Below the pieces are notes generated by a model. That model saw nothing but the letters and a program-made list of their open reading frames with translations. It made no database searches and was not told where the DNA came from. Positions 1 through 64,000 of a stretch of 64,000 nucleotides of DNA are shown here, piece by piece. Numbering within the stretch: the first letter of the stretch is position 1; each line of letters begins with the position of its first letter. A program made the position numbers and the translations under genes. The stretch covers positions 186,001 through 250,000 of the forward strand of contig JAHDRN010000001.1 in the NCBI GenBank assembly GCA_018433245.1. The letters run 5' to 3'. Source of the DNA: Candidatus Proruminimicrobium quisquiliarum. Its GTDB lineage: Bacteria > Elusimicrobiota > Endomicrobiia > Endomicrobiales > Endomicrobiaceae.

Positions 1-2324
1 TCATTTTCATAAAAATCGCATAATCTTTTTTTAATAAGTTTTTTTAATAAAAAAATCTTTCCGGTTTCATGCTGTTTGAAAAAAGTTTCAAGTTTCCTGT
101 CTAAAATTTTTTGATATTCCGAAAACGTATTTGTCGTTAATTCGTCTTTGTTTAAGCCTTTATGAAATGTTTCTTCCAGAAATTCATGTATAAAGTTGCC
201 GATATCAAGCCTTTCGTAATTTTGTTCAAAATCCGCCTGTTCTGAAAGCTGTAAAATATATTTAAAATAAAATTGCAGTTTGCATCTTAAATAGGTATCT
301 ATGCTTGTGGGTGAATAACTGAAATGTTTTAAAAAATCTTTAATTCTATCCGTTTTAGAAAATTCCTGCTTATTGTTTAATGCCGTTTTGTTTGATAAAA
401 CCGCTTTTGTCACATTTGCGACTTTAAGCGATTTCTTTTCAGACTGTTCTTTCCATACAAGTTCTTCTATAAATCTGCTCCTGCCGTTCTTTTCGTCATC
501 GGGATATATCAGCGTGACGTTTTCGGCGGATGCTATCAAACTCATAAAATTGTATTTTTGTATGTCAGTTTCTCTGCTTAGATAGCCTATTCCCAGAGAA
601 TTCATAATGTCTTTTGGTATTAAAGGATTTGTTTCTTTAATGCTTGGCATAAATGAATCAGACATTGACAAGACGTAAACATTCTTAAAACTGAGACCTC
701 TTGCCTCCATTGTTCCAAGAATCTGCAAACCTTTCAGCGGACTTCCTATAAGTGAAATATTTCCCTTTAAAAGAATTTCTTCCAATATATAAAATATTTC
801 ATATTGTTCAAATTTTTCATTCGTGCAGACTGCTTTTTCAAACTGTCCGGCTATATCATAAAGTATATTAACGGCTCCTAAATTAAAAGGATATGTGTGT
901 ATAAGGCTTTTTTCAACGATGTTGTTTGCGATATGTTTAATATAGCTGCCGGTGTCTGCCATATTAGAAAGCTTTTCGGGTCTGTAAAAAAATAAATCAA
1001 AGATCTCATCCAAAATTTCTTTTACTCTTTTTGCGGTAACAGGCTGCCAATATAAAGTTACGGTGCGCGAAATATCGTTTTGAAGTTTTATATTATTTTT
1101 TATGTCGTCTAAATTTATGAATATATAGTCTTTAAATTCAGCTTCCTCATTGAATCTGTCAAAATGCCGCATTATACTATGAACGATAATTCTTGTCACG
1201 CTCGGGTTTCCGATAAATCTCATATTTTTGGCAAGAGGATTTGCCAATACCGAGATGATGTCTTTAATATAATACTTGTTGTTCTTTTTGTTTTTTTGCG
1301 CCTGAAGAACCGCGCTTATTAAAGAAAAAACCGTAGTCTTTTTGGCAGGATATCCGACCGCCACGTTAATATCTCTGACAATGCTGTATATCTGGCTCAT
1401 TACCGAAGGAAGTATTGAATTATCAGGAACAATAACGACAGTATCTTTTATGTCATTTTGATCAATTTTGCTTAAAAGATTTTTTGCAAGGCATGCCTGG
1501 GATTCTCCGTCATAAGCGCAGTAAAAATTTATATTACTGCTAATTTTTTCTTCGTTTGTATTTTTGTAAACAGTTTCATTAAAATCTTTATATATTTTAT
1601 CTATAGAGCTCCAATTGTCCTTTGAGCCTTTTATTATAATATCAAGTTTATTTTCATCATATATTTTTTTGAACATATCCGTTTCGGATTTATTTAAATA
1701 ATAAGGATTAAACAAAATAACGCTCTTATATTCTTTTAGATAATCGTTTATTTTTGAATCTGCCAAAAGATACGAATAGCCTCTTGTCGTCTTTTTGACT
1801 GAAAGCATATATTTGTGAAATTCCTGCCTTATAAAAGACAGATTTTTCAGCAGCTCATTTATGTTTTTAGGCAGATCGTATCCTATATCGGCGTTTAATT
1901 GTATATTCAGTAATTTGTCATTTTGTATTTTTTCTATATCAAGCGCTTCAATGAAGGCAAGAATTTCGGAACTCCACTGAAAAAACTCCGCAAAAGAAGT
2001 CTGTTTATCAAAAAGGCCCTGAGTATGTTTTTTGACAATTCCAAAAATTGAATAAGCGCTGTCAATTTGAGATATTTTTTGGAGATTATAATAATTTTTT
2101 GCAATATCGCTTGTAAGTTCATCAAAAGTAAAAAATACCGGAGGAATAAAGGATTTATTGATTTTTTTTGATAACTCTTTTTTTATAAAAAGAGCAGGCC
2201 TTTTTGAAGGCATAATTACGGCAATATCGGAAAAATCGCCGCTGTTTTTCAGCGACAGTATATGATTGGCGCAGAATTGAATCATGTTTTCGTTAAACGC
2301 TATATTAATAATTTTTGAAGCCAT
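1..2324 (-). CDS. addB: AddB-like PD-(D/E)XK nuclease/helicase-fold subunit, C-terminus off window
   Basis: Second subunit of an AddAB/RecB-type double-strand-break resection complex, inferred from its pairing with the AddA-like gene upstream. The reverse strand is open from an ATG at 2324 to the window edge (774 codons). Its N-terminus (MASKIINIAFNENMIQF) and middle region resemble the inactivated helicase fold of AddB; TMEARGLSFKNVYVLS is a motif-V-like stretch. Near residue 665 YSPTSIDTYLRC followed by FYFKY is the Cas4/AddB nuclease entry motif, where the Cys is the first iron-sulfur ligand in the family. The catalytic D/E-x-K and the remaining Cys ligands lie beyond the edge and cannot be checked. 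The start overlaps the addA stop by one base (TAATG), so translation is coupled. The family is certain; the symbol rests on context. Confidence 0.8.
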   Translation of the reverse strand, partial: MASKIINIAFNENMIQFCANHILSLKNSGDFSDIAVIMPSKRPALFIKKELSKKINKSFIPPVFFTFDELTSDIAKNYYNLQKISQIDSAYSIFGIVKKHTQGLFDKQTSFAEFFQWSSEILAFIEALDIEKIQNDKLLNIQLNADIGYDLPKNINELLKNLSFIRQEFHKYMLSVKKTTRGYSYLLADSKINDYLKEYKSVILFNPYYLNKSETDMFKKIYDENKLDIIIKGSKDNWSSIDKIYKDFNETVYKNTNEEKISSNINFYCAYDGESQACLAKNLLSKIDQNDIKDTVVIVPDNSILPSVMSQIYSIVRDINVAVGYPAKKTTVFSLISAVLQAQKNKKNNKYYIKDIISVLANPLAKNMRFIGNPSVTRIIVHSIMRHFDRFNEEAEFKDYIFINLDDIKNNIKLQNDISRTVTLYWQPVTAKRVKEILDEIFDLFFYRPEKLSNMADTGSYIKHIANNIVEKSLIHTYPFNLGAVNILYDIAGQFEKAVCTNEKFEQYEIFYILEEILLKGNISLIGSPLKGLQILGTMEARGLSFKNVYVLSMSDSFMPSIKETNPLIPKDIMNSLGIGYLSRETDIQKYNFMSLIASAENVTLIYPDDEKNGRSRFIEELVWKEQSEKKSLKVANVTKAVLSNKTALNNKQEFSKTDRIKDFLKHFSYSPTSIDTYLRCKLQFYFKYILQLSEQADFEQNYERLDIGNFIHEFLEETFHKGLNKDELTTNTFSEYQKILDRKLETFFKQHETGKIFLLKKLIKKRLCDFYEN

Positions 2325-5300
2325 TACCGTATCTCCGTGACTTCTGCTTTTTCAATGTCAATTACGCGGCATTCTGCCGGTTTTTCGGGATAAATTTCTC
2401 TTATTACAGATAAGTATTTTTGCATCTGGCTGTTTATATTTTCTAAATTATAAACTGATGTTTTAAAATCAGCTATTATTATTTTATCCGCATTTACTAT
2501 TAGTTTATCTATTCTTATCGTATCTCCGAAAGAGTCAACAAATTCTTTTTCATTATAAACTTCATTTGACACGTCAAACAATTTTTTCATGCTCTCTTTT
2601 TCTAAAAGCTTTTTTAAAACAGGATTAAGCCATACAAGATCTTCGTTTGAATATTCAAACAGAGTCAGCTTTACGGCATTTTCTATTTTTTTATCAATTT
2701 CAGATGCGTTGTAAGTAAGTATTTTTGAAAGGGCATAATGTATTATTTTGCCTTTAAGCAATAATTCTTTTTGGTCTTTCCCGTATATTTCTAACGCGCT
2801 TTCTGAGATAATTTTGGTAAAATCTTTCATTTGATTAAGCGTTAAATCAATCGTTTGAGGATCTTTATTTTTATCGGACTGATAAATTGCTTTTTTACCT
2901 ATAAATCTTATATGTTCTGGCATAAGGGCGCTTATGGGGCTTTTTTCTTTATTTTTCTTCTCAGAGATAAAACCGTAAAATTCATATACCGCTCTTGTTG
3001 TTGCGACATATAAAATATTGAGTTCGTCTGAAAGATTTTTAAAGTATTTTTTATAATAGATGTCTCTCAGCTTGTCGCTGTAATCAGTAAAATTTTTCAA
3101 AATATTCAGGAATTTTATAGTTTCCTCATCCTGAATATTGAACGGTTTGTCCGGAGCGGATATTTTTAAATAAAGATAAGGCATTATGACTACGTTAAAC
3201 TGAAGGCCTTTTGCTTTATGAACGGTAATAATTTTAACTGCGTTTGAGGAAGGCACTTTGATAAAAAATTTATCGTCTTTTTGCCTTTCTTCAATGTTTT
3301 GAAAATAATCAATAAAATTCTGCAGGCCCTGATTATCCTTTTCAAAGTCGCTTATAACTTCCAGAAATCTTAAAATGACGTTATTGCTTTCTCTAAAGTT
3401 ATCAATAATATTGTATTTTGATATGACAGAGACTGTCAGCTCGTAAACCGCGATAAATCCGGCCGAATTAAAAAACGGTTCTAAATATTCATTCCAAATA
3501 TCGGTATATTTTTCTCTGAACAGAACATATAAATCTTTTTGGTTATCTTTGTTAAGCGAGTTTTCCGTTATAAAATCTATTAATTTTTCTCTGCTTATTT
3601 TTGTTTCTTTTATAAATACGGAACTTAATATAAAGGAAGCAAATGATATTTCATCGGTGGGGGAATTGAAAAACTTTAAAGCTGAAAACAGTTCTTTTAT
3701 TATGTTTATATTTATTATATTTAAAGTCTGGTATGATTCTATGTCTATATTTTTTTCAAGAAGCCATTTTCCTATAATCTCAATTTCGCTGTTGTCTCTG
3801 CAGATTATGGTTATATCTTTATAATCAAATCTCTGTTGTAAATCTTCAAGTTTTGCATAAAGCAAATTCTTTATTATTTCATCCCTTTCTTCTTTGGTTT
3901 CATCTTCATATTCAACCGCTGTTATTTCCACATAACCGTTTTTGTTTTTCTTTTCACAGTATTTTTGCTTTGACGTTTCAAACATATTGATTACATTGTT
4001 AGAATACTCGCTGTATACTTCAGGTAAATGTCCTTTTTTTTCAAGTTCGTTAAAAAACAGGGAGATGTTTTCTTTTGAAAAGACAAAATTATTAAAATCA
4101 ATGATCGCTTTGCAGCTTCTGTAATTTATGTCAAGATGTATCTTTGTCGGAGTATAATGTTTAAATTCCGTTAAAGGCTGATCAAATATTTTTGAATCTC
4201 CGCCTCTAAAACCGTAGATAGCCTGTTTCTTGTCTCCGACATAAAAGAACGATCCGCCTTGTGATAAGTTTTCTTCAACTATCAGTTTTAATGTTTTCCA
4301 CTGTATTTGGTTTGTGTCTTGGAATTCGTCTATAAGAAAATCTTTAAAATAGCTGGAAAGCTGAAAATATATTTCCGGTACGGTTTCGCTGCCATCATTA
4401 AATATTTTTAATACTTTTCTGTTAAGATCCTGAAGAAATACAACCGCGTCTTTTTTTGACTGTTTGTCAAATTCGGTTAATATATACTTAAACATCTGCA
4501 TGTAAATGTTGTAATAGTTTTCCGCTTTAAATTCATAAAAATCGCTTATTATTTGTTTTGTCTTGTTAAATAGTTCGTTTAAACGCTCATTTTGCCGCAC
4601 TTTGGACTTGTAAGGCGGTTCTTCTCTTTTAAAATAGTCCGACACTCTCTCTCCGCCGGATAAATAATACTTGTTATTTTCAATTATTTTGTTTATCGCG
4701 TTTATAAATCTTTTATCTGTATTTTCAAGCTCTTTAATTTTGCCTATTTCAACGCAGGTTTCATAAAACTTTTCGGAATAAGAGGCAAGAGTTTTATTGT
4801 AGCCGTTATTATCGCTGTCTTTGAATTGTTTTGCCGATTTTTTTATATCTTCGTATAATTTTATAAATTCTTTTGAAATATTTTCTTTTATATCCCATGA
4901 AATATTTGCATCTATGAGATATTGTTCAAAAAAATCATTTAAAAGATTTTCCAGTTTTGAATTAAGCAGAGAATTATCCAGAAACGAATCTATCGCAAAA
5001 TCTATATAATCTGCGTATGTTTTTTCTATTTTATAATTCGGAGGAATTCCTATTTTTAAAGCGCACGCTTTTATTATCAAATTTATAAAGCTGTCTATTG
5101 TTTTTACATTGAAATTGTCATAATTTTCTATGATGAATTTCATTGCGTAATTTGCGTTTTTAACTATTTCTTTTTGCGGCATATCAAGCCCGCTTAATAA
5201 ATCGCCCACATCTTCGCCTAGAGAAATTTTCTTCAGATATTCAATTATTCGCTCTCTCATTTCAATGCTTGCTTTATTGGCAAACGTCAGTGCAAGAATG

Positions 5301-5449
5301 TTTTTTAACGGGATATTTTCTTTTTTTGATAAATCAAAATTCAAAAGAAGCGTAATGTATCTTTTTGCGAGATTATGGGTTTTTCCTGAACCGGCCGAAG
5401 CTTCAACAACGATGAATTGATTTGATAACGGTTTATTTTTTATTATCAT
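2324..5449 (-). CDS. addA: AddA-like UvrD-family helicase/nuclease (double-strand break repair)
   Basis: ATP-dependent superfamily 1A helicase with a C-terminal nuclease, expected to unwind and trim DNA ends for RecA loading together with the adjacent AddB-like protein. Motifs appear in order in 1041 residues: Walker A ASAGSGKT near residue 17, DEFQDT (motif II) near 373, GDKKQAIYGFRGGD (III) near 405, NYRS (IV), ITVHKAKGLQF (V) near 745, and LYVATTRA (VI). A PD-(D/E)XK nuclease is indicated by DKLIV then IIADFKTS near residue 983. The length matches AddA/RecB helicase-nucleases. It lies 9 bp after smpB and overlaps the next gene by 1 bp, so the three genes probably share one transcript. RecB is the alternative name, but no RecC or RecD is visible. 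Confidence 0.88.
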   Translation of the reverse strand: MIIKNKPLSNQFIVVEASAGSGKTHNLAKRYITLLLNFDLSKKENIPLKNILALTFANKASIEMRERIIEYLKKISLGEDVGDLLSGLDMPQKEIVKNANYAMKFIIENYDNFNVKTIDSFINLIIKACALKIGIPPNYKIEKTYADYIDFAIDSFLDNSLLNSKLENLLNDFFEQYLIDANISWDIKENISKEFIKLYEDIKKSAKQFKDSDNNGYNKTLASYSEKFYETCVEIGKIKELENTDKRFINAINKIIENNKYYLSGGERVSDYFKREEPPYKSKVRQNERLNELFNKTKQIISDFYEFKAENYYNIYMQMFKYILTEFDKQSKKDAVVFLQDLNRKVLKIFNDGSETVPEIYFQLSSYFKDFLIDEFQDTNQIQWKTLKLIVEENLSQGGSFFYVGDKKQAIYGFRGGDSKIFDQPLTEFKHYTPTKIHLDINYRSCKAIIDFNNFVFSKENISLFFNELEKKGHLPEVYSEYSNNVINMFETSKQKYCEKKNKNGYVEITAVEYEDETKEERDEIIKNLLYAKLEDLQQRFDYKDITIICRDNSEIEIIGKWLLEKNIDIESYQTLNIININIIKELFSALKFFNSPTDEISFASFILSSVFIKETKISREKLIDFITENSLNKDNQKDLYVLFREKYTDIWNEYLEPFFNSAGFIAVYELTVSVISKYNIIDNFRESNNVILRFLEVISDFEKDNQGLQNFIDYFQNIEERQKDDKFFIKVPSSNAVKIITVHKAKGLQFNVVIMPYLYLKISAPDKPFNIQDEETIKFLNILKNFTDYSDKLRDIYYKKYFKNLSDELNILYVATTRAVYEFYGFISEKKNKEKSPISALMPEHIRFIGKKAIYQSDKNKDPQTIDLTLNQMKDFTKIISESALEIYGKDQKELLLKGKIIHYALSKILTYNASEIDKKIENAVKLTLFEYSNEDLVWLNPVLKKLLEKESMKKLFDVSNEVYNEKEFVDSFGDTIRIDKLIVNADKIIIADFKTSVYNLENINSQMQKYLSVIREIYPEKPAECRVIDIEKAEVTEIR

Positions 5450-5458
5450 CTATCAATA

Positions 5459-5926
5459 TTAAAATCCTTCTCTTTGCAGTTCTCTGGCAATATCTTTTTT
5501 CTTTAAAACTTCTTTTTTGTCGTAAGTTGTTTTGCCTTTGGCAAGCCCTATAAGCATTTTAATTTTGCCGTATTTGGAGACGTAAAGCTCAAGAGGAACG
5601 ACGGTAAGTCCTTTTTCTCTTGATTTTGAATGAAGTTTTATGATTTCCTGTTTGTGCATAAGAAGTTTTCTGGCTCTTTTAGAGTCGTAATCGGAAACGT
5701 GTGTTGAAATCTGAGTATAAGGCGCTATATAAACATTTTCGGCAAAAGCTTCGTTGTTTGAAAATCTTACGACAGAATCAACGAGGTTTAAATTGTGCAG
5801 CCTTGCAGACTTTACTTCATACCCTGACAGAACTATTCCGGTTTCAAACTGTTCAAGGATGTGATAATTATGAAAAGCCTTTTTATTGGTGGCAAGAATT
5901 TTATTTTCCGTATTTTTTTTAGCCAT
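5459..5926 (-). CDS. smpB: SmpB, SsrA (tmRNA)-binding protein
   Basis: Binds tmRNA and brings it to stalled ribosomes for trans-translation. The 155-residue protein carries the family core: NKKAFHNYHILEQFETGIVL, SGYEVKS, then LYVSKYGKIKMLIGLAKGKTTYDKKE and a basic tail (KKDIARELQREGF). The start is set at the ATG at 5926, not the in-frame TTG at 5932. The -10 box TATAAT (5943-5938) would start transcription only about five bases before this ATG. No ssrA gene was recognised in the window. It is the first gene of the smpB-addA-addB transcript and diverges from the gene at 6050. Confidence 0.95.
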   Translation of the reverse strand: MAKKNTENKILATNKKAFHNYHILEQFETGIVLSGYEVKSARLHNLNLVDSVVRFSNNEAFAENVYIAPYTQISTHVSDYDSKRARKLLMHKQEIIKLHSKSREKGLTVVPLELYVSKYGKIKMLIGLAKGKTTYDKKEVLKKKDIARELQREGF

Positions 5927-5937
5927 ATTCAAACGTA

Positions 5938-5946
5938 ATTATATCA
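5938..5946 (-). promoter_or_regulatory. Extended -10 promoter of smpB
   Basis: The reverse strand reads TGATATAAT, a perfect extended -10. No convincing -35 lies 17 bases upstream. The expected start of transcription is around 5931, leaving a leader of about five bases before the smpB ATG and no room for a ribosome binding site. Confidence 0.5.
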
Positions 5947-6012
5947 TATTTTAAATATGCGGATATGTGATATTTTGCAGATGTGAAAAATATGTGAAAA
6001 ATAAATTAGTTA

Positions 6013-6041
6013 TTGATTTTTTTAAATAATGCCGCTATACT
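6013..6041 (+). promoter_or_regulatory. Promoter of the small membrane protein / giant protein operon
   Basis: TTGATT (6013-6018), a 17-bp spacer, then TATACT (6036-6041). Transcription would start near 6048, directly at the ATG at 6050. An earlier in-frame ATG at 6029 lies upstream of the -10 and so should not be on this transcript. Confidence 0.55.
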
Positions 6042-6049
6042 TACTGTGT

Positions 6050-6592
6050 ATGAATACGATCAATAGCACTTATTTAAGAGTGTTCGTTTTGTATTTTACA
6101 CTGCTTAGTTTGATAATAAGCTCTGTCGTTTTTTCTGTAGGCAACAGAAAAAATTTAAAAGAAATTATAATTTCCGATTCAATTATATCAGGTTTCTTTA
6201 CCGTTACGGGTATGTCAGATGAAATTATAAACGATATGATGAGTTCCGAAACTGCAGCCGCGCGCAAAGATAAAAATAAAGATGACGCCAGCCAGATAAA
6301 TAAAGAAATAAGCATAGCGCTGCCGGGATCGTCTGCCGCTTACCTTGAAAAAGAATATTCGGAAATACAGATTCTCAAAAATGTTAAAATTTTTAATGAA
6401 AGCATGATAACGGAAGTACAGTACCCGCTTAAAATACCGTATAACCGCTATTTGCTGTGCTTAATTATATTATCAGGTTTGATTTTTGCCGGTTTGGCAA
6501 GATCAGTGCCGGTTTTTTTTAATATAAAATTCAGAGAGCTTGTACCGGGATGCAAAGGTACAGGCTCTTTTTATTTACGGGTGCATATATGA
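6050..6592 (+). CDS. Hypothetical two-TM protein preceding the giant protein
   Basis: Not recognised. The 180-residue product begins MNTINSTYLRVFVLYF and has an N-terminal hydrophobic segment (about residues 9-30) and a second one near residues 135-155 (RYLLCLIILSGLIFAGLA). Between them is a roughly 100-residue, probably extracytoplasmic part rich in charged and Ser residues. The start at 6050 is preferred over 6029 because the -10 box ends at 6041. Its stop overlaps the next start in an ATGA, so the downstream giant protein is translationally coupled to it. This suggests the two work together as a membrane anchor or partner. No catalytic motif is visible. Confidence 0.6.
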   Translation: MNTINSTYLRVFVLYFTLLSLIISSVVFSVGNRKNLKEIIISDSIISGFFTVTGMSDEIINDMMSSETAAARKDKNKDDASQINKEISIALPGSSAAYLEKEYSEIQILKNVKIFNESMITEVQYPLKIPYNRYLLCLIILSGLIFAGLARSVPVFFNIKFRELVPGCKGTGSFYLRVHI

Positions 6593-9500
6593 ATTTTTTA
6601 AAGCAAATCATATCACTTATAATAATAAATTGTTTTTTATTCTCATTTGTATGCGGAGAATTAATTGCCGCTGAAGTTGCGGATATGAAAAATGAGGATA
6701 TGTACAAACAAATATTTACGGATTTTGTATTTCCGTATTCTTACGGCAAGATAACTGATTCGCATTTTGCTTCAACCGACAGATTAATAATAAATATACA
6801 AGATCTTCACTGCCATCCGGAAGTGCAAAAAAATATCAGTAATATCATAGAATTATTTGACAAAAAATACGGAGTTAAAAACATATATTTGGAAGGAGCA
6901 TACGGTGAAATTGATACGCAATGGCTGAAAACAGAATCATTGATAAATAAAAAGAATACTCTCGCGGATAAAATGATAGAAACCGGCAGATTAACGGGCG
7001 CGGAGTATTACAGCGTAAAAAGCGGCAGAACGTCAATCATAAAAGGTATTGAAGAAAAAGAAGCCTATCTTGAAAATTTAAAAAGATTAGGAACAATATT
7101 GGGAAATAAAGAAGAATCAGAAGTAATATTAAACGCAATAAATGAAGCTACGCAGAAATTGAAATCAAAATATTATGAAAGAAGACAGCTTAAATTGGAG
7201 GAGTTATCCGATAAATATGCAGAAGGGAAAATAGGCGCTGAAAAATATTTTAAATTAATGTCAAAACATATAGATAAATTAGGCATAGATTTAACAAAGT
7301 ATGAAAACACGTTAAATTATATGATGCTGCTTTCGGAACAAAAGACGCTCAATTTTGAACGGACGACAAAAGAATTACAGTCGTTGGTAATGATTTTAAA
7401 ACAAAAACTGCCTTATAAAACATATAAGATGCTGCTTGATTCCACGGATAATTTTTCAAAAATGGATAAATTATACTCATATTTAATCATAATAGCCAAA
7501 CAATATAATTTTAATCTTTCTTTGGAATTTCCCGAATTAAACAGATATTTTAAATATATAGAATTAAGCCAGAAGATAAATCCTCTTGAACTTGTAAAAG
7601 AAGAAAAAAAACTGGTAAACGAAATAAATACGAAATTTGCAAGAACAAAAGCCCAGAGAGAAATTGTTTTTCTGGTTAATTTTGGAAAGTATTTGGAAAA
7701 TTATCTGACAAATAAAATAACGGCTGAAGATTATGAATATTATTTGCAAAATATAAAAATGTATAAACAATTATGGAACAGTTATGTTGATACAAGAGTA
7801 TTATCATTGTTGGAACCGTATATGGATGAAGCCGATAAATTTTACAAAATAAACAGCGACAGAAATAAATATTTTGCCGATAATGTTCTTAACGGATCAG
7901 AAACGCTTCAAATAGTTCCGAATGAAGAAAAAAAAGACGGAGTAACGGGAATATTTGATAATATTGATAAAATAAAAAGAGTTGACGTCATAGTTACCGG
8001 CGGATTTCATACAGAAAGCGTATCAAAAATATTAAAAGGCAATAATATCTCATATATAGTTATAACCCCGAACGTTACGGGAGGAACTAAACTTGCCGAA
8101 AAAACGTATTACAAAATAGCCGCAGAGCAGAGCAAGATATCATTTCAAACTTTAGCCGTGATGGCATTATCTTTGCAGGTAATGCTTTTAAAAGAGCAGG
8201 GAATTCCTTTGGAAATAATAAAAGAAACTCTTACTAAAAATTCCGGCAGCGGCTTAATACCTTTGATAGAATCGGCGTTTTACTCCAAAACGCAAATCAG
8301 CGACAGAGAGCGTTTGATAGAAAAATTGAAAGAGTTGATGAAAGAAACGAAATTGGCCGGAATACTCAATTTTGATCAGACCGGTAATATAAAAGAAGAA
8401 GTAGCCGGGCTTTTGGACATAGATGTTTCTTTATTGGAATATATTGACGCCGAAAAATTAGTCGCCGCATGGGAATATAATGATTCGGATTATATAAAAA
8501 ATTTAATAAAAAATGCTCAAATCAGGCAGGATTACTCTTCAGGTAATGATTATCTGGGACGTATTTTTTCGGAAATAATGATACTGTTTAATGAGATAAA
8601 AGAAAATAATGCGATAAATTGCGCGGTTGAATCAGTGTATTCCGTGTTAAGTCCTGCCGCAAAACCGAATAAAATTATTTTGGCGTTTATAATGAGACTT
8701 ATTGACAGAGTTGAAAAAATAAATTCTCCAAACGGATACAATTCATTATATTCAATTTGGCGGACAATTAAAAATCAGGGATATGAATCGTATGCGGCCG
8801 ATGCTGAAATATTGAAACAGGCTGTTTCAACGGGCAGACCTGTTATATTGGCTGTATCATCAAATGCGATTAAAGGAGAGATTAACCACTATATTACGGT
8901 TACATCCCTAAAGGGAACAAAAAGCGTAATCATACATGATATAAATTACGGCGACAGAATTGTTTCTGAAGAAGATTTATCAATAATACTGGAAAATGAG
9001 TACGGCTGGCAACAAAACAAAAATATCTTAGTAAGTGAAATTTTGAAAGATGAATCTCCGTTAACGGCTGAGAAGATGAAACAAATTTACGGAGCCGATA
9101 AACAAAACATTTCTTTTGAAGAGAAAATGCAGGCGGTTTATTCAGATACCGGGGCGCAGGGTTATGTTGATATTTATCTTGAAGATATGATTTCTGACGA
9201 AAAAATATTTATAGAGACTGTCCGGCAAGCGGTTGAATCAAATAAATTAATAGTTATAAGAATGTTCAGGAAAAGTTATAATCAAGATTTGCTTACAGTT
9301 GAAGAACTGACGAAAAAATACAAAGAAATAAAAAAAATGATTAAAAGTTTTTCAAATCTTGAAAAACTCTTCCCCGATTTGAAAAAAGTTTTTGAAATGC
9401 CGTCCGCGTACGGCGCCGGTTTCTTTTTAAGCGAAATGCTGAAAAATGCCTTTGTGCACGGCAATCAAGGTAATGATGAACCGATAATAATGCATTTAAA

Positions 9501-12500
9501 AATTAATAAAAATAGAGATATAAGCGATTTGTCGGTTTATAATATTCAGAAAAACTCTGAACTTGATCCTGTAAGAAAAAAACTTGCGGCAAAAGCCGGT
9601 TTAACCGGATACCATATAGGCACCAGCATAATGCTGCTTAATTATTTTAGGACATTTAAATCCGGAGTCCGCAGTCTGGATGGAATAAAATTTTATGCGG
9701 CGACATCTCAGCTGAGAAAAAAGACTTCTGCGCTTACCGAGAAACAGAGCGCGGCAATTAATCAATTTTTTGAAAAACATGCGATTTTGAAAAAAACCGC
9801 GGTAACAATAATGGAAATATCAGCGACTCTTTTAAAACTTACCGGACTTATAATTCCTTCTCTTTTGTTAATGTCTATGTTCGGGACTCATGCCGGCATA
9901 TTTATAATACTAAGTTTGACGGCCGGAACAAGTTTTGCGCTGACTTTAATACAGGATAAAATAAATAAAAAATCGGGTCAAATAAAAAACCAAAGTTTTA
10001 AACAAAAAGCTTCCGCATGGCTTCAGATAACGCAAGTGGCTTCAATAATAATAATAGAATGGCAGATACAATTTGTTTATGATATGTTTTTAAGAATAGT
10101 TTCGGCTTTTGCCGTTCGGGAAGATAAATTATTTGAGGAACAAATAAACGTAGGCGGAGTTATATCTTTAAAAAAAGTAAAAAATGTATCTCAAAACATT
10201 TTAATGAATATTGTTTTCAATATTCTTAATGTCGGAGGCTACAGTGAAGATGAAATCAATAAAACAATGACTCACAAAATGGGAGAATGGGTTGTTGAAT
10301 CATACATAAGTCCGGCAATGATAGTAAAGTGGCTCGCCGGAATATCAAGTTTATCCGTTCCGTACAGAGAATACGGGGAGGCGGCAAGCGAAAGACATAC
10401 AGAACTAAATGAAAATGTAGGACCCGATAATGCCGCGATAGAAAAAACAAAAGAAATTTTAACGGAATTCAGGCGCCAGTTTAAAAGCAATGTGGATTAT
10501 ATTGAACAATTTTTAAATATTGCCAAAGAGCGTGAACTGACAAAATCAGAACAAAATTTACTGACGAGTCATATGAATATAGTGGCGACGGCTCTTGAAG
10601 TTTTGTTGATGGATGCCGTATATTTTGATTCTTACACAAGAGGGCATGCCGAACATGTTGCGGCGAACTCAATTATTATATATGACAATATACCGGAAAA
10701 AGTAAAGGAAAAATATCCGCCGTATTTTGCGAGTTATATAAAAATGGCCGCATTGCTGCACGATATAGGTAAAAACAGCATACCGAACCATGTTTTAAAT
10801 AAACCCGGAGCATTATCGGATGCGGAATACAGCTTAATGAAATTACACGGACTGATAGGGGCCGAGATTCTTGCTGAAACAGGTTTTGGTTTTTTATCGG
10901 AAGACGTAAATGCGCATCATGAAAAATATGACGGTACTGGATATGCTTCCGGAATTTCCGGAGACAAAATTTCATTAGCCGCGTCAATAATAGCTCTTGC
11001 CGATTCTTATGATTCAATGAGCAGAGACAGAGTTTACAGACAGGCTTTGCCGAAAAGAGAAGTTATCAGAGATATAAAAAATAACAGAGGCAAACAATTT
11101 AACCCGGCGGTTGTTGACGCATTTTTCAGAGCCGTAAATATATTATCTGAAATCAGAGATAAAGAAGAATTAAATCTGAAAAAGAAAATATGGATAGCCC
11201 AGATAATACAAACGGAAATACTTAACGGGCAAATGAGTCCGGATGAAATAGCCGATTTGACGGTACTAATGACGAAAGATCTCACATTTAAAGATAAAGA
11301 TGCAATATGCAATATGCTTGTGTTCAAAAATGACGGCGGTAAAAAAAGCGACAGATATAAAAGATTCAAAATCGGTTCCGATACCTACTTGGTTTACGGA
11401 ATTTTTGACGGCAGTTTAAAATACGGGCAGTACAGATTTGAAGTATTGAAGGATGCTATATACGGCGGACTTACGTCATCGGAAAAGAACGCGAGAATTG
11501 ATTTTGAGAAAAATACAATAACAAGAGAATGGCTTGAAAAAATAACAAGAGCATGGTCCCAGAAAGCAAAAAAGAGATTTATGAAGATGTTAAAATTAAA
11601 GAATGTAGATCCGTCCGTATATGAATTTATTGATTCCGAAACAAAACGTGACTATTATGACGAGCTTACATTATCCGAAATAATTGATGTTTACGCTGTT
11701 TTAGGAGATATTGAAACGGGCGCGGGAAATGATGAATTGAAATTAAAAATAGCAAATTTTAATATTATACAGCAAAAACTGGTAACAAAAAAAATAATGG
11801 ATAAATTTTTAGCTCTCAGTCCTGAAATTCAGAGTCAAATTTATATGGTTATAGGAGCTGTTATTTTTGAAAGCGTCAAATATTTAAACAATGACGATAT
11901 TTCGGAAGAGGAATATGACAATATAATAAAAACATTTATTGCAAACGGTTTAAATTATAAAATAACGCTTGAAACCGTGCAAAATTTAAATTTAGGGCCG
12001 GAAGGCGAAATTATAAAAGAAATACTGACGGAAGCATTCGGACTGAAAACATTTCCGGGCGGGTTTTATGCAAAACATCCTGAAAGAGACGGAACTGAAA
12101 CAGGCAGAGAAATGATAAGAGAGGTTATGAACAGTCAAAACGCCGATAACGGTAAAAAAATAACGCTTTGCGTAGTATCTTCGGCGAAAGATAATTTCAG
12201 CGCAGTCGCGTCTGTTATACTCGGTTATGTTTTAGAAAAACAAAATATTAAAAGAAACAACGTGGTTATAAAGCCTGCCGGCGTTTATTCTGCGGCTGAT
12301 AAGAAAAGCGCTTATGAAGAATATGGCGGTATACTTGATGAAAAAGGATATCCTGCCGGAAATATTGAAGAATCTGAAATTTTTCCTTTTTTGGATTATT
12401 ATAAATTTGATTATTTTTTGGCTGTGGGAGAAGAATACAGGCAAAATCTTATCAATACTTATAATATCCCGTATGACAAAATTATTCTGATCGGAGAACT

Positions 12501-14520
12501 GCTTGCGGGATCAGGAAAAGTATCCGTCCAAAATCCCTACGACGATAAAATTTCCAGAAGAAGATTTATTGATTTGCTGCAGAAAATATTTGAGAAGTCT
12601 TTTAATATAGAAAATTTGGAAACAAAAATAGAACAAAAACAGGATAAGACGCAGCCGTCCGAATCCGGATTTATTAATTTTTTTATTAAAGCGTTTACGG
12701 CTTTCAAATCTTTAATAAAAATAAGTTCCGTATCGGACTTATCAATAAAGATATACACATATACCGAATTTAGCAGAAAAACAATAAAAACAAAAGAAGA
12801 TTTTGACATAAAAACATATTTGCTTATAGTTGACGATGAACAACAGGCTTACGAATTAAGAAGACAGGGATTTAATGCCGTACAAATAGAATATGCAAAA
12901 CATCCTCGCGGAGAAAAAATAGGACCGGTAATGGAAAATCAGAATAACGGTTCTACGGTAAGAGCCGTATGGGACGAGAACTCCAAGAAAATTTACGTAT
13001 ATTCAAATTCCGAAGACGGATTGGACGGCGTTAATATACGCGAAGTAAAAGAAGCGCTGCAGCGTCTGCATAACGAGGGCAAAGAATTTGAAGCTTTTAA
13101 AGAAATAACAAAAATAATACTGCCTGATTCAAGTTTGAGAGTAAGCTCCGTAATAAATAAAATATTAAATAAGGAAAAGGATTCAATAACCAGACCTAAC
13201 AAGGAAATCAATTTGGATATAAGAACAAACAGAGCGAATTTTGAGGCTTTGTGCAGGGAGAATTTAAGAAACGGTATACGTGTTATGACAATTAGCGCCA
13301 AACAGGCTAAATTAAATAAAAAAACAATAAAAACTTATCAGCAATCGGGAATGATGTTTGTATTGGCCCCAACCGATGACGAATTAGCCGAATATATAAT
13401 CCGTGAAAGCGAAAAACTTGAACTTAACGGGGTTGTATTAAGTATGAAAGGAATGTCTGAAAGCCGTCAGAAAAAAATATTGGAGCAGGCCGGTGATTTG
13501 TTAGTCAGAAGTATGCTAAATAAAAAACAAACAGGAGAAAGCCAGATATATATTGAAAATATTACGGAGGGATTTTTCGGACTTGATATTTATAAGGAAT
13601 ATGGAATAGTACCTGTTTTTGAAAGCATACATGAGGCAAAATCGTATCTTTCCGAAACCGGGAAAAAATATGCGGTAAGAATATCGGAAGATATAAGCGC
13701 CGCGGATATGGAACAAATATTAAACAATGACCATGTTTACGGAATAATGGCAGATGAAAAAGGAATTGAAAAAATAAGAAACAGAAGCGTTATAACGGAT
13801 ACAATAACGGAAATATTTAAACCGAAAACAGCCAAACAATTATTTGAAACTGAACAATGGAAAATACGAAACGCCGCGCAAAAGTTTGATGTTCCGGATA
13901 TAGAAAGCGCTTTAAAAAATGACGGCGTTTTGAGCGGATTCCTTTCCGAAATTGATAATTTCCTCGGAGACGAAGAAAAAACAGAAGACGCCGTTACGGT
14001 TCTTTTAAACGAGCAAAATTTGTTGACCGGTTTTACAAGAGCCAGAGTAGAGCATTTTATGGAAGCTGGGAGATATGCGGAAGCGGTAGGATGCGTAAAA
14101 GCCGCGGTTATGAATTCCGTTGAACAAAAAATAATTACAAAAGAAATGAATATAAGCGAATATAATAAGTATATGGCAGGACAATTCAGGGATGCGAGAG
14201 CTATCCTTTTAATAAAATTGATAATGGCCGGAAAGAATATTGAAAAGTTGAAAGATACTGACGGTTTTATAGATTCGGATATGACCGCCGCGGAATATTT
14301 AAACGGAGTTGTTCTTAAAGAAATCAATCAATATATAAGGGAAATATTGAACGAAGGTTATTCTGTAATGCCGCCTGCAGACGAACGAGAAACGGAAACT
14401 GCCGTTGATATGTTTAATAAATTTGACTTGCTGTCGCAGGATTTATTTAAACAGGAAGGTATTGTTGAAAGAGTTAAGATATCAACATTTGCGGTTAAAA
14501 ACATATTAGGCGCCGCATAA
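6589..14520 (+). CDS. Giant 2643-residue multidomain envelope/signalling protein with C39-like, GHKL and HD-GYP domains
   Basis: Start chosen at the ATG overlapping the previous stop (ATGA); it is followed by a signal-peptide-like stretch (MNFLKQIISLIIINCFLFSF). Domains recognisable in order: a TraB/ChaN-like segment (QDLHCHPE near residue 70, SDRNKY near 424, TGGFHTE near 471); a peptidase-C39-like domain with candidate triad C678 (NAINCAVES), H767 (NHYITV) and D784 (HDINYGD); a GHKL ATPase-like patch (SEMLKNAFVHGN near 948) whose DxGxG motif is not evident; hydrophobic segments around 1064-1124 and 1146-1174; an HD-GYP domain with H1353, HDIGK 1391-1395 and HHEKYDGTGY 1443-1452, where the usual Pro is Ala1453; a low-molecular-weight tyrosine-phosphatase-like fold near 1859-1971 without the Cys-x5-Arg loop; and a C-terminal alpha/beta region. 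The HD-GYP call is firm (cyclic-di-GMP phosphodiesterase family); the others are by pattern only. The overall role is unknown. Confidence 0.75.
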   Translation: MNFLKQIISLIIINCFLFSFVCGELIAAEVADMKNEDMYKQIFTDFVFPYSYGKITDSHFASTDRLIINIQDLHCHPEVQKNISNIIELFDKKYGVKNIYLEGAYGEIDTQWLKTESLINKKNTLADKMIETGRLTGAEYYSVKSGRTSIIKGIEEKEAYLENLKRLGTILGNKEESEVILNAINEATQKLKSKYYERRQLKLEELSDKYAEGKIGAEKYFKLMSKHIDKLGIDLTKYENTLNYMMLLSEQKTLNFERTTKELQSLVMILKQKLPYKTYKMLLDSTDNFSKMDKLYSYLIIIAKQYNFNLSLEFPELNRYFKYIELSQKINPLELVKEEKKLVNEINTKFARTKAQREIVFLVNFGKYLENYLTNKITAEDYEYYLQNIKMYKQLWNSYVDTRVLSLLEPYMDEADKFYKINSDRNKYFADNVLNGSETLQIVPNEEKKDGVTGIFDNIDKIKRVDVIVTGGFHTESVSKILKGNNISYIVITPNVTGGTKLAEKTYYKIAAEQSKISFQTLAVMALSLQVMLLKEQGIPLEIIKETLTKNSGSGLIPLIESAFYSKTQISDRERLIEKLKELMKETKLAGILNFDQTGNIKEEVAGLLDIDVSLLEYIDAEKLVAAWEYNDSDYIKNLIKNAQIRQDYSSGNDYLGRIFSEIMILFNEIKENNAINCAVESVYSVLSPAAKPNKIILAFIMRLIDRVEKINSPNGYNSLYSIWRTIKNQGYESYAADAEILKQAVSTGRPVILAVSSNAIKGEINHYITVTSLKGTKSVIIHDINYGDRIVSEEDLSIILENEYGWQQNKNILVSEILKDESPLTAEKMKQIYGADKQNISFEEKMQAVYSDTGAQGYVDIYLEDMISDEKIFIETVRQAVESNKLIVIRMFRKSYNQDLLTVEELTKKYKEIKKMIKSFSNLEKLFPDLKKVFEMPSAYGAGFFLSEMLKNAFVHGNQGNDEPIIMHLKINKNRDISDLSVYNIQKNSELDPVRKKLAAKAGLTGYHIGTSIMLLNYFRTFKSGVRSLDGIKFYAATSQLRKKTSALTEKQSAAINQFFEKHAILKKTAVTIMEISATLLKLTGLIIPSLLLMSMFGTHAGIFIILSLTAGTSFALTLIQDKINKKSGQIKNQSFKQKASAWLQITQVASIIIIEWQIQFVYDMFLRIVSAFAVREDKLFEEQINVGGVISLKKVKNVSQNILMNIVFNILNVGGYSEDEINKTMTHKMGEWVVESYISPAMIVKWLAGISSLSVPYREYGEAASERHTELNENVGPDNAAIEKTKEILTEFRRQFKSNVDYIEQFLNIAKERELTKSEQNLLTSHMNIVATALEVLLMDAVYFDSYTRGHAEHVAANSIIIYDNIPEKVKEKYPPYFASYIKMAALLHDIGKNSIPNHVLNKPGALSDAEYSLMKLHGLIGAEILAETGFGFLSEDVNAHHEKYDGTGYASGISGDKISLAASIIALADSYDSMSRDRVYRQALPKREVIRDIKNNRGKQFNPAVVDAFFRAVNILSEIRDKEELNLKKKIWIAQIIQTEILNGQMSPDEIADLTVLMTKDLTFKDKDAICNMLVFKNDGGKKSDRYKRFKIGSDTYLVYGIFDGSLKYGQYRFEVLKDAIYGGLTSSEKNARIDFEKNTITREWLEKITRAWSQKAKKRFMKMLKLKNVDPSVYEFIDSETKRDYYDELTLSEIIDVYAVLGDIETGAGNDELKLKIANFNIIQQKLVTKKIMDKFLALSPEIQSQIYMVIGAVIFESVKYLNNDDISEEEYDNIIKTFIANGLNYKITLETVQNLNLGPEGEIIKEILTEAFGLKTFPGGFYAKHPERDGTETGREMIREVMNSQNADNGKKITLCVVSSAKDNFSAVASVILGYVLEKQNIKRNNVVIKPAGVYSAADKKSAYEEYGGILDEKGYPAGNIEESEIFPFLDYYKFDYFLAVGEEYRQNLINTYNIPYDKIILIGELLAGSGKVSVQNPYDDKISRRRFIDLLQKIFEKSFNIENLETKIEQKQDKTQPSESGFINFFIKAFTAFKSLIKISSVSDLSIKIYTYTEFSRKTIKTKEDFDIKTYLLIVDDEQQAYELRRQGFNAVQIEYAKHPRGEKIGPVMENQNNGSTVRAVWDENSKKIYVYSNSEDGLDGVNIREVKEALQRLHNEGKEFEAFKEITKIILPDSSLRVSSVINKILNKEKDSITRPNKEINLDIRTNRANFEALCRENLRNGIRVMTISAKQAKLNKKTIKTYQQSGMMFVLAPTDDELAEYIIRESEKLELNGVVLSMKGMSESRQKKILEQAGDLLVRSMLNKKQTGESQIYIENITEGFFGLDIYKEYGIVPVFESIHEAKSYLSETGKKYAVRISEDISAADMEQILNNDHVYGIMADEKGIEKIRNRSVITDTITEIFKPKTAKQLFETEQWKIRNAAQKFDVPDIESALKNDGVLSGFLSEIDNFLGDEEKTEDAVTVLLNEQNLLTGFTRARVEHFMEAGRYAEAVGCVKAAVMNSVEQKIITKEMNISEYNKYMAGQFRDARAILLIKLIMAGKNIEKLKDTDGFIDSDMTAAEYLNGVVLKEINQYIREILNEGYSVMPPADERETETAVDMFNKFDLLSQDLFKQEGIVERVKISTFAVKNILGAA

Positions 14521-14530
14521 CCGGCGTTTT
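14511..14530 (+). terminator. Possible terminator at the end of the giant gene
   Basis: CGCCG (14511-14515) pairs with CGGCG (14522-14526) around a 6-nt loop that contains the stop codon; TTTT follows. The T-run is short, so this is tentative. Confidence 0.35.
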
Positions 14531-14600
14531 CGCTGAAAAATCCTCTGATTTCAATGGTACTGTGTTTTATAATTTAACATGTTTTTTTATTATTAAAAAA

Positions 14601-14609
14601 TGATAGAAT
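14601..14609 (+). promoter_or_regulatory. Extended -10 of the RNA methyltransferase gene
   Basis: TGATAGAAT matches the extended -10 seen elsewhere in the window. No clear -35 box precedes it. A GGGAAAG ribosome binding site lies before the ATG at 14634. Confidence 0.4.
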
Positions 14610-14633
14610 TGCTGAAAACGGGAAAGATATAAA

Positions 14634-15392
14634 ATGTTTATAGAAAGCGCTGATAATAAAATTATTAAACAGATAGTTTCATTGAAAGATAAAAAAACAA
14701 GAGACGAAACCGGTTTGTTCATCGTTGAAGGGGAAAAGCAGGTAAATGATATACCGCTAAATTGGGAAGTAAAATATGCCGTTTTAACCGATAAGAACGC
14801 AAAAATTAATTTTTCACATGTCTATTATACAACCGAAAAAATATTCAAAAAAATATCCGATACGGCTACTCCGCAGGGAATATTGGCGGTTGTAAAAATA
14901 CCCGATTATAATCTCTCGGAAATTTTGTCTCTGCAGACCGGTTTATTTATCATTATAGATTCTTTGCAGGATCCAGGAAATCTCGGCACAATAATAAGAA
15001 CTGCGCATGCTTACGGGGTTAAAGGCGTTTTTATATCAAAAAACAGCATAGACGCATTTAACGGTAAAGTTGTCCGCGCCACGATGGGCTCAATTTTTAA
15101 GGTTCCCATATTTCGTGAATGCGATACAAAATCGCTTATAACGGAATTTAAAAAAAATAAAATAAAAACGTATGCTTTGGCGCTTGAAACGGATAAATTT
15201 GTATCCGATGTTAAATTTGAAAAAAAAGTTGCGGTTATAATAGGAAATGAATCAAAAGGCATTAACGCTGATATTTTAAAAACGGCCGACGACGTCATAA
15301 AAATTAAAATGTTTTCCGAAATTGACTCTTTGAACGCCGCCGTGGCATGTTCAATTGCAGTGTATGAAATTTCAAAACAGAATAACTGTTAA
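14634..15392 (+). CDS. TrmH/SpoU-family RNA 2'-O-methyltransferase
   Basis: SAM-dependent ribose methyltransferase acting on rRNA or tRNA. The 252-residue protein has an N-terminal substrate-binding domain (FIVEGEKQVND) and the SPOUT knot motifs: motif 1 DSLQDPGNLGTIIRTAHAYG near residue 105, motif 2 VIIGNESKGI near 203, and motif 3 IKMFSEIDSLNAAVACSIAVYE at the C-terminus. The Asn/Arg of motif 1 and Glu of motif 2 are intact. Which nucleotide it modifies cannot be read from sequence. RlmB/TsnR-type rRNA methylation is the nearest guess from the N-terminal domain. It stands alone between the giant gene and psd. Confidence 0.9.
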   Translation: MFIESADNKIIKQIVSLKDKKTRDETGLFIVEGEKQVNDIPLNWEVKYAVLTDKNAKINFSHVYYTTEKIFKKISDTATPQGILAVVKIPDYNLSEILSLQTGLFIIIDSLQDPGNLGTIIRTAHAYGVKGVFISKNSIDAFNGKVVRATMGSIFKVPIFRECDTKSLITEFKKNKIKTYALALETDKFVSDVKFEKKVAVIIGNESKGINADILKTADDVIKIKMFSEIDSLNAAVACSIAVYEISKQNNC

Positions 15393-15486
15393 AAATATCA
15401 AAAATCTCTTAATTTTCAGTTTGAAAAATGCTTTATAATTTTATAAAATAATAAGATTATAAAAGTTATTTTGAAGGAGTTTTTTT

Positions 15487-16095
15487 ATGGCAATAGTAAA
15501 AGAAGGATATTCGCTTATTTTGGTTATGTTTGCAACCGGACTGCTTTTGATATTTTTCGGTTTTTGGCCGGCCGCAGTTATTTTTATTTTGCTTGCTTTA
15601 TTTTTTATGTATTTTTTTAGAGACCCAAATATAACGGTCACTCAGGGAGAAGGTTTGATTTTATCGCCGTGCAACGGCACGGTTTTGGAAATTAAAGAAA
15701 AGGATAACGGGCAGTCGGTAATAAGAGTATTCTTATCTGTTTTTGACGTTCATTTGCAAAGAACTCCGGTTTCCGGAACAGTAAAAAAAGTTGAATACAG
15801 ACCGGGGAAATTTCTAAAAGCTAATGATCCGCAGGCTCATATAGTTAATGAAAAAAATATAATTACGATTGAAAATGAAAACGGAGTATATGTTGTTGAG
15901 CAGATTGCCGGTATTTTGGCCAGAAGATGCGTTTCATGGGTTAAACCGGGAGATGTTTTAAAAGCAGGGGATAAGATAGGAGTAATTAAGTTCGGCTCTC
16001 AGGTAGATTTATATATGCCTGAAGGATATAAAATTGATGTTAAAAAAGGCGATACGGTTGTTTCGGGTGTGACGGTATTTGCATCCATAAGATAA
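15487..16095 (+). CDS. psd: Phosphatidylserine decarboxylase, short (archaeal/Psd-A) type
   Basis: Converts phosphatidylserine to phosphatidylethanolamine at the inner membrane. The 202-residue proenzyme has an N-terminal double hydrophobic stretch (LVMFATGLLLIFFGFWPAAV and following), FRDP, then VFLSVFDVHLQRTPVSG, and near the C-terminus GVIKFGSQVDLYMP. The Gly-Ser in this last motif is the expected self-cleavage site that makes the pyruvoyl group. The length fits the short Psd-A family rather than the roughly 300-residue E. coli type. AAGGAG precedes the ATG at good spacing. It is followed 19 bp later by pssA, which makes its substrate. Confidence 0.93.
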   Translation: MAIVKEGYSLILVMFATGLLLIFFGFWPAAVIFILLALFFMYFFRDPNITVTQGEGLILSPCNGTVLEIKEKDNGQSVIRVFLSVFDVHLQRTPVSGTVKKVEYRPGKFLKANDPQAHIVNEKNIITIENENGVYVVEQIAGILARRCVSWVKPGDVLKAGDKIGVIKFGSQVDLYMPEGYKIDVKKGDTVVSGVTVFASIR

Positions 16096-16114
16096 ATAAC
16101 GGAGATGATCCAAA

Positions 16115-16912
16115 ATGCCAAGAAAAGGGTTGTATGTTTTGCCGAGTTTGTTTACGGCTGGTAATTTAGTTTCCGGCTTTGTTTCTATGATTTATTCAAT
16201 AGAGGGTAATTTTAATGCGGCTGCATGGTTTATTATGCTTGCGATTGCTTTTGATATGATTGACGGCAGAATTGCAAGATTGACAAAGACAACAAGCAAA
16301 TTCGGTATGGAACTTGACTCTTTATGCGATTTAGTTTCATTCGGTGTGGCGCCGGCAATGTTAATGTATGTTATGGTATTAAAACATATGGATAAGGTCG
16401 GGGTGGCTATAGCGCTGCTGTTTGTCATAACATGCGCGACGAGGCTTGCAAAATTTAACGTAAAAGCAATGGAGCCGATTGACCCTAATAAACCGGCTGC
16501 TGACAGTTTTTCCGGACTGCCGACTCCGGCATCAGCAGGTATAATAGGCGCGTTTGTTTTAAGTTATGAAATATTTGACGGCACTGTTTTAACAGCAAAA
16601 AGCATTCCGTTGTTGATGAAAAAAATGCCGTTCTTTTTTGATGCGATGCCGATTATTATGGTAATTATTTCGTTTCTTATGGTTTCTAATGTTCCTTACG
16701 GCGCATTTAAAAAAATGAAGTGGTCAAAACCGAAGTCAGTGCAGTTTTTTATTGTGATTATTGTTATGCTGATTTTAATTTTTTCATATCCGCAGAATAT
16801 GTTTTTTATAATATTTTTCGGATATGCTTTGTCCGGAATCATAATTTATATAGTAAGATATTACAGAATGAGGTCAGTTTTAAAGAAAAGCAACTGTAAA
16901 AAAGGTTTATAA
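16115..16912 (+). CDS. pssA: CDP-diacylglycerol--serine O-phosphatidyltransferase
   Basis: Makes phosphatidylserine from CDP-diacylglycerol and serine, feeding the adjacent decarboxylase. The 265-residue polytopic membrane protein has the CDP-alcohol phosphotransferase signature near residues 49-71: DGRIARLTKTTSKFG followed by MELDSLCD, with DGxxAR, Gly and both Asp residues conserved. About seven or eight hydrophobic segments follow the N-terminal PSLFTAGNLVSGF, which is typical of the bacterial PssA type found in Bacillus. The two genes form the phosphatidylethanolamine operon. Confidence 0.93.
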   Translation: MPRKGLYVLPSLFTAGNLVSGFVSMIYSIEGNFNAAAWFIMLAIAFDMIDGRIARLTKTTSKFGMELDSLCDLVSFGVAPAMLMYVMVLKHMDKVGVAIALLFVITCATRLAKFNVKAMEPIDPNKPAADSFSGLPTPASAGIIGAFVLSYEIFDGTVLTAKSIPLLMKKMPFFFDAMPIIMVIISFLMVSNVPYGAFKKMKWSKPKSVQFFIVIIVMLILIFSYPQNMFFIIFFGYALSGIIIYIVRYYRMRSVLKKSNCKKGL

Positions 16913-16913
16913 A

Positions 16914-17018
16914 ATGAATATTATAATAAAAGTATTAAATATGGGAATATTGGGTAATTGGCGACTTAGCATACCAAAAGATAATAAATGCGCGGCAAAA
17001 GTTGGTTTAATTTATTAA
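16914..17018 (+). CDS. Possible 34-residue leader peptide between pssA and leuA
   Basis: An open frame begins one base after the pssA stop, ends just before the leuA ribosome binding site (TTTTGGAG), and fills the whole gap. The product MNIIIKVLNMGILGNWRLSI and 14 further residues contains 12 Ile, Val or Leu in 34, which suits a branched-chain-amino-acid leader. No terminator/antiterminator hairpin pair is visible and the start lacks a clear binding site of its own. It may be noncoding. Confidence 0.3.
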   Translation: MNIIIKVLNMGILGNWRLSIPKDNKCAAKVGLIY

Positions 17019-17033
17019 TTTTGGAGAAAATAT

Positions 17034-18566
17034 ATGAAAAAAGATAAAGTATTATTTTTTGATACAACTTTGAGAGACGGAGAACAGTCGCCGGGCGCAA
17101 GCATGAATTTAAAAGAAAAAATTCAGGTTGCGCACCAGTTGGCAAATATGGGAGTAGATATAATAGAAGCAGGATTTCCCATATCAAGTCCCGGAGATTT
17201 TGAATCTGTAAAATCAATAGCCCAGCAGGTTAAGGGGCCTATTATTGCAGGATTGGCAAGAGCCAATGAAAAGGATATTACCGCATGCTGGAACAGCGTA
17301 AAATATTCAAAAAAACCCAGGATACATACTTTTATAGCAACATCTGATTTGCACATAGAAAAGAAACTGCAGAAAACAAGAGAACAGGTTTTTGATATGG
17401 CCGTCAAAGCGGTAAGATTTGCAAAAAAATACTGTGATGACGTTGAATTTTCGGCGGAAGACGCAAGCAGAAGCGATATAAATTATTTGTGCAGCATAGT
17501 TGAAGCCGTAATAGCCGAAGGAGCAAAAACAGTTAATATTCCTGATACGGTCGGCTATAAAATGCCGGAAGAATTCGGAAATTTAATTGCTACGGTCAGA
17601 AAAAATGTGCCGAATATTGATAAAGCTATTATAAGCGTACACTGCCATAACGATTTGGGTTTGGCGGTTGCAAATTCACTGGCTGCCATTGCAAACGGCG
17701 CAAGACAAGTTGAATGTACCATTAACGGAATAGGCGAAAGAGCCGGCAATGCCGCTATTGAAGAAATAGTAATGGCGTTAAAAACAAGAGAATATTATTT
17801 TAATGTAGGATATAATTTGAAGACCAGCGAGATTTATAAATCAAGCAAATTGGTTTCAAATATTACCGGCATAGTTGTTCAGCCTAATAAAGCTGTTGTC
17901 GGAGCAAATGCTTTTGCGCACGAATCGGGGATACATCAGGACGGTATGCTGAAAGACAGAAATACCTATGAAATTATGTGCCCTGAAGCAGTCGGAGTTC
18001 CTGAAAGTCTGTTAGTCTTGGGGAAACACTCGGGAAGACATGCTTTTACAAGAAGAATTAAAGATTTGGGATATACATTGGATTCGTCTATACAGGAAAC
18101 TTTATTTGAAAAATTTAAAATTTTAGCCGATAAGAAAAAATGCGTTTTTGACGATGATATAATAGCTTTGGCCGAGGAAGGTATTTCAGGAGTAAAAGAG
18201 ACTTATTCTATAGATTATGTCAATGTTACTTCAGGCGTAAATGTTATACCTACTGCCACAGTCAGATTGAAAAAAACGAATAAAGCAAAAATTGAAACAG
18301 TTCAGGAAGCATCCTGCGGAACAGGGCCGGTTGACGCTATTTATCAGGCAATAGATAAAATAACAAAGATGAAATTGGAATTGGTTGATTATTCTTTGAG
18401 GGCTGTTTCCGGCGGAGAAGATGCTCAGGGAGAAGTAAATATAAAAGTTAAGTATAAAGGTTCTGTATATACCGGAAAGGGCACATCAACCGATATTACG
18501 GAAGCAAGCGCTAAGGCGTATATACATGCAATAAATAAGATAGTTGTTATGCAAAAGGGGAAATAA
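17034..18566 (+). CDS. leuA: 2-isopropylmalate synthase
   Basis: Condenses acetyl-CoA with 2-oxoisovalerate, the first step of leucine synthesis. The 510-residue protein matches the full-length, leucine-regulated class. The catalytic TIM barrel carries [12 protein letters not shown] (residues 10-21), [14 protein letters not shown], and the metal-binding [14 protein letters not shown] near 204. The C-terminal regulatory domain (from about residue 385) contains [13 protein letters not shown] and [19 protein letters not shown]. Citramalate synthase is a related alternative, but the leuCDB neighbours argue for LeuA. It starts the leuACDB operon; intergenic gaps are 2-8 bp. Confidence 0.95.
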
Positions 18567-18568
18567 TA

Positions 18569-19831
18569 ATGGGTTTAACAATAACTGAAAAAATTTTAGC
18601 AAACCACTGTGGTAAAAAATTTGTAGAACCGGGCGAGTTTATTGAACCGAAAGTTGATATAGCTTTATCAAACGATGTTACGGCGCCTCTTGCAATACAA
18701 GAGTTCAGAACAACCGGCACAAAAAAAGTTTTTGATAAAAATAAAATAGCCCTTGTTATGGATCATTTTACTCCCAATAAAGACATTAACAGCGCACAGC
18801 AGGTTAAGTATGTAAGGGAATTTGCACAGGAACAAAAGATTAAACATTATTACGAAGGCGGCAATGTCGGAGTTGAACATGCTCTTCTTCCTGAAAAAGG
18901 AATTGTTGTGCCCGGAGATATAGTGGTCGGAGCAGATTCGCATACGTGTACCTACGGAGCTTTGGGAGCGTTTGCGACCGGCGTAGGTTCAACTGATATC
19001 GGAGCCGCGATGGCAACCGGAAAAATATGGCTTAAAGTACCGCAGACAATTAAATTCGTTTATAAAGGCAAATTAAACAAATGGGTCAGCGGCAAAGATT
19101 TAATTCTTTATACGATAGGAAAGATCGGCGTTGACGGAGCTTTATATCAGACAATGGAACTTACAGGCGAAGTTATAGACAAACTTCCTATGCACGAAAG
19201 ATTTACGATGGCAAATATGGCTATTGAAGCAGGCGGAAAATCAGGAATATTTCATGTAGATAAAAAAACTCTTGATTATGTTTCAAAAAGAGCATTGAGA
19301 AAATTTAAGGTTTTTGCAAGCGATAAAGATGCGAAATATGCAGACGTTATAGAAATAAACTGCTCTGAAATTTATCCTCAGATTTCGGCTCCGTTTCTGC
19401 CTTCAAACGCAAAAGCGGCAAAAGCGGTTAAGAAAACTTATATTAATCAGGTTGTAATAGGTTCGTGTACGAACGGAAGAATTGAGGATTTGAGAATAGC
19501 GGCCGGAATACTTAAAAATAAAAAAGTAAATTCAAATGTCAGAACTTTGATAATACCTGCGACTCCTGCAGTTTATTCAGATGCTTTAAAAGAAGGACTT
19601 TTAAAAATATTTATGGATGCGGGTTGTGTAGTTTCTGCTCCTACATGCGGTCCTTGTTTGGGCGGTCATATGGGAATTCTTGCGGCAGGCGAAAGATGCG
19701 TTGCCACTACAAACAGAAATTTTGTCGGAAGAATGGGGCATGTCAAGTCTGAAGTTTATCTGGCAAGTCCTGCAGTAGCGGCGGCTTCAGCTATAAAGGG
19801 TTATGTAGCAGATCCTAGTGAAATTAAATAA
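18569..19831 (+). CDS. leuC: 3-isopropylmalate dehydratase, large subunit
   Basis: Aconitase-family subunit that isomerises 2- to 3-isopropylmalate with LeuD. At 420 residues it is the shorter, archaeal-like LeuC2/HacA type rather than the roughly 466-residue enterobacterial type. The three [4Fe-4S] cysteines are present: [14 protein letters not shown] and, 60 residues later, PTCGPCLGG. Also visible are [31 protein letters not shown] and [21 protein letters not shown]. It follows leuA by 2 bp and precedes leuD by 8 bp. Homoaconitase is a possible alternative for this subfamily, but no lysine-pathway partner is nearby. Confidence 0.94.
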
Positions 19832-19839
19832 CGGGGAAT

Positions 19840-20346
19840 ATGAAAATGGAAAACAAAATGATATTAAAAGGATTTGTGCACAAATACGGTTCAAACGTCA
19901 ATACGGATGAAATTATTCCCGCAAGATATTTGAATACAATAGATCCTTCGGTGCTTGCGAAATATTGTATGGAAGATATTGACAAAGATTTCGTAAAAAA
20001 AGTAAAAAAAGGCGATATTATAGTCGCTGATACAAATTTTGGATGCGGTTCTTCAAGAGAACATGCTCCGATATCAATAAAGGCGGCCGGGGTTTCGGCG
20101 ATTATAGCAAAATCTTTTGCGAGAATCTTTTTCAGGAATTCTATAAATATAGGACTTCCTATTCTTGAATGTCCCGAAGCTGTAGATAATATAAAAAGCG
20201 GAGACAGACTTGAAATAGATTTGATTAAAGGCGAAATAAAAAATTTAACAAAAAAAGAAACTTATAAAGCACAACCTTTCCCTGAATTTATGCAGAAGTT
20301 GATTAAAGCAGGCGGATTGTTGGCGTATATTAAAGGGGGAAAGTAA
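19840..20346 (+). CDS. leuD: 3-isopropylmalate dehydratase, small subunit
   Basis: Swivelling-domain partner of LeuC. At 168 residues it is the short type that pairs with LeuC2. Key motifs are [55 protein letters not shown] (in pieces) and GLPILE, all substrate-loop or structural elements of the family. The first codons read MKMENKM, and a GGGG lies just before the first ATG. An ATG three codons in is an equally possible start. It ends one base before leuB. Confidence 0.94.
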
Positions 20347-20347
20347 A

Positions 20348-21412
20348 ATGGGGAAAACATATAAAATAGCTCTTTTGCCGGGTGACGGAACAGGTCCTGA
20401 AGTGTTGAATGAAGGCGTAAAAGTTATAAAAGCAGCCGGTCAAAAAACAGGCGTTAGTTTTGAATTTGTAAATTACGATTTGGGCGGAGAAAGATATAAA
20501 AAAACCGGAGAAATCCTTCCTGATTCAATGGTTGAAGAATTTAAAAAATTTGATGCTATGTATCTTGGAGCTATCGGACATCCGGACGTAAAACCCGGTA
20601 TTCTTGAAAAAGGAATTCTTTTAAGGCTCAGATTTGAGCTTGACCAGTATATTAATTTAAGACCGGTAAAACTTTATGAAGGCGTTGAATGTCCGCTTAA
20701 AGGAAAAGAGCCTAAGGATATAGATTTTATCGTCGTAAGAGAAAACACCGAAGGTTTGTATGTCGGGTCCGGCGGTTTTATGAGAAAAGATACTCCCAAT
20801 GAAGTAGCTATTCAGGAGTCTATTAACACAAGATTCGGCGTAGACAGATGTTTAAAATATGCTTTTGAAGTGACTCAAAAAAGAAATAAGGATAATAAAC
20901 TTACCCTCTGCGGAAAGACTAACGTTTTAACTTACGCTTTCGGTTTGTGGGAAAGAGCTTTCAGAGAAATGGGAGCAAGTAAATATCCTAATATTAAACT
21001 TGATTATACTCACGTTGACGCAACATGCATGTGGATGATAAAAAATCCCGAATGGTTTGATGTTATAGTTACCGACAATCTTTTCGGTGATATTATAACC
21101 GATTTGGCTGCTATGATTCAGGGCGGTATCGGAATTTCGGCAGGCGGCAATATTAACCCGGAAGGCGTTTCAATGTTTGAACCTATGGGCGGCTCGGCTC
21201 CGAAATATACGGGACAAAACGTTATAAATCCTCTTGCCGCAATCAGCGCAGGCTCTATGATGCTTGATACTATCGGACTTACGAAAGAAGCAAAGATGAT
21301 AGAAGACGCGATTGTTAAAGTTTTGGCAAGCGGAAAGGTAAAGAGTATGGCGGCGGGAAGGATGGGGATGGGGACGTCGCAGGTTGGGGATCTTATTGCA
21401 AATTCACTATAA
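20348..21412 (+). CDS. leuB: 3-isopropylmalate dehydrogenase
   Basis: NAD-dependent oxidative decarboxylation of 3-isopropylmalate. The 354-residue protein has LLPGDGTGPEVLNEG at the N-terminus, the substrate-binding LRLRFELDQYINLRPVKL, VVRENTEGLYVG, and the metal site VTDNLFGDIITDLAAMIQGGIG. The C-terminal SMFEPMGGSAPKYTGQNVINPLAAISAGSMML (in pieces) is the cofactor-binding region. Isocitrate or tartrate dehydrogenases share the fold, but the operon context fixes the role. It is the last gene of the leucine operon; palindromic element copy A follows. Confidence 0.93.
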   Translation: MGKTYKIALLPGDGTGPEVLNEGVKVIKAAGQKTGVSFEFVNYDLGGERYKKTGEILPDSMVEEFKKFDAMYLGAIGHPDVKPGILEKGILLRLRFELDQYINLRPVKLYEGVECPLKGKEPKDIDFIVVRENTEGLYVGSGGFMRKDTPNEVAIQESINTRFGVDRCLKYAFEVTQKRNKDNKLTLCGKTNVLTYAFGLWERAFREMGASKYPNIKLDYTHVDATCMWMIKNPEWFDVIVTDNLFGDIITDLAAMIQGGIGISAGGNINPEGVSMFEPMGGSAPKYTGQNVINPLAAISAGSMMLDTIGLTKEAKMIEDAIVKVLASGKVKSMAAGRMGMGTSQVGDLIANSL

Positions 21413-21434
21413 AATATAGCGGTTTCACATTTTT

Positions 21435-21512
21435 GCCTACAACTTTGTAATTGCAAGTCTCATGTACCGTTTCACTTTCGTACACGTCAACTTGCAATTA
21501 CTTTGTTTCGGC
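21435..21512 (+). repeat. Palindromic element, copy A
   Basis: Perfect 12-bp arms GTAATTGCAAGT (21447-21458) and ACTTGCAATTAC (21490-21501) enclose a 31-nt loop holding a 27-bp core (21459-21485) that is 25/27 identical to copy B at 59982-60008. The core contains ATGTACCGTTTCACTT and its own TGTAC/GTACA ends. Outside the arms the bases are weakly paired (GCC 21435-21437 with GGC 21510-21512). A TACTT..TTTCGGCT flank (21499-21513) is also shared in outline with copy B. The arm sequences of the two copies are unrelated. It lies between leuB and the atypical gene at 21554. Confidence 0.75.
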
Positions 21513-21553
21513 TAAAACTGAGAAGTCTTATGTTGTCCTAGATAGGAGGTAAA

Positions 21554-22483
21554 ATGAATTTTTTAGAGTTTGCTGAAAAGGTCATAAAAGAAGAAAACAA
21601 ACCATTAACCGATAAAAAAATTTGGGAAATAGGACAATCAAAAGGATATGATAAAGAATTAAATAGTGAAGGTAAAACACCTTGGAAAACAATAGGTGCT
21701 AGAATTTATGTTGATATAAATAACAATAAAAATTCTCGATTTATAAAAGTATTAAAACCAACAAGATTTTTTTTGAAAGGTTTAGTCTATAGTGAAAATC
21801 AACCAAGTCAAAATATAGATAATGAAGAAAAAAAGGATAGTGAACAAATTTCATATGATGAACGCTCTTTACATAAATACTTATCTTATTTTGTTTTTAC
21901 TCATAAAGAACAAGGAATTTATACAAAAACAATTTACCATGAAAAATCTAATAAACAAGACAAGTATCAGGAGTGGATGCATCCAGATATCGTTGGAGTT
22001 GATTCAATAATAGAAAATATTAGCGATGAAGTTGTTGATTTTACAGGTATTAAACCTAAATTGTTTTCTTATGAAATAAAAAAAGAATTGACTTCTGCTA
22101 ATTTGAGAGTATCATTTTTTCAAACAGTCTCAAATTCTTTATGGGCTAATGAAGCTTATTTAGTCGCACCTGAAATTGATGATGATCCAGAATTCCAAAA
22201 AGAATTAAAGAGATTATCTACTACTTTTGGAGTTGGGATTATTGAATTAGATTTAGATGATCCAGATAATTCAAAGATTTTATTCCCATCTATTCAAAGG
22301 GAAAATGTTAATGTTGAAACAATGGATAAATTAGCTGAAAGTAATCCTGATTTTAAAGATTTTTTAAAAAGAGTTAATAACGATTTTAAAAACAAAGAAA
22401 TAATAAAAGAAAAATATGATAAAATTCCAAACTACGATGATATTGCCAATAGAAATGGTATAGGAAAATCTAAAAAGGCATAA
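21554..22483 (+). CDS. HARE-HTH domain protein with nuclease-like C-terminal domain
   Basis: Residues 1-75 (NFLEFAEKVIKEENKPLTDKK, then TPWKTIGARIYVDI and RFFLKG) match the HARE-HTH winged-helix domain found in restriction endonucleases and RNA polymerase delta subunits. The C-terminal part (about 115-250) resembles the COG2958-type region. It contains HPDIVGVD and, about 30 residues on, FSYEIKKEL, compatible with a PD...ExK nuclease core, then TVSNSLWANEAYLVAP. No methyltransferase is adjacent, so an orphan restriction-like or DNA-binding role is only inferred. Base use looks more AT-rich than its neighbours, and it interrupts leu and asd genes next to a palindromic element, suggesting acquisition. 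GATAGGAGGT precedes the ATG. Confidence 0.6.
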   Translation: MNFLEFAEKVIKEENKPLTDKKIWEIGQSKGYDKELNSEGKTPWKTIGARIYVDINNNKNSRFIKVLKPTRFFLKGLVYSENQPSQNIDNEEKKDSEQISYDERSLHKYLSYFVFTHKEQGIYTKTIYHEKSNKQDKYQEWMHPDIVGVDSIIENISDEVVDFTGIKPKLFSYEIKKELTSANLRVSFFQTVSNSLWANEAYLVAPEIDDDPEFQKELKRLSTTFGVGIIELDLDDPDNSKILFPSIQRENVNVETMDKLAESNPDFKDFLKRVNNDFKNKEIIKEKYDKIPNYDDIANRNGIGKSKKA

Positions 22484-22548
22484 GTTTATTTTGTTTTGAT
22501 ATTGATGTGATAAAAAATAATTATTAAATACAAGGAGCGGATGAAAAA

Positions 22549-23565
22549 ATGAAGAAGTATAAAGTTGCGGTAGTCGGTGCTACCGGTGTTGTCGGAAATG
22601 AAATGATAAAAATGCTTGAAAACAGAAATTTTCCGGTTGAATCGGTAAGATTTTTGGCATCAGAAAGATCGGTAGGTAAAACATTAAAATTTAAAGGGCA
22701 GGATATAGCTGTTGAACTTTTGACTCATGACGGCGGAAAAGGAATGGATGTCGCCTTGTTCAGCGCAGGCGGACAGACTTCAAAAGATTTCGCGCCTTCA
22801 TTTGCAAAAGACGGATGCTTTGTAATAGATAATTCAAGCGCATGGAGAATGGATGATAACTGCCCGTTAGTTGTGCCTGAAGTTAATCCTCAGGATTTGG
22901 TAAAAGATAAAAAAATAATAGCAAATCCAAATTGCTCGACAATTCAGATGGTTGTTGCATTAAAACCGCTTCATGATTATGCAAAAATTAAAAGAGTTAT
23001 AGTATCAACATATCAGTCTGTATCAGGCGCAGGTTCAAAAGGAATTGCGGATTTAGAAGCCCAGGCAAAAGCATACGGAAAAGGCGAAAAAATGCCCGAA
23101 CCGAAAAAATTTCCTTATCAGATTGCATTTAATTTAATCCCGCAGATAGACGTATTTGATCCGAACGGATATACAAAAGAAGAAATGAAAATGACCAATG
23201 AAACTATGAAAATCATGGGTGATAAAAATATTGCAGTCAGCGCCACATGCGTGAGAGTACCGGTATTTAGAGCTCACAGCGAATCTGTATGGATAGAAAC
23301 GGAAAAACCTTTGTCGCCTGAGAAAGCAAAAGAATTACTGTCAAGTGCAAAAGGTATTGAACTTATGGATGATGTTTCTAAGAGCATATATCCTATGCCG
23401 ATTCAAGCTTCAGATATGCAGAAAACCTATGTCGGAAGAGTCAGAGCCGATATTTCGTGTAAAAACGGCTTGACGTTTTGGGTAGTATCGGATAACCTTT
23501 TAAAAGGCGCGGCTTTGAATGCTGTTGAAATTGCCGAAATGCTTGTTGCCAAAGGAATAATTTAG
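22549..23565 (+). CDS. asd: Aspartate-semialdehyde dehydrogenase
   Basis: Reduces aspartyl phosphate to the semialdehyde for lysine, threonine, methionine and diaminopimelate synthesis. The 338-residue protein has the NADP site VVGATGVVGNEMIKMLENR, the active-site loop IIANPNCSTIQMVVAL with catalytic Cys near residue 128, YQSVSGAGSKG, and CVRVPVFRAHSESVWIE containing the catalytic His. The start at 22549 is preferred because an ATG at 22541 reads into a stop after two codons. AAGGAG lies 11 bp upstream. It precedes ydjC by 37 bp, and that gene has its own promoter. Confidence 0.95.
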   Translation: MKKYKVAVVGATGVVGNEMIKMLENRNFPVESVRFLASERSVGKTLKFKGQDIAVELLTHDGGKGMDVALFSAGGQTSKDFAPSFAKDGCFVIDNSSAWRMDDNCPLVVPEVNPQDLVKDKKIIANPNCSTIQMVVALKPLHDYAKIKRVIVSTYQSVSGAGSKGIADLEAQAKAYGKGEKMPEPKKFPYQIAFNLIPQIDVFDPNGYTKEEMKMTNETMKIMGDKNIAVSATCVRVPVFRAHSESVWIETEKPLSPEKAKELLSSAKGIELMDDVSKSIYPMPIQASDMQKTYVGRVRADISCKNGLTFWVVSDNLLKGAALNAVEIAEMLVAKGII

Positions 23566-23584
23566 TTAGTTTTTACAATAAATT

Positions 23585-23593
23585 TGCTATAAT
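23585..23593 (+). promoter_or_regulatory. Extended -10 of the YdjC-family gene
   Basis: TGCTATAAT is a perfect extended -10. The next ATG is nine bases after it, so transcription should begin within one to three bases of the start codon. There is no Shine-Dalgarno sequence. Confidence 0.55.
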
Positions 23594-23602
23594 TCAAAAA
23601 GT

Positions 23603-24289
23603 ATGAAAAAACTTATAGTTAATGCCGATGATTTTGGATATAGAAGTTTAATAAATAAGGGTATTATTTATGCACATCAAAACGGCCTCGTTAAAAGTAC
23701 ATCTATGTTGGTTGACAGAGATGCTTTTGATGAGGCTGTTATTTTGGCAAAAGACAATCCTGATCTTGGTATAGGATTACATATTGATATAGATAAATTT
23801 TTTATAATAGATCATGAGGCAGGTATCGCAAAAGGATGGATCAATAATAAAATACCCGATTTTGCAATAATTAAGTCAGATATAAAAAGACAAATTGATA
23901 AACTTTTGGCAACAGGTATAAAAATAGACCATTTTGACAGTCATCACCATACTCATTTATATCCTGAGGTTATTAATATTGTAATAGAACTTTGTAAAGA
24001 GTACAATATAAAAGCTATAAGGTTTTTTGAAAGGTTTTATAACGATAAAGTTTTTGCCGAAAAGATGAAGCAAATATTAATAGACAATAACATTAAAATT
24101 CCTGATAGTTTTATTGAGGGGTGGTATTACGGGAATGTTGATGAAGTTCAATCTGTAACTGAAATTATGACACATCCCGGTTACGGTGAAATATGGAGAG
24201 AGACAGAATTAGGGCCTTGTTGCGATAAAATGCTGAAAGAATATTGCCGGAGAAATGATATAGAAATTATAAAATTTTCAGAAATTTAA
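23603..24289 (+). CDS. YdjC/ChbG-family carbohydrate deacetylase
   Basis: Metal-dependent deacetylase of N-acetylated sugars or oligosaccharides (NodB-like barrel, YdjC family). The 228-residue protein shows the metal-binding LIVNADDFGY at residues 4-13 (Asp9-Asp10), GLHID near 57-61, and HFDSHHHTHLYPEV near 114-127. A further conserved TEIMTHPGYGE near 196-206 completes the site. The substrate is unknown; chitooligosaccharide and diacetylchitobiose deacetylation are known for relatives. It sits 29 bp before the autotransporter gene and may be co-transcribed with it. The gene looks leaderless. Confidence 0.88.
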   Translation: MKKLIVNADDFGYRSLINKGIIYAHQNGLVKSTSMLVDRDAFDEAVILAKDNPDLGIGLHIDIDKFFIIDHEAGIAKGWINNKIPDFAIIKSDIKRQIDKLLATGIKIDHFDSHHHTHLYPEVINIVIELCKEYNIKAIRFFERFYNDKVFAEKMKQILIDNNIKIPDSFIEGWYYGNVDEVQSVTEIMTHPGYGEIWRETELGPCCDKMLKEYCRRNDIEIIKFSEI

Positions 24290-24318
24290 GAATATGTGTT
24301 TTATATTTGGGAGGAATG

Positions 24319-27300
24319 ATGAAAGTCAAATTGTTTTTACTTGGAGTTTTAGGGGTTATTTTTTGTTTTTCGGCAAATATTCTTGCAGAAGATTTAAAAA
24401 TAGAAGAAGGTAAAAATGATTTGCTGCTCAAATTTAAAGGAACTGGAAATATATGGTATCCCGCAGGAGACGATCAGCAGATTTTTGATAATGTAACTAT
24501 CGGTGCCGGTACCACAGTTAGACTTGAAGATCAATTACAGTACGTTCTTATAAGTTCAGAAACAGAGACAACAACTTCACTACGAGAAATTGAATATATA
24601 GTTGATGATTCAGACCCTTCCGATATAATAACAGATAAAAGAACAGTACAGGATGTTACAAATACAACAACTCTAAAATACAGAAAAGATGAAAATATAG
24701 CAACATTGTCAGTTGCACAGTCCGGCGTTATAACATTAAATGTCGGTAGCGGACTTGCCATAAGAAACCAATACAGTTTAGTTACTTCAACACAGGATGT
24801 TTCTCTAAAAGACATTAAGTCTGGTGATATAGTAAGAATTGACGACGGTAATTTAACAAATCAATTAACTGATTTGTACTCATGCAACGGATATTATAAC
24901 AGAGAAATTTTAAAATTGGTAGATTACGATGATCTTTTTTCCGGTACCATAGTATTCGGTTCTGGCGAGGGATTAGAAAAGGAAACAGTTTTGACATTTT
25001 TACCAACTTCAACAAGAGAATCGGCAGAACCGTTTGGAGTTTTGCCGACGCCTCCGGAACCTGAAGTTATAGACCAGCCTACAGGAGCAGTAATTACCAA
25101 TAATGTTGTTGTAGAGGATAAATCTGAAGCACCAAGAAATAATGATGTCGCATGGATGTTTAATGATTTTCAGGTAGATACCAGCAGAGCTGTTTTAGAT
25201 GTTATAGGCACAAAACAATCGGTTGCAAGTTTGTATGAAGATCCCAGAGCAGTTGTTTTGTTAGGAAATATTTCAGGAGACGGAACAATAGTAAAAAGAG
25301 GCGGCGGCAATATGTATCTTGCCGGAGACGCAACAGGACTTACCGGTTTAAAAACAGGTTTCTCCTGGAATGTAGAGGACGGTTGGTTAGTTGTTGCCGA
25401 ACAAAACAATTTAGGTTCCGGCGCTGTTTATGTCGATTCTATCGGAACACTTGGATTGCTTGGCGGAGAAATAGCTTCTATTAAAATAACGGATTTTACA
25501 AATTCTGTTATATCAGGGGCTATATATGCCGATACTTTTGCAAACACTTTTACAAATGATATGACATTTAACGGCGGAGAATTAGCATTGAGCACCGGAA
25601 CAAAAAAACTTACAGGAGATATATTTACTGCCAGTCAACTAGGAACAGCCAGATTTTCATTGACGGGAAATGATAGTTATGGGGCAACATTAATACTTGA
25701 AGGTTCAAATAATGCAAGAGAGTTTTTTATCGGTTATGAAGGGATAGGAAATTATTTATTGACGGATGTGAGCGGGCTTGCAAGTGAAAAAATTTCAGCT
25801 TCAGGTTCAGCAAGTTCTGATCAGTTTACCTTGGTTTTAAACCAGAAAACAGATGCGCAATATTCCGGAGATTTAGAAGGAGAAATGTATCTGCATAAAC
25901 TCGGTATAGGAACATTAACTCTTTCAGGAACAAATACATATTCTAAAGGTACATATATATCTGAGGGAGCTATCGCTCTTACAGATGCAGAGTCTATAGG
26001 TACGGGACACATAATGTTTAATAACGGGGTAAGAGGCAGTTCTTCTACTTATGCCTCGCTTAAAGTTATTGAAGCAACATCCGGTAATGTATTGTTAAAC
26101 AACACAATATATATAGATGAGGGCGCAATATTTAATGTTTACGGCAACCAGACTCTTACTCTTTTAGGAGATATACGCAGATATGATTCTAAACCCGGAT
26201 ATGATGCTGATTTTATAAAAACAGGTTCTGGACTTTTGGAAATAGCCAAAAGTTCAACCACGACAAATGTTAAAGATATAAATATATCAACTTTTACGGT
26301 AGCCGACGGAGATTTTAAATTGAGCGAAGGAGTTGTTCTTGCTTCTGCGTTTGATTTGAAAGGAGTAGATGCAAATCTTATAATGGAAAAAGATTCAGGG
26401 ATTACAAAAACAATAAATATATCTAGTGGTTCTCTTACGATATACAATCAATCAAATATTTCATCGGCGACAGTTAATTTTTTAAATACGTCAACCACGA
26501 CACTTTCTAGTTTATATGTTTCAAGTAACACAGTTTTATCTACATCAACTTTAGTTAATAAAATTAATGTAGAAAAAGGTTTAAATTTTGTAAATGACTG
26601 CAATATGACTGCATACGCTAACGCTTTTAATTTTGTATCAAACAGTAGAAATACCATATTACAAAAATCAGGTACAGGTGATTTTACATTTAATGTAGGT
26701 AACAGTACACCGTATAATTTAGGGGAACTTTTCGTTAATGAAGGGCAATTTTCATTTGCCTCTACTACTGTTTCAGGTTCTTCAGTAACGGTTAATATTT
26801 CAACAATAGTTGTTGACGGCGGAATACTTGCGTTAAAACAGGGAACATATTTAACATCATCCCAGGCGGAAGTAGAAGTAAAAAACGGCGGTATCGGAAT
26901 ATATGATGAAACAAGCATAGATCCGGCTCTCTTATTAAATTTCAGCGGAACTGATCCTAATAATCTGGCAAGACTTATAGTTGAAAAGTCAGGCGCAAAT
27001 CTTGTAAGCAATATAGTTATATCAACAGGATTAATAGTTCAAAATGAAGGAGCTCTTACTCTTACAGGAACGAGTATAGTAGGAAGCAGCGGTATATTCG
27101 GAAAAGACGGAAATGGAACAATGACGATAGCCGATACCGATGATTTTAACGTCGGAGAATTAAGACTTTTAACCGGCATGATGAATATAAATAACAGCAC
27201 AATAACTTTAAATACCGCTTCAATAACAGGCGGAACTCTTAACGTAAGAAACGATTCCGTTTTTAATGCCACAACCACAAATATCCAAAATGCGGTTTTA

Positions 27301-28782
27301 AGAGGATTCGGCGAAATAAACGGAACTGTAAACGCGAATACGAATTCCGTTATACAGGCCGACGGCGATGTTGATAACGAAATAGGAACTATGACGTTGG
27401 GTTCAATAAATTTTAATACCGGCTCCACTTTAAGAATTGACGTCAACAGCAGCGAACAGTCGGATTTGATAGATGTTGTAAATAATGTTCAAATAGGCGA
27501 CGGAGCAAATCTTTATGTAAACGTTATCGGCGATGAATCGGAATATGCCGACAAAAAAACATATCAGATTATTACGGCCGGAAATTCGCTCAGCATATTA
27601 AATCCCGCAAATATAGGAATTTTTAATACTGAACTCAGCAATTTAAGATTGATTTCAAATCTTTATAGATCCGGAAGGTCAATATTTTTATCAATTTACC
27701 AGGCGTTTTCTGAATATGAACTGCCTGGCGCCACAAAAAACCAGCAGGCGATGCTTGACGTTTTAAATTCAATACATGCAAATTACGAGGATTCAATGCA
27801 GGATACTCTTAATAAAATTGACGAAGCATATCTTTCCGGTCCTGCTGAATTTGTAAACGCGATGCAGGATTTATCAGGAATGTTTTATGTAAATTCTTTT
27901 GAAGCAAGCGCTCTTTTGTCAAAAGTGAATATGGTTTACAACAGGTTGGATAATATAGAAAGTACGCAGCACAGAATATGGGGACAGGCTTATACCAACA
28001 ACAACAGCGTTTCGGAAAACAACTATAATCCTAAATTTGAAAATAATGTTACCGGAATGATTATGGGTTATGATATGCTTCAGGAAGACGATTCTCTTTT
28101 CGGTTTTTCGTGTTTTTACGGAACAGGCGAATTAAAACAACTTAATGATAAAGCGGATGTGGCCGATTTCGGCGCAAATGCGTATACCGTATATAATTAT
28201 GACCAGTTTACCGTTAAAGGACTTGCCGGAATCGGAATTCAGAATTATGATGCTACAAGAACGCTGAATTTTATAAACGGCAATACGATAAATACTAAGT
28301 ATACAGTTAATGTTGTTAATATTGACGCAGAAGGAACTTATAATTATGAAATAAATTCTTATCTGATGCTGAAACCTTTTGTCGGCTTGAATTTTGCCAT
28401 AGTTTCAAATGATTCTTTTCAGGAAAACAGCATTTATGAACAGAATTTGAAAATAGACGCAAAAAGTTACACAAAGTCTGAAGTAAGAGCGGGAGTAGGG
28501 CTTGCAAATAATACAGCATCTAAATTTAACTGGCATATTTCGGCATTTGTAAAACAGATTGTGGACGGCGAAAAATCAACAATGACGGCAAGTTTTGTAA
28601 ATGTTCCGGATGAAAAATTTGTAATAGAAGGAACGGAACTTCCTAAAACTTCAATATACGGGAATCTTGGCTGTTCTTATGATATAGGATTTAATGTAAA
28701 CGTATTTGTTGATTTATCGTCAAATATGGGGTCGGGTTTAAATTCTCAGATGGGAACTGTCGGCGCGTTGTACAGATGGTAA
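24319..28782 (+). CDS. Autotransporter (type Va secretion) with beta-helical passenger
   Basis: Outer-membrane autotransporter of 1487 residues. The start is set at 24319, since GGGAGGA lies just upstream and overlaps earlier in-frame codons; ATG 24316 is the alternative. A signal peptide is evident (MKVKLFLLGVLGVIFCFSAN, ILAED). The passenger (about residues 25-1190) is Ser/Thr/Asn-rich and contains autotransporter-associated repeats such as KLGIGTLTLSGTNTYSKGTY. Towards its end it has a conserved GSTLRIDVNSSEQSDLI stretch. The last roughly 270 residues (RIWGQAYTNNN onward) form the beta-barrel and end in LYRW with the typical terminal aromatic. The passenger function, adhesion or surface layer, cannot be assigned. 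A strong terminator follows. Confidence 0.9.
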   Translation: MKVKLFLLGVLGVIFCFSANILAEDLKIEEGKNDLLLKFKGTGNIWYPAGDDQQIFDNVTIGAGTTVRLEDQLQYVLISSETETTTSLREIEYIVDDSDPSDIITDKRTVQDVTNTTTLKYRKDENIATLSVAQSGVITLNVGSGLAIRNQYSLVTSTQDVSLKDIKSGDIVRIDDGNLTNQLTDLYSCNGYYNREILKLVDYDDLFSGTIVFGSGEGLEKETVLTFLPTSTRESAEPFGVLPTPPEPEVIDQPTGAVITNNVVVEDKSEAPRNNDVAWMFNDFQVDTSRAVLDVIGTKQSVASLYEDPRAVVLLGNISGDGTIVKRGGGNMYLAGDATGLTGLKTGFSWNVEDGWLVVAEQNNLGSGAVYVDSIGTLGLLGGEIASIKITDFTNSVISGAIYADTFANTFTNDMTFNGGELALSTGTKKLTGDIFTASQLGTARFSLTGNDSYGATLILEGSNNAREFFIGYEGIGNYLLTDVSGLASEKISASGSASSDQFTLVLNQKTDAQYSGDLEGEMYLHKLGIGTLTLSGTNTYSKGTYISEGAIALTDAESIGTGHIMFNNGVRGSSSTYASLKVIEATSGNVLLNNTIYIDEGAIFNVYGNQTLTLLGDIRRYDSKPGYDADFIKTGSGLLEIAKSSTTTNVKDINISTFTVADGDFKLSEGVVLASAFDLKGVDANLIMEKDSGITKTINISSGSLTIYNQSNISSATVNFLNTSTTTLSSLYVSSNTVLSTSTLVNKINVEKGLNFVNDCNMTAYANAFNFVSNSRNTILQKSGTGDFTFNVGNSTPYNLGELFVNEGQFSFASTTVSGSSVTVNISTIVVDGGILALKQGTYLTSSQAEVEVKNGGIGIYDETSIDPALLLNFSGTDPNNLARLIVEKSGANLVSNIVISTGLIVQNEGALTLTGTSIVGSSGIFGKDGNGTMTIADTDDFNVGELRLLTGMMNINNSTITLNTASITGGTLNVRNDSVFNATTTNIQNAVLRGFGEINGTVNANTNSVIQADGDVDNEIGTMTLGSINFNTGSTLRIDVNSSEQSDLIDVVNNVQIGDGANLYVNVIGDESEYADKKTYQIITAGNSLSILNPANIGIFNTELSNLRLISNLYRSGRSIFLSIYQAFSEYELPGATKNQQAMLDVLNSIHANYEDSMQDTLNKIDEAYLSGPAEFVNAMQDLSGMFYVNSFEASALLSKVNMVYNRLDNIESTQHRIWGQAYTNNNSVSENNYNPKFENNVTGMIMGYDMLQEDDSLFGFSCFYGTGELKQLNDKADVADFGANAYTVYNYDQFTVKGLAGIGIQNYDATRTLNFINGNTINTKYTVNVVNIDAEGTYNYEINSYLMLKPFVGLNFAIVSNDSFQENSIYEQNLKIDAKSYTKSEVRAGVGLANNTASKFNWHISAFVKQIVDGEKSTMTASFVNVPDEKFVIEGTELPKTSIYGNLGCSYDIGFNVNVFVDLSSNMGSGLNSQMGTVGALYRW

Positions 28783-28794
28783 AGAGTTTTTTAA

Positions 28795-28834
28795 AAAAAG
28801 AGATGACAGTTTTAAACTGTCATCTCTTTTTATT
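28795..28834 (+). terminator. Strong, possibly bidirectional terminator after the autotransporter gene
   Basis: An 18-bp perfect inverted repeat: AAAAAGAGATGACAGTTT (28795-28812) and its complement (28814-28831). It carries an A-run on one side and a T-run on the other, so it could work in both directions. Confidence 0.9.
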
Positions 28835-28848
28835 TAAATAGGTTTGAT

Positions 28849-28877
28849 TTGAAAAATATATGATAATTTGGTAGAAT
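28849..28877 (+). promoter_or_regulatory. Promoter of the glmU-prs-rplY-pth operon
   Basis: TTGAAA (28849-28854), 17-bp spacer, TAGAAT (28872-28877) preceded by TG at 28869-28870. Transcription should start near 28885, about 20 bases before glmU. Confidence 0.65.
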
Positions 28878-28904
28878 TCGTAATCTAATTTAGAGATATA
28901 AAAA

Positions 28905-30269
28905 ATGAACAATATATATACTGTTATACTTGGAGCTGGCGAAGGCACAAGGATGAAGTCTCGTTTGCCTAAGATTTTGCATAAAGTTGCAGGCAAAGAA
29001 CTGATATCTCATGTTGTTGATTGCATTGCAGGTATAAACAGCAAGAGAACATTTGTCGTTATAGGCAAGGGGTCGGATTTAGTTAAAACTTATTTGGCAA
29101 AATATAAAAATGTTGATACTGTATTGCAAAAAGAAAGATTGGGTTCAGGACATGCTCTTTTACAAGTGAAAAATAAAGCAAAAGGATTAAAAGGGAATCT
29201 GCTTGTTATGTGCGGAGATACTCCGCTTGTAAAAAAAGATACCGTTAAAAAATTGCTTTCTTATCATTTAAAAAATAAAAATCATGCAACTGTTTTGTCC
29301 GGTACCGTTGAAAATCCTTTCGGGTACGGAAGAATAGTCAGAGATACTAATGGAAATGTAAGTTGTATAGTTGAAGAAAAATCTGCAACATCTGAGCAGA
29401 AACAGATTAAAGAAATAAACAGCGGTATTTATTGTTTTAATTTGGAAACTCTTTGGAATGCGTTATCAAAGGTAAAACCTGATAATAATAAAAAAGAATA
29501 TTACTTAACGGATGTCATTGCTATTTTAAATGAAACCGGTTATAAAACAGATGCTGTTTCAGTTTGCAGTGAGGAAGAAATTCTTGGCGTTAACGACAGA
29601 TTACAGCTTGCGACTGCAGCTGATATTCTAAGAGGCAGAAAGATAGAAGAATTGATGGCAGACGGTGTTACAATAGTTGATCCTTACTCAACTTATATAG
29701 AAGGCGATGTTATTATAGGACAGGACACTGTTATACAACCTAATACCTTTATAGAAGGAAAAGTAAAATTAGGTTCTGATTGTATAATTGGACCTAACAC
29801 CGTTCTTTCGGATTCTAATATTGCAAATAATGTCGTAATCAGATATTCTTATGTGGACGGCGCAAAGATAGAAAATAACGTCAAGATAGGACCTTTTGCG
29901 CACATAAGACCGGGTACTGTTTTAAAAGAAAAAGTAAAAGTGGGCAATTTTAGCGAAATTAAAAAGTCTGTAATAGATGAAAATTCCAAAGTTAATCATT
30001 TATCCTATATAGGTGATGCAGTAGTTGGCAAAAATGTAAATATAGGGGCGGGAACAATTACTTGCAATTATGACGGGAAAAATAAGCATCAGACTATACT
30101 TGAAGACGAAGTTTTTGTCGGGTCAAACGTTAATCTGGTTGCGCCGGTTACAATAAAAAAGAGAGTTGTGATAGGCGCAGGGTCAACAATTACAAAAAAT
30201 GTTGAACCCGGCAAACTTGCGATAGCAAGAGCCAGACAAATAGTTATAAATCGTAAAAAAAGGATATAA
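28905..30269 (+). CDS. glmU: Bifunctional UDP-N-acetylglucosamine pyrophosphorylase / glucosamine-1-phosphate acetyltransferase
   Basis: Makes UDP-GlcNAc for peptidoglycan and lipopolysaccharide. The N-terminal nucleotidyltransferase has LGAGEGTRMKSRLPKILHKVAGK (in pieces; G-x-G-T-R-M and Lys), MCGDTPLV, GYGRIVRD and EINSGIYCF. The C-terminal left-handed beta-helix (from about residue 245) has hexapeptide repeats, FAHIRPGT, NHLSYIGDAVVGKNVNIGAG and TITCNYDGKNKHQT, the acetyltransferase site. At 454 residues the length is standard. The stop is 2 bp before prs. Confidence 0.96.
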   Translation: MNNIYTVILGAGEGTRMKSRLPKILHKVAGKELISHVVDCIAGINSKRTFVVIGKGSDLVKTYLAKYKNVDTVLQKERLGSGHALLQVKNKAKGLKGNLLVMCGDTPLVKKDTVKKLLSYHLKNKNHATVLSGTVENPFGYGRIVRDTNGNVSCIVEEKSATSEQKQIKEINSGIYCFNLETLWNALSKVKPDNNKKEYYLTDVIAILNETGYKTDAVSVCSEEEILGVNDRLQLATAADILRGRKIEELMADGVTIVDPYSTYIEGDVIIGQDTVIQPNTFIEGKVKLGSDCIIGPNTVLSDSNIANNVVIRYSYVDGAKIENNVKIGPFAHIRPGTVLKEKVKVGNFSEIKKSVIDENSKVNHLSYIGDAVVGKNVNIGAGTITCNYDGKNKHQTILEDEVFVGSNVNLVAPVTIKKRVVIGAGSTITKNVEPGKLAIARARQIVINRKKRI

Positions 30270-30271
30270 TT

Positions 30272-31198
30272 ATGAAACTTAAAATCATCGCAGGTACGGC
30301 AAATTCAAAATTAGCTCAGGAAATTTCGCAGAAACTGGGCATAGAGATAAGCGAGACGAAAATCGGCCATTTCAGCGACGGTGAAATTCAGGTAAAAATT
30401 ATTGATAACGTCAGAGGCGCCGACTGCTATATTATTCAGCCTACATGTACTCCGGTAAACGAAAATATAATGCAGCTGCTGATAGTTGCCGACGCATTGA
30501 AAAGAGCTTCGGCAAAAAGAATTACGGCGGTAATTCCTTATTATGGTTACGCCAGACAAGACAGAAAAGCCGAGCCGAGAGTTCCTATAACTTCAAAACT
30601 TATAGCTAATCTTATAACGGCGTCGGGCATTAACAGAATACTTACGATGGATTTGCATGCCGGTCAGATTCAGGGATTTTTTGATATTCCGGTTGACCAT
30701 TTGTATGGAACGCCTGTTTTACTGAAATATTTCCAGGATAAAAAACTTGACAATCCGATGGTTGTCTCTCCGGACGCCGGAGGCGTGGAGAGAGCAAGGG
30801 CTTTTGCAAAGCATTTGAACGCGGATCTTGCCATCGTTGACAAAAGAAGGCCGAAACCTAATGAAGCCGCAATAATGAATATCATCGGAGACGTTAAGGA
30901 CAGAAATGCTATAATACTTGACGATATGATTGATACTGCCGGAACTCTTACAAAAGTTGCCGAAGCCATAAAAAATGCCGGAGCAAATCATGTTTATGCG
31001 GCCGCTTCGCACGGAGTTTTGTCGGGAGAAGCACTTAAGAAAATAAAAGATTCATGTCTTGAAGAAGTTGTTATAACGGATTCAATACCGCATTATAACG
31101 AAGAACCTAAAATAAAGGTATTATCTATAGCTTCGCTGTTTGCCGAAGCGATAATGAGAATATCAAATGACGAATCAATAAGCGTTTTGTTTGTTTAA
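30272..31198 (+). CDS. prs: Ribose-phosphate pyrophosphokinase
   Basis: Makes PRPP from ribose 5-phosphate and ATP for nucleotides, histidine and tryptophan. The 308-residue protein has GHFSDGEIQVKI, YYGYARQDRKAEPRVPI, the DLHAGQIQGFFDIPVDHL catalytic flexible region, VVSPDAGGVERA, and the PRPP loop ILDDMIDTAGTL near residue 212. It lies between glmU and rplY, the arrangement seen in many bacteria. PRPP also feeds the his genes at 40674, though those are not linked here. Confidence 0.96.
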   Translation: MKLKIIAGTANSKLAQEISQKLGIEISETKIGHFSDGEIQVKIIDNVRGADCYIIQPTCTPVNENIMQLLIVADALKRASAKRITAVIPYYGYARQDRKAEPRVPITSKLIANLITASGINRILTMDLHAGQIQGFFDIPVDHLYGTPVLLKYFQDKKLDNPMVVSPDAGGVERARAFAKHLNADLAIVDKRRPKPNEAAIMNIIGDVKDRNAIILDDMIDTAGTLTKVAEAIKNAGANHVYAAASHGVLSGEALKKIKDSCLEEVVITDSIPHYNEEPKIKVLSIASLFAEAIMRISNDESISVLFV

Positions 31199-31229
31199 AA
31201 TAATAGCAGTAATATAAATGGAGGAAGTT

Positions 31230-31898
31230 ATGAAGCAAGTAGTTTTAGAAGCAGAATTAAGGGATGTATCAAAAAATTTAAACGCGTTAAAAAGTTCTGG
31301 AAAGATTCCGGCGGTATTTTACGGTAAAAACGAAAAACCTGTTACTATATCTGTGGATTCTAAAAAATTTATGGCTCTTATAGAAAAAGAAGGAGCAAAC
31401 GTTATAATTGAATTGAAGCTTAAAGACGGCAAGAAAACCGCTATTGTCAAGGAACTTCAGAGACACGTTCTTACGCAGGCTCCAAACCACATAGATTTTC
31501 AGGCAATTTCTCTTACTGATAAAATTGAAGTTATGGTTCCTATTCATACCGAAGGTATTGCAGACGGAGTTAAAAATTTCGGCGGTACTATGGAACATGT
31601 TATCAGAGAAATAAAGGTAAGATGTCTTCCTACCGAAATTCCGGCAAAAATCAATGTTGACGTAAGCGCGCTCGGAATAGGGCAGGGTATAACGGTTGCA
31701 AATCTTCCTAAACTTGAAGGAATTGAATACGTACACGATGCTTCAAGTATCGTTGTAAACGTTCTGTTGCAGAAAGTTGAAGAGGAAAAACCTGCGGATG
31801 CGGCAGCAGCGGCACCGGCAGCTCCTGAAGTAATTTCAAAGGGTAAGAAAGATGTTGAGGGAGAAGCGGCGGCAGCATCTGCAGCTCCTAAAAAATAA
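31230..31898 (+). CDS. rplY: 50S ribosomal protein L25 (Ctc form)
   Basis: Binds 5S rRNA in the large subunit. The 222-residue protein is the long TL5/Ctc type: an N-terminal L25 domain (EAELRDVSKNLNALKSSGKIPAVFYG) and a C-terminal beta domain (VPIHTEGIADGVKNFGGTME, then VDVSALGIGQGI). The tail is rich in Ala, Pro and Lys. The start is placed at 31230 because GGAGGA (31219-31224) is the ribosome binding site and would otherwise be inside the coding region of an in-frame ATG at 31218. Confidence 0.93.
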   Translation: MKQVVLEAELRDVSKNLNALKSSGKIPAVFYGKNEKPVTISVDSKKFMALIEKEGANVIIELKLKDGKKTAIVKELQRHVLTQAPNHIDFQAISLTDKIEVMVPIHTEGIADGVKNFGGTMEHVIREIKVRCLPTEIPAKINVDVSALGIGQGITVANLPKLEGIEYVHDASSIVVNVLLQKVEEEKPADAAAAAPAAPEVISKGKKDVEGEAAAASAAPKK

Positions 31899-31906
31899 TA
31901 TAATTT

Positions 31907-32488
31907 ATGCCAGAGATTAAGTTCATAGCAGGACTTGGTAATCCGGGTGATAAATATTTAAACACTCGCCATAATTTCGGTTTTAAAGCAGTTGACAGAT
32001 TTGTTGAATCTGAACGGCTTGCGTGGAAAAACTGGAACGATATGGCGAGTGTTGTCTTATATAATAAAAACGGCAGAAAAATTATTTTTGCAAAACCCCA
32101 GACATTTATGAATAATTCGGGCTTTCCGGTAAATGCATTGCTTCAATATTATAAAATAAAACCTCAAGAAATGCTGGTTGTTTACGATGATTTCTCAATA
32201 CCGGTCGGCGAATTCAGATTCAGGGCAAACGGTTCGGCAGGCGGACACAACGGTATCTCATCAATAATAGAACAGACAGGAACTGATAATTTTCCAAGGA
32301 TGAAACTCGGAATAGGGCCCTTAGCTAAAAATATAAAGACGCCTGATTTTGTATTGAGTAATTTCGGAGAAGAGGATAAACAAAAAACAGAAATTCTTTT
32401 AAAGTCCGTAAAAAATATTTTTGATTTGATAATAGATGACGGTTTTGACAAGGCTGTTTCAAAAATATCAGGCGGGAAACAAAAATGA
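31907..32488 (+). CDS. pth: Peptidyl-tRNA hydrolase
   Basis: Releases tRNA from peptidyl-tRNA that drops off ribosomes. The 193-residue protein has FIAGLGNPGDKYLNTRHNFGF with the catalytic His near residue 22, KPQTFMNNSG, VYDDFSIPVGEFRFRANGSAGGHNG (in pieces) with the catalytic Asp, and FPRMKLGIGP. It follows rplY by 8 bp and overlaps the MetV-like gene by 4 bp (ATGA), so the two are translationally coupled. Confidence 0.95.
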   Translation: MPEIKFIAGLGNPGDKYLNTRHNFGFKAVDRFVESERLAWKNWNDMASVVLYNKNGRKIIFAKPQTFMNNSGFPVNALLQYYKIKPQEMLVVYDDFSIPVGEFRFRANGSAGGHNGISSIIEQTGTDNFPRMKLGIGPLAKNIKTPDFVLSNFGEEDKQKTEILLKSVKNIFDLIIDDGFDKAVSKISGGKQK

Positions 32489-33108
32489 TAATAACAGGCA
32501 AAAAAAACATTGAAGAAATACTGGGACAAATTTTAAAAAACGATAATGTCTTTATAGTCGGATGCGGAGGCTGCGCCACAAAATGCGACACAGGCAGCCA
32601 AAAAGCAGTTGACGAAATGTCAGCCGAACTTGTAAAGCATAACGTATCAGTAGCCGGAAATATTGTTCTGGAAACCGCATGCGACGTTCGTCTTGCGAAA
32701 AGAGATTTGCTAAAAAGCATAAAAGACAAAGCGGTAACGGCGATACTTACTCTTACATGCGGAGCCGGAGTACAGGCTATAGAAAAAGTGACGGATTTAA
32801 AAATAATATCAGGACTTGACAGTTTATTTGTCGGAACAACGGAAAGAATAGGCGTATATAAAAATTTTTGCAGCAATTGCGGAGAATGTATACTTGGAAG
32901 AACTGCCGGAATATGCCCTAAAACAAGATGTCAGAAAGGGCTTTTAAACGGACCGTGCGGCGGTTTTGTTAACGGCAAATGTGAAGTAGATCAAACACTT
33001 GACTGCGCATGGGTTTTAATATATGAAAAACTCAAAAAAAATAATCAGCTGGGTAATTTTATAACAAGTTTTATTCCTCCGAAAAAATATAATAAAAAAA
33101 CATCATAA
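32485..33108 (+). CDS. MetV-like protein (methylenetetrahydrofolate reductase C-terminal zinc/Fe-S family)
   Basis: The 207-residue protein matches the family paired with MetF in acetogens and many anaerobes (MetV). It has an N-terminal CGGCATKCDTGSQKAVDEMS, LTLTCGAGVQAIE, and a Cys-rich C-terminus near residues 133-176: FCSNCGECILGRTAGICPKTRCQKGLLNGPCGG (in pieces) and KCEVD. The roughly twelve Cys suggest metal or Fe-S binding. In acetogens MetV partners MetF in methylene-tetrahydrofolate reduction; no metF lies in this window, so the partner here is unknown. Translation is coupled to pth. Confidence 0.78.
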   Translation: MIITGKKNIEEILGQILKNDNVFIVGCGGCATKCDTGSQKAVDEMSAELVKHNVSVAGNIVLETACDVRLAKRDLLKSIKDKAVTAILTLTCGAGVQAIEKVTDLKIISGLDSLFVGTTERIGVYKNFCSNCGECILGRTAGICPKTRCQKGLLNGPCGGFVNGKCEVDQTLDCAWVLIYEKLKKNNQLGNFITSFIPPKKYNKKTS

Positions 33109-33129
33109 TATCTTTTTATAACTTTCGTG

Positions 33130-33158
33130 TTGACAAATTAAAATTAAAATGTTAGCAT
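33130..33158 (+). promoter_or_regulatory. Promoter of the DtxR-family regulator gene
   Basis: TTGACA (33130-33135), 17-bp spacer, TAGCAT (33153-33158). The -10 lies inside the palindrome at 33146-33171, consistent with autorepression. Confidence 0.65.
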
Positions 33159-33171
33159 ACTATAACATTTT
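33146..33171. promoter_or_regulatory. Palindromic operator over the regulator's -10 box
   Basis: AAAATGTTA (33146-33154) and TAACATTTT (33163-33171) form perfect 9-bp arms with an 8-nt centre. The core reads TTAG-N6-ATAA, one mismatch from the TTAG-N6-CTAA sites upstream of the permease and feoA genes. A DtxR-family dimer encoded by the following gene is the likely ligand. Confidence 0.55.
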
Positions 33172-33189
33172 AATATAGGACTAAATTTT

Positions 33190-33606
33190 ATGAACAAAAA
33201 ATTAACCGAATCTCTTGAAAATTATCTTGAGACGATAGCCTTTCTTAAAAGAGAAAATAAAATTGCAAGAGTAAAAGATATCAGCAAAATGATGGGCGTA
33301 AAAAACTCAAGCGTTAATATAGCTTTAAACGTTCTTTCAGAAAGAGGATATGTTATTCATGAACGTTACGGTTATGTGGATTTAACCGAAAGGGGACAGA
33401 TTGTGGCCGATGACATACAGAAAAAAGAAGATTTGCTGTTTTCATTTCTGCACAATATTTTGGGAGTTGAAAAAGAAATTGCTTTAAAAGACGCGTGTAA
33501 AATGGAACATACCATAAGCGATGAAACTCTTGCGAAACTTATATATTTTGTAGGAAAACTTGATAATAAAAATTTAAAAGAGCCGGTAAAGAAAAAAACA
33601 AAGTAG
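33190..33606 (+). CDS. DtxR/MntR-family metal-dependent transcriptional repressor
   Basis: Metal-sensing repressor of 138 residues, MntR-sized and lacking the SH3 domain of DtxR. The N-terminal winged helix (YLETIAFLKRENKIARVKDI, then VKNSSVNIALNVLSERGYVI and YGYVDLTERG) is followed by the dimer/metal domain with DACKMEHTISDETLAKL. Cys103, Glu106 and His107 fill the positions of the DtxR Cys-x2-Glu-His ligands; MntR has Glu instead of this Cys, so iron sensing is favoured. The N-terminal ligand position holds Asn (ENYLETI) instead of Met or Asp. The flanking operators and feo genes support a role as iron-uptake repressor. Confidence 0.85.
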   Translation: MNKKLTESLENYLETIAFLKRENKIARVKDISKMMGVKNSSVNIALNVLSERGYVIHERYGYVDLTERGQIVADDIQKKEDLLFSFLHNILGVEKEIALKDACKMEHTISDETLAKLIYFVGKLDNKNLKEPVKKKTK

Positions 33607-33621
33607 TTTCTATATTTTTTT

Positions 33622-33655
33622 AACATTTAAGTTAGTTTGAGCTAACTTAAATGTT
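33622..33655. promoter_or_regulatory. Perfect 14-bp palindrome between regulator and permease (operator and/or terminator)
   Basis: AACATTTAAGTTAG (33622-33635) and CTAACTTAAATGTT (33642-33655) with a 6-nt centre. The core is TTAG-N6-CTAA, as at 34951 and 35056. There is no downstream T-run, so an operator is more likely than a terminator. Confidence 0.6.
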
Positions 33656-33672
33656 TATACAAAGGATAAAAT

Positions 33673-34911
33673 ATGCAGTATTTTAATATAATAATTTCAC
33701 TTTTTAACGAAATGGCGCCGTATCTCCTTCTGGGTTTTTTCTTTGCGGGTATTTTACATGTTTTTGTTCCGCAGAATGTTTTTACAAAATATATGTCTAA
33801 AAACAATTTTGCATCCGTTTTGACGGCTGCCTTATTCGGCGTGCCGCTTCCTTTATGTTCATGCGGAGTAATACCGACTGCCATGGCGCTTCGCAAAGAA
33901 GGAGCCTCAAAAGGCTCCGTAATATCGTTTTTAATAGCAACTCCTCAAACGGGAGTTGATTCCATAATGGCTACTTATTCGCTTATGGGACTTCCTTTTG
34001 CGATCATACGTCCTATAGCGGCGTTTTGTACGGCTGTTTTCGGCGGTTTTTTTTCAAATATTTTTATAAAAAATGAAAAGAAGGATATTATAGAGCCTCA
34101 AATAACATGCGCAGGTTCAGTACAGACGGGATTTAAAGATAAAATCAAAGAAGTTTTTAAATACGGTTTTGTTGATATTCTGCAGGATATAGGTAAATGG
34201 CTTATTTTAGGCATTTTAATAGCCGGAGTGATCACTTATTTTGTACCTGACAGTTTTTTTCAGATGTTTTCAGATAATTTGTTTCTAAGCATATTATTTG
34301 TTTTGATTCTTGCAGTTCCAATGTATATGTGCGCGACCGGATCAATCCCGATAGCGATAGCCTTAATGATGAAAGGCATATCTCCCGGAACGGCGCTTGT
34401 TTTGTTGATGGCAGGTCCCGCAACAAACATAGTTTCTATTTTAATAATAGGAAAAGTTTTGGGACGAAGAACGCTTATATTGTATCTGCTTTCAATAATT
34501 TCAGGTTCAATCGGGTTTGCGTTGATTATTGATTTTGTGCTTCCGCCGCAATGGTTTGCTTTGCCGGTTACTCATGAAATGCTTCACTCTCATCATGCTG
34601 ATTCATTGTTTTGGTTTAAAACTGCATCAGGGATAATTTTATTTATTCTTATATTAAGCTCTTTTATATTAAAATATTTTTCAAACATAAAAAAAGTAAA
34701 TACTCACACGGCTTATAAAATAGAAGGCATGCGCTGCAACAATTGCAGAATAAATCTTATAAAGATTGTAAAAGAGATAGACGGAGTAACATCTGCGGAA
34801 GTTGATTTGAATTTGGGAATTCTTTATATAGACGGCAATCCTGATGAAGAAAAAATAAAAGAAGCCGCCTATTCTTTGGGATATACATTTAAGGGTAAAA
34901 TTAAAAATTAG
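33673..34911 (+). CDS. Permease (ArsP/SO_0444-type metal efflux) with C-terminal HMA domain
   Basis: Polytopic inner-membrane transporter of 412 residues: two copies of a PF03773-type permease unit with about eight to ten hydrophobic segments. Signature stretches are GVPLPLCSCGVIPTAMALRKEGASKG (in pieces), ATPQTGVDS, and VPMYMCATGSIPIAIALMMKGISPG with AGPATN. Both pore motifs carry conserved Cys. A heavy-metal-associated domain ends the protein (residues about 346-412) with the GMRCNNC metal-binding loop. Relatives are described as Cu/Zn efflux pumps. Here it lies behind a palindromic DtxR-like box, so iron or manganese export is also possible. The substrate is inferred only. Confidence 0.82.
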   Translation: MQYFNIIISLFNEMAPYLLLGFFFAGILHVFVPQNVFTKYMSKNNFASVLTAALFGVPLPLCSCGVIPTAMALRKEGASKGSVISFLIATPQTGVDSIMATYSLMGLPFAIIRPIAAFCTAVFGGFFSNIFIKNEKKDIIEPQITCAGSVQTGFKDKIKEVFKYGFVDILQDIGKWLILGILIAGVITYFVPDSFFQMFSDNLFLSILFVLILAVPMYMCATGSIPIAIALMMKGISPGTALVLLMAGPATNIVSILIIGKVLGRRTLILYLLSIISGSIGFALIIDFVLPPQWFALPVTHEMLHSHHADSLFWFKTASGIILFILILSSFILKYFSNIKKVNTHTAYKIEGMRCNNCRINLIKIVKEIDGVTSAEVDLNLGILYIDGNPDEEKIKEAAYSLGYTFKGKIKN

Positions 34912-34950
34912 ACTGCATAATTCTGTTTTATATTTTTTTTGTTATTTAAT

Positions 34951-34964
34951 TTAGAATAGACTAA
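34951..34964. promoter_or_regulatory. TTAG-N6-CTAA operator, distal site upstream of feoA
   Basis: TTAG (34951-34954), six bases, CTAA (34961-34964). It overlaps a TAGAAT that could be a -10 box. It is the third of four related sites in this metal region. Confidence 0.45.
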
Positions 34965-35004
34965 TAAAGTTATAAATGACTAATATAATATTGTGCTAAA
35001 CAGG

Positions 35005-35035
35005 TCAATCCGTTTAAAAGCCGTTTGCGGATTGA
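35005..35035 (+). other. Hairpin in the feo leader region
   Basis: TCAATCCG (35005-35012) pairs with CGGATTGA (35028-35035) around a 15-nt loop, and T-rich sequence follows at 35040-35045. It could be a weak terminator between the permease and feo genes. The 191-bp gap 34912-35102 holds this hairpin and the two operators, and no gene. Confidence 0.4.
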
Positions 35036-35055
35036 TACATTTTTTAGCTTCAAAG

Positions 35056-35069
35056 TTAGATTAAACTAA
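35056..35069. promoter_or_regulatory. TTAG-N6-CTAA operator, proximal to feoA
   Basis: TTAG (35056-35059), ATTAAA, CTAA (35066-35069), 33 bases before the feoA start. A TTGATA at 35032-35037 could serve as a -35 box for a -10 overlapping the left half-site. Confidence 0.45.
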
Positions 35070-35102
35070 AAAAGATAAATAAAACTAAGAAAGGAGCGGA
35101 GT

Positions 35103-35339
35103 ATGAGAAAGTTATTAAGCGATTTCAAATTAAATGAATCCGGAACGGTTGTTCAAATATCGTCAACGGATGCAAATCTTGTAAAAAAGATTCTTGCTAT
35201 GGGAATTACCAAAGGTACAGGGGTTGAAGTTGTAAAAAAGTCCATATTGGGAGATCCGATTAACGTAGAAGTAAGAGGATATTTTTTGAGTTTAAGAAAA
35301 TATGAGGCTGCGGCGATACTTATGGAGGTACAAAAATGA
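35103..35339 (+). CDS. feoA: FeoA-family protein (first copy)
   Basis: Small SH3-like cytoplasmic partner of the FeoB ferrous iron transporter. The 78-residue protein has the family pattern VKKILAMGITKGTGVEVVKKSILGDPINVEVRGYFLSLRKYEA (in pieces), which includes the xMGxxxGxxVxVxxxxxxGDPxxVxxxGxxxxLRxxEA consensus. AAAGGAGCGG precedes the ATG. It overlaps the second feoA by 4 bp. Confidence 0.92.
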   Translation: MRKLLSDFKLNESGTVVQISSTDANLVKKILAMGITKGTGVEVVKKSILGDPINVEVRGYFLSLRKYEAAAILMEVQK

Positions 35340-35569
35340 GTCCTTTGACAAAAGCCAGAAAAGATGTAACTCTTGTGTTTTCGGCATTCGGCAATATAGT
35401 TGAGCGCGAAAGGCAAAAACTTATAGATCTCGGGCTTGTCCCCGGAGAAAATATAAAGCTGCTTCACGCTCCATGCAACGGATACGTTACATTTTTGCTT
35501 AAGGGAAGCAGAATAGCGCTTGATAAAAAAGTTGCCGGAGAAATTATAGTAAGAGAGGAATTAAAATGA
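35336..35569 (+). CDS. FeoA-family protein (second copy)
   Basis: A second, divergent FeoA-type SH3-like protein of 77 residues: RQKLIDLGLVPGENIKLLHA, GYVTFLLKGSRIALDKKVAGEI. The GDP of classic FeoA is replaced (CNGYVTFLLKG), so it is a distinct paralogue. It overlaps feoA by 4 bp and feoB by 4 bp, so all three are translationally coupled. Tandem FeoA proteins next to FeoB are common in anaerobes. Confidence 0.88.
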   Translation: MSPLTKARKDVTLVFSAFGNIVERERQKLIDLGLVPGENIKLLHAPCNGYVTFLLKGSRIALDKKVAGEIIVREELK

Positions 35570-37659
35570 AAATAAATTTCAAAGAAATAAACATATGTCT
35601 TGCCGGAAATCCAAACTGCGGCAAATCAAGTTTATTCAACAATTTAACCGGTTTAAAACAGCATGTCGGAAATTATCCCGGCGTGACGGTTGAGAAAAAA
35701 GAGGGAAGTCTTGTAAGAGACGGTTATAAAATAAACGTAGTTGATCTGCCCGGCATATATAGTTTGTCGGCAAGTTCCCAGGATGAAATTGTAGCCAGAA
35801 ATTTTATAATAGACGAAAAACCCGATTTAATAATTGACGTAGTAGATTCTTCAAATTTTGAAAGAAATTTTTATCTATATACGCAGCTGTCGGAAATAGG
35901 AATTCCCGTAATAATAGCTATGAATATGACAGATGTTTTAAAAGATAAAGGGCGCGAAATAGATTATAACCTGCTTATGAAAAATTACGGTATTTACGCA
36001 GTACCCACAGTCGCAAACAAAAATAAGGGGACTGAAGAAATCATAAAGGCTGTAATTGACGTTTATGAAAGACGCATAAAAATCAAAGGATTTAAAATAG
36101 AATACGGAGATACGATATCCGAAGAGTTAAAAAAGATAGAAGAAATTATATACGAAGATATTCTTTTGTCAAGAAAATATTCAGCCGGATATATTGCGGC
36201 AAACCTTTTGAAAGAGGACAAATTTGTTCTTGATAAAATTAGTAAATCTCATGTTGAGCATAAGTTGACAAAGCAGGCGGATGAAAGTAAAAAAATAATT
36301 TCTGAAAAGTTTTCGGACAATGTAGATTCGGTTTTAGCCGATAAAATATACTCGTGGATACATTCCGTTGCGGCAGTTGCCGTTAAAACCGTCGCAAAAA
36401 GCAAATACGACGTTTCGGACGCAATAGACAGAATAGTTTTGAATAAACTGCTGGCGCTTCCGATATTCGCTTTGGTTATGTATGCTATTTTTAAATTCAC
36501 TTTCACTCTTTCCGAACCGGTTGTAGGCTGGTTTGAAAAAGGAATAGAATTTTTATCGGTAAATGCCGCAAAAGTAATTCCTAATGGCTTGATTCAGTCA
36601 TTTATCGTTGACGGTATAATAGGCGGAGTAGGAGGCGTTCTCGGATTTTTCCCTCTGATCTTGTTTATGTTTTTTGCGATAGCTTTTTTTGAAGATACCG
36701 GATATATGGCAAGAGCCGTATTTATAATGGACAGATTTATGAGAAAATTCGGTCTTCACGGAAAATCTTTCGCGTCAATGATAATAGCCACAAACGGATG
36801 CGCCGTTCCCGGACTTATGGCGGCCAGGACAATAGAGAATGAAAAGGACAGGCTTATAACTTTAATGGTAACGCCGTTTATGATATGCGGAGCAAAACTT
36901 CCGATATTCGCGCTTTTTATAGGAGCATTCTTTGCCGCAAAAGACGGAGCCAATATAATGTTTATTATGTATGTGTTGAGCGTTGGTCTAGCTTTAACAG
37001 CGGCATGGATTCTTAAAAAAACAATTTTAAAGGGAGAGCCGGCATATTTTATTATGGAGCTTCCGCCTTACAGAATGCCGAGTTTGAAAGGAATATTGCT
37101 GAAAATGTGGGAACGCGGATTTATGTATCTGAAAAAAGCAGGAACGGTAATACTATTAATGACTGTTTTGATATGGGCAGGACTTACTTTTCCGCAAAAT
37201 GATAATCAAAACGCCGATATAAGCGAAGAGGAAACGGCAGCCGTTCAGATAGAAAAAAGTTACATAGGGAGAGTTGGTAATTTTATAGAACCCGTCATTA
37301 AACCGATAGGTTTTGACGGGAAGTCGGGTATCGCTCTTATAGCGGGGCTTGCCGCAAAAGAAGTTGTAGTAAGCACTCTCGGGACGATGTATGCGCTCGG
37401 CGAAGTTGATCCTGAAGATGCAGCGCCTCTTGCTGAAAAACTCCATAACGATCCTTCATGGAGCAAATTAAAAGCGGTAACTTTTTTGATTTTCTGTCTG
37501 ATATATCTGCCGTGCATAGTGGCTGTGGCCGTATTTTTCAGAGAATCCGGATCAAAAATCAAATGGCTTGCTTTTCTTGCTTTTTGGACTACAATCGCCG
37601 CATGGATTGTTTCTTTTATAGTTTATCAGGGCGGAAAAATATTAGGGTTTGGAGGTTAA
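35566..37659 (+). CDS. feoB: Ferrous iron transporter FeoB
   Basis: GTP-dependent Fe(II) importer of the inner membrane, 697 residues. The N-terminal G domain shows G1 GNPNCGKSSLFN near residue 14, the G2 region NYPGVTVEKKEG, G3 DLPGIYSLS, and G4 NMTD near 125. A helical GDI-like domain follows to about residue 270. The membrane part contains two Gate repeats: FFEDTGYMARAVFIMDRFMRKFGLHGKSF (in pieces) with TNGCAVPGLMAARTI, and later AGLAAKEVVVSTLGTMY. Family key residues including the Cys-containing pore segment are present. It is likely repressed by the DtxR-family protein via the two upstream boxes. Confidence 0.96.
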   Translation: MKINFKEINICLAGNPNCGKSSLFNNLTGLKQHVGNYPGVTVEKKEGSLVRDGYKINVVDLPGIYSLSASSQDEIVARNFIIDEKPDLIIDVVDSSNFERNFYLYTQLSEIGIPVIIAMNMTDVLKDKGREIDYNLLMKNYGIYAVPTVANKNKGTEEIIKAVIDVYERRIKIKGFKIEYGDTISEELKKIEEIIYEDILLSRKYSAGYIAANLLKEDKFVLDKISKSHVEHKLTKQADESKKIISEKFSDNVDSVLADKIYSWIHSVAAVAVKTVAKSKYDVSDAIDRIVLNKLLALPIFALVMYAIFKFTFTLSEPVVGWFEKGIEFLSVNAAKVIPNGLIQSFIVDGIIGGVGGVLGFFPLILFMFFAIAFFEDTGYMARAVFIMDRFMRKFGLHGKSFASMIIATNGCAVPGLMAARTIENEKDRLITLMVTPFMICGAKLPIFALFIGAFFAAKDGANIMFIMYVLSVGLALTAAWILKKTILKGEPAYFIMELPPYRMPSLKGILLKMWERGFMYLKKAGTVILLMTVLIWAGLTFPQNDNQNADISEEETAAVQIEKSYIGRVGNFIEPVIKPIGFDGKSGIALIAGLAAKEVVVSTLGTMYALGEVDPEDAAPLAEKLHNDPSWSKLKAVTFLIFCLIYLPCIVAVAVFFRESGSKIKWLAFLAFWTTIAAWIVSFIVYQGGKILGFGG

Positions 37660-37660
37660 A

Positions 37661-37813
37661 ATGGAAACTTTGTTTATTCTGTTAGTTGTTTTATTAAGCG
37701 CGGCCGGACTTATATATATGATAGTTAAAATGTTCAAAGGCAAATGCGTATGCTGCAGCGACTGCGGCAAGGACGGTGAAAAAGACAATAAATTTTGCGG
37801 TTGTAAAAAATAA
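37661..37813 (+). CDS. FeoB-associated Cys-rich membrane protein
   Basis: A 50-residue protein starting at 37661, one base after the feoB stop, with GGAGG within feoB as its binding site. It has one N-terminal membrane segment (METLFILLVVLLSAAGLIYM) and a Cys-rich tail with CVCCSDC and FCGC (six Cys). This matches the small Cys-rich proteins that commonly follow feoB and are thought to act in FeoB assembly or iron handling. Position and composition support the call; the function is inferred. Confidence 0.85.
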   Translation: METLFILLVVLLSAAGLIYMIVKMFKGKCVCCSDCGKDGEKDNKFCGCKK

Positions 37814-37829
37814 AAAAAGGAGAAAACTA

Positions 37830-39077
37830 ATGGTTAGGAAATTTTTGTACGGTTGTATTGCTGTTGCGGTATTTATGTTTTCCGGAGGCAGAGTTTTTGC
37901 GGATTCTTCTGTAAATCTTGAAAAGGAAGTTGAAAATCTGAAAGAAAGATTAACGCTTCTTGAAAATAAGCCTGAAAGAGAAAATAAAGGATTGTTAAGC
38001 GATTTGACAAGAGGCGGCGGTATTACGTTGGTTTTGCAGAATGCGCAAAACGCCAACGTTTCGGAAGAATCTCTTTATAACGGGAAAACTCCGACCGCAG
38101 CGTCATATTCTGTTGACCTCGGATTTGAAAAAACTTTTAACGGACAAAATAAAATGTTTATTCATCTTGAAACCGGACAGGGAAGCATAGAAAGCCAGCT
38201 TGATGTTTTTTCAAACGTAAACGGAGACAGCGACGAATCCGGCGGCGTTATTTCGGTAACCGAAGCATGGTATGAACATGCGTTCGGCTCAAGCGGTTTT
38301 AAAATGACTCTCGGTAAAATTGACGCCGGAGCAGTAATTGACGATAATGCTTACGCCAATGACGAAACTGAACAGTTTCTGGGCGGAATTTTTATCAATT
38401 CGCCCGTAATAGATTTTCCGGATGACAATTCTTTCGGAGTAAACGCGATTTTTGAATCCGAAAAAATTGACGCCGCCGTTGAGTATGTAAGCGCGGACGG
38501 AGCATGGCAGGATATTACGAAAAATATTTTTATATCGGCTCAGATAAATTTAAAACCGGGAATTATAAGGGAAAAGGAAGGCAATTACAGAGTATATGCG
38601 TGGACGAATACAAAAAAATATACAAAGTGGACCGATCCTTCGGAAACAGACTGTTCCAATTACGGATTCGGAATCAGTTTTGACCAGCAGTTAAACGATT
38701 ATGCCGGCGTTTTTGCAAGGTACGGATGGGAAGAGGGAAAAGTTTATTTTGACGCAGATCCGGATACTTCCGGCGATGATGTTTCTCTTTCACACAGCTG
38801 GAGCGCGGGCGTTCAATTTAAACCCGCTTTGTTAAATTGCGAGGATGTTTTTGCGTTAGCCTGCGGACAGATAGTTCCGTCTTCGGATTATAAAGAAGCA
38901 AACGGACTTAAAGGCGAAACGGAAAATCATTTTGAAATGTATTACAAATGGCAGGTTAGTGATTATTTATCGGTAACTCCTGACATTCAGATAATACAAA
39001 ATCCGTTTGGAAACGACGCTTCTAACGGTGACTCAACGGTTTTTGTATGCGGTATCAGAACACAGATAAGTTTCTAG
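37830..39077 (+). CDS. Outer-membrane porin
   Basis: A 415-residue beta-barrel protein. AAAGGAG precedes the ATG at 37830; an in-frame ATG at 37776 lies inside the Cys-rich gene and is rejected. A signal peptide (MVRKFLYGCIAVAVFMFSGG, RVFA) is followed by a short coiled coil (NLEKEVENLKERLTLLENK) and a barrel with alternating hydrophobic strands. It ends in TQISF with the terminal Phe needed for outer-membrane insertion. Distant resemblance is to OprB/OprO-like carbohydrate or anion porins. It ends the feo operon, so a role in iron-limited growth is inferred. Confidence 0.8.
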   Translation: MVRKFLYGCIAVAVFMFSGGRVFADSSVNLEKEVENLKERLTLLENKPERENKGLLSDLTRGGGITLVLQNAQNANVSEESLYNGKTPTAASYSVDLGFEKTFNGQNKMFIHLETGQGSIESQLDVFSNVNGDSDESGGVISVTEAWYEHAFGSSGFKMTLGKIDAGAVIDDNAYANDETEQFLGGIFINSPVIDFPDDNSFGVNAIFESEKIDAAVEYVSADGAWQDITKNIFISAQINLKPGIIREKEGNYRVYAWTNTKKYTKWTDPSETDCSNYGFGISFDQQLNDYAGVFARYGWEEGKVYFDADPDTSGDDVSLSHSWSAGVQFKPALLNCEDVFALACGQIVPSSDYKEANGLKGETENHFEMYYKWQVSDYLSVTPDIQIIQNPFGNDASNGDSTVFVCGIRTQISF

Positions 39078-39087
39078 TATTTAAATC

Positions 39088-39134
39088 AATAACCTGAATG
39101 GAAATTAAAATATAACCGTTCAGGTTATTTTTTA
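39088..39134 (+). terminator. Rho-independent terminator after the porin gene
   Basis: AATAACCTGAA (39088-39098) pairs with TTCAGGTTATT (39119-39129), extended by TGG/CCG, and is followed by a T-run. Confidence 0.85.
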
Positions 39135-39141
39135 TATATCT

Positions 39142-39170
39142 TTTATATATTGGTTAAATTATGATAGAAT
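39142..39170 (+). promoter_or_regulatory. Promoter of the [FeFe] hydrogenase gene
   Basis: TTTATA (39142-39147), 17-bp spacer, TAGAAT (39165-39170) with TG at 39162-39163. Transcription should start only a few bases before the ATG at 39182. No Shine-Dalgarno sequence is present. Confidence 0.5.
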
Positions 39171-39181
39171 AATCAACTATT

Positions 39182-40612
39182 ATGAAAAAAACAAATTATT
39201 CAGAACATTTCAGGATGGAAGTGCTTGAAGAAATATGTTCCATGTTTTTTAACGGGAATATAGATAAAGAAATAAACCATCTTCCTTTTAACATAATACC
39301 GAAGGGAAGCGACAGCCATTTCCGCTGCTGCGTTTATAAAGAACGGGCGATTTTAAAATTAAGGACGCTTGCGGCATTCGGATATTCGGTCAACGAAATA
39401 GACGAAGCTCTGCCTCTTACGGATTATCTTTTGCCTGAGACCCAGAAGAAGTACAAAACAAATAACAAATTGCTTACTGTTCTTGAATCTGCATGTTCGG
39501 CATGCGTAAGAAGCATGTTTATGGTAAGCGAAATATGCCAGGGATGCCTTTCAAGAAAATGCATAAGAGCGTGTTCTTTTAACGCGATATCAATAGGGGA
39601 AAACAGAAGAGCCGTCATAGACGTTGATAAATGTAAAAACTGCGGCAAATGCATGCCGGAATGTCCTTATAACGCCATATTAAAAATAGTAGTTCCGTGT
39701 GAAAACGCGTGTCCTGTTGACGCCATAAAAAAGGACAATAAAGGAAGAGCAAATATTGACCACAGTCTTTGTATAAGCTGCGGCAAATGCATATCGGCGT
39801 GTCCTTTCGGCGCAATAATGGAAAGAAGACAGATTTTGGATGTTCTCAAGAAACTTAATTCAAAAAAACTTGCGGCATTGATAGCTCCTTCAATAGCCGG
39901 GCATTTCGGAGCGCCTGTTGAAAAAATTGTTACAGGTTTAAAAGAACTCGGTTTTGAGTACGTATATGAAGTAGCAGCCGGTGCAGATATAACGGCTAAA
40001 GTTGAAGCGGCTGAATTTGAGGAAAAAGTCGTAAAAAATAAACAAAAATTTATGACAACCTCCTGCTGTCATGCGTATGTGCGTCTTGTAAAAAAACATA
40101 TGCCCGAATTAAAACCTTTTATATCCGATACTTTTACTCCTTTGCATTATACGGCTAAAATAGCGAAACAGGAATTTCCGGATTGTCTGACGGTTTTTAT
40201 TTCCCCGTGCCTTTCAAAAAGAAAAGAAGCCCAGGAAGATGAATTTGTTGATTATGTTATTACTTTTCAGGAATTAAAAGCGATGATATTAGCAAAGAAT
40301 ATTGATTTAAATGCATGTAACCCGGCAAAAATATTAAAGCAACCTACAAAATATGCCCGTCTTTTCGGAATAAAAGGCGGAGTCATAGATACGGTTAAAA
40401 GTTACAGTAAAAATGAATCTGATTTAATGAAACCCGAACTTATAACTGATTTGGATAAGAAAAATATTTTAAAATTATCGGTTTATGCCAAGAATGAAAA
40501 TTGTCAGTCTAATTTAATTGAAGTTATGGCATGCAAAGGCGGATGCATAGGCGGCTGCGGAACAGTTGCTCCCGTAGCTCAGGCTGATCAGGATATGAAA
40601 AAATATTCATAA
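39182..40612 (+). CDS. Monomeric [FeFe] hydrogenase (group B-like)
   Basis: Cytoplasmic iron-iron hydrogenase that would couple reduced ferredoxin to H2, or act as an H2 sensor. The 476-residue protein has a Cys-rich N-terminal half with ferredoxin clusters: CQGC/CIRAC (119-131), CKNCGKCMPEC (151-161), CENAC (173-177) and CISCGKCISAC (197-207). The H-cluster motifs follow: L1 TTSCC (292-296), L2 SPCLSKRKEA with Cys343, and L3 MACKGGCIGG with Cys451 and Cys455. All four H-cluster Cys are present. The Pro usual after TSCC is His297. The layout fits group B-type monomeric enzymes rather than bifurcating HydABC. HydE is encoded at 54149; HydF and HydG are not in the window. Confidence 0.85.
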   Translation: MKKTNYSEHFRMEVLEEICSMFFNGNIDKEINHLPFNIIPKGSDSHFRCCVYKERAILKLRTLAAFGYSVNEIDEALPLTDYLLPETQKKYKTNNKLLTVLESACSACVRSMFMVSEICQGCLSRKCIRACSFNAISIGENRRAVIDVDKCKNCGKCMPECPYNAILKIVVPCENACPVDAIKKDNKGRANIDHSLCISCGKCISACPFGAIMERRQILDVLKKLNSKKLAALIAPSIAGHFGAPVEKIVTGLKELGFEYVYEVAAGADITAKVEAAEFEEKVVKNKQKFMTTSCCHAYVRLVKKHMPELKPFISDTFTPLHYTAKIAKQEFPDCLTVFISPCLSKRKEAQEDEFVDYVITFQELKAMILAKNIDLNACNPAKILKQPTKYARLFGIKGGVIDTVKSYSKNESDLMKPELITDLDKKNILKLSVYAKNENCQSNLIEVMACKGGCIGGCGTVAPVAQADQDMKKYS

Positions 40613-40637
40613 TTATTTAATTTTTAGGCTGAAAAAA

Positions 40638-40666
40638 TTGATAATAAATTAACTTTTTGATAAAAT
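40638..40666 (+). promoter_or_regulatory. Promoter of the his operon
   Basis: TTGATA (40638-40643), 17-bp spacer, TAAAAT (40661-40666) with TG at 40658-40659. The -10 ends seven bases before the hisD ATG, so the mRNA should start at the initiation codon. Confidence 0.65.
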
Positions 40667-40673
40667 CTTTTCT

Positions 40674-41849
40674 ATGGATTTAACTATATCACAACAAGTT
40701 GCAGCCATTATTGAAGATGTTAAAAAAAATGGAGATTCGGCTGTAATCAAATACGTTAAAAAATTTGACGGTCTTTCTTTTGCATCGGTTAAGCAGACGC
40801 TGATTGGTAAAAAACAGACGGATTTTGCCGCAAAAAATATAGAAAATAATCTAAAAAAATCAATTCAGGCGTCATTTAAAAACATACAGGCTTTTCACAA
40901 AAAAGAATATTTAAACATTAAAAAACAGTGGTTTATTTCCGACAAAGTAAAAACAGTCGGACAGACGTATAATCCTGTTGAATCTGTTGCGATTTATGTG
41001 CCCGGCGGCAAATTTTCATATCCGTCATCTGTATTGATGAACGCCATACCGGCTAAAGTTGCAGGCGTCAAACGGATAGTGATGATAACTCCTCCTAAAA
41101 AAATGACAAATGAGGTTCTTTACGCAGCAAGCCTTTGCGGAATAAACGAAATATATTCAATAGGCGGTCCGGTTGCAATAGCGGCGCTTGCTTACGGAAC
41201 AAAAACAATAAAACCTGCAGATATGATAGTAGGGCCCGGCAACGCTTATGTAAATGAGGCAAAAAGACTTGTTTTCGGCAAAGTCGGCATAGATTCGCTG
41301 GCAGGTCCGAGCGAAGTTGCGATTATCGCAGATTCAGGCGCAAATATTGAATATATATATTACGATATTATGGCGCAGGTTGAACATGATTCAATGGCTA
41401 AAGCTTATCTGTTTTGCGCTTCCAATGAAACTGCAAAGAAAGTTAAGAATATGATAGATAAGCAATATTTGAAACAGATAATTATAAAAAATACGGATAT
41501 TGAAGAAGCATGCGGGCTGGTTAATAAAATAGCTCCCGAACATCTTGAATTGCTGGTAAAAGACGCAAAAAAAATAGTAAAATACATAAAGAACGCCGGC
41601 GCCGTATTTGTAGGTTATAAAACTCCTACCGTTGTCGGAGACTATTGGGCCGGACCTTCTCATGTTTTGCCGACAAACGGAGCGGCGAGATATTCAAGCG
41701 GGCTTTCTGTTATGACATTTTTGAAAAGAACAAGTTACATAGAACTAAAAGATGCCGGTAAAAATATAATTTCCTCAATTTCGGCTTTTGCGGGAGCAGA
41801 AGGGCTTGTAAATCATAAAAAATCAATAGAGGTAAGATACGAAAAATGA
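40674..41849 (+). CDS. hisD: Histidinol dehydrogenase
   Basis: Zinc enzyme for the last two steps of histidine synthesis (histidinol to histidine). The 391-residue protein is shorter than the usual 430 because its N-terminal arm is reduced; the promoter position leaves no room for an earlier start. Visible motifs: NPVESVAIYVPGGK, IGGPVAIAALAYGT, VGPGNAYVNEAKR, DSLAGPSEVAIIAD, the Zn ligands in AQVEHDSMAKAYL, the catalytic Glu-His in APEHLEL, and GDYWAGPSHVLPTNGAARYSSGLSV (in pieces). It leads the operon and overlaps the next gene by 4 bp. No Shine-Dalgarno sequence precedes it. Confidence 0.93.
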   Translation: MDLTISQQVAAIIEDVKKNGDSAVIKYVKKFDGLSFASVKQTLIGKKQTDFAAKNIENNLKKSIQASFKNIQAFHKKEYLNIKKQWFISDKVKTVGQTYNPVESVAIYVPGGKFSYPSSVLMNAIPAKVAGVKRIVMITPPKKMTNEVLYAASLCGINEIYSIGGPVAIAALAYGTKTIKPADMIVGPGNAYVNEAKRLVFGKVGIDSLAGPSEVAIIADSGANIEYIYYDIMAQVEHDSMAKAYLFCASNETAKKVKNMIDKQYLKQIIIKNTDIEEACGLVNKIAPEHLELLVKDAKKIVKYIKNAGAVFVGYKTPTVVGDYWAGPSHVLPTNGAARYSSGLSVMTFLKRTSYIELKDAGKNIISSISAFAGAEGLVNHKKSIEVRYEK

Positions 41850-42046
41850 ATATAGAACTCAGCGAAAAAGAAGTGGAACTGATAGTTCATCTTCTTACAA
41901 AATCAATGACTGAAAATAAAAATGAAAAAATAGGAATAAAATTTTCAATAGACGAAGTTATTCTGCTCGAAAAACTTGAGCAGTCTTTAAAAATCACAGA
42001 TTTGGAAGAAAATAATACCGGCGTAAAAACAAAATATTTAAATTAA
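41846..42046 (+). CDS. Small hypothetical protein in the his operon
   Basis: A 66-residue acidic, helical protein (MNIELSEKEVELIVHLLTKS, then EKIGIKFSIDEVILLEKLEQ) overlapping hisD by 4 bp (ATGA) and 9 bp before hisB. No domain or Cys is recognised. The tight coupling makes it a real gene, but its function is unknown. Confidence 0.65.
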   Translation: MNIELSEKEVELIVHLLTKSMTENKNEKIGIKFSIDEVILLEKLEQSLKITDLEENNTGVKTKYLN

Positions 42047-42055
42047 GAGAGTTAA

Positions 42056-42637
42056 ATGAGAAAATCAAAAATAAACCGTAAAACATCCGAAACTGACGTT
42101 AAACTGGAAATTAATCTTGATTCTTCAAAAAAATCGTCGGTTTGCACAACGATTCCTTTTATGGATCATATGCTTGATTTGTTTTCCGCGCACGCAGGCA
42201 TAACTCTTAATATTAATGCCAAAGGCGACACTCATATAGACGACCATCATCTTGTTGAAGATATCGGCATAACTCTCGGACAGGCGTTTAAAAAGGCTCT
42301 TGGAGACAAAAAAGGAATAACAAGATACGGTCATTTTCTTCTTCCTATGGATGAAGCTTTGGCTTATGTGGCGCTTGATATATCGGGCAGGCCGCATTTA
42401 AATTATGAGGTTGCGATTAAGTTTCAGCAAAACGGATTTAATTATGATTTGATACAGGAATTTTTTACGGCGTTTGTAAATAATGCAGGGATTACTCTTC
42501 ATATAAAAATGATGAAAGGAAGAAACAATCATCACATCGCCGAAGCGATATTCAAAGGGTTCGGCAGGGCCGTTGCCCAGGCTGTAAGCATTAATAAAAA
42601 AAATAAAAAAATACCTTCAACAAAAGGTGTTTTGTAA
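42056..42637 (+). CDS. hisB: Imidazoleglycerol-phosphate dehydratase
   Basis: Dehydrates imidazoleglycerol phosphate to imidazole acetol phosphate. The 193-residue protein is the monofunctional form without a histidinol-phosphatase domain. Its two metal-binding repeats are visible: [15 protein letters not shown] and [21 protein letters not shown] (in pieces), then [37 protein letters not shown] (in pieces). Mn-binding HHxxE motifs are intact in both halves. The histidinol phosphatase must be encoded elsewhere. Confidence 0.95.
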
Positions 42638-42647
42638 GGATAAAAAA

Positions 42648-43379
42648 ATGGTAATTATTCCGGCTGTTGATATCAGAAAAGGCAATTGCGTTATGTTAAA
42701 GCAGGGCAAAATTGCCGACGAAACAATTTATTCAAAAGATCCCGTTTTTATGGCAAAACTTTGGAGAGCCAAAGGAGCCGAAAGACTGCATATAGTAGAT
42801 TTAGACGGTTCTTTTTCAGGCACGCAGTCAAACAATGAAATCATAGGAAATATATGTCTTACCGTTGACGTTCCTGTACAAGTCGGCGGCGGTATAAGAA
42901 ATATGAAAAGGATTGACGATATTTTTACTTTAGGCGCCTCTTATGCAATTTTGGGAACAGTAGCCATATACAATCCCGATATTGTCAGACAAGCAATTGA
43001 TAAATACGGTTCCGATAAAATTATAGTCGCGCTTGATATTTACGAAGATAAGGTGGCGATCGGCGGATGGAAAGAAATTACGCCTATTACTACTTCCGAA
43101 ATGATTGAAAAGTTAAAATCTATGGGAGTATCAAATATAATTTATACCGACATTGCCAAAGACGGAATGTTGAGAGGCCCGAATATTGAAGGACTCAAAT
43201 CTATTGCATTGGAAAGCAAAATGAAAGTGATAGCATCGGGCGGAGTTACAACTGTTGACGATATTAAAAAAATAGCCAAACTTGAAAAAAACGGAGTGAT
43301 AGGAGCAATAGTAGGCAAAGCTCTGTATACTGAAGATTTTAAACTTGAAGAAGCGTTAAGACTTTTTAAAAAAGATTAA
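42648..43379 (+). CDS. hisA: Phosphoribosylformimino-AICAR ribotide isomerase
   Basis: Amadori isomerase of histidine synthesis, 243 residues. The start is at 42648 ([15 protein letters not shown]), after AAGGAT, rather than the upstream in-frame ATG that overlaps hisB. The family barrel is clear: catalytic Asp8 in [53 protein letters not shown] with the second catalytic Asp, and [13 protein letters not shown] as a phosphate-binding loop. The adjacent TrpF-like gene is degenerate (see 43785), raising the question of whether HisA also serves a TrpF reaction. Confidence 0.95.
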
Positions 43380-43395
43380 TATAAGGAAGATGAAA

Positions 43396-43782
43396 ATGGA
43401 AATCACAAAACAGCTGAAATTTGACAAAAATGGATTAATTCCCGCTATTGTTCAGGACTGGAAAGACGGTACGGTGTTAATGGTTGCCTATATGAACGCC
43501 GCATCTTTTGAAAAAACTTTAAAAACAAAAAAAGCGACGTACTGGAGCCGTTCAAGGCAGAAATTTTGGGTAAAAGGCGAAGAATCCGGAAATATTCAAA
43601 AGGTAAAAGAAATATATTATGACTGCGATGCCGACTGTATTTTAATTAAAGTACACCAGATAGGCGACGCTGCATGCCACACGGGATACAGGAGTTGTTT
43701 TTACAGGAAGCTGTCGTTTACCGGAAATACTAAAGTAGTGGGCAAAAAAGTTTTTGACCCTAAAAAAATATACGGGAAATAA
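43396..43782 (+). CDS. hisI: Phosphoribosyl-AMP cyclohydrolase
   Basis: Opens the purine ring of phosphoribosyl-AMP. The 128-residue protein is the stand-alone cyclohydrolase, without a HisE pyrophosphohydrolase domain. Zn and Mg site motifs are present: [36 protein letters not shown] and [13 protein letters not shown]. The second ATG (43396) is chosen since AGGA sits 8 bp upstream of it; ATG 43390 has a spacing of only 2 bp. Confidence 0.93.
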
Positions 43783-43784
43783 TT

Positions 43785-44417
43785 ATGGTTAAAGTAATGA
43801 TTTCCGGTATAACAAACTATGACGATGCTTTATCGGCCACAAATCTCGGAGCCGACTTTGTAGCTTTTAATCTTGTAAAAGACAATCCTAAAAAAGTGTC
43901 GCCTAAACTTCTTAAAGACGTCAATGAAAAACTTCCGCCTTTTATATGGGCAATAGGCGTATTTCATGATGAAGACCATAAATCCATTACAAAAACAGTT
44001 CAAAAATCGGCGTTAAAGGCTGTATGGCTCAGCGGTTTGGAAACTCCGGAATACTGTAAAACTTTGTCGGTTTCTTTGGGTGTTAAAGTTTTTAAATATT
44101 TTAAAATAAATTCTGTTGCCGATATGTTAAATGTGCAGCCTTATGTTAATAACGCCGATTATTTTGTACTTGATATAACCGTTAAGGACGAACAAGGAGG
44201 CGTAACTCTTGCAATTGAAGCCGCGCAGAACATAGCGGCTCAGATGAAAGTTCCTTTTTTTGTATGCGGCGAAATAAAAATTGAACAAATATCGGAAATT
44301 ATAGAAAAATTAAATCCTTACGGAATAATTGCCGACGAAACGGTTGAAAGGCTGCCGAGAAGAAAAGATTTTGATAAAATGGCGGCATTTATAAAAAAGA
44401 CTCACGGATTAAGATAA
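43785..44417 (+). CDS. TrpF-like barrel protein lacking phosphoribosylanthranilate isomerase catalytic residues
   Basis: The 210-residue protein aligns over its length with phosphoribosylanthranilate isomerase (TrpF): GITNYDDALSATNLGADFVAFN, PPFIWAIGVFHDE, and a C-terminal ERLPRRKDFDKMAAFIKK. However, the catalytic Cys of KICG is Ser7 (VMISG), and the usual QLHG is WLSG. The phosphate-binding GG and SSG loops read CGEI and ADETVE. Asp130 in FVLDITV remains as the second catalytic residue. It is unlikely to work as TrpF and no other trp gene is near. It follows hisI by 2 bp and overlaps kdsD by 1 bp, so it is an active operon member. A new role in the his operon or in sugar-phosphate chemistry is possible. 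Confidence 0.7.
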   Translation: MVKVMISGITNYDDALSATNLGADFVAFNLVKDNPKKVSPKLLKDVNEKLPPFIWAIGVFHDEDHKSITKTVQKSALKAVWLSGLETPEYCKTLSVSLGVKVFKYFKINSVADMLNVQPYVNNADYFVLDITVKDEQGGVTLAIEAAQNIAAQMKVPFFVCGEIKIEQISEIIEKLNPYGIIADETVERLPRRKDFDKMAAFIKKTHGLR

Positions 44418-45391
44418 TGAAAATGAAAAATATTAATATACAAAGAGCGATAGACACTTTAAAACTTGAAGCGCAGGCGATAATAGACCAGATATCTCAT
44501 CTTGACGATAACTTTGTAAAGGCCGTCTCTCTTATAGAAAAGACGCCGGGAAGAGTTATAGTTATGGGGCTTGGCAAATCGGGACTTATAGGCAGAAAAA
44601 TCGCTGCGACGATGTCTTCGGTCGGCGTGCCGGCTGTATTTTTGCATCCTGCCGAATGTCTGCACGGCGATTTGGGCATGATAATGAAAAATGACGTTGT
44701 TTTAATGCTTTCATACACCGGAGAAACCGATGAAATAAAACAGGTTCTTCCTGTTCTTCAGAGAATGAAAATAAAAATCATAGTAATGACCGGAAGAATA
44801 AAATCCCAGGTATGGCAGGGATGCGACCTTATTATAAATTCCGAGATACAAAAGGAAGCCTGCCCGTATAATCTTGCGCCCACATCATCCACTTCCGCAA
44901 TGCTTGCTTTAGGAGACGCGCTCGCTCTTGTAGTTTCTGAAAGAAAAGGATTTAAAAAAGAAAATCTTGCGTTGCTTCATCCTCTAGGCGCGATAGGCAA
45001 GAAGCTTACTATGGACGTATCGGCTATAATGAGAAAAGGCAAGGCAAATCCTGTGGTAAAAGAAAATGCAACCGTAAAAGACGCTTTGCTTGTAATGACC
45101 GGCACAAGAGTCGGAGCCACAAGCGTCGTAAATAAATCCGGCGAAATAACGGGTTTTTTTACGGACGGAGATTTAAGAAGGCAGGTGCAGGTTCATAAAG
45201 ATATTTTAGATTTAAAAATAACTGAAGTTATGACTAAAAATCCTCTTACAGTCAATCCCGATATGTTAGCGGTTAATGCCGCAAAAATCCTGCAGGAAAA
45301 AAATATAGATAACATTCCTGTGGTTGATAAAAATAATAAACCTCTCGGTATTCTTGATGAAAGGGATCTTTTGGCTGAAGGTATAGAATAA
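44417..45391 (+). CDS. kdsD: Arabinose-5-phosphate isomerase
   Basis: Makes arabinose 5-phosphate from ribulose 5-phosphate, the first step to Kdo for lipopolysaccharide. The 324-residue protein has a SIS domain: RVIVMGLGKSGLIGRKIAATMSS, FLHPAECLHGDLGMI, LMLSYTGETDEI and APTSSTSAMLALGDALALV (in pieces). Two CBS domains follow (about residues 205-324), ending VVDKNNKPLGILDERDLLAEGIE. The length and order are those of KdsD/KpsF. Its presence suggests a Kdo-containing envelope. It ends the his operon; the radical SAM gene is 9 bp downstream. Confidence 0.93.
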   Translation: MKMKNINIQRAIDTLKLEAQAIIDQISHLDDNFVKAVSLIEKTPGRVIVMGLGKSGLIGRKIAATMSSVGVPAVFLHPAECLHGDLGMIMKNDVVLMLSYTGETDEIKQVLPVLQRMKIKIIVMTGRIKSQVWQGCDLIINSEIQKEACPYNLAPTSSTSAMLALGDALALVVSERKGFKKENLALLHPLGAIGKKLTMDVSAIMRKGKANPVVKENATVKDALLVMTGTRVGATSVVNKSGEITGFFTDGDLRRQVQVHKDILDLKITEVMTKNPLTVNPDMLAVNAAKILQEKNIDNIPVVDKNNKPLGILDERDLLAEGIE

Positions 45392-45400
45392 GGCTCATTA

Positions 45401-46432
45401 ATGAATATAAAACTGATGAAGGAATATATGTCTTTGCTGTCTCGTTCAAAAATGGGATGTGGTTTGGCTTTTTCTGCAGTTTTAAATTATATAAAGTACA
45501 CTATAACTTCTTCCAAATCAAAAATACCTGAAAATTATAGCTATCCGATGGTTTCAATGTATGTTACAAGAAGATGTAATTTAAGTTGCGATTACTGCGT
45601 TGTAGGCAAAATTCCTCAAAACGTTAATCAAATTGAATTTGAACTTACTCCTCAAAAATATAATGAAATACTTGAACATCCTCTCATAAAAAAAACGCTT
45701 CTTATGCTTTTATGCGGCGGTGAACCTCTGTTGAACGATAATATATTAGAACTTATTTCAATGACAAAGAAAAAAGGGAAAATACCTACGATTTTGACTA
45801 ACGGACTTTTATTAAAAGAAAAATGGAACGGCTTGTTGAAAGCCGGAATAGCCGACGTACAACTTTCTTTATACGACAATACGATAGATATTTTAAAAAA
45901 TGATTTAAAACCTATGAATAAAGAAATGAAAATGAATGCTTCATATGTTTTATTAAAAAGCGATTTTGAAAACGATATTGAAAAAATAGAAAATATTATA
46001 GAGTTTGTTTCGGAAGCCGGTTTTAAAAATTTGAAACTAAATTTTTGTTTATCAAACGAGAATAACAATTTTATTGATGAAGGATTGCAGGAAAAACATA
46101 AAATCAAATATGATGAGTTTAAAAATAAAATTTTAAAAAAATACAATAATATTGATATTTATTTTCCGAATATTTCATATTTAAATCGGAATAAATGTAA
46201 AGCTCCGTGGAATTCTTTACTCGTTGACGCCGCCGGCAATTTCGGGTTTTGCTGTAAATATCAGCCGAGCATAAATAAAAACAACAATATATTTAAAAGA
46301 GATTGGAATGAAGTAATAAACAGCGAACTTTTTTGCCGTTGGCGTAAAAATATGCTGTCGAAAAATTCTGCTATCCCAGAACATTGCAAAGACTGTTATC
46401 ATATAAACGGTTCTTATTCTTCAAATGTTTAA
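45401..46432 (+). CDS. Radical SAM/SPASM protein of unknown substrate
   Basis: Radical SAM enzyme of 343 residues with the [4Fe-4S] motif CNLSCDYC (Cys59, Cys63, Cys66), LLCGGEPLLN near residue 107, and a SPASM-type C-terminal domain with KCKAPWNSLLVDAAGNFGFC and a final HCKDC. SPASM proteins modify peptides or proteins or act in cofactor and envelope pathways. No small precursor peptide was found nearby, so the substrate is unknown. It overlaps the next membrane gene by 8 bp, tying the two together, and follows kdsD closely. Envelope glycan or lipid modification is a reasonable guess. Confidence 0.75.
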   Translation: MNIKLMKEYMSLLSRSKMGCGLAFSAVLNYIKYTITSSKSKIPENYSYPMVSMYVTRRCNLSCDYCVVGKIPQNVNQIEFELTPQKYNEILEHPLIKKTLLMLLCGGEPLLNDNILELISMTKKKGKIPTILTNGLLLKEKWNGLLKAGIADVQLSLYDNTIDILKNDLKPMNKEMKMNASYVLLKSDFENDIEKIENIIEFVSEAGFKNLKLNFCLSNENNNFIDEGLQEKHKIKYDEFKNKILKKYNNIDIYFPNISYLNRNKCKAPWNSLLVDAAGNFGFCCKYQPSINKNNNIFKRDWNEVINSELFCRWRKNMLSKNSAIPEHCKDCYHINGSYSSNV

Positions 46433-47813
46433 AAACAAAACATATATAACTTTTTATTTCTTTCTTTTATTTGTAATCTTATATATCGGACTGCTTACTT
46501 TTTTAAGACCTCTTACAATGGATGATTTTTTTTATGCAAATGCCGCTTCTTCCGGAGGATTTGCCGGAATTTTTAAGTTTTATTTCAAACATTATCTTGA
46601 TTGGGGTCCTCGGATAGGCACTCTTTTTGATATGGTGTTTCTTTCAGCGGGTAAAGAATTATTTGTTTGTGTCAATGTGATTGTACATGTTCTTCTCATA
46701 TTTTGCATGCATTATACGGTGACGGGCAAAAAAATCAATCCGAGCGAAAAAAAAGACGTTTTTCTTTTTATAATTCTCGCTTTTCTTTTGTTGTTTAATC
46801 CTACCGGCGGTCAGACTCTTTTCTGGATATCGGGCGTTTCAAATTATTCTTTTCCGGCATTGATTTTATTTACGGTAATAGTTTTTTTAAGAGCTTTAAT
46901 AAATAATAAAAATATTATCGGAAACGGCGTCTTTGTTTGCGTATTTGTTTGTATTTTAGGCTTTATAATAGGAATGTCAAATGAAAATGTCGCTCCGGTT
47001 GCGTTAATTTCATTTTTTACTCTGTTTGTATATATGAAAAATAAAAAAAATAATATTCCTAAATGGTTTTATTTTCTTTTGGCCGGAACTTTTGCGGGAA
47101 CAATTTGCCTTTTTGCGGCGCCGGGTTCTTACAAAAGAGTGAATTATGTTAATGATTTCAGTATGACCGATATATTTTCAAAATTACGTTTACAGGAAAG
47201 CGCAAATGATTTTTTAAATGCTCCCCTTTTTCATAAAATAAAATTTATACCTTTAAGAATAGGCAAGTTTCTTGTTTTATCAGCCGGTCTTCCGGTTGTT
47301 ATAACAGTCTTTTTATTTATAGCCGTTTTAAAAAACAATGCGGAAAATAAACTTAATAAAAATATTTATCCGGCTGCAGTTTTTTTATTGGCGTCTTTTG
47401 TTATGGTGTGTTTGCTTTGTTTTGCTCCGAAACCGTCAATAAGAGCTTATTTTGTTCCGCTTCTTACACTTTTTATTTCATTTGCTTTTGTTCTTATGTA
47501 TATAACCGATAATTTTTCAAAAAAAACCGTTACTTTTATGATTTTAATTTTGTTTTCTGCCGGAGCCGTCGCATCATCATTTAAAATAGTGCCGTCATTT
47601 TATTACCTTTATATGATTAACGCTGAAAATCTGAAGATAATTAAAGAATCTTTAAAAACTCCCTATAAAAACGCTGAAATATATAAATATGATGGTATCC
47701 CCTTCAAGCAATATCATGCCATTTTGAGTCCCGGAGCAAATAAAGATTTTCATATAAATATTGAAATGGCAAAATATTACGGACTCAACAGCATAGTTGC
47801 AAAGAAAAAATAA
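46425..47813 (+). CDS. Polytopic membrane protein, DUF6056/GT-C-like
   Basis: A 462-residue protein with roughly ten to twelve hydrophobic segments, beginning MFKNKTYITFYFFLLFVILY. The loop after the first segment reads LTMDDFFYANAASSGGFAG, with acidic residues placed as in GT-C-type glycosyltransferases and the DUF6056 family; GISNYSF-like WISGVSNYSFP follows. Relatives are thought to transfer sugars from polyprenyl phosphate carriers. It overlaps the radical SAM gene by 8 bp. Function inferred; no substrate evidence. Confidence 0.6.
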   Translation: MFKNKTYITFYFFLLFVILYIGLLTFLRPLTMDDFFYANAASSGGFAGIFKFYFKHYLDWGPRIGTLFDMVFLSAGKELFVCVNVIVHVLLIFCMHYTVTGKKINPSEKKDVFLFIILAFLLLFNPTGGQTLFWISGVSNYSFPALILFTVIVFLRALINNKNIIGNGVFVCVFVCILGFIIGMSNENVAPVALISFFTLFVYMKNKKNNIPKWFYFLLAGTFAGTICLFAAPGSYKRVNYVNDFSMTDIFSKLRLQESANDFLNAPLFHKIKFIPLRIGKFLVLSAGLPVVITVFLFIAVLKNNAENKLNKNIYPAAVFLLASFVMVCLLCFAPKPSIRAYFVPLLTLFISFAFVLMYITDNFSKKTVTFMILILFSAGAVASSFKIVPSFYYLYMINAENLKIIKESLKTPYKNAEIYKYDGIPFKQYHAILSPGANKDFHINIEMAKYYGLNSIVAKKK

Positions 47814-47854
47814 ATTCTTGTCTTTAAAAATCAAAAAATTAAAAATACTTGGAT

Positions 47855-47883
47855 TTTCAATTAATTTAATATATTAATTGAAA
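47855..47883 (+). terminator. AT-rich hairpin downstream of the membrane-protein gene
   Basis: TTTCAATTAAT (47855-47865) pairs with ATTAATTGAAA (47873-47883) around a 7-nt loop. There is no strong T-run, so termination is only possible. Confidence 0.3.
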
Positions 47884-47913
47884 TGTATTTTCTGCATTTA
47901 TAAAATAAAAGTC

Positions 47914-47942
47914 TTGACATTTACAATAAAACGTTTTATAAT
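47914..47942 (+). promoter_or_regulatory. Consensus promoter of the TetR-RND efflux operon
   Basis: A perfect TTGACA (47914-47919), 17-bp spacer, TATAAT (47937-47942). This is the strongest sigma-70 promoter in the window. It would need repression, which the palindromes just downstream could provide. Confidence 0.85.
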
Positions 47943-47943
47943 A

Positions 47944-47973
47944 GACTAAAATACCAAATTAGTCAAAAGGACT
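47944..47973. promoter_or_regulatory. Likely TetR-type operator repeats
   Basis: GACTAA (47944-47949) and TTAGTC (47959-47964) are inverted across 9 bp. AGTC (47961-47964) and GACT (47970-47973) form a second overlapping inverted pair. They cover the predicted transcription start. Confidence 0.5.
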
Positions 47974-47980
47974 ATTTTTT

Positions 47981-48592
47981 ATGAAAACAACAGATTTAAT
48001 AAAAGAGGAACAGACAAGAAAAGAGATAATAACAGCAGCGCAGGAATTATTTCAAAAATACGGCATAGATAAAACCACTATGGACGATATAGCAGATGCC
48101 GTAGGAAAGGGAAAAAGCTCCCTTTATTATTATTATAAAAGCAAAGAAGAAGTTTTTTATGCCGTAGTAAACAAAGAAAAAGACGAAATAATGCATTCCA
48201 TAAGCGATGCAATAAAAGATATAGATTCGGCTTCCGAACAGCTGAAAAATTTTTTTCTCACGCATTTCAACCAGGTAAGAAAAAAATTGAATTTATATTC
48301 TGTAATAATAAAGGGAAATGCAAAAAAACACATAGATTTATTTTATAAGATACAAAAAGAGAGTCTAGACTGGCAGATTACAATGCTTAAAAACATTATA
48401 TTAAACGGAATAAAAAACAGAGAATTTAAGAAAATTAAAGAGAAAGAATGTGAGGCTATTGTTTCTGTATTAGTAATGATGCTGCAGGGTATGGATTCAA
48501 ATCTTGTTTTTGCAAAAGATAATTCTCAAAATATGATTGGAGTTGAGAAGGTGATAGAGGTTTTTATAAACGGATTGAAATACGGGAGATAA
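47981..48592 (+). CDS. TetR/AcrR-family repressor of the efflux operon
   Basis: DNA-binding regulator of 203 residues. The N-terminal helix-turn-helix reads ITAAQELFQKYGIDKTTMDD, IADAVGKGKSSLYYYYKSKE, which is the standard TetR pattern (about residues 17-60). The C-terminal ligand domain is helical and unspecific. It is encoded first in the operon, 4 bp before the periplasmic adaptor gene, and is expected to bind the repeats at 47944-47973 to regulate itself and the pump. Confidence 0.9.
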   Translation: MKTTDLIKEEQTRKEIITAAQELFQKYGIDKTTMDDIADAVGKGKSSLYYYYKSKEEVFYAVVNKEKDEIMHSISDAIKDIDSASEQLKNFFLTHFNQVRKKLNLYSVIIKGNAKKHIDLFYKIQKESLDWQITMLKNIILNGIKNREFKKIKEKECEAIVSVLVMMLQGMDSNLVFAKDNSQNMIGVEKVIEVFINGLKYGR

Positions 48593-48596
48593 AAAT

Positions 48597-49625
48597 ATGA
48601 AAATTTATAAATTTAAAAATTTAAGTTTTTTAATTTTTACGGCATTATTTTTTTCGGGATGCGGCGGAGGTATAAAAACGATTGATATCCCCGTAAAAAT
48701 AGAAACTTTTAAGATAACTGAAACGGCTGTCAAAAAAGGATTGTATTACAGCGGAACTGTTGAAGCAGGCCAAAATATAGACTTAAGTTTTCTTAATATA
48801 GGAACGGTAGATGCTGTTTATGTAAGAGAAGGGGACAAAGTAAAAAAGGGTCAGCTTCTTGCAAATCTTAACAGCCAAAATGCAAAAAATGCGATGGATA
48901 TGGCGAAAGAAAAAGCGTTGCAGGCTGAAGATGCATTTAAAAGATTTCAGCCTATGTATGAGCACGGCAATTTACCGGAAATAAAGATGGTTGAAATAAA
49001 AACATCAAAAAATCAGGCAGAACTAGCCGCAAAAATAGCCGAAAAAAATTATAATGATTGTTATTTATACGCTCCGTGCGACGGTTTTATAAGCGAAAGA
49101 AATATAGAACCCGGCGACAGTATAATACCCGGAAAAACCGCAATGCAAACAGTAAGCGTTGATAAGGTTTATGCCGTTATTTCAGTCCCCGAAAAAGAAA
49201 TACAAAAAATCAAAAAAGGAATGGATGCCGAAGTTGAGGTTTCTGAAAATGAAATAAAAATCAGAGGAAAAGTTACGGATGTGGGAGTAAGCGCGGATGT
49301 TTTTTCAAGAACTTATACGGTAAGGATTCTTATTGCAAATCAGGCAGGCGAAGTTTTACCCGGCATGCTGTGCAACGTATATGTACTTTCAAATGATGTA
49401 TCGTCTGCGGTAGTTATTCCGGCTGCTGCCGTAAAAGTTGACGAAGAAGGAAGAGAATGTGTATATACGATAGATTCAGTTTCAAAAAAAGCGTCCAAAA
49501 AATATGTTAAATCAAACGGATTTGCACAGGGCGGAATAATTATTGTTTCAGGGCTCGAATCCGGAGATATTATAGCTGCTTCGGGCGTACAAAAACTTGA
49601 CGATGGGACTCTCGTTGAGTTTTAA
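48597..49625 (+). CDS. RND efflux periplasmic adaptor (membrane fusion lipoprotein)
   Basis: Periplasmic adaptor of 342 residues linking the RND pump to the outer-membrane channel. A lipoprotein signal is visible (LSFLIFTALFFSGC, lipid Cys near residue 22). A biotinyl-lipoyl-like hairpin follows: GTVDAVYVREGDKVKKGQLL, a helical hairpin (about residues 100-150), then LYAPCDGFISERNIEPGDSI. The C-terminal beta-barrel includes VSVDKVYAVISVPEKEI and MLCNVYV. It is 8 bp before the pump gene. Confidence 0.93.
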   Translation: MKIYKFKNLSFLIFTALFFSGCGGGIKTIDIPVKIETFKITETAVKKGLYYSGTVEAGQNIDLSFLNIGTVDAVYVREGDKVKKGQLLANLNSQNAKNAMDMAKEKALQAEDAFKRFQPMYEHGNLPEIKMVEIKTSKNQAELAAKIAEKNYNDCYLYAPCDGFISERNIEPGDSIIPGKTAMQTVSVDKVYAVISVPEKEIQKIKKGMDAEVEVSENEIKIRGKVTDVGVSADVFSRTYTVRILIANQAGEVLPGMLCNVYVLSNDVSSAVVIPAAAVKVDEEGRECVYTIDSVSKKASKKYVKSNGFAQGGIIIVSGLESGDIIAASGVQKLDDGTLVEF

Positions 49626-49633
49626 GGTGAATT

Positions 49634-52600
49634 ATGGAAAATAAAGAAAAGAAATCATTTATAGAACTTGCTTTAAAATACAGACAGATTCCGATTGTCC
49701 TTACAATAGCTTTATGCATTATAGGAATATATTCTCTTTTTAATATGCCCAGGCAGGAATTTCCGGAATTTCATGTAAGACAGGGGCTTGTTATAGCGGG
49801 TTTTCCCGGAGCATCTTCCGAGCAAGTTGACGAGCAGGTAGCAAAACCTTTGCAAAATTATCTTTTTCAGTATAAAGAAGTGAACAGAAAAAAAACTTAT
49901 TCGGTTTCAAAAGAAGGACAGGTGGTAGTATTTTTGGAAGTAAACGAAAACGTTAAAGAACCTGATCTTTTTTGGTCTAAATTAAGACTTGGCCTTCAGG
50001 AATTTAAGAGTAAGCTGCCGCAGCAGGTGCTTTTGCTTGTCGGAGACAATAATTTCGGAGACGCTTCCGCGATTCTTCTTTCAATAACTTCAAAACAAAG
50101 GACATACAGAGAGCTTGAAGATTATCTTGATAAACTTGAAAATATGGTCAGGAAAAATCCTGCCGTTTCAAACGTAAAACATTACGGACTTCAAAAAGAA
50201 CAGATAACAATTTACGCAGATCCGAATAAACTGGCATATTATGGAATAAAACCTTCGCTTATAACGGGGGCTTTACAGCTTGAATCAATAGTCGGATACG
50301 GAGGAAACGTTACGGATGAAAATCTGATAATGCCGATACATCTTCCTAAACAGTTTAAGTCTGAAGCCGATATAGCAGAACAGATAATATACGCTTCGCC
50401 GCAGGGACAGATAGTAAGAATAAAAGACGTTGCAAAAGTCGTAAGAGAATATGATGTAGACGAATCATTTGTGGAATGCAACGGACAGAAATCTGTTGTT
50501 TTATCCATGGAAATGCATTACGGCAACAATATAGTTCATTTCGGCAAAGATATAGACAAAATAATAAAAGATTTTAAAACAACCGTTCCTCAGGATGTTC
50601 AGATTGCAAAGATCGCCGATATGCCCGGCGTTGTAAGCAGTTCAATAACGCATTTTTTCAGAGATTTCGGAATGGCTGTTTTGGCCGTAATTGTAGTCAT
50701 AATGATATTTCTTCCAAAACGTGTTGCTGCCGTTGCAGCAATTACAATTCCTATTTCAATATTGATATCAATGGGTTTACTTCAATGGGCGGGAGTTGCA
50801 TTAAATACTGTTTCTCTTGCCACTCTTGTGCTTGTGCTTGGCATGATAGTTGATAATTCTATAGTTGTTATAGACAATCATATTGAAAAACTTGACCATG
50901 GCATTGACGTATGGACTGCCGCATGGAGCAGCGCCAAAGAATTGTTTGTGCCGGTATTTACTGCTACTCTTGCCATTATGGTCGCGTTTTATCCGATGCC
51001 TATGTTTATGGACGGTATGTATAAAGAATTTGTTTCTCCTATTCCGGCAACCGTAACGATTACTCTTTTTGCATCTCTTTTGGTAGCTTCACTTGTAGTT
51101 CCGATATTGTCATATTATTTTATTAAAAGAGGCGTTCATACAGGGGATAAAAAAAATTCGGACGGCAAAAAAAGTATGCTTGACAGGTTGCAGGGATTTT
51201 ATGATTCAAGGATAGCTCTTACAATGAGTAAGCCATGGCATTCAATAGGAATTGCAATTCTTTGTATTTTTATCGGAATTTCTCTGCTTGGACTTTTACC
51301 GCAGGAAACATTTCCTAAACTTGAAAGAAACCAGTTTGCGGTTGAAATTTATTTTCCCGAAGGGACTTCTCTTGACGCAAACGCCAAAACTACGAAAGAA
51401 ACGGCAAAAATTCTTTTACAGGATAAAAGAGTCGTTGACGTAATTTCTTTTATAGGAACAAGCTCGCCGAGATTTAATACTTTATACGCTCCGCAGATAC
51501 CGGCAAAAAATTATTCGCAGCTTATAGTTATAACCGATACCAATAAAAATACAAAAAAAGTTTTAAGAGAATATGACGCAAAATACAGAGACGCTTTTGC
51601 GAATGCGCATATAAAATTTAAAGAATTAGATTTTTTACCCGTAACAGCTCCTATAGAAATAAGGATATCGGGCGACAATATTGAAGAAATTAAAACTTAC
51701 TCAAATAAAATAAAAGCCGTTATGAAGCAGGAAAAAGACATAATATGGTTAAGAGATGATTTCAGAAATCCGCTTCTTTCAATAGATTTGGATATTAATA
51801 AAGAAGCCGCCAACAGGCTCGGCATCACAAGAGGTCTTTTGGGGCTTTCAACCGCGCTCAACAGAAACGGTATGACGGTTGCCACTATATGGGAAAGCGA
51901 TTATCAAAAATCTGTTGTTTTAAAATATGATAAATCAAAAACTTCAAAACCTGAAGATTTGGGCAGTCAGTATGTTTCTGCTCCGTTATCGGCAAAACCG
52001 ATAATGTTAAGACAGGTTGCAAAATTAAAACCGGGTTTTAGCGAAGGACAAATAGTCAGAAGAAACGGCAGATTAACGCTTACTCTGTATGCAGACGTCG
52101 CTTTCGGAAAACTTGCAAATCCAATATTTAAAAACATAGAAGCAAAAATTAAAGACATTCCAAAACCGTCTGATATTGACATTGCTTACGGCGGAGAATA
52201 CGAAAAATCTCTTGAAACTTACGGACCTTTTTCAAAATCGCTTGTTACAAGCGTGATACTTATATTTTTTATATTGTTATTTCAGTTTAAGAGCGTCAGA
52301 TTGTCGCTTCTTGTAATGTGCACAATGCCTTTAAGTTTGATCGGCGGCGTTTTGGGACTTCTTATAATCGGTTATCCTTTCGGCATGACTTCTTTTGTCG
52401 GTTTTATAGGATTATTCGGAATCGTAGTCAGAAACGGAGTAATTCTTATAACTTATGCGCACGAACTTGAAAGAGGGGGAATGTCTCTTAAAGACGCCGC
52501 AATAGCCGCAGGCAAAAGAAGAATGAGACCTATATTTTTAACGGCAAGCGCGGCAGCCGTTGGCGTTATTCCTCTTATAACTTCAGGTTCTCTTTTGTGG

Positions 52601-52723
52601 GGGCCGCTCGGCACCGTAATTTGTTTCGGGCTTATAGGCTCTACTATTTTGACTTTGTATGTCTTGCCGGTAGCCTACTGGAAATTCAGTCCGGAACATA
52701 AGGAGCAAAACGATGCGAAATAA
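49634..52723 (+). CDS. RND efflux transporter, inner-membrane pump
   Basis: Proton-driven AcrB-like pump of 1029 residues. Features: N-terminal TM1 (IPIVLTIALCIIGIYSLFNM), QEFPEFHV, a large periplasmic loop, the TM4 proton-relay motif VLVLGMIVDNSIVVIDNHIE near residue 405 (Asp retained, second Asp replaced by Asn as in many homologues), a second periplasmic loop, and the TM10-TM12 region (GLFGIVVRNGVILITYAHEL). Twelve TM segments fit. Substrate class (drugs, lipids or metals) cannot be read; HAE-type is the better fit than CusA-type. It overlaps tolC by 11 bp. Confidence 0.94.
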   Translation: MENKEKKSFIELALKYRQIPIVLTIALCIIGIYSLFNMPRQEFPEFHVRQGLVIAGFPGASSEQVDEQVAKPLQNYLFQYKEVNRKKTYSVSKEGQVVVFLEVNENVKEPDLFWSKLRLGLQEFKSKLPQQVLLLVGDNNFGDASAILLSITSKQRTYRELEDYLDKLENMVRKNPAVSNVKHYGLQKEQITIYADPNKLAYYGIKPSLITGALQLESIVGYGGNVTDENLIMPIHLPKQFKSEADIAEQIIYASPQGQIVRIKDVAKVVREYDVDESFVECNGQKSVVLSMEMHYGNNIVHFGKDIDKIIKDFKTTVPQDVQIAKIADMPGVVSSSITHFFRDFGMAVLAVIVVIMIFLPKRVAAVAAITIPISILISMGLLQWAGVALNTVSLATLVLVLGMIVDNSIVVIDNHIEKLDHGIDVWTAAWSSAKELFVPVFTATLAIMVAFYPMPMFMDGMYKEFVSPIPATVTITLFASLLVASLVVPILSYYFIKRGVHTGDKKNSDGKKSMLDRLQGFYDSRIALTMSKPWHSIGIAILCIFIGISLLGLLPQETFPKLERNQFAVEIYFPEGTSLDANAKTTKETAKILLQDKRVVDVISFIGTSSPRFNTLYAPQIPAKNYSQLIVITDTNKNTKKVLREYDAKYRDAFANAHIKFKELDFLPVTAPIEIRISGDNIEEIKTYSNKIKAVMKQEKDIIWLRDDFRNPLLSIDLDINKEAANRLGITRGLLGLSTALNRNGMTVATIWESDYQKSVVLKYDKSKTSKPEDLGSQYVSAPLSAKPIMLRQVAKLKPGFSEGQIVRRNGRLTLTLYADVAFGKLANPIFKNIEAKIKDIPKPSDIDIAYGGEYEKSLETYGPFSKSLVTSVILIFFILLFQFKSVRLSLLVMCTMPLSLIGGVLGLLIIGYPFGMTSFVGFIGLFGIVVRNGVILITYAHELERGGMSLKDAAIAAGKRRMRPIFLTASAAAVGVIPLITSGSLLWGPLGTVICFGLIGSTILTLYVLPVAYWKFSPEHKEQNDAK

Positions 52724-54080
52724 AAAGATTTATATATTATTATTTTTGTTATCGCTGCCGTGTTTTGTTTTTGCCGCAGAAGAAAATACGCAGATTGATT
52801 TAAAATCAAGTACGCAGACAGCAGTTAATGATCCGGAAATAATTTCTCTTGCCGAATATCAAAAAGCGGCTCTGTCAAATAATGTTGAACTGCATACCGT
52901 TGAAGCCGAATCCGAATACGCCCATCAGGAATCAAAAGCCGCTTTTACAAAATATTTTCCTAAAATATCGGCGGGCGCTGCGATAGCTAATACCGACATA
53001 CTTCCCGGTCTTAACGAACCTATCGGATTGTATCCTATTACGCATCAAAGCAACGGAGCTTCTGTGCTAACCGTCGGAGCAGTTCAGCCTCTGTTTACTG
53101 GCGGCAGAATTATAAACGGCAACAAACTTGCAAGAACGGCGGCAAAAGCTTCTGATTATAAACTTAAAATTAAGCAAAACGAAGTTTACGCGCAGGCCGA
53201 AAAAAAATACAACGCTTACAGGCTTCTTGAAGATAAAATGACTACGCTTTCGGCTTATGAAAAAATGCTGGATTCTCTTTATATGCAGGTTTCGCAGGCT
53301 TTTGAAAACGGAATAGTTTCAAAAAGCGATTTTCTAAGAGTTGAACTTAAAAAAGAAGAAATAACCGTTCAAAAAGAACAGCTTGCAAAAATGACGGAAA
53401 TAGCCGCAAAGGATTTAAAGCTTTATGCGGGAATTGATGAAAACAGACAAATAACGATTGATAAAAATTTTTCTGAAACAGAAGAACCGTCATATAACAG
53501 ATCAGATTTTCAGTCGTATCTTAAAAGAAGACCCGAATACAAACTTCTTGAGGCAAACGTACAAGTTTCAAAATTGCAGAGAAATATTGAAGTCGGTTCT
53601 TATATGCCGTCATTAGCCGTCGGAGCCAGCGTTTTCAGAACGGATTATTTTTCCAATAATTATTTTGACAAAAGCCTTATGCATTATCAGGACACAGTTG
53701 CTTTTGCAACGGTAAGTATGCCTTTAAGCGACTGGTGGCAGGCATCGCATACCATAAAGGGTAAAAACGCAAAGTATAAAGCCGCAAGAGAAGAATTTGA
53801 TTCAAAGTCGCAATATCTTATGCTTGATATGGATAGTAAATTAACTCTTCTTGAAACTGCTTACCGCCAGGTAAGAGTCGCGGAAATAGGTTTTGAACTT
53901 GCCAAAACAAACAGAATAGAATCTGAAGACGGTTATAACAACGGAACCGAAAAACTTTCAGATTATCTTGAATCAATTGCCATTGAACAGGAAAAACAAA
54001 ATAAACTTGACGAGGCAAAAGCCGGTTATTTTGAAGCAAAAACCGCTTTTCTTATATCAATAGGCGCTGCCCAATATTAG
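52713..54080 (+). CDS. TolC-family outer-membrane efflux protein
   Basis: Outer-membrane channel of the TetR-controlled tripartite pump, 455 residues. A signal peptide (KKIYILLFLLSLPCFVFAAE) precedes two OEP repeats rich in coiled-coil heptads. In the first, LAEYQKAALSNNVELHTVEAE and VGAVQPLFTGGRIINGNKLA are typical; in the second, YLKRRPEYKLLEANVQVSKL and VSMPLSDWW. The end is GYNNGTEKLSDYLESIAIEQ and EAKTAFLISIGAAQY. The short overlap with the pump gene indicates coupled translation. Confidence 0.92.
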   Translation: MRNKKIYILLFLLSLPCFVFAAEENTQIDLKSSTQTAVNDPEIISLAEYQKAALSNNVELHTVEAESEYAHQESKAAFTKYFPKISAGAAIANTDILPGLNEPIGLYPITHQSNGASVLTVGAVQPLFTGGRIINGNKLARTAAKASDYKLKIKQNEVYAQAEKKYNAYRLLEDKMTTLSAYEKMLDSLYMQVSQAFENGIVSKSDFLRVELKKEEITVQKEQLAKMTEIAAKDLKLYAGIDENRQITIDKNFSETEEPSYNRSDFQSYLKRRPEYKLLEANVQVSKLQRNIEVGSYMPSLAVGASVFRTDYFSNNYFDKSLMHYQDTVAFATVSMPLSDWWQASHTIKGKNAKYKAAREEFDSKSQYLMLDMDSKLTLLETAYRQVRVAEIGFELAKTNRIESEDGYNNGTEKLSDYLESIAIEQEKQNKLDEAKAGYFEAKTAFLISIGAAQY

Positions 54081-54087
54081 CCTTTTT

Positions 54088-54116
54088 TTGAAAATAAATT
54101 ATATTTATGGTATCTT
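54088..54116 (+). promoter_or_regulatory. Promoter of the hydE-rrf2 operon
   Basis: TTGAAA (54088-54093), 17-bp spacer, TATCTT (54111-54116) with TG at 54108-54109. The T-run just before the -35 could terminate the tolC transcript. Confidence 0.55.
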
Positions 54117-54148
54117 AATTCCAAAATATAAAATATTTATTTTTAAAA

Positions 54149-55198
54149 ATGAAAAATATAATTAAAAAAGCGGAAATAAAACATATTCTTTACAAAGAAG
54201 AGATAACGGCGCTTCTTTCCGATTCTTCTTTTGATAATGAACTTTTCAAAGCCGCCGACAGAGTAAGAGAAAAATATGTCGGTAATGAAGTTCATTTAAG
54301 AGCTTTGATAGAGTTTTCAAATGTCTGCGGGCAAAACTGCAAATACTGCGGATTAAGAGCCGGGAATAAAAAAATAGAAAGATATTCCCTTGCCGAAAAA
54401 ATAATTATCGGTTTTGCCTCAAAAGCCGCAGGCTACGGATACAAAACTGCCGTTTTGCAGTCTGGTGAAAGCGGATGTTATTCAACGGACCAAATAGTAA
54501 GTATAATAAAAAAAATAAAAGAACTCGGGCTTGCTTTGACTTTAAGCATCGGCGAAAAAACGTTTGAAGAATATAAAGCATATAAAAAAGCAGGAGCAGA
54601 CAGATATCTTTTGAGAATAGAAACCACCGATAAAAACTTATATAAAAAACTTCATCCGGGAATGAGTTTTGAAAACCGAGCAGAATGTCTTTTTAATTTA
54701 AAAAAATTGGGATATGAAGTCGGAACCGGATGCCTTGTAGGCTTGCCTGAGCAGACTTTAGAGTCTTTGGCGGATGATATTTTATTTTTTAAAAAACTTG
54801 ATGCCGATATGATTGGAATAGGCCCGTTTATTCCAAATCCCGATACTCCTTTAAAAGACGAAGAAGGAGGGACGTTTAATCTCGCTTTAAAAGTGATGGC
54901 AATAACGCGTCTTCTTCTGCCTGACGTAAACATTCCTGCCACAACTGCGATGGAAACTTTAAATCCGAACGGAAGAATAATAGCTCTTCAAAGCGGAGCA
55001 AACGTTGTCATGCCTAATGTAACCGAAGGCGATTACAGAAGAAAATACGAGCTTTATCCGGGTAAAATATGCGTTTATGATGAGCCTGAAAAATGCAGAG
55101 GATGCATAACATCAAAAATTACGTCAATAGGAAGAACGGTTTCAAAAGAACAGGGAATAAGCCGTCATTTTGAGAAGAAAAAAACAATCAATAAGTAA
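54149..55198 (+). CDS. hydE: [FeFe] hydrogenase maturase HydE
   Basis: Radical SAM enzyme building the H-cluster dithiomethylamine ligand and the iron carbonyl-cyanide unit with HydG and HydF. The 349-residue protein has the BioB-like barrel with CGQNCKYCG (Cys60, Cys64, Cys67), GYGYKTAVLQSGE, LTLSIGE, RYLLRIETT, GPFIPNPDTPL and a C-terminal KCRGC extension. This layout separates HydE from BioB and PylB, both close relatives. A hydrogenase is encoded at 39182. It is 12 bp from an Rrf2 regulator. Confidence 0.9.
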   Translation: MKNIIKKAEIKHILYKEEITALLSDSSFDNELFKAADRVREKYVGNEVHLRALIEFSNVCGQNCKYCGLRAGNKKIERYSLAEKIIIGFASKAAGYGYKTAVLQSGESGCYSTDQIVSIIKKIKELGLALTLSIGEKTFEEYKAYKKAGADRYLLRIETTDKNLYKKLHPGMSFENRAECLFNLKKLGYEVGTGCLVGLPEQTLESLADDILFFKKLDADMIGIGPFIPNPDTPLKDEEGGTFNLALKVMAITRLLLPDVNIPATTAMETLNPNGRIIALQSGANVVMPNVTEGDYRRKYELYPGKICVYDEPEKCRGCITSKITSIGRTVSKEQGISRHFEKKKTINK

Positions 55199-55210
55199 GG
55201 GGGGATTTTT

Positions 55211-55648
55211 ATGAAAATATCTACTAAAGGAAGATACGCGCTAAGGCTTATGATAGATTTAGCTGAGCATAATAACGGGAAATATATTGCTTTAAAAGAT
55301 ATTTCCGCAAGACAAAAAATATCCCTGAAATATCTTGAACAAATTGTAATACAACTTTCAAAAGCCGGTTTTCTTGAAAGCGCAAGAGGTTCTCAGGGCG
55401 GCTACAGATTGGCAAAGAAACCGTCCAAATATACTGCCGGAGATATTCTCAGAGTAACGGAAGGCAGTCTTGCCCCTGTTGCATGTCTTGACTCAAAAAC
55501 CAATAAATGCCAAATTTACGATAAGTGTTCCACAATAGATTTTTGGACCGGTCTTTATGATTTAATCCTCAAATATGTTGACGGAATTACGCTTGAAAAT
55601 ATGTCCGATAAACATATCAATAAAAGTTCAAACGATTATTCAATTTAA
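55211..55648 (+). CDS. Rrf2/IscR-family regulator
   Basis: Winged-helix regulator of 145 residues. The DNA-binding part reads MKISTKGRYALRLMIDLAEH, QKISLKYLEQIVIQLSKAGF and LESARGSQGGYRLAK. Three Cys, Cys92, Cys100 and Cys106, form a C-x7-C-x5-C pattern close to the IscR Fe-S ligand pattern (C-x5-C-x5-C), so an Fe-S or cysteine sensor is likely. The following sulfur genes suggest control of cysteine or Fe-S supply, as for IscR or CymR. GGGGG precedes the ATG. Confidence 0.88.
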   Translation: MKISTKGRYALRLMIDLAEHNNGKYIALKDISARQKISLKYLEQIVIQLSKAGFLESARGSQGGYRLAKKPSKYTAGDILRVTEGSLAPVACLDSKTNKCQIYDKCSTIDFWTGLYDLILKYVDGITLENMSDKHINKSSNDYSI

Positions 55649-55667
55649 ACAATTTAATTAAAAGGTA

Positions 55668-55696
55668 TTGACATTTGAAAAAATATGTTATATATT
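55668..55696 (+). promoter_or_regulatory. Promoter of the metY-cysK-mnmA transcript
   Basis: TTGACA (55668-55673), 17-bp spacer, TATATT (55691-55696). An imperfect inverted repeat around 55699-55727 (ATTCATA ... ATAGGAAT) lies at the transcription start and could bind the Rrf2 protein encoded just upstream. Confidence 0.7.
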
Positions 55697-55751
55697 TAAT
55701 TCATAGTATTTTGATAGGAATAGTGTAAAATTAAAAAATAAGGCGGAAGTT

Positions 55752-55838
55752 ATGTATCGGAAAAAAATTTCAAAAGAAAAATTAATAATAAATTTTTTAT
55801 CATGGCGAATGTGTCTGTTTTGTCGCAGTATTATTTAA
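55752..55838 (+). CDS. Cys-containing leader peptide upstream of metY
   Basis: A 28-codon frame starts at 55752 behind GGCGGAAG. Its product begins MYRKKISKEKLIINF and ends WRMCLFCRSII. Two Cys codons near the end, just before sulfur-assimilation genes, recall Cys-sensing leader peptides of other bacteria. No terminator hairpin follows, so control would have to act by translation or mRNA stability. The gap 55649-55888 holds this frame and the promoter. Confidence 0.4.
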   Translation: MYRKKISKEKLIINFLSWRMCLFCRSII

Positions 55839-55888
55839 TAATGAAGTTTAAACATTTAATAAAAAATAAAAAAATAAGGAGCTTTAAA

Positions 55889-57172
55889 ATGACAAATAAA
55901 TATAAATTTGAAACATTACAATTACATGTAGGACAGGAAACACCGGACCCGACAACAGATTCAAGAGCTGTTCCTATATATTTGACTACTTCATACGTTT
56001 TTAAAAATTCGGAGCAGGCTGCAAAAAGATTCGGACTTGCGGAAGGGGGAAACATTTATACTCGTTTAATGAACCCCACAACAGACGTTTTTGAAAAAAG
56101 AATAGCCGCATTAGAAGGCGGAGTTGCGGCTTTGGCTACATCGTCAGGGGCAGCTGCAGTAACTTATGCCATACAAAATATTGCCCGCGCAGGCGACCAT
56201 ATAGTTTCTGCTAAAACAATTTACGGCGGCAGTTATAATCTTTTTGCAAACACGTTATCGGAAACGGGAATTGAAACAACTTTTATAGATGCCGATGATA
56301 TAATTAATTTTAAAAAAGCTATAAGAGACAATACAAAAGCAATATTTATAGAAACACTCGGAAATCCCAATTCAAGCATAATTGATGTTGACGCCGTTGC
56401 AAAAATAGCGCATGAACACGGAATTCCGCTGATAGTTGATAATACGTTTGCAACGCCTTATTTGTTCAGACCGATAGAACACGGAGCAGACGTTGTAGTT
56501 CATTCGGCCACAAAATTTATAGGCGGACACGGTACGGCTTTGGGCGGAGTTATAATAGACAGCGGAAATTTTGACTGGGCGCAGAACGATAAATTTCCGG
56601 GACTTTCAAAACCAAACCCAAGTTATCACGGGGTAGTATTCACACAGGCAGTAGGAAATCTTGCGTATATCATAAAGATAAGAACTACAATACTGAGAGA
56701 TACGGGATCGGCCGTAAGTCCGTTTAATTCTTTCTTATTTTTGCAGGGGCTTGAAACTTTATCACTCAGAGTTGAAAGACATGTTTACAATGCTTTAAAA
56801 GTTGTTGAATATCTTTCAAAACATCCGCAGGTTGAAAGAGTAAATCATCCGGCCTTGCCGAGCGATAAATACCATGCTCTCTATGAAAAATATTTCCCTA
56901 ACGGAGCAGGTTCAATATTTACATTTGAAATAAAAGGCGATGAAGTAAAAGCAAAAAAGTTCATTGATAATCTCAAAATATTTTCGCTTCTTGCAAACGT
57001 TGCCGACGTTAAATCTTTAGTTATTCATCCTGCTTCAACGACTCATTCCCAGTTAAGCAAAGAGGAACTTGAAGATTCCGGAATTAAGCCAAATACGATT
57101 CGTTTGTCAGTAGGCACGGAGCACATAGACGATATTATTGATGATTTAAATAACGCTTTTAAAAATTTATAG
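55889..57172 (+). CDS. metY: O-acetylhomoserine sulfhydrylase (PLP, Cys/Met metabolism)
   Basis: Adds sulfide to O-acetylhomoserine to make homocysteine. The 427-residue protein has [52 protein letters not shown] (in pieces), the PLP-lysine motif [18 protein letters not shown], and the family insert [20 protein letters not shown], which marks MetY rather than cystathionine gamma-synthase. The start is at 55889, after AAGGAG; an earlier in-frame ATG at 55802 would overlap the leader peptide. It is 11 bp before cysK. Confidence 0.93.
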
Positions 57173-57183
57173 GAGATAAAACT

Positions 57184-58113
57184 ATGATGAAAATTTATAA
57201 AAAATTAACTGACTTAATAGGAAATACGCCGCTTTTGGAACTGACAAGATATGAGCAGGATAATAATCTTCAGTCTACGATTTTGGCAAAACTTGAATAT
57301 TTTAATCCGGCCGGAAGCGTAAAAGACAGAATAGCAAAGGCAATGATAGAAGATGCCGAGAAGAAAGGATTATTAAAGAAAGATTCCGTAATCATTGAAC
57401 CTACAAGCGGAAATACGGGAATAGGGCTTGCTTCCGTCGCCGCCGCAAAAGGATACAGAATAATTCTTACGATGCCTGAAACTATGAGCGTTGAAAGAAG
57501 AAATCTTCTTAAAGCTTACGGCGCGGAACTTGTTTTGACTGAAGGAGCCAAGGGAATGAAAGGAGCTATTGAAAAATCAAAAGAGCTTGCCGAAACTATT
57601 CCAAACAGTTTTATTCCCAGCCAGTTTACAAATCCCGCAAATCCTGCAGTACATAAGGCGACGACTGCCGTTGAAATTTATAACGATACAGACGGAAAAG
57701 TTGATATTTTAGTCGCAGGAGTAGGAACTGGAGGCACGATAACAGGCGTAGGAGAATATTTAAAAGCAAAAAATAAAAATATAAAAATTATAGCGGTTGA
57801 ACCGGCTGATTCTCCCGTTTTGTCTCAAGGGAAAGCAGGTCCGCACAAAATACAGGGGATAGGCGCAGGTTTTGTTCCGGATACATTGAATACAAAAATA
57901 TATGATGAAATTATTCCTGTTTCAAATGAGGATGCTTTTGAAACAGGCAGAAAACTTGCGTTAAGAGAAGGCCTTCTTGTAGGCATATCTTCGGGCGCGG
58001 CATTATTTGCTGCAACTCAGGTTGCAAAAAGACCCGAAAATAAAAATAAAGTAATAGTCGTAATTTTGCCGGATACGGGAGAAAGGTATCTGTCTACTCC
58101 GTTATTCTCATAA
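57184..58113 (+). CDS. cysK: Cysteine synthase A
   Basis: PLP enzyme making cysteine from O-acetylserine and sulfide. The 309-residue protein has [10 protein letters not shown], the Schiff-base lysine in [15 protein letters not shown] near residue 45, the substrate loop [38 protein letters not shown], and [13 protein letters not shown]. The partner cysE is not in the window. Between metY and mnmA, it supports cysteine for tRNA thiolation and iron-sulfur clusters. Confidence 0.95.
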
Positions 58114-58130
58114 AAAGGTATTGACTAAAA

Positions 58131-59201
58131 ATGAAAAAAGCGATCATAGCTATGAGCGGCGGCGTTGACAGTTCCGTCGCCGCTTATCTTATAAAGCAGC
58201 AGGGATACGAAACGGTCGGCGTGACTTTAAAATTGTTTTCAAACGAAGACATCGGAGAATGCGCAACTAAAACCTGCTGTTCTATGAAAGACGTGGAAGA
58301 CGCTAAAAGCGTTTCTTTTAAACTCGGCATCAAACATTATGTCCTTAATTTTACTGAACATTTTAAAAAAGAAGTGATAAGCCGTTTTATAGAAAGTTAT
58401 GAAAAAGGCTTTACGCCTAATCCGTGCATAGACTGCAACCGTTTTATTAAATTTGACAGACTTTTAAATAAAGCGGACGAAATGGGTTTTGATTATATAG
58501 TTACGGGACATTATGCCGTAATCTCTTACGATGATATGTCAAACCGTTTTATTTTAAAAAAGTCAGTTGACGAAAAAAAAGACCAGAGTTACGTTTTATA
58601 CCAACTGACCCAAAAGCAGCTTTCAAAAACCTTACTGCCGCTGGGCAACATGAGAAAAAGCAAAATAAGAAGTATTGCGCTGCAACAGGATTTTATAAAC
58701 GCAAAAAAAGACGACAGCCAGGATATATGTTTTGTACGCGACGGCAATTATTCGAAATTTATAGAAAATTATACCGGCAGGAAAAATCTTGAAGGCGATT
58801 TTCTGGATATAAAAGGCAATATAATCGGCCGGCATAAAGGAATAATAAATTATACTATAGGCCAGCGCAAAGGGCTCGGACTTAATTTTCATAAAAGATT
58901 ATTTGTCTGCGATAAAGATATAAAGAAAAATACCGTCACGCTAGGCACTCCGGACGATTTATTTTCAAAAAGTCTTGAAGCGTCTGATATTAATCTTATA
59001 GCATGTTCAAAAATAGAAAAACCTATCAGAGTAAGAGCAAGAGTAAGATACAATCAAAAAGAGGAATTCGCCACTGTAGAACAAACCGGCGATGACAGAT
59101 TGCATATTGAGTTTGACTTTCCGCAAAGAGCAGTTACAAAAGGACAGGCAGTCGTTTTATATGATAATGATATTGTTATAGGCGGCGGCACTATAATTTA
59201 G
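58131..59201 (+). CDS. mnmA: tRNA-specific 2-thiouridylase
   Basis: Thiolates U34 of Lys, Glu and Gln tRNAs using sulfur from a cysteine desulfurase. The 356-residue protein has the PP-loop AMSGGVDSSVAAYLI near residue 7, the nucleophile loop NPCIDCNRFIKF with Cys near 102, DQSYVLYQLTQKQL, SQDICFVRDGNY with the second catalytic Cys, and GQRKGLGL. It ends the metY-cysK transcript, which suits its sulfur need. The next gene is on the opposite strand, ending one base away. Confidence 0.95.
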   Translation: MKKAIIAMSGGVDSSVAAYLIKQQGYETVGVTLKLFSNEDIGECATKTCCSMKDVEDAKSVSFKLGIKHYVLNFTEHFKKEVISRFIESYEKGFTPNPCIDCNRFIKFDRLLNKADEMGFDYIVTGHYAVISYDDMSNRFILKKSVDEKKDQSYVLYQLTQKQLSKTLLPLGNMRKSKIRSIALQQDFINAKKDDSQDICFVRDGNYSKFIENYTGRKNLEGDFLDIKGNIIGRHKGIINYTIGQRKGLGLNFHKRLFVCDKDIKKNTVTLGTPDDLFSKSLEASDINLIACSKIEKPIRVRARVRYNQKEEFATVEQTGDDRLHIEFDFPQRAVTKGQAVVLYDNDIVIGGGTII

Positions 59202-59684
59202 TCAGCTTTCCCAATCTAAATCAAAAATTTCCGCATTATCGGAGTGAGTGTCAAGTATTGCCACGGTGCTTCTTCCGTATCTTCTGGCAGATACTTCGCC
59301 CGGATTTATAAATAGCGCCTGCGGAGTTTTTTGAATATGAGGTTTATGAGTATGTCCGTATATTATATAGTCAAATTTATCTTCCGTATTATACAGACGA
59401 TGCGATAAAATAAATTTTTTGCCGTCAATTGTAAAAGAATACGGCTCGTGATAAATCTGTCCGAACGGCTGTATTGTTTTTTCAAGATCAAAAGTATCCA
59501 AATCGTTGTTGCCGAATACCGCTATCATAGGCATTTTAAGTTTTGAAAACAGTTTTGCCGACGATACAAAAGAAAAATCTCCGGCATGAAGAACAAGTTC
59601 AACCTGCCGGAGATTAAAAAATTCAACAGCTTTTATAATTTTGTCCGTATTGTTATGAGTGTCAGACAAAATTCCTATTTTCAT
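59202..59684 (-). CDS. YfcE/MJ0936-family metallophosphodiesterase
   Basis: Calcineurin-like phosphoesterase of 160 residues, likely a Mn-dependent phosphodiesterase of unknown natural substrate. Metal site motifs: GILSDTHNN near residue 3, LHAGDFS near 33, FGNNDLD near 57, HRLYN near 95, and YGHTHKPH near 109. The length and order match the YfcE group. The gene lies 0 bp from nfu, so they share a transcript, and it converges on mnmA. Confidence 0.9.
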   Translation of the reverse strand: MKIGILSDTHNNTDKIIKAVEFFNLRQVELVLHAGDFSFVSSAKLFSKLKMPMIAVFGNNDLDTFDLEKTIQPFGQIYHEPYSFTIDGKKFILSHRLYNTEDKFDYIIYGHTHKPHIQKTPQALFINPGEVSARRYGRSTVAILDTHSDNAEIFDLDWES

Positions 59685-59909
59685 TTACATTGCTACTACG
59701 TTTTTGACTTCAGGTATTTCGTCCATAATAGCTTTTCTTACGCCGTACTGGAGCGTCATAGTTGACATCGGGCATGATCCGCAAGCGCCGGTAAGTCTTA
59801 CTTTTACTATTCCGTCTTCAGTTACGTCTACCAATTCAACGTTTCCGCCGTCTGCCTGAAGGCTGGGGCGAACTTTGTTTAAGACTGATTCTACTTTTTC
59901 TTTTAACAT
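59685..59909 (-). CDS. nfu: NifU-like Fe-S carrier (Nfu domain)
   Basis: A 74-residue stand-alone Nfu domain that carries and delivers iron-sulfur clusters: KVRPSLQADGGNVELVDV and the CxxC of TGACGSCPMSTMTL (Cys43, Cys46). The two Cys bridge a [4Fe-4S] cluster in the dimer. The start fits AAGGAGAG upstream. It supports the many Fe-S enzymes here (hydrogenase, LeuCD, radical SAM proteins). Confidence 0.92.
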   Translation of the reverse strand: MLKEKVESVLNKVRPSLQADGGNVELVDVTEDGIVKVRLTGACGSCPMSTMTLQYGVRKAIMDEIPEVKNVVAM

Positions 59910-59943
59910 AACTATCTCTCCTTACTTCTTATTTTATTATAAC

Positions 59944-60050
59944 GGATTTAATATTTGGGCTGCACTCTCGTATTTTGCTTCCTTATGTACCGTTTCACTT
60001 ACGTACACCGCGGTCGCAAAATACTTCGGTTCGCTCCAAATATTAAATCC
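59944..60050 (-). repeat. Palindromic element, copy B
   Basis: Outer arms of 15 bp (GGATTTAATATTTGG, 59944-59958; complement at 60036-60050) and inner arms of 9 bp (GTATTTTGC, 59970-59978; GCAAAATAC, 60016-60024). They are separated by 11-nt internal loops on both sides and enclose a 37-nt loop with the 27-bp core (59982-60008). Copy A is at 21435-21512. Both inner arms begin GTA and end TAC, but their middles are unrelated, so pairing is conserved while sequence is not. It sits in the 59910-60193 gap, which otherwise holds no gene. Confidence 0.75.
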
Positions 60051-60193
60051 TAACGACAAAGACCAAAAACATTGCACTTCGCACAAAATCTTGCTAGTCT
60101 TAACGATACCTCAGTATTCTATTAAATTTTTAGCCATAAAGGAAGAAAGAGTTTATTAAAATACAAAATTTATGATAAATAAATTCTTTTATA

Positions 60194-61684
60194 TCACATT
60201 AAAAAAAGTATAATTTTTGTTCTATATTCTGCAGGATTAAAAATTATATAATTATCATTTAGTAATATTGAAAAATTTATATATAAACTAAAAATAAAAA
60301 ATGTAATAAATAATATTTTTAATATAAATTTTATTCTAATTTTTGATTTCACATAAATTAAATAAAATATAAATATAGATAGAATAGTTGTTATATACAT
60401 GTACTCAAAGTTGTATCTTAATGACATCCCAGCCATACAAACAACAAAAAGATTGGTAATGAATATAAAGATAGATAAAAATAAAAAAACTAGAATTTTT
60501 TTATTTTTATCTATCAAAAAATTTTTTATTATTTTTGGCAATAACAATAAAAATATTGATAAGGGAAAAACAAATATTAATCCAATTGCTTTTTCATTTC
60601 CTAAACTATGACCAATAGCTTTGACGGAAGAAAAAATTGGCAAAGTATTATTAATTAGTGGGATTTGGAAGATATGATATTTTAAACCTAAAAATAAATC
60701 TTTTAGTGGCAATATGTTTGTATATATTGGGATATCATTTAGTTGATATTTCCAACCAAATTCAAAGATAGAATCAAATCTTAAATAATTATATATAGCG
60801 ATAATCGAACCATATAATATACATGGGATAATAAAAAAGAAAATATATTTTGTAATTTGTTTAATATCTGTTTTTTTTGAATATTCAATATACAATATAG
60901 AAACAAAAAAGAACGGAATGAATAAGATATAGTGAGGTCTACAACCTACAGATAATGAAACAACTAAACCAATAAAAAAAATATAATATCTATTTTTTTG
61001 AATATTAATACTACAACAATATTGTAGAAATAGATAAACACCAAATAGTAATAAAAAACCAGCTGAGATTATAGAAACTTCGTATATGTGTGGTTGCACT
61101 AAAAAAAATATTGTAAAATCAGAAATCCCAATTAGAAAGATTGTTAAAATTTGAATCCATAAAGGTATTTTTAAATGTAAAAATATAGTTGATATTTTTC
61201 TAATAATTAATAGTGAGATTAGAAATATTAGTGATGTAAGTAATAATATAACTATTTGATCTGGTAAAAATAAATTGGTAATTAAATTAAATGGTAAATA
61301 AAATAATAAAACTGGTGTTACTCCAAAATAAAGATATATATATCCTTTATAATATGAGCAATCCCATAGCCAAAATAAAGCATGATTTTTTGTTACAGCT
61401 TCTACATATAATTGTCTTGCATTTTGATTTTGTGGTATTGGATTAGGATTTTTTGCTATATGCAAATTATATTCTTTGAAAGATTTTACTAATCTATTGT
61501 AATATACAGTGTCTCTGTACTTAAAAGAATTGAATTCATCTCTATTATGTAAATGCGCTAAAAAATAATAAAAAAATAAAACAAAGAATATTGAAATAAA
61601 AATAAATATTTTATTGTGTTTTGAAAAAATCTGTGATATAAAAGAAAATATAACTATAGTTAGTATAATTAATAAAAAAATCAA
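60194..61684 (-). CDS. Polytopic membrane protein, possible glycosyltransferase or flippase-like, TTG start
   Basis: A 496-residue, very hydrophobic protein (about eleven or twelve TM segments) read from TTG 61684, since no ATG occurs near the start; AAGAGG precedes it. A conserved-looking loop LWDCSYYKGYIYLYFGVTPV with FNLITNLF follows the first segments, and GCRPHY lies mid-protein. I know no named family with certainty; GT-C-type or lipid-carrier sugar transferases share this general design. The gene is far more AT-rich than its neighbours, uses Ile/Phe/Tyr runs and lies beside palindromic element B, so horizontal transfer is plausible. Confidence 0.55.
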   Translation of the reverse strand: MIFLLIILTIVIFSFISQIFSKHNKIFIFISIFFVLFFYYFLAHLHNRDEFNSFKYRDTVYYNRLVKSFKEYNLHIAKNPNPIPQNQNARQLYVEAVTKNHALFWLWDCSYYKGYIYLYFGVTPVLLFYLPFNLITNLFLPDQIVILLLTSLIFLISLLIIRKISTIFLHLKIPLWIQILTIFLIGISDFTIFFLVQPHIYEVSIISAGFLLLFGVYLFLQYCCSINIQKNRYYIFFIGLVVSLSVGCRPHYILFIPFFFVSILYIEYSKKTDIKQITKYIFFFIIPCILYGSIIAIYNYLRFDSIFEFGWKYQLNDIPIYTNILPLKDLFLGLKYHIFQIPLINNTLPIFSSVKAIGHSLGNEKAIGLIFVFPLSIFLLLLPKIIKNFLIDKNKKILVFLFLSIFIFITNLFVVCMAGMSLRYNFEYMYITTILSIFIFYLIYVKSKIRIKFILKILFITFFIFSLYINFSILLNDNYIIFNPAEYRTKIILFLM

Positions 61685-61787
61685 TGCAAAATACCTCTTC
61701 TTTTTGCTGAACTTAAGGGTCGATTATATTAAAATTGTTAATTCATAATCAAGAATATATGATGATATGATTTTATTGTATTAAAAA

Positions 61788-63707
61788 TTATTTCCACTCG
61801 TTGGATGAGGCGTCAGAAGGCATGCGCCAGTCGCCTCGCGGGCTTAAACTGATTGAACCAACCTTTGGTCCATCAGGAACGCAATTTCTCTTAAACTGCG
61901 CGTTGAAAAATCTCTTATAAAAAAGGTCAAGCCATTTTTTTATTGTTGAATCGTCATATTTATTCTTAAAAGAATTTTGCGCAAGATAAAAAATCTTTTC
62001 AGGCGTAAAATTCCAGCGGATATGATGATATAGAAAGAAATCGTGAAGTTCGTAAGGCCCTATAATATCTTCAGTTTTTTGCGAAATGTCTCCTTTTTCA
62101 TCAGGAGGAAGAAGTTCCGGTGAAATGGCGGTATTGCAGATTGATTCAAGAGTCTGTCTGCATGATTTAAATTCATCCCATAAACTTGCCTGATGCACCA
62201 AATATTTTACAAGCGTTTTAGGGACCGAGCAATTCACGTTGTACATGCTCATATGATCTGCATTATACGTGCAAAAACCTAGAGCAAGTTCGGACAAATC
62301 TCCGGTTCCCAGAACAATTTTATTTGTTTTATTGGCATAATCCATAAGAATCTGCGTTCGTTCTCTCGCCTGAGAGTTTTCATAAGTGACTGAACGGTCG
62401 TTTTCCGGCAATCCTATATCTTTAAAATGCTGAATGCAGGCTGCCGCAATAGATATTTCCTGCTTATCAATGCCGAGTTCATCCATAAGTTTAACTGCGT
62501 TATTTTTTGTTCTGTTTGTTGTCCCGAATCCCGGCATTGTAATGCCTGTTATAGTTTTTCTGTCCCAGCCGAGTTTATCAACAGCTATTACTGCAACAAC
62601 AAGCGCAAGAGTCGAATCAAGTCCGCCGGATACTCCTATTACGATTCCTTTTGTTTTGCTTGTTTCAAGACGCGTCATAAGCCCGTTAACCTGAATATTT
62701 AAAATTTCTTCGGCGCGTTCTTTCATTTTATCGTCTGTTTTAGGCACAAAAGGAGCAGAATCAATATAACGGTTTAATTCTTTAGGCTGTTGAGCGGAAT
62801 CAAGATTTATTTCTATTGTTTTTATTTTTCCGTTTAAAACGTCGTAAAAATGATCAGCCTGATCTCCGAAAGACGTAAATTTGCGGCGCTCGTTTTCTAA
62901 TTTATTTATATCAAAATCTGCAAAAATTTTTGTTCCTTCACGCTGATACAGTTCTGTTTCGGCAAGCATAATTCCGTATTCAAAAGCCAGACAATGCCCT
63001 GAAAATACGACATCGGAAGTTGATTCCGTCGGGCCTGACGCTGCGTAAAGATATGCGCAGACGTTTCTTGATGAGTTTTGGCTGACAAGTTCACGGCGGT
63101 ATGCGGCTTTTCCGACTGTCTCGGTAGAAGCTGACGGATTTAAAATAAGAGTCGCTCCCATAATGCTCAGACGCGAAGAGGGGGGAATAGGCATCCATAA
63201 ATCTTCGCATATTTCAAGTCCGGTTTTAAAAGATAAGTCTCCGATTGAAACGTTAAATATCAAATTAGGATTAAAAGGTATTTTTTTATATTGTGAATCT
63301 ATATTAAATCCGGAATGAAACCATCTGCGTTCATAATATTCTTTGTATGAAGGAAGATACGATTTGGGGATAAATGCTTTTATTTTTCCGTTTGCAATTA
63401 CTGCCGCAACATTCCAAAGCCTGGATTGGTGATAAAGAGGAAGCCCGACAACGGCTATTATGTCTTTTGTCTCGTTAGCTATTTTATCAAGAGCTTCTTC
63501 TGATTTTTTTAATAAAATATCCTGCTGAAACAGGTCTCCGCATGTATATCCCGTCAAAGAAAGTTCCGGAAATAATACGATTGACGCATTTTGTTTTTTC
63601 GCGGATTTTATATCGACAATAATCTGATTTGTATTAAATTCAATATCGGCAATTTTAATTCTGGGAGAGCACGCGCATGTTCTGATAAAACCGTACTTGC
63701 TGATCAT
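61788..63707 (-). CDS. nadE: Glutamine-dependent NAD+ synthetase
   Basis: Makes NAD from nicotinic acid adenine dinucleotide with glutamine as nitrogen donor. The 639-residue protein joins an N-terminal nitrilase-type glutaminase (VLFPELSLTGYTCGD with catalytic Glu, a Lys in the IPKSYLPSYKEYYERRWF region, Cys in GLEICEDLWMP) to a C-terminal synthetase with the P-loop GVSGGLDSTLALVV near residue 360 and GTGDLSELALGFCTYNADHM. GGAGAAG precedes the ATG. It is the last gene of the window on this strand; the downstream gap to 60194 has no gene. Confidence 0.94.
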   Translation of the reverse strand: MISKYGFIRTCACSPRIKIADIEFNTNQIIVDIKSAKKQNASIVLFPELSLTGYTCGDLFQQDILLKKSEEALDKIANETKDIIAVVGLPLYHQSRLWNVAAVIANGKIKAFIPKSYLPSYKEYYERRWFHSGFNIDSQYKKIPFNPNLIFNVSIGDLSFKTGLEICEDLWMPIPPSSRLSIMGATLILNPSASTETVGKAAYRRELVSQNSSRNVCAYLYAASGPTESTSDVVFSGHCLAFEYGIMLAETELYQREGTKIFADFDINKLENERRKFTSFGDQADHFYDVLNGKIKTIEINLDSAQQPKELNRYIDSAPFVPKTDDKMKERAEEILNIQVNGLMTRLETSKTKGIVIGVSGGLDSTLALVVAVIAVDKLGWDRKTITGITMPGFGTTNRTKNNAVKLMDELGIDKQEISIAAACIQHFKDIGLPENDRSVTYENSQARERTQILMDYANKTNKIVLGTGDLSELALGFCTYNADHMSMYNVNCSVPKTLVKYLVHQASLWDEFKSCRQTLESICNTAISPELLPPDEKGDISQKTEDIIGPYELHDFFLYHHIRWNFTPEKIFYLAQNSFKNKYDDSTIKKWLDLFYKRFFNAQFKRNCVPDGPKVGSISLSPRGDWRMPSDASSNEWK

Positions 63708-64000
63708 ATCTTCTCCGGCAAATAAAATTTTGTATAAAAATTAACTTTAATAAGACACATTATAGAATATTATTATCATTATATAAATAATTTTATACAG
63801 TTTTAGTTTTTTTAATAAACATAAAAATGACCAGTTTATTAGTAAATATTTTTTATAAGTTAAAAAGAATTCAGATATTTGATTGTTGTTTATATTGCTT
63901 TTATCATTTGCTATTAAAAATTTATTAGTTTGTGTGAATTGAAATAATTTTAAAACGATGTGTACGTAAGCAAGATTACAAAGGATAGCAAATAAATTTT
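63708..64000. other. Intergenic region upstream of nadE
   Basis: No gene is visible in these 293 AT-rich bases. A reverse-strand TATAAT (63764-63759) with TTTATA 17 bp upstream (63787-63782) may be the nadE promoter. GTGTACGTAAG at 63960-63970 equals the complement of one end of the palindromic-element core, but no arms are seen. Confidence 0.4.

What the first reader, a model, noticed from the sequence alone, without database searches (positions are those of the whole stretch)
6589..14520. 2643-residue protein fusing protease-like, ATPase-like, HD-GYP and phosphatase-like parts
In one chain I can see a TraB/ChaN-like segment, a C39-peptidase-like domain, a GHKL-like patch, membrane segments, an HD-GYP domain and a tyrosine-phosphatase-like fold without its catalytic loop. 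Giant proteins of this kind are rare. Several signalling and processing modules behind a signal peptide suggest an envelope-located sensor or a self-processing surface machine.
Basis: partly seen in the sequence, partly recalled or inferred. Interest (0 to 1): 0.7.

Follow-up and report, generated by a model that had tools for sequence, protein, structure and literature searches.

The report
Giant mosaic proteins with shared ends
This 2,643-residue bacterial protein belongs to a large family of giant proteins, apparently undescribed, in gut, rumen and sediment Elusimicrobiota: members share the same front end and nearly the same last ten residues but carry interchangeable enzyme-like parts in between, which suggests a modular export and delivery chassis.

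Summary
One 2,643-codon ORF (6589-14520, Endomicrobiaceae, Elusimicrobiota) joins a ChaN/EreA-like head, a papain-like (C39-type) domain with Cys and His, a degenerate GHKL-like patch, a hydrophobic hairpin, an HD-GYP with every metal ligand, and an LMW-phosphatase fold that has lost Cys, Arg and Asp. The protein is not a one-off: its head (residues 1-535) occurs at nine places in its own genome, in 50 of 95 genomes of the class and 69 of 340 of the phylum, on ORFs up to 13,472 aa. Middle modules are shuffled and duplicated. The C-termini fall into 31 unrelated clusters, yet nearly all end alike, A-[IV]-[RK]-A-[ILM]-L-[SAG]-A-A (49 of 60 by a strict rule, against 2 of 257 background ORFs). A small two-TM protein gene (6029-6592) sits directly upstream, also in 13 related loci. 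Cys depletion (0.30% against 0.92-1.38%) and the signal sequence point to export. Best reading: a secreted modular chassis with fixed ends and variable cargo, whose tail is read by a C-terminus-recognising factor such as the single CtpA homologue. That last step is inference.

The parts
6029..6592 (+). small two-TM protein (187 aa), stop codon overlapping the giant's start (ATGA); conserved directly upstream of related giants
   Evidence: homologues next to the giant start in 13 other loci, motif YP[IL]KIPF...LLLL..LF..L.RS[IV]S; no Pfam family
6589..14520 (+). giant mosaic protein, 2,643 aa
   Evidence: near full-length homologue in a second species of the genus, 64% and 58% identical
6589..6666 (+). 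conserved signal sequence (residues 1-26), with a Cys kept inside the hydrophobic core
   Evidence: C15 in 26 of 29 heads
6718..8163 (+). N-terminal head (residues 44-525), ChaN/EreA-like fold; D72, H74, E102, H474 invariant
7057..7863 (+). all-helical insertion of about 270 residues (157-425) inside the head
   Evidence: model
8494..9048 (+). C39/papain-like domain (636-820) with C678, H767, D784
9091..9723 (+). GHKL-like module (835-1045): N-box kept, other nucleotide boxes absent; also found, once twice in one chain, in other giants
9799..9951 (+). hydrophobic hairpin (1071-1121), two predicted membrane helices
10606..11163 (+). HD-GYP domain (1340-1525), ligands H1353, H1391/D1392, H1420, H1443/H1444 and D1475 kept; GYP reads GYA
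12151..12618 (+). low-molecular-weight phosphatase-like module (1855-2010), catalytic Cys, Arg and Asp lost
13204..13803 (+). TIM-barrel-like domain (2206-2405), moderate confidence
   Evidence: model pLDDT about 60-78; VIA Z 10-12 to many (beta/alpha)8 enzymes
13804..14517 (+). helical C-terminal module (2406-2643), shared at the C-terminus of about 11 other giants
14488..14517 (+). terminal tail FAVKNILGAA-COOH (2634-2643), family-wide C-terminal signature

Best explanation
The gene encodes an exported, envelope- or surface-located member of a large giant-protein family built as a chassis with fixed ends and variable cargo. Shown by sequence: a signal sequence and a ChaN/EreA-like head at the front; a C-terminal signature of about 45 residues (hydrophobic helix, charged spacer, terminal amphipathic helix ending in L-x-A-A) at the back; and between them modules that are swapped, duplicated and allowed to decay between members. 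Inferred: the head and the upstream two-TM protein help export or anchoring at the inner membrane; the ends are kept because a common machinery reads them; the C-terminal tail is recognised by a PDZ or AAA+ type factor (candidate: the single CtpA/Prc-family protease) for maturation, release or quality control; and the middle modules act outside the cell, on neighbours or host material, or serve as scaffolding where catalytically dead.
For: Head at 9 places in the own genome, one cut by a contig end, on ORFs of 1.5-4.8 kaa; 50 of 95 class genomes, 69 of 340 phylum genomes, 19-73 copies per genome outside the class. Tail: 49 of 60 complete members against 2 of 257 background ORFs (Fisher 3e-44); 29 of 31 unrelated C-terminal clusters end [AS][AG]. 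In the own genome the strict tail pattern hits only giants plus two frames of 12 and 27 codons. Cys 0.30% in the family, 0.92% in other ORFs, 1.38% in window cytoplasmic or inner-membrane proteins, 0.59% in window exported controls; low on both sides of the hairpin in this protein. Two congeneric species differ by whole internal modules. One S41 protease with signal sequence and GSASASE motif.
Against: No localisation or expression data. HD-GYP, and a pyruvate phosphate dikinase domain in a paralogue, normally work in the cytoplasm. The hydrophobic stretch near 1150-1170 could be a third membrane segment, which would put the HD-GYP inside. In other classes of the phylum the tail is only loosely kept (mostly h-x-Q-A or S-S-A). 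Nothing ties the tail to CtpA beyond general knowledge of Prc-type proteases (PMC6686036).
Confidence: 0.5

Rival explanations
1. Envelope-spanning signalling protein: the head and papain-like part face the periplasm, an odd number of membrane segments near 1071-1170 crosses the membrane, and the HD-GYP lowers c-di-GMP in the cytoplasm in response to an outside cue.
For: Hydrophobic segments at 1071-1121 plus a weak one at 1150-1168; HD-GYP with all ligands.
Against: Among the family proteins examined only this protein and its orthologue showed the HD-GYP, so signalling cannot explain the shared ends; the residues after the hairpin are as Cys-poor as those before it (4 Cys in 1,464); the GHKL and phosphatase modules are degenerate.
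Confidence: 0.25
2. Injected or surface effector of host-associated bacteria: the giants are delivered into or onto protist, gut or prey cells, and the cargo acts there.
For: At fold level only, papain-like hits include the effectors AvrPphB, RavD and Mcf, and the head's include HopBA1; the lineage is partly gut-associated; giant ORFs of Omnitrophota were proposed to serve attachment or predation (PMC10066038).
Against: Also common in sediment-type genomes; mostly missing in one large genus of reduced genomes, probably the intracellular flagellate symbionts, and missing in a single-contig genome of the family; no secretion system was linked.
Confidence: 0.2
3. The tail is a simple degradation tag like the tmRNA tag, and the giants are short-lived proteins controlled by C-terminal proteolysis.
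For: Own-genome tmRNA (sequence, tag read by hand) ends ...M-P-I-A-A; Prc-type proteases degrade SsrA-tagged exported proteins (PMC6686036).
Against: The signature conserves Leu at -4, a basic residue at -7 and a hydrophobic stretch at -41 to -29, more than a degradation tag needs; very large proteins made only to be degraded are costly.
Confidence: 0.15

Closest known systems
ChaN / EreA (erythromycin esterase) / TIKI-TraB superfamily
   Same: Fold of the head (ChaN 2g5g Z 7.9, EreC Z 8.0, 3b55 Z 7.2), invariant H74, E102 and GGFH474, and PF04187 matches in divergent family heads
   Different: Carries a helical insertion of about 270 residues and is the fixed first part of multi-thousand-residue chains; no Pfam TraB or ChaN match in this protein itself
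Giant ORFs of Omnitrophota (e.g. Velamenicoccus archaeovorus, PMC10066038)
   Same: Very long ORFs, several per genome, few recognisable domains, related lineages
   Different: Those were reported as poorly conserved with few or adhesin-like domains; here a conserved head, tail and upstream partner define one family. Direct homology could not be tested: no Omnitrophota genome could be searched
C-terminal recognition signals (SsrA tag read by ClpX and Tsp/Prc)
   Same: A short tail ending in A-A that could be read from the carboxyl end
Polymorphic toxin and large modular effector systems (e.g. CdiA, Mcf)
   Same: Constant front with variable modules
   Different: Here both ends are constant and the variable part is in the middle; immunity genes were not looked for

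Membership tests
ChaN/EreA/TIKI superfamily (head) | Shared alpha/beta fold | tested here: met
   the best five VIA rows are EreC (two entries), ChaN, 3b55 and HopBA1, Z 7.0-8.0 over 153-171 residues; such Z alone would be weak, but the agreement of the rows and one search support it
ChaN/EreA/TIKI superfamily (head) | Two active-site His motifs and a Glu | tested here: met
   H74, E102 and H474 invariant in 25 heads; not shown to superpose on EreC residues
ChaN/EreA/TIKI superfamily (head) | Sequence-profile match | tested here: inconclusive
   None for this protein; profile-profile E 0.08; yes for divergent members in other classes
C39-like / papain-like peptidase | Cys-His(-Asp) in a papain-like fold | tested here: inconclusive
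   C678, H767, D784 kept in the orthologue; fold hits Z 4.3-5.6; low pLDDT around the Cys helix
GHKL ATPase | N-box | tested here: met
   E-x-L-K-N-A-F-x-H-G-N or close variants in six copies
GHKL ATPase | G1 (DxGxG) and lid glycines for ATP | tested here: not met
   Replaced by L-x-V-Y-N, no glycine-rich lid
HD-GYP phosphodiesterase | HD and extended metal ligands | tested here: met
   GYP reads GYA
HD-GYP phosphodiesterase | c-di-GMP hydrolysis | not testable with these tools
   Needs an assay
Low-molecular-weight phosphatase | C(X5)R loop and acid Asp | tested here: not met
   Cys, Arg and Asp absent here and in the orthologue; intact in the 4,811-aa paralogue
Omnitrophota giant ORFs | Sequence homology | not tested
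   No Omnitrophota genome handle was available

The most novel reading that the evidence does not exclude
A phylum-level, previously undescribed export or display system in Elusimicrobiota: a constant signal-bearing ChaN/EreA-like head, in some members with an upstream two-TM partner, a constant C-terminal address tag read by a dedicated factor, and a freely exchangeable interior that lets the cell send almost any domain out as one chain of up to about 13,000 residues.
Probability: 0.35. Interest if true: 0.85.

Novelty: new variant of a known kind. Interest (0 to 1): 0.68.

Why it matters
Giant ORFs in Omnitrophota and Elusimicrobiota are a standing puzzle because they look unrelated and have few recognisable domains. 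A constant head, a constant terminal tail and an upstream partner make a large set of them recognisable as one family, and they give concrete handles (head, tail, partner, CtpA) for asking how such proteins are exported, matured and used.

Tried and rejected
TraB/ChaN by Pfam on this protein and on 25 heads individually: no match. Solved-structure sequence search with the head profile and with the C-terminal half: nothing significant. Profile-profile of heads against ChaN proteins: weak (E 0.08, and 0.003 for divergent heads). Foldseek on the two multi-domain models gave no match under 1e-3; the second model is poor overall (pLDDT 48), so only its better barrel region is used. The idea that the tail belongs to one homologous C-terminal domain was rejected: the last 320 residues fall into 31 clusters. 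The idea that the tail is general in the genome was rejected: strict pattern hits outside giants are two frames of 12 and 27 codons. A lipobox reading of the conserved signal Cys was rejected: the residue before it varies and hydrophobic residues follow. The first relative search in the named genome collection with the raw protein found nothing; an alignment was needed. ARAGORN did not report the tmRNA; its tag was read by hand from the Rfam hit.
Full report
CHECK OF THE OBSERVATION. The ORF 6589-14520 is real: 2,643 codons without a stop, on a 433-kb contig of a 1.94-Mb genome. A second species of the genus has the same protein at 64% identity over residues 3-1496 and 58% over 1478-2643. In that assembly it is split between two ORFs (locus L098), which may be a sequencing frameshift. 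Such conservation over the whole length excludes a chance frame.

WHAT THE PIECES ARE. Residues 1-26 form a signal sequence shared by the family, with an odd, conserved Cys in its hydrophobic core (26 of 29 heads). Residues 44-525 give a confident AlphaFold model. D72, H74, E102 and H474 are invariant in 25 heads. Pfam's ChaN model, silent on this protein, scores on heads of divergent members in other classes; for example G106 contig 8 (4,094 aa) and G264 contig 25 are found by both searches at overlapping places. Next comes a papain-like stretch with C678, H767 and D784, then a GHKL-like module that keeps only its N-box, a hydrophobic hairpin at 1071-1121, and an HD-GYP with every metal ligand.

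IT IS ONE OF A FAMILY. The head occurs at nine places in its own genome, this protein included, one of them cut by a contig end; a tenth match is a stand-alone HD-GYP. The uncut attached frames run from 1,546 to 4,821 aa, some of them reaching a contig end. Together the pieces seen take up about 76 kb, 3.9% of the genome. Organism names on relatives place it in Endomicrobiaceae/Endomicrobiales, Elusimicrobiota, including records named for rumen samples and termite symbionts. In the class 50 of 95 genomes have the head. Several genera carry ten or more copies; one large genus of reduced genomes (g7) has mostly none, a few or broken copies (G063 with five stops). In the phylum 69 of 340 genomes have it, and some outside the class have 19-73 copies, with ORFs up to 13,472 aa. 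No paper found in the library describes this family. The Endomicrobia genome paper (PMC11257099) does not contain the word giant, and the Omnitrophota paper (PMC10066038) describes giant ORFs there as poorly conserved with few annotated domains. A preprint on giant genes cited by PMC12057145 was not held and not read.

MOSAIC MIDDLE. The C39-like, GHKL-like, phosphatase-like and C-terminal modules of this protein recur in other giants in other orders and company. The GHKL-like module occurs twice in one ORF of at least 6,606 aa. Between two species of one genus a 4,811-aa and a 2,935-aa relative align at 67-68% over both ends, while about 1,690 residues in between have no counterpart of that identity and, in large part, resemble another internal part at 31%. 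The 4,811-aa paralogue also carries a pyruvate phosphate dikinase domain at E 6e-96. Most of the other sequence has no Pfam match.

COMMON TAIL. Family members read to a natural end were compared. Of 60 distinct C-termini, 49 match [LIMVF]-x-[ASTC]-[AG]-COOH and 44 match L-x-[ASC]-A; among 257 other complete ORFs of at least 250 aa the counts are 2 and 1 (Fisher P 3e-44). Ten of the eleven exceptions still end in A-A, A-G or a one-residue variant; the only clear exception is one gene ending V-S-P-K. The last 320 residues fall into 31 clusters not detectably related by phmmer at E 1e-3, and 29 of the 31 end in [AS][AG]. Aligned from the end, the clusters share a hydrophobic stretch at -41 to -29, a mostly charged spacer, hydrophobic residues at -11, -8, -5 and -4, and a basic residue at -7. 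I did not correct for residual relatedness between clusters, so P values are only indicative; the contrast is what matters. Outside the class the tail is looser: 16 of 19 sampled giants end in Ala, often I-Q-A or S-S-A.

UPSTREAM PARTNER. The 187-aa ORF at 6029-6592, with a predicted helix near each end, overlaps the giant's start codon. It has homologues at the same place, directly upstream, in 13 further loci of the subfamily closest to this protein, and no Pfam family. Some of these loci may be the same gene seen in two assemblies or collections, so 13 is an upper figure for independent cases.

WHERE IT IS. Signal sequence and Cys depletion argue for export: 0.30% Cys over 261,225 residues of family ORFs (some seen twice), 0.92% in other ORFs of the same loci, 1.38% in cytoplasmic or inner-membrane proteins of the window and 0.59% in four exported ones. 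The part after the hairpin is as poor as the part before it (0.27% and 0.19%), and likewise in the orthologue. This argues against a cytoplasmic HD-GYP, but it is indirect.

HOW IT MAY WORK. Fixed ends on a variable middle imply that something common handles the ends. The front is a signal sequence plus head, with a membrane partner in this subfamily. For the tail, a factor that reads carboxyl ends is the natural guess. Prc/CtpA-type periplasmic PDZ proteases do so (PMC6686036), and the genome encodes one S41 protease with signal sequence and the expected active-site motif. The genome's own tmRNA tag, read by hand, ends in P-I-A-A (sequence), which fits a local taste for A-A ends but is not proof. 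I commit to an exported chassis with interchangeable cargo (about 0.5), with processing or quality control at the tail as the most likely role of the last residues (perhaps 0.35).

LIMITS. No expression, localisation or biochemical data exist here; many relatives come from fragmented metagenome assemblies; the second structure model is poor.

Noticed in passing
G106:C16:152380-153108 and other loci: Outside the class Endomicrobia some Elusimicrobiota genomes carry 19-73 copies of the same head, on ORFs up to 13,472 aa; their tails mostly end in I-Q-A, F-Q-A or S-S-A.
   Followed up: partly
L081:1461-15896 (own genome, contig 28): Paralogue of 4,811 aa with a strong pyruvate phosphate dikinase ATP-binding domain, PEP-utiliser domain, intact LMW phosphatase and CAAX-protease-like segments behind the same head.
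   Followed up: partly
window 6589-6666 and family heads: A Cys is conserved in the middle of the signal sequence's hydrophobic core (26 of 29) without a lipobox around it.
   Followed up: partly
L078, L089, L116, L117, L130 and others: A second subfamily of giants carries a block of roughly 8-12 predicted membrane helices at about residues 1700-2500.
   Followed up: no
window 24307-28782: A 1,491-aa ORF that looks like an autotransporter with passenger repeats and a C-terminal barrel.
   Followed up: no
L178 (own genome, contig 21): tmRNA found by Rfam but not by ARAGORN; the tag reads ...GFGAMPIAA by hand.
   Followed up: partly

Follow-up and report, generated by a model that had tools for sequence, protein, structure and literature searches.

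A family of folded palindromic elements with covarying arms spans the phylum Elusimicrobiota

Palindromes dispersed through bacterial genomes are usually viewed as selfish or neutral. The REP and BIME elements (GTAG and CGTC families) are dispersed extragenic palindromes of 20-40 bp with a GTAG/CGTC tag (PMC3733652). They lie mostly downstream of genes in tandem or convergent spacers, include many near-inverted pairs and are suspected to be of mobile origin (PMC3733652), features that recur in the elements described here. The present elements also share features of the bcr1-bcr18 repeats of the Bacillus cereus group, which are MITE-like intergenic repeats of about 150 bp with a conserved secondary structure, often located in UTRs (PMC3446304, PMC2267715), and of integron attC sites, which follow an ORF, combine variable sequence with conserved structure, contain unpaired spacers and have one strand that folds better than the other (PMC2727003). 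For the Endomicrobia, a comparative study from 2024 mentions transposons and CRISPR (PMC11257099), but a text search of that study returned no such element. No paper naming the family was found in the literature searched, which is not proof that none exists. Here, we analyse a window, meaning the whole stretch of 64,000 nucleotides taken from the Endomicrobiaceae genome (rumen-type Elusimicrobiota) of Candidatus Proruminimicrobium quisquiliarum (G000), in which a pair of palindromes belongs to a previously unnamed family of folded elements spanning the Elusimicrobiota. The family adds a class that is missing from the annotation of this uncultured phylum.

The initial annotation of the window had reported two palindromes at positions 21435-21512 and 59944-60050, and both are present there. 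As it had described, they have a 27-nt core in common, in which 2 positions differ, and different pairing arms (GTAATTGCAAGT/ACTTGCAATTAC for copy 1, GTATTTTGC/GCAAAATAC for copy 2). The second copy has an additional outer arm of 15 bp (GGATTTAATATTTGG/CCAAATATTAAATCC), and a weaker outer arm of copy 1 had been overlooked (Table 1). A 20-nt core pattern, allowing up to three mismatches, has 2 matches in the window versus 0.02 expected and 9 in the whole genome, while the reversed control has 0. On either strand, the predicted folding of both copies is much stronger than that of dinucleotide-shuffled sequences (z -3.6 to -6.4 for DNA), none of which equalled it. Copy 2 is flanked by a 496-aa ORF and by a NifU-like gene on the minus strand that starts near 59910.

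Table 1. Positions of the two elements, their parts and neighbouring features in the window.
Feature	Position	Strand	Basis and remarks
Element copy 1, full extent	21410..21536	+	Covariance model R1, 120.4 bits, E 1.9e-23; directly 3' of leuB stop codon
Copy 1 outer stem, left arm GGTTTCACATTTTTGCC	21421..21437	+	Imperfect pairing with 21510-21527
Copy 1 internal loops and 3-bp step, left side: TAC / AAC / TTT	21438..21446	+	AAC pairs with GTT 21505-21507; loop columns nearly invariant; step pairs covary
Copy 1 variable stem, left arm GTAATTGCAAGTC	21447..21459	+	Double-sided changes among copies in 13/13 pairs of the helix
Copy 1 conserved apex: TCA + TGTAC CGTTTCACTTTC GTACA	21460..21485	+	Core pattern matches and nine-copy alignment
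Copy 1 variable stem, right arm ACTTGCAATTAC	21490..21501	+	Copy check and common fold
Copy 1 conserved internal loops, right side: TTT / GTT / TC / GGC	21502..21512	+	Alignment, loop columns
Element copy 2, full extent	59933..60059	+	Covariance model, 125.6 bits, E 1.3e-24
Right-end fragment of another subfamily (CACTTCGCACAAAATCTTGCTAGTCTTAA)	60075..60103	+	19 nt downstream of copy 2; right-half HMM, E 4e-4
leuB (isopropylmalate dehydrogenase)	20348..21412	+	PF00180
HARE-HTH (restriction-associated) gene, between leuB element and asd	21554..22483	+	PF05066; missing at that place in G001

Nine copies from the same genome align almost without gaps and fold alike, and from these a covariance model (R1) was built. 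The initial annotation had staked its reading on the existence of further copies in this genome, and about 38 copies in all were found (E<1e-6), next to 45 in a second species of the genus (G001) and 58 and 72 in G009 and G018 of genus g9 (Candidatus Ruminimicrobiellum). R1 found no copies in several close genera. With a broader model, R2, copies are detected in 29 of 90 genera and in 54 of the 295 Elusimicrobiota genomes that were sampled; the 241 genomes of the phylum that have no match serve as specificity control. Copies at the level of the order and the phylum have the same loops and unrelated arms, with up to 55% G+C. A scan of viral contigs was empty, and Rfam 15 contains no family matching on the window; across 16 loci only one tRNA was reported at E<=1. 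One element lies on a contig filed under Gastranaerophilales (L100, JAQUYY010000128.1), most likely an Endomicrobia contig of the same sampling project that was binned wrongly.

The element is about 105-115 nt long, followed by an A/C-rich right tail, and its termini by alignment are TATARCG and TTTAACGAC. From the outside in, the fold comprises a variable outer stem, two pyrimidine-rich loops around a 3-bp step, a variable stem of 13 bp, a third loop and an apical GTAC hairpin. The left end TATARCG leads into the outer stem of about 17 bp, which is variable, and the loop TRC/TC; the step AAC/GTT, which covaries, is followed by the loop TTT/TTC and the fully variable 13-bp stem. The inner part consists of the loop TYA/CNNC and the apical TGTAC/GTACA, in which G-C is in places replaced by T-A or A-T, around a variable apical loop. 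The right end is GTCTTTAACGAC with the A/C-rich tail. In the nine copies, 90% of 360 stem cells pair and 29 of 40 pairs have double-sided changes, with no shuffle coming near, and pairing falls to 40-46% when the partner is slid by one column. Double-sided compensatory cells number 481 in 65 rows, 352 in 32 distant rows and 700 in 71 copies from across the phylum, counts that none of 500 shuffles reached in any of the three sets. The family is a ready-made natural data set for covariation. The proposal of the initial annotation that the arms covary through selection on a folded strand is strongly supported by these 700 compensatory cells, together with the conservation of orthologs and the change of arms at leuB described below.

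Many copies are conserved in place. In 17 orthologous pairs (10 G000/G001 and 7 G009/G018, drawn from copies that still match the model) the elements are 95.1% identical, compared to 85.5% for the adjacent coding sequence and 68.9% for its third codon positions. Divergence is 3-5% in the stems and 0% in the AAC/GTT step, against 24-25% in the columns just outside. Copy 1 and its ortholog in G001 are identical at 106 of 108 positions, while the leuB genes are 81% identical. Since the arms are unique to their locus in at least 9 of the 17 pairs (best non-ortholog identity 0.60-0.82), homogenisation between copies cannot explain the identity of orthologs. Many resident copies are under purifying selection, which the initial annotation had not foreseen. 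As the copies are nearly unchanged between species, the fold itself seems to have a job at the ends of genes. This bears on the rather unlikely alternative of a pure mobile element, a MITE- or REP-like parasite that needs its fold only for transposition, so that pairing is selected at each mobilisation and residents decay. The changes between orthologs, mostly one-sided (33 versus 1 double Watson-Crick change), and those between paralogs, mostly double, are what such a parasite would leave; however, orthologs with locus-unique arms are 87-98% identical where neighbouring third codon positions are 57-85% identical, which would not be expected of a decaying parasite. The same counts bear on an explanation without any selection, in which template switching within the hairpin rewrites one arm from the other and so maintains complementarity. 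Double changes far outnumber single ones in paralogs, and G-T and A-C mismatches are equally rare, as this process would produce, but the 33 single changes against 1 double in orthologs indicate that arm correction is not frequent. Template switching should also have removed the asymmetric internal loops that persist across the phylum, and it leaves the low divergence in place unexplained, so that we regard it as hardly credible.

The leuB locus indicates a change of arms in place. An element is present at the 3' end of leuB in 10 of 16 genomes examined, from genera g1, g4 and g9. Within g9 it occurs in two classes, I and II, which are 10-11 double Watson-Crick changes apart and have one apical loop in common; this loop was found at no other element examined, which points to a change of the arms at the locus itself. 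The arms of class II resemble those of genus g1. The leuB genes of G156 and G018 are 95% identical, and the difference therefore reflects either a burst of coordinated change or the exchange of an old allele. Loci other than leuB are rarely common to different genera, indicating a high turnover of element sites over longer times.

The left end of the element usually abuts the edge of a coding sequence, mainly just 3' of the stop codon. In G000, of the 28 copies that follow a gene on the same strand, 21 start between -12 and +13 nt from the stop codon of that gene; some copies provide this stop with their own left end, TATAR. Tandem spacers contain 42 sense and 18 inverted copies, convergent spacers 28 and divergent spacers only 2, in counts to which G009 and G018 contribute partly duplicate sites, and in two convergent gene pairs of G000 the spacer is little longer than the element. 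In genus g9, 16 of 40 tandem copies are inverted, often so that their left end adjoins a start codon or RBS. Small recurrent hairpins (AAATCGCTTYGCGATTT and TTTTTGCTTYGCAAAAA) follow many g9 elements in the right flanks of G009 and G018 (e.g., L083:2800-2844). A rule tying orientation to the replication strand was considered, as 30 of 36 copies in G000 follow the GC skew. However, convergent copies do so only 10:3 and genus g9 has no such rule, so the direction of genes explains most of this orientation.

This placement raises the possibility of a structured RNA in mRNA 3' ends, acting on termination, processing or stability, whose fold is preserved by compensatory evolution. The start of most sense copies within about 15 nt of a stop codon, the bias among spacers and the tight convergent pairs are in line with such a role, and because most copies lie in probable 3' UTRs, conservation in place would fit it too; the transcribed bcr repeats offer a precedent (PMC3446304). 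Double changes of the transition type are enriched (about 50% versus 30% expected by composition), which also fits an RNA, although transition-biased mutation would give the same result. In functional RNA stems, G-U pairs are normally tolerated. In the reliable columns of these elements, G-T mismatches are about as rare as A-C mismatches (26:28 and 23:39). Furthermore, since the loops are pyrimidine-rich on the strand shown, the opposite strand is purine-rich in its loops and folds better, which is the case in 63/64, 58/58 and 32/32 copies (folded as DNA), and this strand is antisense to the upstream gene in 42 of 60 tandem spacers. An intrinsic terminator is not apparent, as neither the right end GTCTTTAACGACAA nor the reversed left end GTCGYTATA has a U-tract; there is no Rfam match, and two of the g9 orthologs inverted against an RBS are likewise conserved. 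On balance an RNA role seems possible but less than probable. The lack of a G-U excess and the antisense fold lean towards action at the DNA level, or towards avoidance of a strong fold in the mRNA.

The initial annotation had named REP/MITE-like mobile elements or recombination sites as candidates; the mobility is supported by nested arrays and by a version with terminal inverted repeats (TIRs) and target-site duplications (TSDs), and the linked transposase or recombinase was not found in the genomes searched. Nested arrays consist of a left fragment, a full copy and right fragments in one orientation throughout. Left fragments lie directly upstream of full copies, and 12 of 15 right fragments in G000 are found directly 3' of a full copy of another subfamily; one array combines a full copy with five right fragments (L075:3320-3800). 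At L041/L178, one species has a copy A; in the other, a copy B precedes the right end of A and the right flank is shared, as left by the partial replacement of a resident copy by another subfamily. Opposite A/B combinations occur in the two species at L019, the site of window copy 2, and at L171: the orthologous site of copy 2 in G001 has a full copy of the fragment's subfamily and then a right fragment of the subfamily of copy 2. Close species gain and lose copies, and some losses leave 10-20 nt of the left end. In the distant family f19 (G178, G083), two copies of the element are joined in a 276-bp unit with the order TIR, inverted element, element, TIR, in which the TIRs of about 31 bp vary between copies yet are each self-complementary, and which is flanked by TTA/TAA duplications (e.g., L215:1479-1754). 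These arrays, gains and losses and the f19 form speak for mobility in the past, and the last could mean that the fold serves mobility only, as a pure parasite would have it. A gene-bearing 276-bp unit was sought in G178 and G083 and none was seen, with contigs breaking in the repeat. The Y1 tyrosine transposase (PF01797) is missing from G000, G001, G004, G009, G011, G018 and G019, and where order-level genomes do have it, the genes listed for it do not adjoin elements; reverse transcriptase (PF00078) is missing from G000, G009, G018, G004, G019 and G020. That no transposase was found also counts against a pure mobile element. A candidate cargo transposon between two inverted copies in G009 was rejected, as its content is ordinary cellular genes and the inverted pairs have no common spacer sequence.

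Genes gained beside the elements would fit an integron-like system, in which the elements would be folded single-strand recombination sites. In G001, asd directly follows the element, so the defence-like HARE-HTH gene was gained exactly 3' of the leuB element in the window; an HNH-like ORF, called by eye from the sequence, has the same pattern 3' of another element (G000:C6:69482). The position after an ORF stop and the better-folding antisense strand point the same way, and attC sites likewise have unpaired spacers and a variable terminal structure (PMC2727003). However, the integron integrase (TIGR02249) is above the cut-off in 0 of 22 genomes, where the hits are ordinary tyrosine recombinases as in 14 of 14 control genomes, and the ends RYYYAAC/GTTRRRY are missing. 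Gene gains between G009 and G018 are mostly away from elements, and we consider such a system very improbable. Clusters of same-strand element copies had suggested cassette arrays, but the roughly 200-aa genes clustered there are outer-membrane beta-barrel paralogs, and gene gains are mostly unlinked to elements. In one region (L082, G018:C26:114227-116959) the paralogs alternate with near-identical elements, as if co-duplicated. An element also lies 3' of the stop codon of an XerC/D-type tyrosine recombinase gene in both species of this genus (G000:C1:39086-40200, L079; G001:C71:18339-19301); downstream of the G000 element come two right-half fragments, which start exactly at the hairpin tip.

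We give about an even chance to the reading of these sequences as non-coding structured palindromic elements of mobile origin, similar to REP and bcr elements, that are kept in place by selection on their fold. A putative protein may recognise the element through the GTAC apex and the asymmetric internal loops, which are nearly invariant, while the arms would act as spacers, for which any sequence that pairs may serve. The folded form might act at gene ends as an extruded hairpin or cruciform or as a single-strand hairpin, and its role could be control of local topology or of the end of transcription, as in REP/BIME elements. That the action takes place on DNA in a REP/BIME-like manner, with the loops read by a putative protein at gene ends, we judge nearly as likely as not to be correct. 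A narrower version, which we put forward only tentatively, holds that they are phylum-specific folded single-strand DNA sites, conserved in place as a system of the chromosome, with a putative protein of their own reading the conserved loops while the arms drift freely; functionally they would be analogous to attC or REP but would rely on neither IntI nor RAYT. The conservation of many resident copies far exceeds that of adjacent genes, and unrelated stems carry the same loops across the phylum. Whether dispersed palindromes have a function, and on which strand, can now be tested directly by comparative genomics and a search for the loop-binding protein.

Compared to described systems, the element lacks the defining features tested for REP/RAYT, attC and retro-mobilised repeats, and in the genomes searched no RAYT, integron integrase, reverse transcriptase or Rfam family explains it. 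Unlike REP/BIME palindromes, it is about 110 nt long, has three conserved internal loops and no GTAG/CGTC tag, and occurs in copy-rich Endomicrobiaceae genomes without a Y1/RAYT gene. It differs from attC in that its ends, read from alignments, have no R'' RYYYAAC and R' GTTRRRY boxes, and there is neither an integron integrase nor cassette arrays; no gene cassettes were found between sites, where the neighbours checked are mostly ordinary cellular genes and indels between close species are mostly unlinked. The f19 form has the features of a TIR/TSD MITE (IS5/PIF-Harbinger-like, with TWA targets), and its TIRs themselves vary by copy. The Endomicrobiaceae element stands alone, with no evident TIR and no clear duplication; the empty sites were too imprecise to define one. 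The bcr repeats have been described for one species group, whereas the present family is found phylum-wide and its copies have little arm sequence in common.
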